From Anaerolineales bacterium (lineage in GTDB: Bacteria; Chloroflexota; Anaerolineae; Anaerolineales; VGOW01): a stretch of 8,657 nt of DNA. The notes under the pieces are model-generated. The model made no database searches. It saw nothing but the letters and a program-made list of their open reading frames with translations, and was not told the DNA's origin. This document shows, in pieces, positions 1 to 8,657 of the stretch (its first letter is position 1; each line of letters begins with the position of its first letter). The stretch is from the NCBI GenBank assembly GCA_919901875.1, contig CAKKQG010000228.1, positions 1-8,657 on the forward strand. Direction: 5' to 3'. The translations under genes and the position numbers were made by a program.

Positions 1-2
1 CC

Positions 3-587
3 CGCATGAGACTCGGGGAAAATGTTTTCGTCGCGCTGATCAATCTCGCCGCGCGCAACCGTCGTCGTTATGGCGGCTACATCATCCATCTCGGAGTGGT
101 GGTGATGGCTTTTGGAGTCGTCGGTTCGTATATGTTCCAGCAAGAGACTCAAGCCTCACTTAAACCGGGGCAGACGCTGGCGCTCGGCGGCTTCACCATG
201 CGATTCGATTCACTGACTCAATTCCCTCTGGAAGATGGGCGTGAAGTCTCGCGCGCTGAAGTCACCGTTCTCGATCAAGCAGGCAACTCACTCGGTCAAT
301 TATTTCCGCGTCACGATCTGTTTGATAGCGGGCAACCGATGACCATCCCCGGAGTCCGCAGCACGTTAGGTGAAGATTTTTATGTGCTGCTCGTCGGCTG
401 GGAACCTATCGCTGCTAACGGCGCGACGTTTAAGATTTATCTCAATCCTTTGATCAACTTGGTCTGGCTGGGCGGGTTGGTCTTCATCATCGGCACGTTG
501 GTCGCCGCCTGGCCCGATGCCGACGAAGAGAAACGTTACATTGCCGAATCGGTCAGCACGCTGGAACGCGCCGTCAAAGCCTCATGA
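3..587 (+). CDS. ccmF: Cytochrome c maturation protein CcmF, C-terminal part (5' end outside window)
   Basis: CcmF is the large membrane subunit of the System I cytochrome c heme lyase; with CcmH it joins heme to apocytochrome on the outer face of the membrane. Only about the last 195 residues are here. The frame is open to the left edge, so the ATG at 6 is almost certainly internal (full proteins have roughly 600-700 residues). Counting from that ATG, the NRRRYGGYIIHLG motif at 18-30 opens a membrane helix (about 24-43); its His28 probably matches the conserved transmembrane heme-binding His of CcmF. An extracytoplasmic domain follows, with the family-typical PRHDLFDSGQPMTIPG and LGEDFYVLL stretches (about 101-129). 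A last helix contains NPLINLVWLGGL (147-158). The stop overlaps the ccmH start (ATGA at 584-587), which suggests translational coupling. The family call is secure; the start lies outside the window. Confidence 0.93.
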   Translation, partial: RMRLGENVFVALINLAARNRRRYGGYIIHLGVVVMAFGVVGSYMFQQETQASLKPGQTLALGGFTMRFDSLTQFPLEDGREVSRAEVTVLDQAGNSLGQLFPRHDLFDSGQPMTIPGVRSTLGEDFYVLLVGWEPIAANGATFKIYLNPLINLVWLGGLVFIIGTLVAAWPDADEEKRYIAESVSTLERAVKAS

Positions 588-1201
588 ACCCGCAATTACT
601 AATTACTATTTACAAAGTAGTAACCTGGATCGTCGAGCAAGTGATTCAACGCCGAGTTGAGTCATCGCCACAGGCAAAAGCGAAAAAAGTTCAACAACGA
701 AAATCGTCGGCGTATTTTTCTGTGATGCAAATGGTGGTGTTCTTCTTTGGCGCACTTGCCGCATCCATGTTCATGTGCGTGGACTTGGTCTTCGCTCAAG
801 ACGGCAAGCCCATCACCGACGATCAAGTGAATGTGGTCGCCAAACAACTCTTCTGCCCCATCTGCGAAAACATTCCGCTTGACGTGTGTCCGACTCAAGC
901 CTGCGCGCAATGGCGCGACACCATCCGCGAAAAACTTGCCATGGGTTGGTCAGAAGATCAGATCAAAGATTATTTTGTTCAGCAATATGGCGAGCGCGTG
1001 TTGGCAAAGCCGCGCACGACAGGTTTAAGTTTATATGTGTGGATTATCCCGCCCGCCGCAATTCTGATCGGCGCATTGTTCTTCGCGTGGTATGTGCGTA
1101 ACGCGCGTATGAAAACCGCCGCTGTTGTCCCCGCCTCAACCGAAGACGAAGATGATGACTACTCTAAACAGTTAGAGAAAGAGTTAGCGAAGAGAAGATA
1201 A
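584..1201 (+). CDS. ccmH: CcmH-type thiol-disulfide subunit of the cytochrome c heme lyase, four-Cys variant
   Basis: CcmH is a membrane-anchored redox protein that presents or reduces the apocytochrome CxxCH thiols for CcmF. From the ATG at 584 the product has 205 residues: an unusual 47-residue N-terminal extension, a hydrophobic signal/anchor (about 49-70), a compact helical domain and a second membrane helix (about 151-170), then an acidic, charged cytoplasmic tail. The active site reads FCPICENIPLDVC followed by PTQACAQWR, so Cys91/Cys94 form the CxxC, with two further cysteines at 102 and 107; the classic form is LRCxxC. The WSEDQIKDYFVQQYGERVL stretch (122-140) is typical of the family. 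The start is uncertain. 584 is coupled to ccmF, but codons 4-15 lie in heptamer repeats, and Met48 (725) or Met50 (731), just before the hydrophobic segment, would give a normal signal-anchor protein. Neither candidate has a clear Shine-Dalgarno. Confidence 0.9.
   Translation: MNPQLLITIYKVVTWIVEQVIQRRVESSPQAKAKKVQQRKSSAYFSVMQMVVFFFGALAASMFMCVDLVFAQDGKPITDDQVNVVAKQLFCPICENIPLDVCPTQACAQWRDTIREKLAMGWSEDQIKDYFVQQYGERVLAKPRTTGLSLYVWIIPPAAILIGALFFAWYVRNARMKTAAVVPASTEDEDDDYSKQLEKELAKRR
594..628. repeat. Short heptamer tandem array inside the 5' end of ccmH
   Basis: Five 7-bp units in strict register (AATTACT twice, ATTTACA, AAGTAGT, AACCTGG) lie directly behind the ATGA junction of ccmF and ccmH. 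The ten bases TACTAATTAC (597-606) recur at 1303-1312 in the array after ccmH. This is the only array here placed fully inside a reading frame, and it encodes about residues 4-15 of the annotated ccmH product. Confidence 0.65.
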
Positions 1202-1203
1202 GC

Positions 1204-1348
1204 AATGAAGAATGAAGAATGAAACAATGAACAATGAAACTTCAAACTTCAAATTTCAAATTTCAAACTCCAATCTCTAATCTCTAATCTCCAATTACCA
1301 TTTACTAATTACCAAAATGGAATCTCCAATCTCCACTCCCCAATCTCC
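1204..1348. repeat. Heptamer tandem array between ccmH and the TlpA gene
   Basis: Nearly the whole spacer is made of 7-bp words. It begins with AATGAAG/AATGAAC-type units (1204-1240, with two one-base slips). From 1241 it holds exact register for ten units: TTCAAAC and TTCAAAT, then TCTAATC, then ACCATTT and ACTAATT. After a slip at the ATG (1317) it continues inside the next gene as AATCTCC (1321-1327, 1328-1334, 1342-1348) and ACTCCCC. I see no Shine-Dalgarno or clear promoter in it. It is A-rich or C/T-rich on the + strand, unlike the balanced coding sequence around it. Confidence 0.8.
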
Positions 1349-1871
1349 TCCCACCAGCCTCAAGCGCATCCTCGGTTGGGTCGCCGCCGCCAGCATCTTG
1401 GTGGCATTGCTCGGCATGATCGCCGTTAAACTGATTCAAGTTCAGCAAGGGCAAGTGTCGTCCGGCTCCGCGCCCGACTTCACGCTCAATACATTTGATG
1501 GCAAACAAATTTCGCTTCAATCACTGCGCGGCAAAGTGGTCGTATTAAATTTCTGGGCGTCGTGGTGTAAGCCGTGCGAAGATGAAGCCGCCGACCTCGA
1601 AGCGTTCCACAGAGCTTACAAAGATAAAGGCGTGGTCATGCTCGGCGCAGATTACGTGGACACCGAGAAAGAAGCGCTGGCTTACATCAAAAAGTTCAAC
1701 ATCACATATCCTATGGGACCTGATCTCGGCACCAAGATGTCGCAAGCCTATCGCATCAAAGGCGTGCCAGAAACTTTTGTGATTGACAAGCAAGGACAGT
1801 TGATCAAAGTGATTGTGGGACCGACGACGAGCAAGGACTTATCTCAAATTGTGGAGCCGTTATTGAAGTAA
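1317..1871 (+). CDS. Membrane-anchored thioredoxin of the TlpA/ResA/CcmG (DsbE) family
   Basis: This is a 184-residue thiol-disulfide oxidoreductase that probably keeps apocytochrome c heme-binding cysteines, or CcmH, reduced outside the cytoplasm. After a short N-terminal tail comes one membrane helix (about 19-38), then APDFTLNTFDGKQISL (52-67), which is the usual opening of the AhpC/TSA-Redoxin-type fold. The active site is WASWCKPC (Cys84, Cys87). GVPETFVID (149-157) holds the cis-proline (Pro151) in the form typical of CcmG. The length fits the family. The start at 1317 is the only ATG ahead of the membrane helix. It has no visible Shine-Dalgarno, and codons 3-11 are built of AATCTCC-type heptamers, so the N-terminal MESPISTPQSPP stretch is probably repeat-derived and dispensable. 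The position between ccmH and the CcmI-like gene supports the CcmG role; ResA-like function remains possible. Confidence 0.9.
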   Translation: MESPISTPQSPPTSLKRILGWVAAASILVALLGMIAVKLIQVQQGQVSSGSAPDFTLNTFDGKQISLQSLRGKVVVLNFWASWCKPCEDEAADLEAFHRAYKDKGVVMLGADYVDTEKEALAYIKKFNITYPMGPDLGTKMSQAYRIKGVPETFVIDKQGQLIKVIVGPTTSKDLSQIVEPLLK

Positions 1872-1874
1872 TCA

Positions 1875-1937
1875 GTTACCAGTGAACAGTAAACAGTCAC
1901 ATCACTGATCACTGATAACTGACCACTGATTACTAAA
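1875..1937. repeat. Heptamer tandem array with central polarity switch
   Basis: Nine 7-bp units fill the spacer after the TlpA gene without a slip. The left part is GTTACCA, GTGAACA, GTAAACA, GTCACAT and the right part CACTGAT (1903, 1910 and 1924), AACTGAC, TACTAAA. Left units read CAGT across their joints and right units read ACTG, so the halves are roughly reverse complements. The segments at 1873-1884 and 1910-1921 pair at 11 of 12 positions. No other signal is visible before the ATG at 1943. Confidence 0.8.
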
Positions 1938-1942
1938 TACAC

Positions 1943-2440
1943 ATGGATCTCGGATTTATTTTCACCGCACTCGCTCTCTTCATTCTAGTCGCCGCCTTCG
2001 TCGCCCGCCCGCTCATCGAGAAGATGAGCGGCGTGGAAACCGAAAAGACTCACGCCGATGATCTCTTTGCCCAGCGCGAAGCGATCTTGATCGAACTGCG
2101 TGACGTGGATTTCGATCACGACACGGGCAAGATGAACGACGACGATCACAAGGAACAACGCGCCCGCCTCACGGCGAAGGGAGTGGAAGTTCTGCGCGCT
2201 CTCGACGCACTCAAATCGCAAGAAGTCGCGCCGCTCCTCAACACAGTTGAAGACGAAATTGAAAATCTGATCGCCATCAAGCGCGGCAAGAAGATCGTCA
2301 AGCCATTACCCTCTAACGGCAAAACACCTCAAGGCACCGCCGATACATTCTTCTGCACCCAATGCGGCACGCCAGCCCATGCCGACGACAAATTCTGCGC
2401 CAAGTGCGGGGCGGCGTTGCAAAAGGTTTGGCAGGATTGA
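1943..2440 (+). CDS. CcmI-like membrane coiled-coil protein with C-terminal zinc ribbon
   Basis: The 165-residue product has one N-terminal membrane helix (about 4-21), a charged helical segment (about 38-95) and a C-terminal zinc ribbon with paired CxxC knuckles (Cys138/Cys141 and Cys152/Cys155, in FCTQCGT and FCAKCGAAL). The helical part contains the pattern LRDVDFDHDTGKMNDDDHKE, which resembles the cytoplasmic loop of proteobacterial CcmI (a short acidic helix, then Gly, then a second charged helix). Unlike CcmI there is no second membrane helix and no TPR domain. The zinc ribbon suggests the soluble part is cytoplasmic. Its place between the CcmG-type gene and the cytochrome gene supports a role in cytochrome c assembly, perhaps as a scaffold for CcmF/CcmH, but this is inference. 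The start at 1943 leaves the membrane helix intact and has no recognisable Shine-Dalgarno. Confidence 0.75.
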   Translation: MDLGFIFTALALFILVAAFVARPLIEKMSGVETEKTHADDLFAQREAILIELRDVDFDHDTGKMNDDDHKEQRARLTAKGVEVLRALDALKSQEVAPLLNTVEDEIENLIAIKRGKKIVKPLPSNGKTPQGTADTFFCTQCGTPAHADDKFCAKCGAALQKVWQD

Positions 2441-2449
2441 TTTGATTTC

Positions 2450-2503
2450 GTAGGGGCGACCCTTGCGGTCGCCCTTTTGAGCGGGGGCAAGCCCCGCCCC
2501 TAC
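2450..2503. repeat. GC-rich palindromic spacer element with two hairpins
   Basis: The outer arms GTAGGGGC (2450-2457) and GCCCCTAC (2496-2503) are perfect inverted repeats. Inside are two local stems: 2454-2461 with 2467-2474 (8 bp, loop CTTGC), followed by TTTT at 2475-2478, and 2481-2486 with 2492-2497 (6 bp, loop of 5). The element fills the spacer between the zinc-ribbon gene and the cytochrome gene. It looks like a dispersed small palindromic repeat. The first hairpin plus T-run could also act as a weak terminator or an mRNA 3' end stabiliser. It is unlike the heptamer arrays at the other spacers. Confidence 0.7.
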
Positions 2504-2511
2504 ACCCCACC

Positions 2512-4326
2512 ATGATCAAAAAAATAATTCTCTCTCTCTCTTTCATCTTTGTCCTCGCCGCCTGTTCTCTGGCCGACGATGTCACACCGCCACCCGGTTT
2601 CAAACCGCAAGTGCAAAGCACGCTCGCGCCGTCGCAGATGCCTAACGCTAAAGTAACGCCGGTTGATGTAAGCAATGCCGCACCATCATCGTTGCCCTCA
2701 CCTTCTTTAGGCGCGGCGATTTACGCCAAGAACTGCACCCGCTGTCACGGAGTTAACGGCGCGGGCGATGGGCAACTCGTGGCGCAGATTCCGTTTCCGC
2801 TGCCGGACTTCACCAAACCCGATCTGGCTCGAACCACGACTCCGCAAAAATGGTATGGGGCGATCACCAACGGCAACTTAGATCGCATAATGCCACCGTG
2901 GCAAACGCTCTCCGATTCAGAGCGTTGGAATCTTGTGTCGTATCTCTACACATTAAGCACGCCGCCGAATCAAATTGAATCAGGTCGCAAGGTGTATGAA
3001 TCAAATTGCCAAAGCTGTCACGGCTCAAACGGCAAAGGCGGCGTCCCCGAAGTGAAAGTGGATTTCACGAATCAAAGCTACGTCGTCAAAAAATCCAACA
3101 ATGATCTATTTGAAGCCATCAGCAAAGTGACCGCGCACAAATTAGAGTCTGTCAACGAATCGGATCGCCGCGCGGCGATTGATTATGTGCGCTCACTGTC
3201 GTACGATGTCGCGCCTGTGGTGCAAGCCAATAAAGGCGCGGTGAGCGGAAAGATCAGCAACGGCACACCCGACGGAAAAGTTCCAGCCGATCAACCCATC
3301 GTCTTAAACATCTTCGACAACTTTCAACCAACCGAGTCGATCACCGTCACTGCCAAGATGGACGGCGCGTTCATCTTCAACGACGTGAAGATGAACGACG
3401 GGCGGGCGTTTATCCTCAGCACCAAATACAACGGCATCACTTACGTCTCCGATGTTGGCAGTGTGACCGCCGGGACAACGACTTACGACTTGCCGATTCA
3501 AATTTTTGAAGTGACGAATGATTCGGGCGCGGTGCGGATCGAACAGATGCACATTGTGTTTGAGTTTGACAGCGGCAACGCCAGCGTGGGCGAACTCTAC
3601 GTGATCAGCAACTTGGGTGATCGTGCGTATGCCGCCGCAAAACTCGGCGACCCGACTCTCAATTTTGCGCTGCCCAGCGGATACAAGAATTTGCAATTTG
3701 AAGATGGCGACATCGGTGATCGTTACAAGCTCACCGCCGACGGTTTCGCCGACACTCAAGCGGTGCGCCCCGGCGCGAGCAACTATCAGATCGTGTCGCA
3801 ATACCTGTTGCCGTATAGCGACGCGCTGACTTTTACTCAAAAAATTTTCTACACCACTAACAGCCTCAGCATCCTGATACCGGATGTCGGCGTCACTTTA
3901 AGCGGCGGCGGATTCACCGACATGGGTGTGCGCGATATTCAAGGCACAAAATTCAGAACGTATACCTCCAACGGCGCGAAAGCCGGTGACGTGATCAAAT
4001 TCGATCTCAAGGGCAAGCCGACTCTCAACGCGAATGCCGCCGCGCCTTCTTCAACCACCGATACCACCACTGCCCTCATCGGCGGGCTGGCGTTAGGACT
4101 CGCGCTGTCTATCGTGGCGTTGTATTACTGGAATACGAAGAACGCGCAGACTCCGCAGTCGGCAACCGTGAACGTGAAGCATATCTCCAAACGCCGCGAT
4201 GAACTCGTCGCCGAGATCGCCGACCTCGACGAGGGTTTTGAGAACGGCGAATACTCTGAAGCCGAATACAAAAAAGAAAGAGAAAAGTTGAAGGCGGAGT
4301 TGAGGCGCGTGATGCGTAATTCGTGA
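2512..4326 (+). CDS. Diheme cytochrome c lipoprotein with beta-rich domains, membrane helix and CcmI-like cytoplasmic tail
   Basis: The 604-residue product begins with a lipoprotein signal (lipobox LAAC, Cys18). A proline/serine linker leads to two cytochrome c domains: CTRCH at 75-79 with probable axial Met127 in the sequence RIMPPW, and CQSCH at 166-170. The second domain has no Met after its heme motif; His209 or Lys210 sits where the Met is expected. Residues about 242-505 look like one or two extracytoplasmic beta-sandwich domains (an opening GAVSGKISNGTPDGK resembling carboxypeptidase-regulatory-like repeats, then a Gly/Thr/Asp-rich domain). A membrane helix (about 520-540) and a charged coil (about 560-601) end it. 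That coil aligns without gaps with the coil of the zinc-ribbon protein encoded just upstream. The protein is probably an exported electron carrier tethered at both ends and matured by the surrounding Ccm proteins; its redox partners are unknown. The start has no Shine-Dalgarno but gives a perfect signal peptide. Confidence 0.85.
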   Translation: MIKKIILSLSFIFVLAACSLADDVTPPPGFKPQVQSTLAPSQMPNAKVTPVDVSNAAPSSLPSPSLGAAIYAKNCTRCHGVNGAGDGQLVAQIPFPLPDFTKPDLARTTTPQKWYGAITNGNLDRIMPPWQTLSDSERWNLVSYLYTLSTPPNQIESGRKVYESNCQSCHGSNGKGGVPEVKVDFTNQSYVVKKSNNDLFEAISKVTAHKLESVNESDRRAAIDYVRSLSYDVAPVVQANKGAVSGKISNGTPDGKVPADQPIVLNIFDNFQPTESITVTAKMDGAFIFNDVKMNDGRAFILSTKYNGITYVSDVGSVTAGTTTYDLPIQIFEVTNDSGAVRIEQMHIVFEFDSGNASVGELYVISNLGDRAYAAAKLGDPTLNFALPSGYKNLQFEDGDIGDRYKLTADGFADTQAVRPGASNYQIVSQYLLPYSDALTFTQKIFYTTNSLSILIPDVGVTLSGGGFTDMGVRDIQGTKFRTYTSNGAKAGDVIKFDLKGKPTLNANAAAPSSTTDTTTALIGGLALGLALSIVALYYWNTKNAQTPQSATVNVKHISKRRDELVAEIADLDEGFENGEYSEAEYKKEREKLKAELRRVMRNS

Positions 4327-4405
4327 AGCGTGATACGTGATGCGTGATGCGTATTCCGTATTGCGTATTGCGTAACGAAATACGGAATACGAAATACGAA
4401 ATACG
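4308..4405. repeat. Heptamer tandem array spanning the cytochrome gene stop codon, with inverted second half
   Basis: Fourteen 7-bp units in perfect register (98 bp). Left units are CGTGATG, CGTAATT, CGTGAAG, CGTATTC, CGTATTG; right units are AAATACG and GAATACG, the reverse-complement style of the left words, switching at 4371-4378. A perfect 12-bp inverted repeat is CGTATTCCGTAT (4350-4361) with 4380-4391. The first three units lie inside the cytochrome gene and supply its last codons and TGA stop (4324-4326). Only 15 bases remain between the array and the ccmA ATG. Confidence 0.88.
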
Positions 4406-4420
4406 GTTTAAGCGACACCA

Positions 4421-5116
4421 ATGATAGAGATACACAACCTCACCAAAAACTTCGGCATGAAACCCGTGCTGCGCGGAGTCAATCTCACGGTGGAGCGCGG
4501 CGAGTTTGTGGCGTTGATGGGACCGAACGGCGCGGGCAAGACGACTCTACTGCGGATCGTCGCTTCACTCACGCGACCCACCTTGGGGCGTGTTCGGGTG
4601 AATAGCTTTGATCTCCCGGCGCACGCCGACTCGGTGCGTCGCGTGTTGGGCGTGGTCTCGCATCACACGCTGCTCTATGGCGATCTGACCGCCGAAGAAA
4701 ATTTGCGCTTCTACGGTCAACTGTATAGCGTGGAAAATTTGTCGAAGCGAATCGATGACGTTTTAAATCAGGTGGGATTGAGCAAGAGACGGCACGACCT
4801 TGTGCGCTCTTTTTCGCGCGGCATGGCGCAGCGGCTCTCCATCGGGCGCGCGGTGCTCCATTCACCCGACGTGATGCTGTTCGACGAGCCGCACACCGGG
4901 CTCGATCAAGAGGCAAGCGCGATGCTGGATAAACTTCTCAAATCTGTTGCCGCGCAGGGGCGCAGCGTGCTGATGATCTCGCACGATCTACCGCGCTCAT
5001 TGCAATTAGCCGATCGCGTGACGATCCTTTCGCACGGCAAGATCGCTTACGACTCACCGACAAAAAATTTATCGCTTGCCGATTTTGCCAAGACCTATAA
5101 TGAACTCGCGCAATGA
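4421..5116 (+). CDS. ccmA: Heme exporter ATP-binding protein CcmA
   Basis: CcmA is the cytoplasmic ATPase of the CcmABCD complex, whose ATP hydrolysis releases heme-loaded CcmE. The product has 231 residues, a normal length for the family. Walker A is GPNGAGKTT (34-42), the ABC signature is SRGMAQR (132-138) in the Met form common in CcmA, Walker B is [12 protein letters not shown] (151-162) with Asp155/Glu156, and the switch His is His188 in SHD. The segment [19 protein letters not shown] (84-102) is typical of CcmA. The Q-loop position, usually reached through His-Gln, reads SHHTLLY (80-86), so His82 stands where Gln is common. The start gives a complete first strand ([12 protein letters not shown]); no Shine-Dalgarno is visible and the spacer is almost all heptamer repeat. 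ccmB follows after an octamer array. Confidence 0.93.
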
Positions 5117-5131
5117 CGAGGAATGGAAATA

Positions 5132-5211
5132 CGTAAACAAGTAAACAGGTAGACACGTTTCCCTTGTTTCCCTGCTTCCTTGTTTCCCTGTATACCTGTT
5201 TACCCATATCC
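5132..5211. repeat. Octamer tandem array between ccmA and ccmB
   Basis: Ten 8-bp units in register (80 bp). Left units are CGTAAACA, AGTAAACA, GGTAGACA; right units are TTGTTTCC, CTGCTTCC, CTGTATAC, CTGTTTAC, CCATATCC. The segment CCTTGTTTCCCTG occurs twice 16 bp apart (5162-5174, 5178-5190). The arms GTAAACAGGTA (5141-5151) and TACCTGTTTAC (5193-5203) are perfect inverted repeats. The period is 8, not 7, but the design matches the other arrays. Nine bases separate it from the ccmB ATG, with no Shine-Dalgarno. Confidence 0.85.
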
Positions 5212-5220
5212 CTTTTTATA

Positions 5221-5895
5221 ATGAAGTCTTACCTCCAAGCCATTCTCGCCATCGCCCACAAAGACCTTGCGGCAGAAATACGAAGCCGCGAACTCGTCAG
5301 CGCGATGCTGGTCTTCTCGTTACTCGTGGTGTTGATCTTTAACTTTGCGCTTGATCTCGACAAGTCGGCGCGAGAGAATGTGGCGGCAGGCGTGTTGTGG
5401 GTCACCTTCACCTTTGCCGGAACGTTGGGTCTTAACCGCACCTTCGCCGCCGAAAAAGATCGAGGCTCGCTTGATGGTCTTCTGCTCGCGCCGGTAGATC
5501 GCACGGCGATCTATTTTGGAAAATTGATCAGCACACTCGTCTTCATGCTGCTGGTCGAGGCGGTTGTGCTGCCTGTGTTCACCGTGCTATATGGAATCTC
5601 GCTCTTCAACATTTTATTGTTCGGCGTGATCTTGCTCGGCACGTTTGGTTATGGCGGGGTCGGCACGTTGCTGGCCTGCATGGCGGCGCAAACGCGGACG
5701 CGCGATGTGATGTTGCCGATTCTTTTATTCCCCGTCACCGTCCCGGTCATGCTCGGCGCAGTGCGCGCCAGCACCGGCATCCTCGCCAATGCTGAGTGGG
5801 GCGAAATCCTAACTTGGATCAACATTTTGGTTGTCTACGATGTGATCTTCGTGGCAGTGGCGGTGATGGTGTTTGATTATTTGATTGAAGAATAG
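5221..5895 (+). CDS. ccmB: Heme exporter membrane protein CcmB
   Basis: CcmB is the permease-like partner of the CcmA ATPase in the heme-handling ABC module. From the ATG at 5221 the product has 224 residues, close to the usual 220. It begins with an amphipathic stretch containing KDLAAEIRSRE (14-24), a CcmB hallmark, followed by about six membrane helices. The loop EKDRGSLDGLLLAP followed by VDRTAIYFGK (78-101) is the second family hallmark and is where the ATPase probably docks. A TTG at 5164 in the same frame would add 19 residues, but these are encoded by the octamer array and would spoil the known N-terminus, so 5221 is preferred. The gene sits between ccmA and ccmC in standard System I order, with an octamer array before it and a heptamer array after it. 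Confidence 0.92.
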   Translation: MKSYLQAILAIAHKDLAAEIRSRELVSAMLVFSLLVVLIFNFALDLDKSARENVAAGVLWVTFTFAGTLGLNRTFAAEKDRGSLDGLLLAPVDRTAIYFGKLISTLVFMLLVEAVVLPVFTVLYGISLFNILLFGVILLGTFGYGGVGTLLACMAAQTRTRDVMLPILLFPVTVPVMLGAVRASTGILANAEWGEILTWINILVVYDVIFVAVAVMVFDYLIEE

Positions 5896-5898
5896 CTG

Positions 5899-5961
5899 AC
5901 TCGTGTTTCGTATTGCGTATTCCGTAAAACGATCTACGAGACGCAATACGAAATACGCAAT
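5899..5961. repeat. Heptamer tandem array between ccmB and ccmC, related to the one before ccmA
   Basis: Nine 7-bp units in register: ACTCGTG, TTTCGTA, TTGCGTA, TTCCGTA, AAACGAT, CTACGAG, then ACGCAAT, ACGAAAT, ACGCAAT. A perfect 13-bp inverted repeat is TTTCGTATTGCGT (5906-5918) with 5941-5953. Two 13-mers are shared with the array before ccmA: CGTATTGCGTATT (4357-4369 and 5909-5921) and AATACGAAATACG (4386-4398 and 5945-5957). Related arrays therefore flank ccmA-ccmB as direct repeats. Confidence 0.85.
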
Positions 5962-5966
5962 ACACC

Positions 5967-5973
5967 AAAAGGA
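5967..5973 (+). promoter_or_regulatory. Ribosome binding site of ccmC
   Basis: AAAAGGA ends six bases before a GTG at 5980. It is one of the few clear Shine-Dalgarno sequences in the cluster and decides the non-ATG start of ccmC, because no better start lies near the first membrane helix. Confidence 0.7.
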
Positions 5974-5979
5974 TTTACC

Positions 5980-6678
5980 GTGTCCTCCTCAACCCCAAAA
6001 CCTCTCCAAATCCTCAACATCGTTTCGATCCTCATGTTCATCATCTCACTCGGGTTGGTATTTTTTTACGCTCCGCGCGAGGCAGTGATGGGCGAAGCGC
6101 AGAGGATTTTTTATTACCACGTCCCTTCGGCCTGGCTCAGCTTCGTCGCCTTCGGAGTCACGCTCATCGCCGGCATCGCCTATTTGCGTACCAGCGATCA
6201 CAGGTGGGATCGATTGGGTATCGCCTCGGTTGAAGTCGGCATTGTGTTTGCGGTCATGGCGTTGCTCAGTGGCATGTTATGGGCGCGCCCGATCTGGAAT
6301 ACGTGGTGGACATGGGATCCGCGACTCACGACGTATACGATTTTGCTGTTGATCTACTTTGCCTATCTCATGCTGCGTCAAGGAATCGAAGATCCCGACA
6401 AGCGGGCGCGATTCGGATCGGTCTACGGCATCGTCGGCTTCATCAGCGTGCCGATCACTTACTTCTCCATTTATCTGTGGCGCACGATCCATCCGGCGGT
6501 ATTTGGCAGAAACGAGTCGGAGACCAAGATGAGTATGGAACCTCAAATGCTTCAAACCTTCATCTTTTGCAACATTTTCTTTATGGTAGTTTTTGTTACT
6601 CTCCTCTGGCATCGCTTCCGTCTTGAGAGTAACACCGCGCGGGTTGAAGAATTGCGGATGAAAGCGAGCAATGCTTAG
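5980..6678 (+). CDS. ccmC: Heme handling protein CcmC, GTG start
   Basis: CcmC binds heme at the outer membrane face and is needed to attach it covalently to CcmE. The 232-residue product has six predicted membrane helices and the heme-handling signature WNTWWTWDPRLT (106-117, WWTWD at 109-113). The two family heme-ligand histidines are His47 in FYYHVPSAW and His171 in TIHPAVFG. The length is normal. The GTG start is supported by AAAAGGA six bases upstream and by a short polar N-terminus before helix 1. The next gene, CcmD-like, begins two bases after the stop. CcmC and the homologous CcsA/ResC proteins share WWD motifs, but the WWTWD form, the length and the ccmAB context favour CcmC. Confidence 0.95.
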   Translation: MSSSTPKPLQILNIVSILMFIISLGLVFFYAPREAVMGEAQRIFYYHVPSAWLSFVAFGVTLIAGIAYLRTSDHRWDRLGIASVEVGIVFAVMALLSGMLWARPIWNTWWTWDPRLTTYTILLLIYFAYLMLRQGIEDPDKRARFGSVYGIVGFISVPITYFSIYLWRTIHPAVFGRNESETKMSMEPQMLQTFIFCNIFFMVVFVTLLWHRFRLESNTARVEELRMKASNA

Positions 6679-6680
6679 CT

Positions 6681-6842
6681 ATGTTCACCCAAACCCCCGA
6701 CACCTCTTGGTACATGATCGTTGGCTACATCGTCTTCATCACTCTGCCGACTCTGTTCATTGTCAGTATGATCTGGCGGCACAGGAACTTGATGAAAGAT
6801 GAAGAGATGATCAAAAACCTACTTGAAGACGAGAAGAAGTAA
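6681..6842 (+). CDS. CcmD-like small membrane protein (53 aa)
   Basis: This small gene starts two bases after the ccmC stop. It encodes 53 residues: a short polar start (MFTQTPDTSW), one membrane helix (about residues 11-32, YMIVGYIVFITLPTLFIVSM), then RHRNLMKDEEMIKNLLEDEKK, a charged cytoplasmic tail. Size, single helix, charged tail and position right after ccmC match CcmD, the small subunit that helps release heme-CcmE from the CcmABC complex. CcmD is poorly conserved in sequence, so the assignment rests on topology and context. The stop TAA (6840-6842) runs into the A-rich left arm of a terminator, making this the last gene of the cluster. Confidence 0.75.
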   Translation: MFTQTPDTSWYMIVGYIVFITLPTLFIVSMIWRHRNLMKDEEMIKNLLEDEKK

Positions 6843-6876
6843 AAAGAGAGGCGACCCATGAGGTCGCTTCTTCTTT
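6842..6876 (+). terminator. Rho-independent terminator closing the ccm cluster
   Basis: A 6-bp GC stem, GCGACC (6851-6856) with GGTCGC (6862-6867), has the loop CATGA. The stem is extended by A/G-rich bases on the left (6842-6850) that pair with the TTCTTCTTT run on the right (6868-6876), with two G-T wobbles and one mismatch. The T-rich tail and location right behind the CcmD-like stop make it a convincing terminator. The A-run on the left could let it work on the other strand too. Confidence 0.8.
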
Positions 6877-6880
6877 ATCG

Positions 6881-6886
6881 TATAAT
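6881..6886 (+). promoter_or_regulatory. Probable -10 box for the DUF433/PIN-like pair
   Basis: A perfect TATAAT lies directly behind the terminator and 20 bases before the DUF433 start, with a predicted transcript start around 6892-6894. I see no good TTGACA-like -35 at the right distance, because that region is the terminator stem. The call therefore rests on the -10 match and its position between a terminator and a gene with a good ribosome binding site. Confidence 0.5.
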
Positions 6887-6892
6887 TGAGAC

Positions 6893-6897
6893 GAGGA
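6893..6897 (+). promoter_or_regulatory. Ribosome binding site of the DUF433 gene
   Basis: GAGGA lies eight bases before the ATG at 6906. It favours 6906 over the in-frame ATG at 6858, which lies inside the terminator hairpin. Confidence 0.75.
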
Positions 6898-6905
6898 ACT
6901 TCACC

Positions 6906-7220
6906 ATGAAACCCGCAAAAACTCGCTTTACTGCAAAAGGTCTTATCCGCGAAGTGCGAAGCGGTGAGACTTACGAATACTATCCGCTTGGGAAATATAT
7001 TGTTGCCGCGCCCGGTGTTTGCGGCGGCAGACCCACATTTAAATACACACGCATTGAAGCTGGATTCGTTCTCGATCTCCTTGCAAACGGCTGGACAATT
7101 GATGAAGTGATCAAGGAATATAAAGCGAGTAAACTTTCGGCGAAAGCAGTGCGCGAGGCGATCAATTTAGCTAAAGAAGCTTTTGTGCAATCATCGCTTG
7201 TATTACAGCTCGCTACATGA
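6906..7220 (+). CDS. DUF433 domain protein, probable antitoxin
   Basis: The 104-residue product carries the DUF433 core: YIVAAPGVCGGRPTFKYTRI (31-50), then GFVLDLLANGWTIDEVIKEY (53-72). In this family the core makes a small winged-helix/HTH-like DNA-binding domain. DUF433 proteins are commonly encoded just before DUF5615 PIN-like proteins and are considered antitoxins of such pairs; that assignment is family knowledge. Here the stop overlaps the next ATG (ATGA, 7217-7220), as expected for a coupled pair. The start at 6906 is chosen for GAGGA and TATAAT upstream. Residues 1-30 are a positively charged, less typical extension. It probably represses its own promoter at 6881, which would be an inference from the family. 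Confidence 0.82.
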   Translation: MKPAKTRFTAKGLIREVRSGETYEYYPLGKYIVAAPGVCGGRPTFKYTRIEAGFVLDLLANGWTIDEVIKEYKASKLSAKAVREAINLAKEAFVQSSLVLQLAT

Positions 7221-7621
7221 TCGTCCTCGACGAAGGAATACACGGGCACTTTATTATTAAGCCAATTGCGTCTTGGTATAGCGGGCGCGTCATTTCTGTA
7301 ACGGCTCTGCGCCCAAAAACTGTCATCAAAGATGACGCGATTCCGTCTCTACTTCGCTCTGCCCCTCGTCCCACATTCATCACCATCAACACAACAGACT
7401 TTTGGCGAATCGCCTCTGCCGATTCGCGTTACTGTATTCTCTGCTTCGATCTCGATGCAAAGCAAATCAAAACGCTTCCCGACTCACTGCGCCGTCTTCT
7501 TCAGCTGACCGAGTTCAAGACAAGAGAATCCCGTCTTGGCAAAGTCGCGCGCGTGCGATCAAATCGAATCGACTATTACGAATTAGACAAGCGTGTTCAC
7601 ACATTAACTCGGTCTGATTAA
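7217..7621 (+). CDS. DUF5615 PIN-like protein, probable toxin
   Basis: The 134-residue product fits the DUF5615 family, small PIN-like proteins related to RNases of toxin-antitoxin systems. The acidic residues expected to bind metal are visible: Asp5/Glu6 in MIVLDEGIHG, Asp39/Asp40 in KDDAIPSLL, and Asp61 in FITINTTDFW (54-63). The segment RYCILCFDLD (71-80) is a likely core strand. The C-terminal third (about 95-134) is basic and less typical. It overlaps the upstream DUF433 gene by four bases, so it is translated from the same message. The first strand is intact and the acidic set is complete, so I see no sign of inactivation. RNase activity is inferred from the family, not shown. Confidence 0.8.
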   Translation: MIVLDEGIHGHFIIKPIASWYSGRVISVTALRPKTVIKDDAIPSLLRSAPRPTFITINTTDFWRIASADSRYCILCFDLDAKQIKTLPDSLRRLLQLTEFKTRESRLGKVARVRSNRIDYYELDKRVHTLTRSD

Positions 7622-7632
7622 TCATCTGTGTT

Positions 7633-7637
7633 AGGAG
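7633..7637 (+). promoter_or_regulatory. Ribosome binding site of the gene at 7645
   Basis: AGGAG sits seven bases before the ATG at 7645 and fixes the start of the long open gene that follows. Confidence 0.75.
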
Positions 7638-7644
7638 CTTCGCC

Positions 7645-8657
7645 ATGACTCTTCTCACCGCCGCCGATGAACGTGGTCTTAAAGGGTTAAGCCTCGACAG
7701 CCGCGTGCGCCAATTGTTTTATAGTCTCCCGCGCGAGACGGTCAAAGAGCTGGCTGACCGCATCCCCGTCGAATCGCGCAATCAAAAATTGATCTACATG
7801 CGCGACGGCAAAGAGGATGTGATCAACGTCATGCTGCGCCCCATCGCCGTGATGCCCGATCAAGTCTCCTATTTTCACGTCGTCTCGCTCGCCATCATCA
7901 ACGCCCTCAAACGTTTGCCCGATCTTTACATTCAGGATTTTGCCGTTCGCGAGGTTGTGCCGTTGAACTCCGACGAAGAAAAATGGTTGTGGGATACGTG
8001 GCAGCAGAGTCATCGCGAAGACAATCCGGTGTTCGGGCGGCTGGATGCGATGGTAGATTTTACGAGTCCGATGTGGAAAGATTCGTTGAACTTCGTCGAA
8101 CCGAATCTCTCCGGGGTTGGCGGCATCCATTTGATCCCCAGCTGTGAGCAAGCGATGACCGACGCGGTGCTGCCGACTCTGCAATCCCACGCGCCCGATC
8201 TGCATCTTGAACCGGGGCTCGATCTGCGTGAGATGTTCATCCAAGAGATTCTTGATCATCTCGAAGCGATCCACCGACCCAATGGCACGCTGTGTTTCAT
8301 TGATCCCAAATATGCCGGTGATGGACCCGAAGAACTTGCGGCGTTGACCGAATACTATAAAGAGACTCGCGGACTGACGGTTGTTCACGCCGATCCGTCG
8401 GAACTATATGTGCGCGGCGGCGAGGTGTGGTATGAAGACACAAAAATTGATGTGGCGTATCGCGATTACGAAGTGCGCGACTTGATCGCCATGGAGAAAG
8501 ACGACGGACTCGACATCAAGCCCATGAAGATTCTATTCAAAGAAAATCGCGTCGTCTCCTCAATGGCGGGCGATTTTGATCACAAATCTACCTGGGAGAT
8601 CTTGACCGACCCGCGCTTCACCGAAAAGTATTTCACCGCCGATGACCGCCATTACTT
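7645..8657 (+). CDS. Uncharacterised protein, possibly circularly permuted ATP-grasp-like (3' end outside window)
   Basis: The frame is open from the ATG at 7645 to the right edge, giving at least 337 residues. AGGAG seven bases upstream supports the start. There is no signal peptide or membrane helix, so it should be cytoplasmic. Visible parts are a helical N-terminal region (1-60), FVEPNLSGVGGIHLIPS (150-166) with a Gly-rich turn, LCFIDPKYAGDGPEELAAL (217-235), and VHADPSELYVRGGEVWYED (247-265), soon followed by IDVAYRDYEVRDL (268-280). The last pattern (a recorded label, then a strand, then Y-R) reminds me of circularly permuted ATP-grasp and glutathionylspermidine-synthase-like proteins. 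The catalytic part that would confirm this lies beyond the window. It starts 23 bases after the PIN-like gene and could share its message, but nothing ties it to the toxin pair or the ccm genes. Confidence 0.7.
   Translation, partial: MTLLTAADERGLKGLSLDSRVRQLFYSLPRETVKELADRIPVESRNQKLIYMRDGKEDVINVMLRPIAVMPDQVSYFHVVSLAIINALKRLPDLYIQDFAVREVVPLNSDEEKWLWDTWQQSHREDNPVFGRLDAMVDFTSPMWKDSLNFVEPNLSGVGGIHLIPSCEQAMTDAVLPTLQSHAPDLHLEPGLDLREMFIQEILDHLEAIHRPNGTLCFIDPKYAGDGPEELAALTEYYKETRGLTVVHADPSELYVRGGEVWYEDTKIDVAYRDYEVRDLIAMEKDDGLDIKPMKILFKENRVVSSMAGDFDHKSTWEILTDPRFTEKYFTADDRHY

Follow-up and report, generated by a model that had tools for sequence, protein, structure and literature searches.

Results

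Gene content and tandem arrays of the ccm cluster

We analysed a window of 8,657 nucleotides, meaning the whole stretch of DNA presented, from an uncultured bacterium in a genus whose named members are Chloroflexi. It carries a cluster of eight genes on the plus strand. These encode the C-terminal part of CcmF (6..587; Pfam PF16327), CcmH (584..1201; PF03918), a thioredoxin-fold protein (AhpC/TSA, Redoxin; 1317..1871; PF00578 and PF08534), a small zinc-ribbon protein (1943..2440; PF13240), a cytochrome c protein with cytochrome matches in two stretches (2512..4326; PF13442 and PF00034), an ABC transporter ATPase in the CcmA position (4421..5116; PF00005), CcmB (5221..5895; PF03379) and a CcmC-type cytochrome c assembly protein (5980..6678; PF01578). 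The cluster is a cytochrome-assembly (ccm) operon.

We measured the identity at lag 7 or lag 8 and compared it with 500 dinucleotide shuffles per stretch. The lag-7 identity was 0.53 at 584-628, 0.72 at 1196-1350, 0.66 at both 1866-1945 and 4300-4425, and 0.53 at 5890-5982, while the lag-8 identity was 0.61 at 5117-5222. None of the 500 shuffles reached the observed value at any of these stretches, and Tandem Repeats Finder (TRF) agreed with the array calls, confirming that the 7-bp and, once, 8-bp tandem arrays reported in a first-pass annotation are real. The same test detected no periodicity above shuffles at 2441-2511 and 6842-6905. Arrays had been described in nearly every spacer. Six ccm spacers are at least 70 nt long, and all but one of them carry an array; the exception, 2441-2511, has a lag-7 identity of 0.25 and contains another dispersed palindrome.

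All arrays are given on the plus strand. The array at 594..628 is weak, with AATTACT-type words (lag-7 identity 0.64; TRF 594-613, 2.9 copies), and is the shortest and lowest-z array of the window; it had been listed among the spacers and actually lies in the opening codons of ccmH (reading frame 584-1201). The array at 1204..1348 is a direct composite of CAATGAA, then CTTCAAA, CAATCTC and AATTACC (lag-7 identity 0.75; detected by TRF), without a hairpin (inverted score 7; RNA fold z -0.62).

The other four arrays are inverted, each with two arms of complementary words and a predicted hairpin fold. At 1867..1940, a CAGTNNN arm (1867-1897) and an ACTGNNN arm (1904-1934), both 31 nt and 77% complementary, form a heptad hairpin (RNA fold z -4.99) that includes the stop codon of the upstream gene. 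The composite array at 4307..4405 begins with GCGTGAT words, followed by an NCGTATT arm (4343-4373) and an inverted AATACGN arm (4375-4405); these measure 31 nt each, are 81% complementary and are separated by a single nucleotide (RNA fold z -2.92). The octad hairpin at 5127..5204 joins a GTAAACAG-type arm to an inverted TGTTTCCC/TGTTTAC arm (lag-8 identity 0.70; RNA fold z -3.29), and the heptad hairpin at 5899..5963 joins a TTNCGTA arm (5903-5925) to an inverted ACGNAAT arm (5941-5963), both 23 nt and 83% complementary (RNA fold z -6.86). With no Rfam match in the window at the gathering score, a known RNA family was rejected as the identity of these arrays.

First described as spacer sequence, the arrays also extend into coding ends: 4307-4326 forms the 20-nt 3' end of the cytochrome gene, and 1317-1348 supplies the opening codons of the thioredoxin gene. 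The perfect register claimed for them does not hold, since TRF found indels within 1203-1238 and the word switches to its reverse complement at the second arm.

Arrays and words recur across the genome and its relatives

We sampled 274,731 bases of the window's own MAG (G000, 484 contigs). The results showed 48 period-7, 11 period-14 and 4 period-21 arrays, against none in one shuffle per contig, making period 7 the dominant period. The corresponding sample of G001 contained 15 period-7 and 9 period-8 arrays, with none after shuffling. Arrays were present in all five genus genomes (G000-G004) and in CP070708, a 3.4-Mb record titled chromosome. The shuffle controls on the window, the sampled contigs and the hairpin scores rule out chance or composition as the source of the arrays. 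The first-pass annotation had proposed a shared generating process and a genome-scale check for it; the period-7 excess in this sample, together with periodic sequence in several matching spacers of genus mates, supports such a process, and neither of the two refuting outcomes that it had named was obtained in these samples.

GCGTATT tracts occurred at 224 places in the window's MAG, compared with 2 for the reversed control word, and 25 word clusters cover the 113 period-7 segments sampled from G000. Each array had been credited with its own word, which fails already within the window, where 4307-4405 and 5899-5963 have CGTATTN in common. The conclusion drawn from it, that the arrays are not copies, is not supported either: GCGTATT, the only word with a genome-wide count, is found at those 224 places, and word order is common to distant arrays beyond unit permutation in G000 and G003, though not in G001.

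Arrays are often inverted, with a fixed arm order

We examined adjacent tract pairs of the same period. In a set that includes G001 and G003 stretches picked for having arrays, 60 of 142 pairs were reverse complements, whereas re-pairing of the words predicted 9.5 and never gave more than 20 in 300 trials. The hairpin score was reached by 46 of 167 elements (24/83 in G000, 8/28 in G001 and 14/56 in G003) and by 1 of 167 shuffled ones, indicating that over a quarter of the arrays in the samples consist of two inverted arms of complementary words. Loops vary among the heptad hairpins, and arm words drift.

We then counted arm order across the order. The CAGTNNN-first arrangement was matched 440 times, in 34 of 121 genomes, and the reversed one 10 times, in 5 genomes; backward control words gave 41 versus 26. 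Polarity was only 17:6 for CGTAT hairpins and 8 versus 6 for CGTATT by word tracts; when words were matched loosely, 44 cases followed the majority order and 11 the minority order. A five-letter census of hairpin-type doublets yielded 816 in real and 650 in shuffled sequence, so only its top words are informative. One relative (L131) carries GGGATTA-first arms. G skew of the first arm was rejected as an explanation for the polarity (positive in 41/60, negative in 17/60; Wilcoxon P = 0.12). Recognition of the inverted form by a protein or copying enzyme may set the arm order, as one possibility. Neither the inverted-arm geometry, its polarity nor the genome-wide recurrence of words appeared in the first-pass annotation.

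We also scored unit-by-unit pairing between arms. Pairing was not above that of permuted units and was even lower (summed score 944.5 versus 995.1; better in 14/60), giving no sign of compensatory pairing. Compensatory pairing, expected under RNA selection, was therefore rejected.

Arrays are enriched between co-oriented genes

Spacers were counted with a codon-score gene finder that recovers all eight ccm-operon genes of the window. In the sampled G000 contigs, 53 of 198 co-oriented spacers, about a quarter, carried arrays. Co-oriented spacers bore arrays more often than others (103/582 versus 9/106; Fisher P = 0.02), and the same was true of inverted arrays (43/582 versus 1/106; P = 0.008). 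Only 20% of G000 array bases fell in called genes, whereas 78% of sampled bases were coding; the corresponding shares of array bases were 24% in G003 and 45% in G001, where the intergenic bias is weaker. Elements inside a called gene numbered 13/83 in G000, 10/28 in G001 and 13/56 in G003.

Among the hairpin elements between co-oriented genes, TTTT followed within 12 nt in 5 of 56, so these are not ordinary terminators, and intrinsic termination was rejected as the general case. Relative to the mRNA, direct arrays were of mixed orientation (AATCTC 11:6, ATGAA 10:6, CGTAT 4:12).

Words change while hairpins can persist at orthologous spacers

A comparison of the ccm spacers with those of relatives, as the first-pass annotation had suggested, was run on a sample; several matching spacers of genus mates were periodic, but not all. 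The spacer between the thioredoxin and zinc-ribbon genes has inverted arms of CAGTNNN in the window, TAATTAG in G003, AATACCC in G002 and AATTCACA-type words in G001 (inverted score 16). Hairpin geometry is thus found with differing words at one spacer in four genomes. In G004, a spacer orthologous to a hairpin-bearing one measures only 2 nt.

Orthologous positions in G003 were traceable for 13 of 73 elements; judged by eye, 3 were kept, 2 partly kept, 6 had another word or geometry and 2 were lost. One orthologous spacer of a close relative differed by a single letter of the word (AGTAATC to AGTAATT), and at one near-empty site G003 has 4 nt, with one unit remaining, where G000 has an array of 40 nt. 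Downstream of the window, the array before a PmbA/TldD gene is identical to that of G003 at 68 of 68 positions, with flanks at 91 and 89%; in G002 and G004 this gene is preceded by inverted GGATGAA arrays. The relative of the gene upstream of PmbA/TldD had no Pfam match.

Distant arrays share word order in one lineage

We aligned arrays by their units. Six G000 array pairs scored at least 40, compared with a permuted mean of 0.4, and five G003 pairs scored at least 36, compared with 0.1 after permutation. Unit permutation also breaks short-range unit alternation, so part of this excess need not be copying. In G001, shared unit order was not above permutation (10 real pairs scoring at least 20, permuted maximum 10). 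CTTCAAA preceded AATCTC 78:24 in G000 and 57:16 in G003, while the counts were 28:41 in G004, 10:14 in G001 and 15:9 in G002. The G001 result and the mixed order in G004, G001 and G002 confine support for copying to the G000/G003 lineage. There, the chain AACAATG, AAATCCC, AAACTTC, AATCTCC, AATTACC is largely directional, with AAATCCC/AAACTTC split 2:2 in G000. Several other word pairs are directionless, and a single universal word order was rejected.

Three genes of the MAG matched Y1_Tnp, and in the fetched surroundings an array lay within about 400 nt of one of them. This search yielded no copying enzyme.

Discussion

Our results are best accounted for by slippage together with array-to-array copying. 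We give about even credence to the full reading, in which the ccm arrays belong to dispersed genome-wide families, are re-worded and lengthened by slippage and are seeded by copying from array to array. Replication slippage and local homogenisation would change array length and let words drift, as in AGTAATC to AGTAATT; copying from other arrays would give distant sites a common word order; and arrays may stay mainly in intra-operon gaps because insertion there causes little harm. Inverted arrays are predicted to form stem-loops with arms of roughly 27 nt between cistrons of one mRNA, which may change mRNA decay or coupling.

Slippage alone does not predict a fixed arm polarity. This bears on purely neutral slippage, in which polymerase-favoured 7-nt duplications let each array arise from a local word, to be tolerated outside genes, with neither copying nor function. 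Mrazek (2007), as cited in PMC4679880, reported that in most of the genomes examined heptamers outnumber all other classes of long repeats, and proposed a polymerase contact length of 7 nt. The near-empty site in G003 and the single-letter word change also fit this reading. Local births, however, fail to predict the reverse-complement arms (60/142 versus 9.5 expected), the arm order (440:10) or the unit order common to distant sites, and we consider neutral slippage alone rather unlikely.

More speculatively, and with low confidence, a dedicated activity might copy tandem-heptad inverted repeats into operon gaps, recognising or building one arm order only (CAGTNNN first and ACTGNNN second; likewise ATGAA first and GGGNATC first). 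It would act in unrelated bacteria, the variable letters being specific to each lineage, and would allow the word at a spacer to change while the hairpin stays, geometry being inherited and sequence not.

Selection on the mRNA could instead keep inverted arrays as 3' stabilisers or insulators between cistrons, acting on the fold and not on the word. The enrichment of inverted arrays between co-oriented genes, the hairpin retained with differing words in four genomes, and the PmbA/TldD-upstream array, unchanged in G003 between diverged flanks and matched by inverted arrays in G002 and G004, are consistent with this. It is nevertheless distinctly unlikely: arm pairing falls below that of permuted units, 121 of 167 elements lie below the hairpin score, the scarcity of T runs argues against ordinary terminators, and the orthologous spacer in G004 measures only 2 nt.

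REPs are conserved in sequence, and mobile hairpins of the REP/REPIN kind, moved by a RAYT-type Y1 transposase, would likewise be dispersed, intergenic, palindromic and of fixed polarity; the MAG does hold three Y1_Tnp matches. Arms built of tandem heptads, drifting words, variable loops and an array near only one of those three genes in the surroundings fetched make this highly improbable. Chance or an assembly artefact is practically negligible: the MAG is fragmented, and in G003 the counterpart of the 1204-1348 array is cut off by the end of contig C286 while the overlapping C152 has a different version, yet no shuffle reached the observed periodicity, and each of the five genus genomes, as well as CP070708, carries arrays.

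Heptamer repeats are already known from cyanobacteria, Beggiatoaceae and Xanthomonas, and the arrays described here are a variant of them. They have the general features of heptanucleotide STRRs, with period 7 above chance, a dispersed and mainly intergenic distribution and several word classes. Cyanobacterial STRRs (Calothrix, Anabaena, Nostoc) are degenerate 7-bp tandem arrays, intergenic, with several words per genome and variable between close strains, all of which our arrays resemble. Ours belong to another phylum, are often inverted pairs with a fixed arm order and occupy about a quarter of co-oriented spacers; the comparison covers these traits. The P6b stem of the cyanobacterial tRNA-Leu intron likewise has complementary heptanucleotide arms, at a single intron locus. 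Like REP, BIME and REPIN palindromes, ours are dispersed intergenic hairpins, but they consist of tandem heptads with drifting words and differing loops, and a Y1 gene is nearby only once. Observations of heptamer repeats in several phyla have not, to our knowledge, led to an agreed mechanism.

Calothrix heptamers are cited in PMC4692102, and TAACTGA repeats are described in Beggiatoaceae, Cyanobacteria and Bacteroidetes (MacGregor 2015, PMC4679880). The latter paper counts 169 direct sets and one inverted, finds few related heptamers in the main genome, and reports genomes with mixed heptamers as well as 7-nt indels between close strains. TAACTGA is also intergenic and, as a rotation of ACTGATA, falls within the CAGTNNN/ACTGNNN family; direct sets dominate there, whereas ours include inverted arrays and many words. 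The window has no direct TAACTGA repeat, only a single TAACTGA (1916) and a single TCAGTTA (1872), one per arm of one hairpin.

GGGNATC and GGGGA(C/T)T heptamers are mostly intergenic in Xanthomonas and Nostoc (Rehm 2015, PMC4692102); Xanthomonas has 70 and 75 cases of paired convergent arrays, that is, inverted arms of one polarity, inverted pairs are few in Nostoc, and a single G-rich word is studied as a quadruplex former. Our arrays share the heptads, the mostly intergenic location and the one-polarity inverted arms, with similar GGGATTA-first arms in L131, but they have many words, few of them G-rich, and differing words at one spacer. GGGNATC is absent from the window arrays, its three single matches on both strands all lying outside them. 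The parts of MacGregor (2015) and Rehm (2015) used here do not describe a heptad hairpin retained while the word changes at one spacer, and a title- and abstract-level search, mostly of non-subscription literature, found no prior report of heptamer arrays in Chloroflexi.

The genus offers a study system with hundreds of arrays per genome, as extrapolated from our sample, and close relatives that allow a comparison of spacers between orthologous sites. It shows two regularities. First, one spacer can retain a heptad hairpin despite a changed word. Second, among CAGTNNN hairpins the prevailing arm order outnumbers its reverse about fortyfold. This bias can be counted in any genome and places a sharp constraint on any mechanism, be it slippage, fold-back copying, transposition or RNA selection.

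Results

Bases 1-8657 of the 12,582-base contig C228 form the window, whose source MAG (G000) spans 2.63 Mb in 484 contigs with a completeness of 63.7%. The window's cytochrome c assembly operon encodes the CcmF C-terminus, CcmH, a thioredoxin-fold protein, a zinc-ribbon protein, a cytochrome c protein, an ABC ATPase, CcmB and CcmC. The first-pass annotation had placed degenerate tandem arrays at most gene boundaries of this operon, and autocorrelation analysis confirmed that they are real: of the eight stretches examined, six had a lag-7 signal (lag 8 at 5117-5222) above that of every one of 500 dinucleotide shuffles, and 2441-2511 and 6842-6905 showed no excess. Periodicity at 594-628, also listed as a spacer array, was present but weak, and this stretch lies in coding sequence, not in a spacer. 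The arrays reach gene ends and extend into them. Four of the five spacer arrays were inverted, with a word in the first arm and its reverse complement in the second, and these stretches gave RNA fold z values of -4.99 (1866-1944), -2.92 (4304-4408), -3.29 (5117-5220) and -6.86 (5896-5970). The array at 1202-1348 was direct and composite, with four successive word families (z -0.62). The heptad-free spacer 2441-2511 folds too (z -3.28); it holds a palindrome of the GTAGGGGCGACC...GGGGCAAGCCCCGCCCCTAC type, and similar copies occur at other sites in the genus mate G003.

Downstream of ccm (6842-8655), we observed a DUF433 protein (6906-7220), a frame without assignment (7217-7621) and a long frame with no Pfam match (7645-8655). 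The frame preceding the PmbA/TldD gene (L053 7645-9266) was called in G000 as two pieces, 7645-8760 and 8841-9266; G003 and G004 have a single frame of ~1.47 kb there.

We scanned forty consecutive G000 contigs (274,731 bases) for tandem arrays. The results showed 48 period-7 arrays versus none in one shuffle per contig, bearing out the suspected period-7 excess; periods 14 and 21 gave 11 and 4 arrays, and every other period at most 5. In the genus mate G001, period 7 gave 15 arrays and period 8 gave 9. The GCGTATT word (searched as three copies with up to three mismatches) was found at 224 places in G000 versus 2 for the reversed pattern, and at 135, 298, 32 and 3 places in G001, G003, G002 and G004, respectively; such tracts were absent from 26 of the 41 searched genomes. 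Words varied among lineages, with GGGTATT in G021 as an example. Inverted arrays of periods 9 and 8 with a heptad-like plan were seen at L123 3495-3553 and L085 10883-10979.

Genes were called with a codon-score finder, which recovered all eight ccm-operon genes of the window. Arrays occupied 53/198 co-oriented spacers in G000, 16/244 in G001 and 34/140 in G003, the last rate being biased because the G003 stretches were partly selected for holding arrays; for convergent and divergent spacers pooled over these genomes, the figure was 9/106. Inverted arrays occurred in 43/582 co-oriented spacers versus 1/106 others. The median gap was 0-14 nt past the stop codon and 8-15 nt ahead of the next start, and elements lying >90% within a called gene numbered 13/83 (G000), 10/28 (G001) and 13/56 (G003).

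Reverse-complement words were found in 60 of 142 neighbouring equal-period tract pairs, versus 9.5 expected after re-pairing words; part of the set (ten stretches of G001 and several contigs of G003) had been picked for holding arrays. Median arm lengths were 27.5 and 27 nt, and loops had a median of 7 nt and a maximum of 51. Unit-by-unit arm pairing was slightly below that of permuted units (944.5 vs 995.1, Wilcoxon p 3e-5). The arms are thus complementary as words without unit pairing above permutation, which argues against base-pair-level selection on the stem.

Either arm of an inverted pair can lead, and arm order is the same whichever strand is read. Counting overlapping matches, CAGTNNNCAGT preceded ACTGNNNACTG in 440 matches (34/121 genomes of the order), and the opposite order gave 10 matches (5/121 genomes); backward-read control words gave 41 and 26. 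The N letters of these CAGT-type words vary by genome. Local counts were 15:0 for ATGAA-first, 6:0 for CAAAC and 17:6 for CGTAT. A viral-contig collection held at least 120 stretches for each arm order; CAGT-first stretches had at least two places in 30 of the first 120 matches listed, some on one contig, and none of the opposite order did so among 78 of the matches listed. Three IMG/VR contigs filed as viral (L259, L227, L212; 61-62% GC) carry up to ten CAGT-first hairpins apiece, with AAAGGCAAAA in the loops in either orientation. Rehm et al. describe 70 and 75 paired GGGAATC arrays in convergent orientation in two Xanthomonas genomes (PMC4692102).

Comparison of the ccm spacers with those of relatives showed periodic arrays in the genus mates, though not in every spacer of every mate. 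The thioredoxin-to-zinc-ribbon spacer carries inverted heptads of CAGTNNN/ACTGNNN in the window, TAATTAG in G003 (its closest relative; the upstream protein is 96% identical) and AATACCC in G002; the arms in G001 are of the AATTCACA type, with 16 bp that match perfectly in inverted orientation, and the G004 spacer is 2 nt. The cytochrome-to-ABC spacer has GTCAAAC arms in G001 and only 8 nt in G004. At CcmB-to-CcmC, G001 has no array, and two more distant relatives carry inverted GGGATTA (period 7) and GGGTGACA (period 8); arrays of any period were absent from 11 of the 21 loci retrieved, G002 and G004 among them. The word CAATGAA is common to the CcmH-to-thioredoxin spacer of all five genus genomes.

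The CcmB-CcmC gap is ~0.87 kb in G004 (L055 9380-10259) and G002 (L056 5627-6484). The latter holds a 272-aa frame (5642-6460) with a CPYC motif, and G004 has an in-frame TGA at the position of its first Cys codon, either selenocysteine or an error.

Thirteen of 73 G000 elements were placed in retrieved G003 contigs and scored by eye: 3 were kept, 2 partly kept, 6 had another word or geometry and 2 were lost, one of these shrunk to one unit. Downstream of the window, the GGATGAA/TTCATCC hairpin directly before the PmbA/TldD gene (L053 9262-9329) is 68/68 identical in G003, with flanks at 91 and 89%; inverted arrays of GGATGAA also occupy this junction in G002 and G004. The G003 contigs C286 (L070 4562-4667) and C152 (L058 115-205) overlap at the CcmH-to-thioredoxin spacer and carry its CAATGAA/CTTCAAA/AATCTC array in two versions of unequal length, perhaps strain variants. 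G003 spacers orthologous to G000 heptad arrays (L155, L157, L159) can carry another palindrome, e.g. GTAAAGACGTTGCATGCAACGTCTCTAC, as if spacers swap one repeat type for another. Further G003 stretches of ~80-115 bp, in many copies at roughly 80-97% identity (L118 1-86; L128 6113-6196 and 7773-7886), are possibly MITE-like.

Unit strings common to arrays >3 kb apart within a genome exceeded those in unit-permuted arrays in G000 (score >=40, 6 vs 0.4) and G003 (score >=36, 5 vs 0.1), and not in G001. CTTCAAA ahead of AATCTC, versus the reverse, was counted at 78:24 in G000, 57:16 in G003, 28:41 in G004, 10:14 in G001 and 15:9 in G002, overlapping and chance matches included. Support for array-to-array copying thus comes from a single lineage.

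Discussion

The first-pass annotation had suggested a shared generating process or a selected role. Slippage plus array-to-array copying accounts best for the arrays; the copying step is one that we infer. Any mRNA role is likewise something we infer. Earlier papers (PMC4679880, PMC4692102) already describe arrays of heptamers and their location between genes, the pairing of arrays that use a single word, and 7-nt indels that separate strains. Our results add that this Anaerolineales genus is a rich case of heptamer arrays, that inverted arrays favour co-oriented spacers, that words are replaced at fixed spacers, and how strong the arm polarity is.
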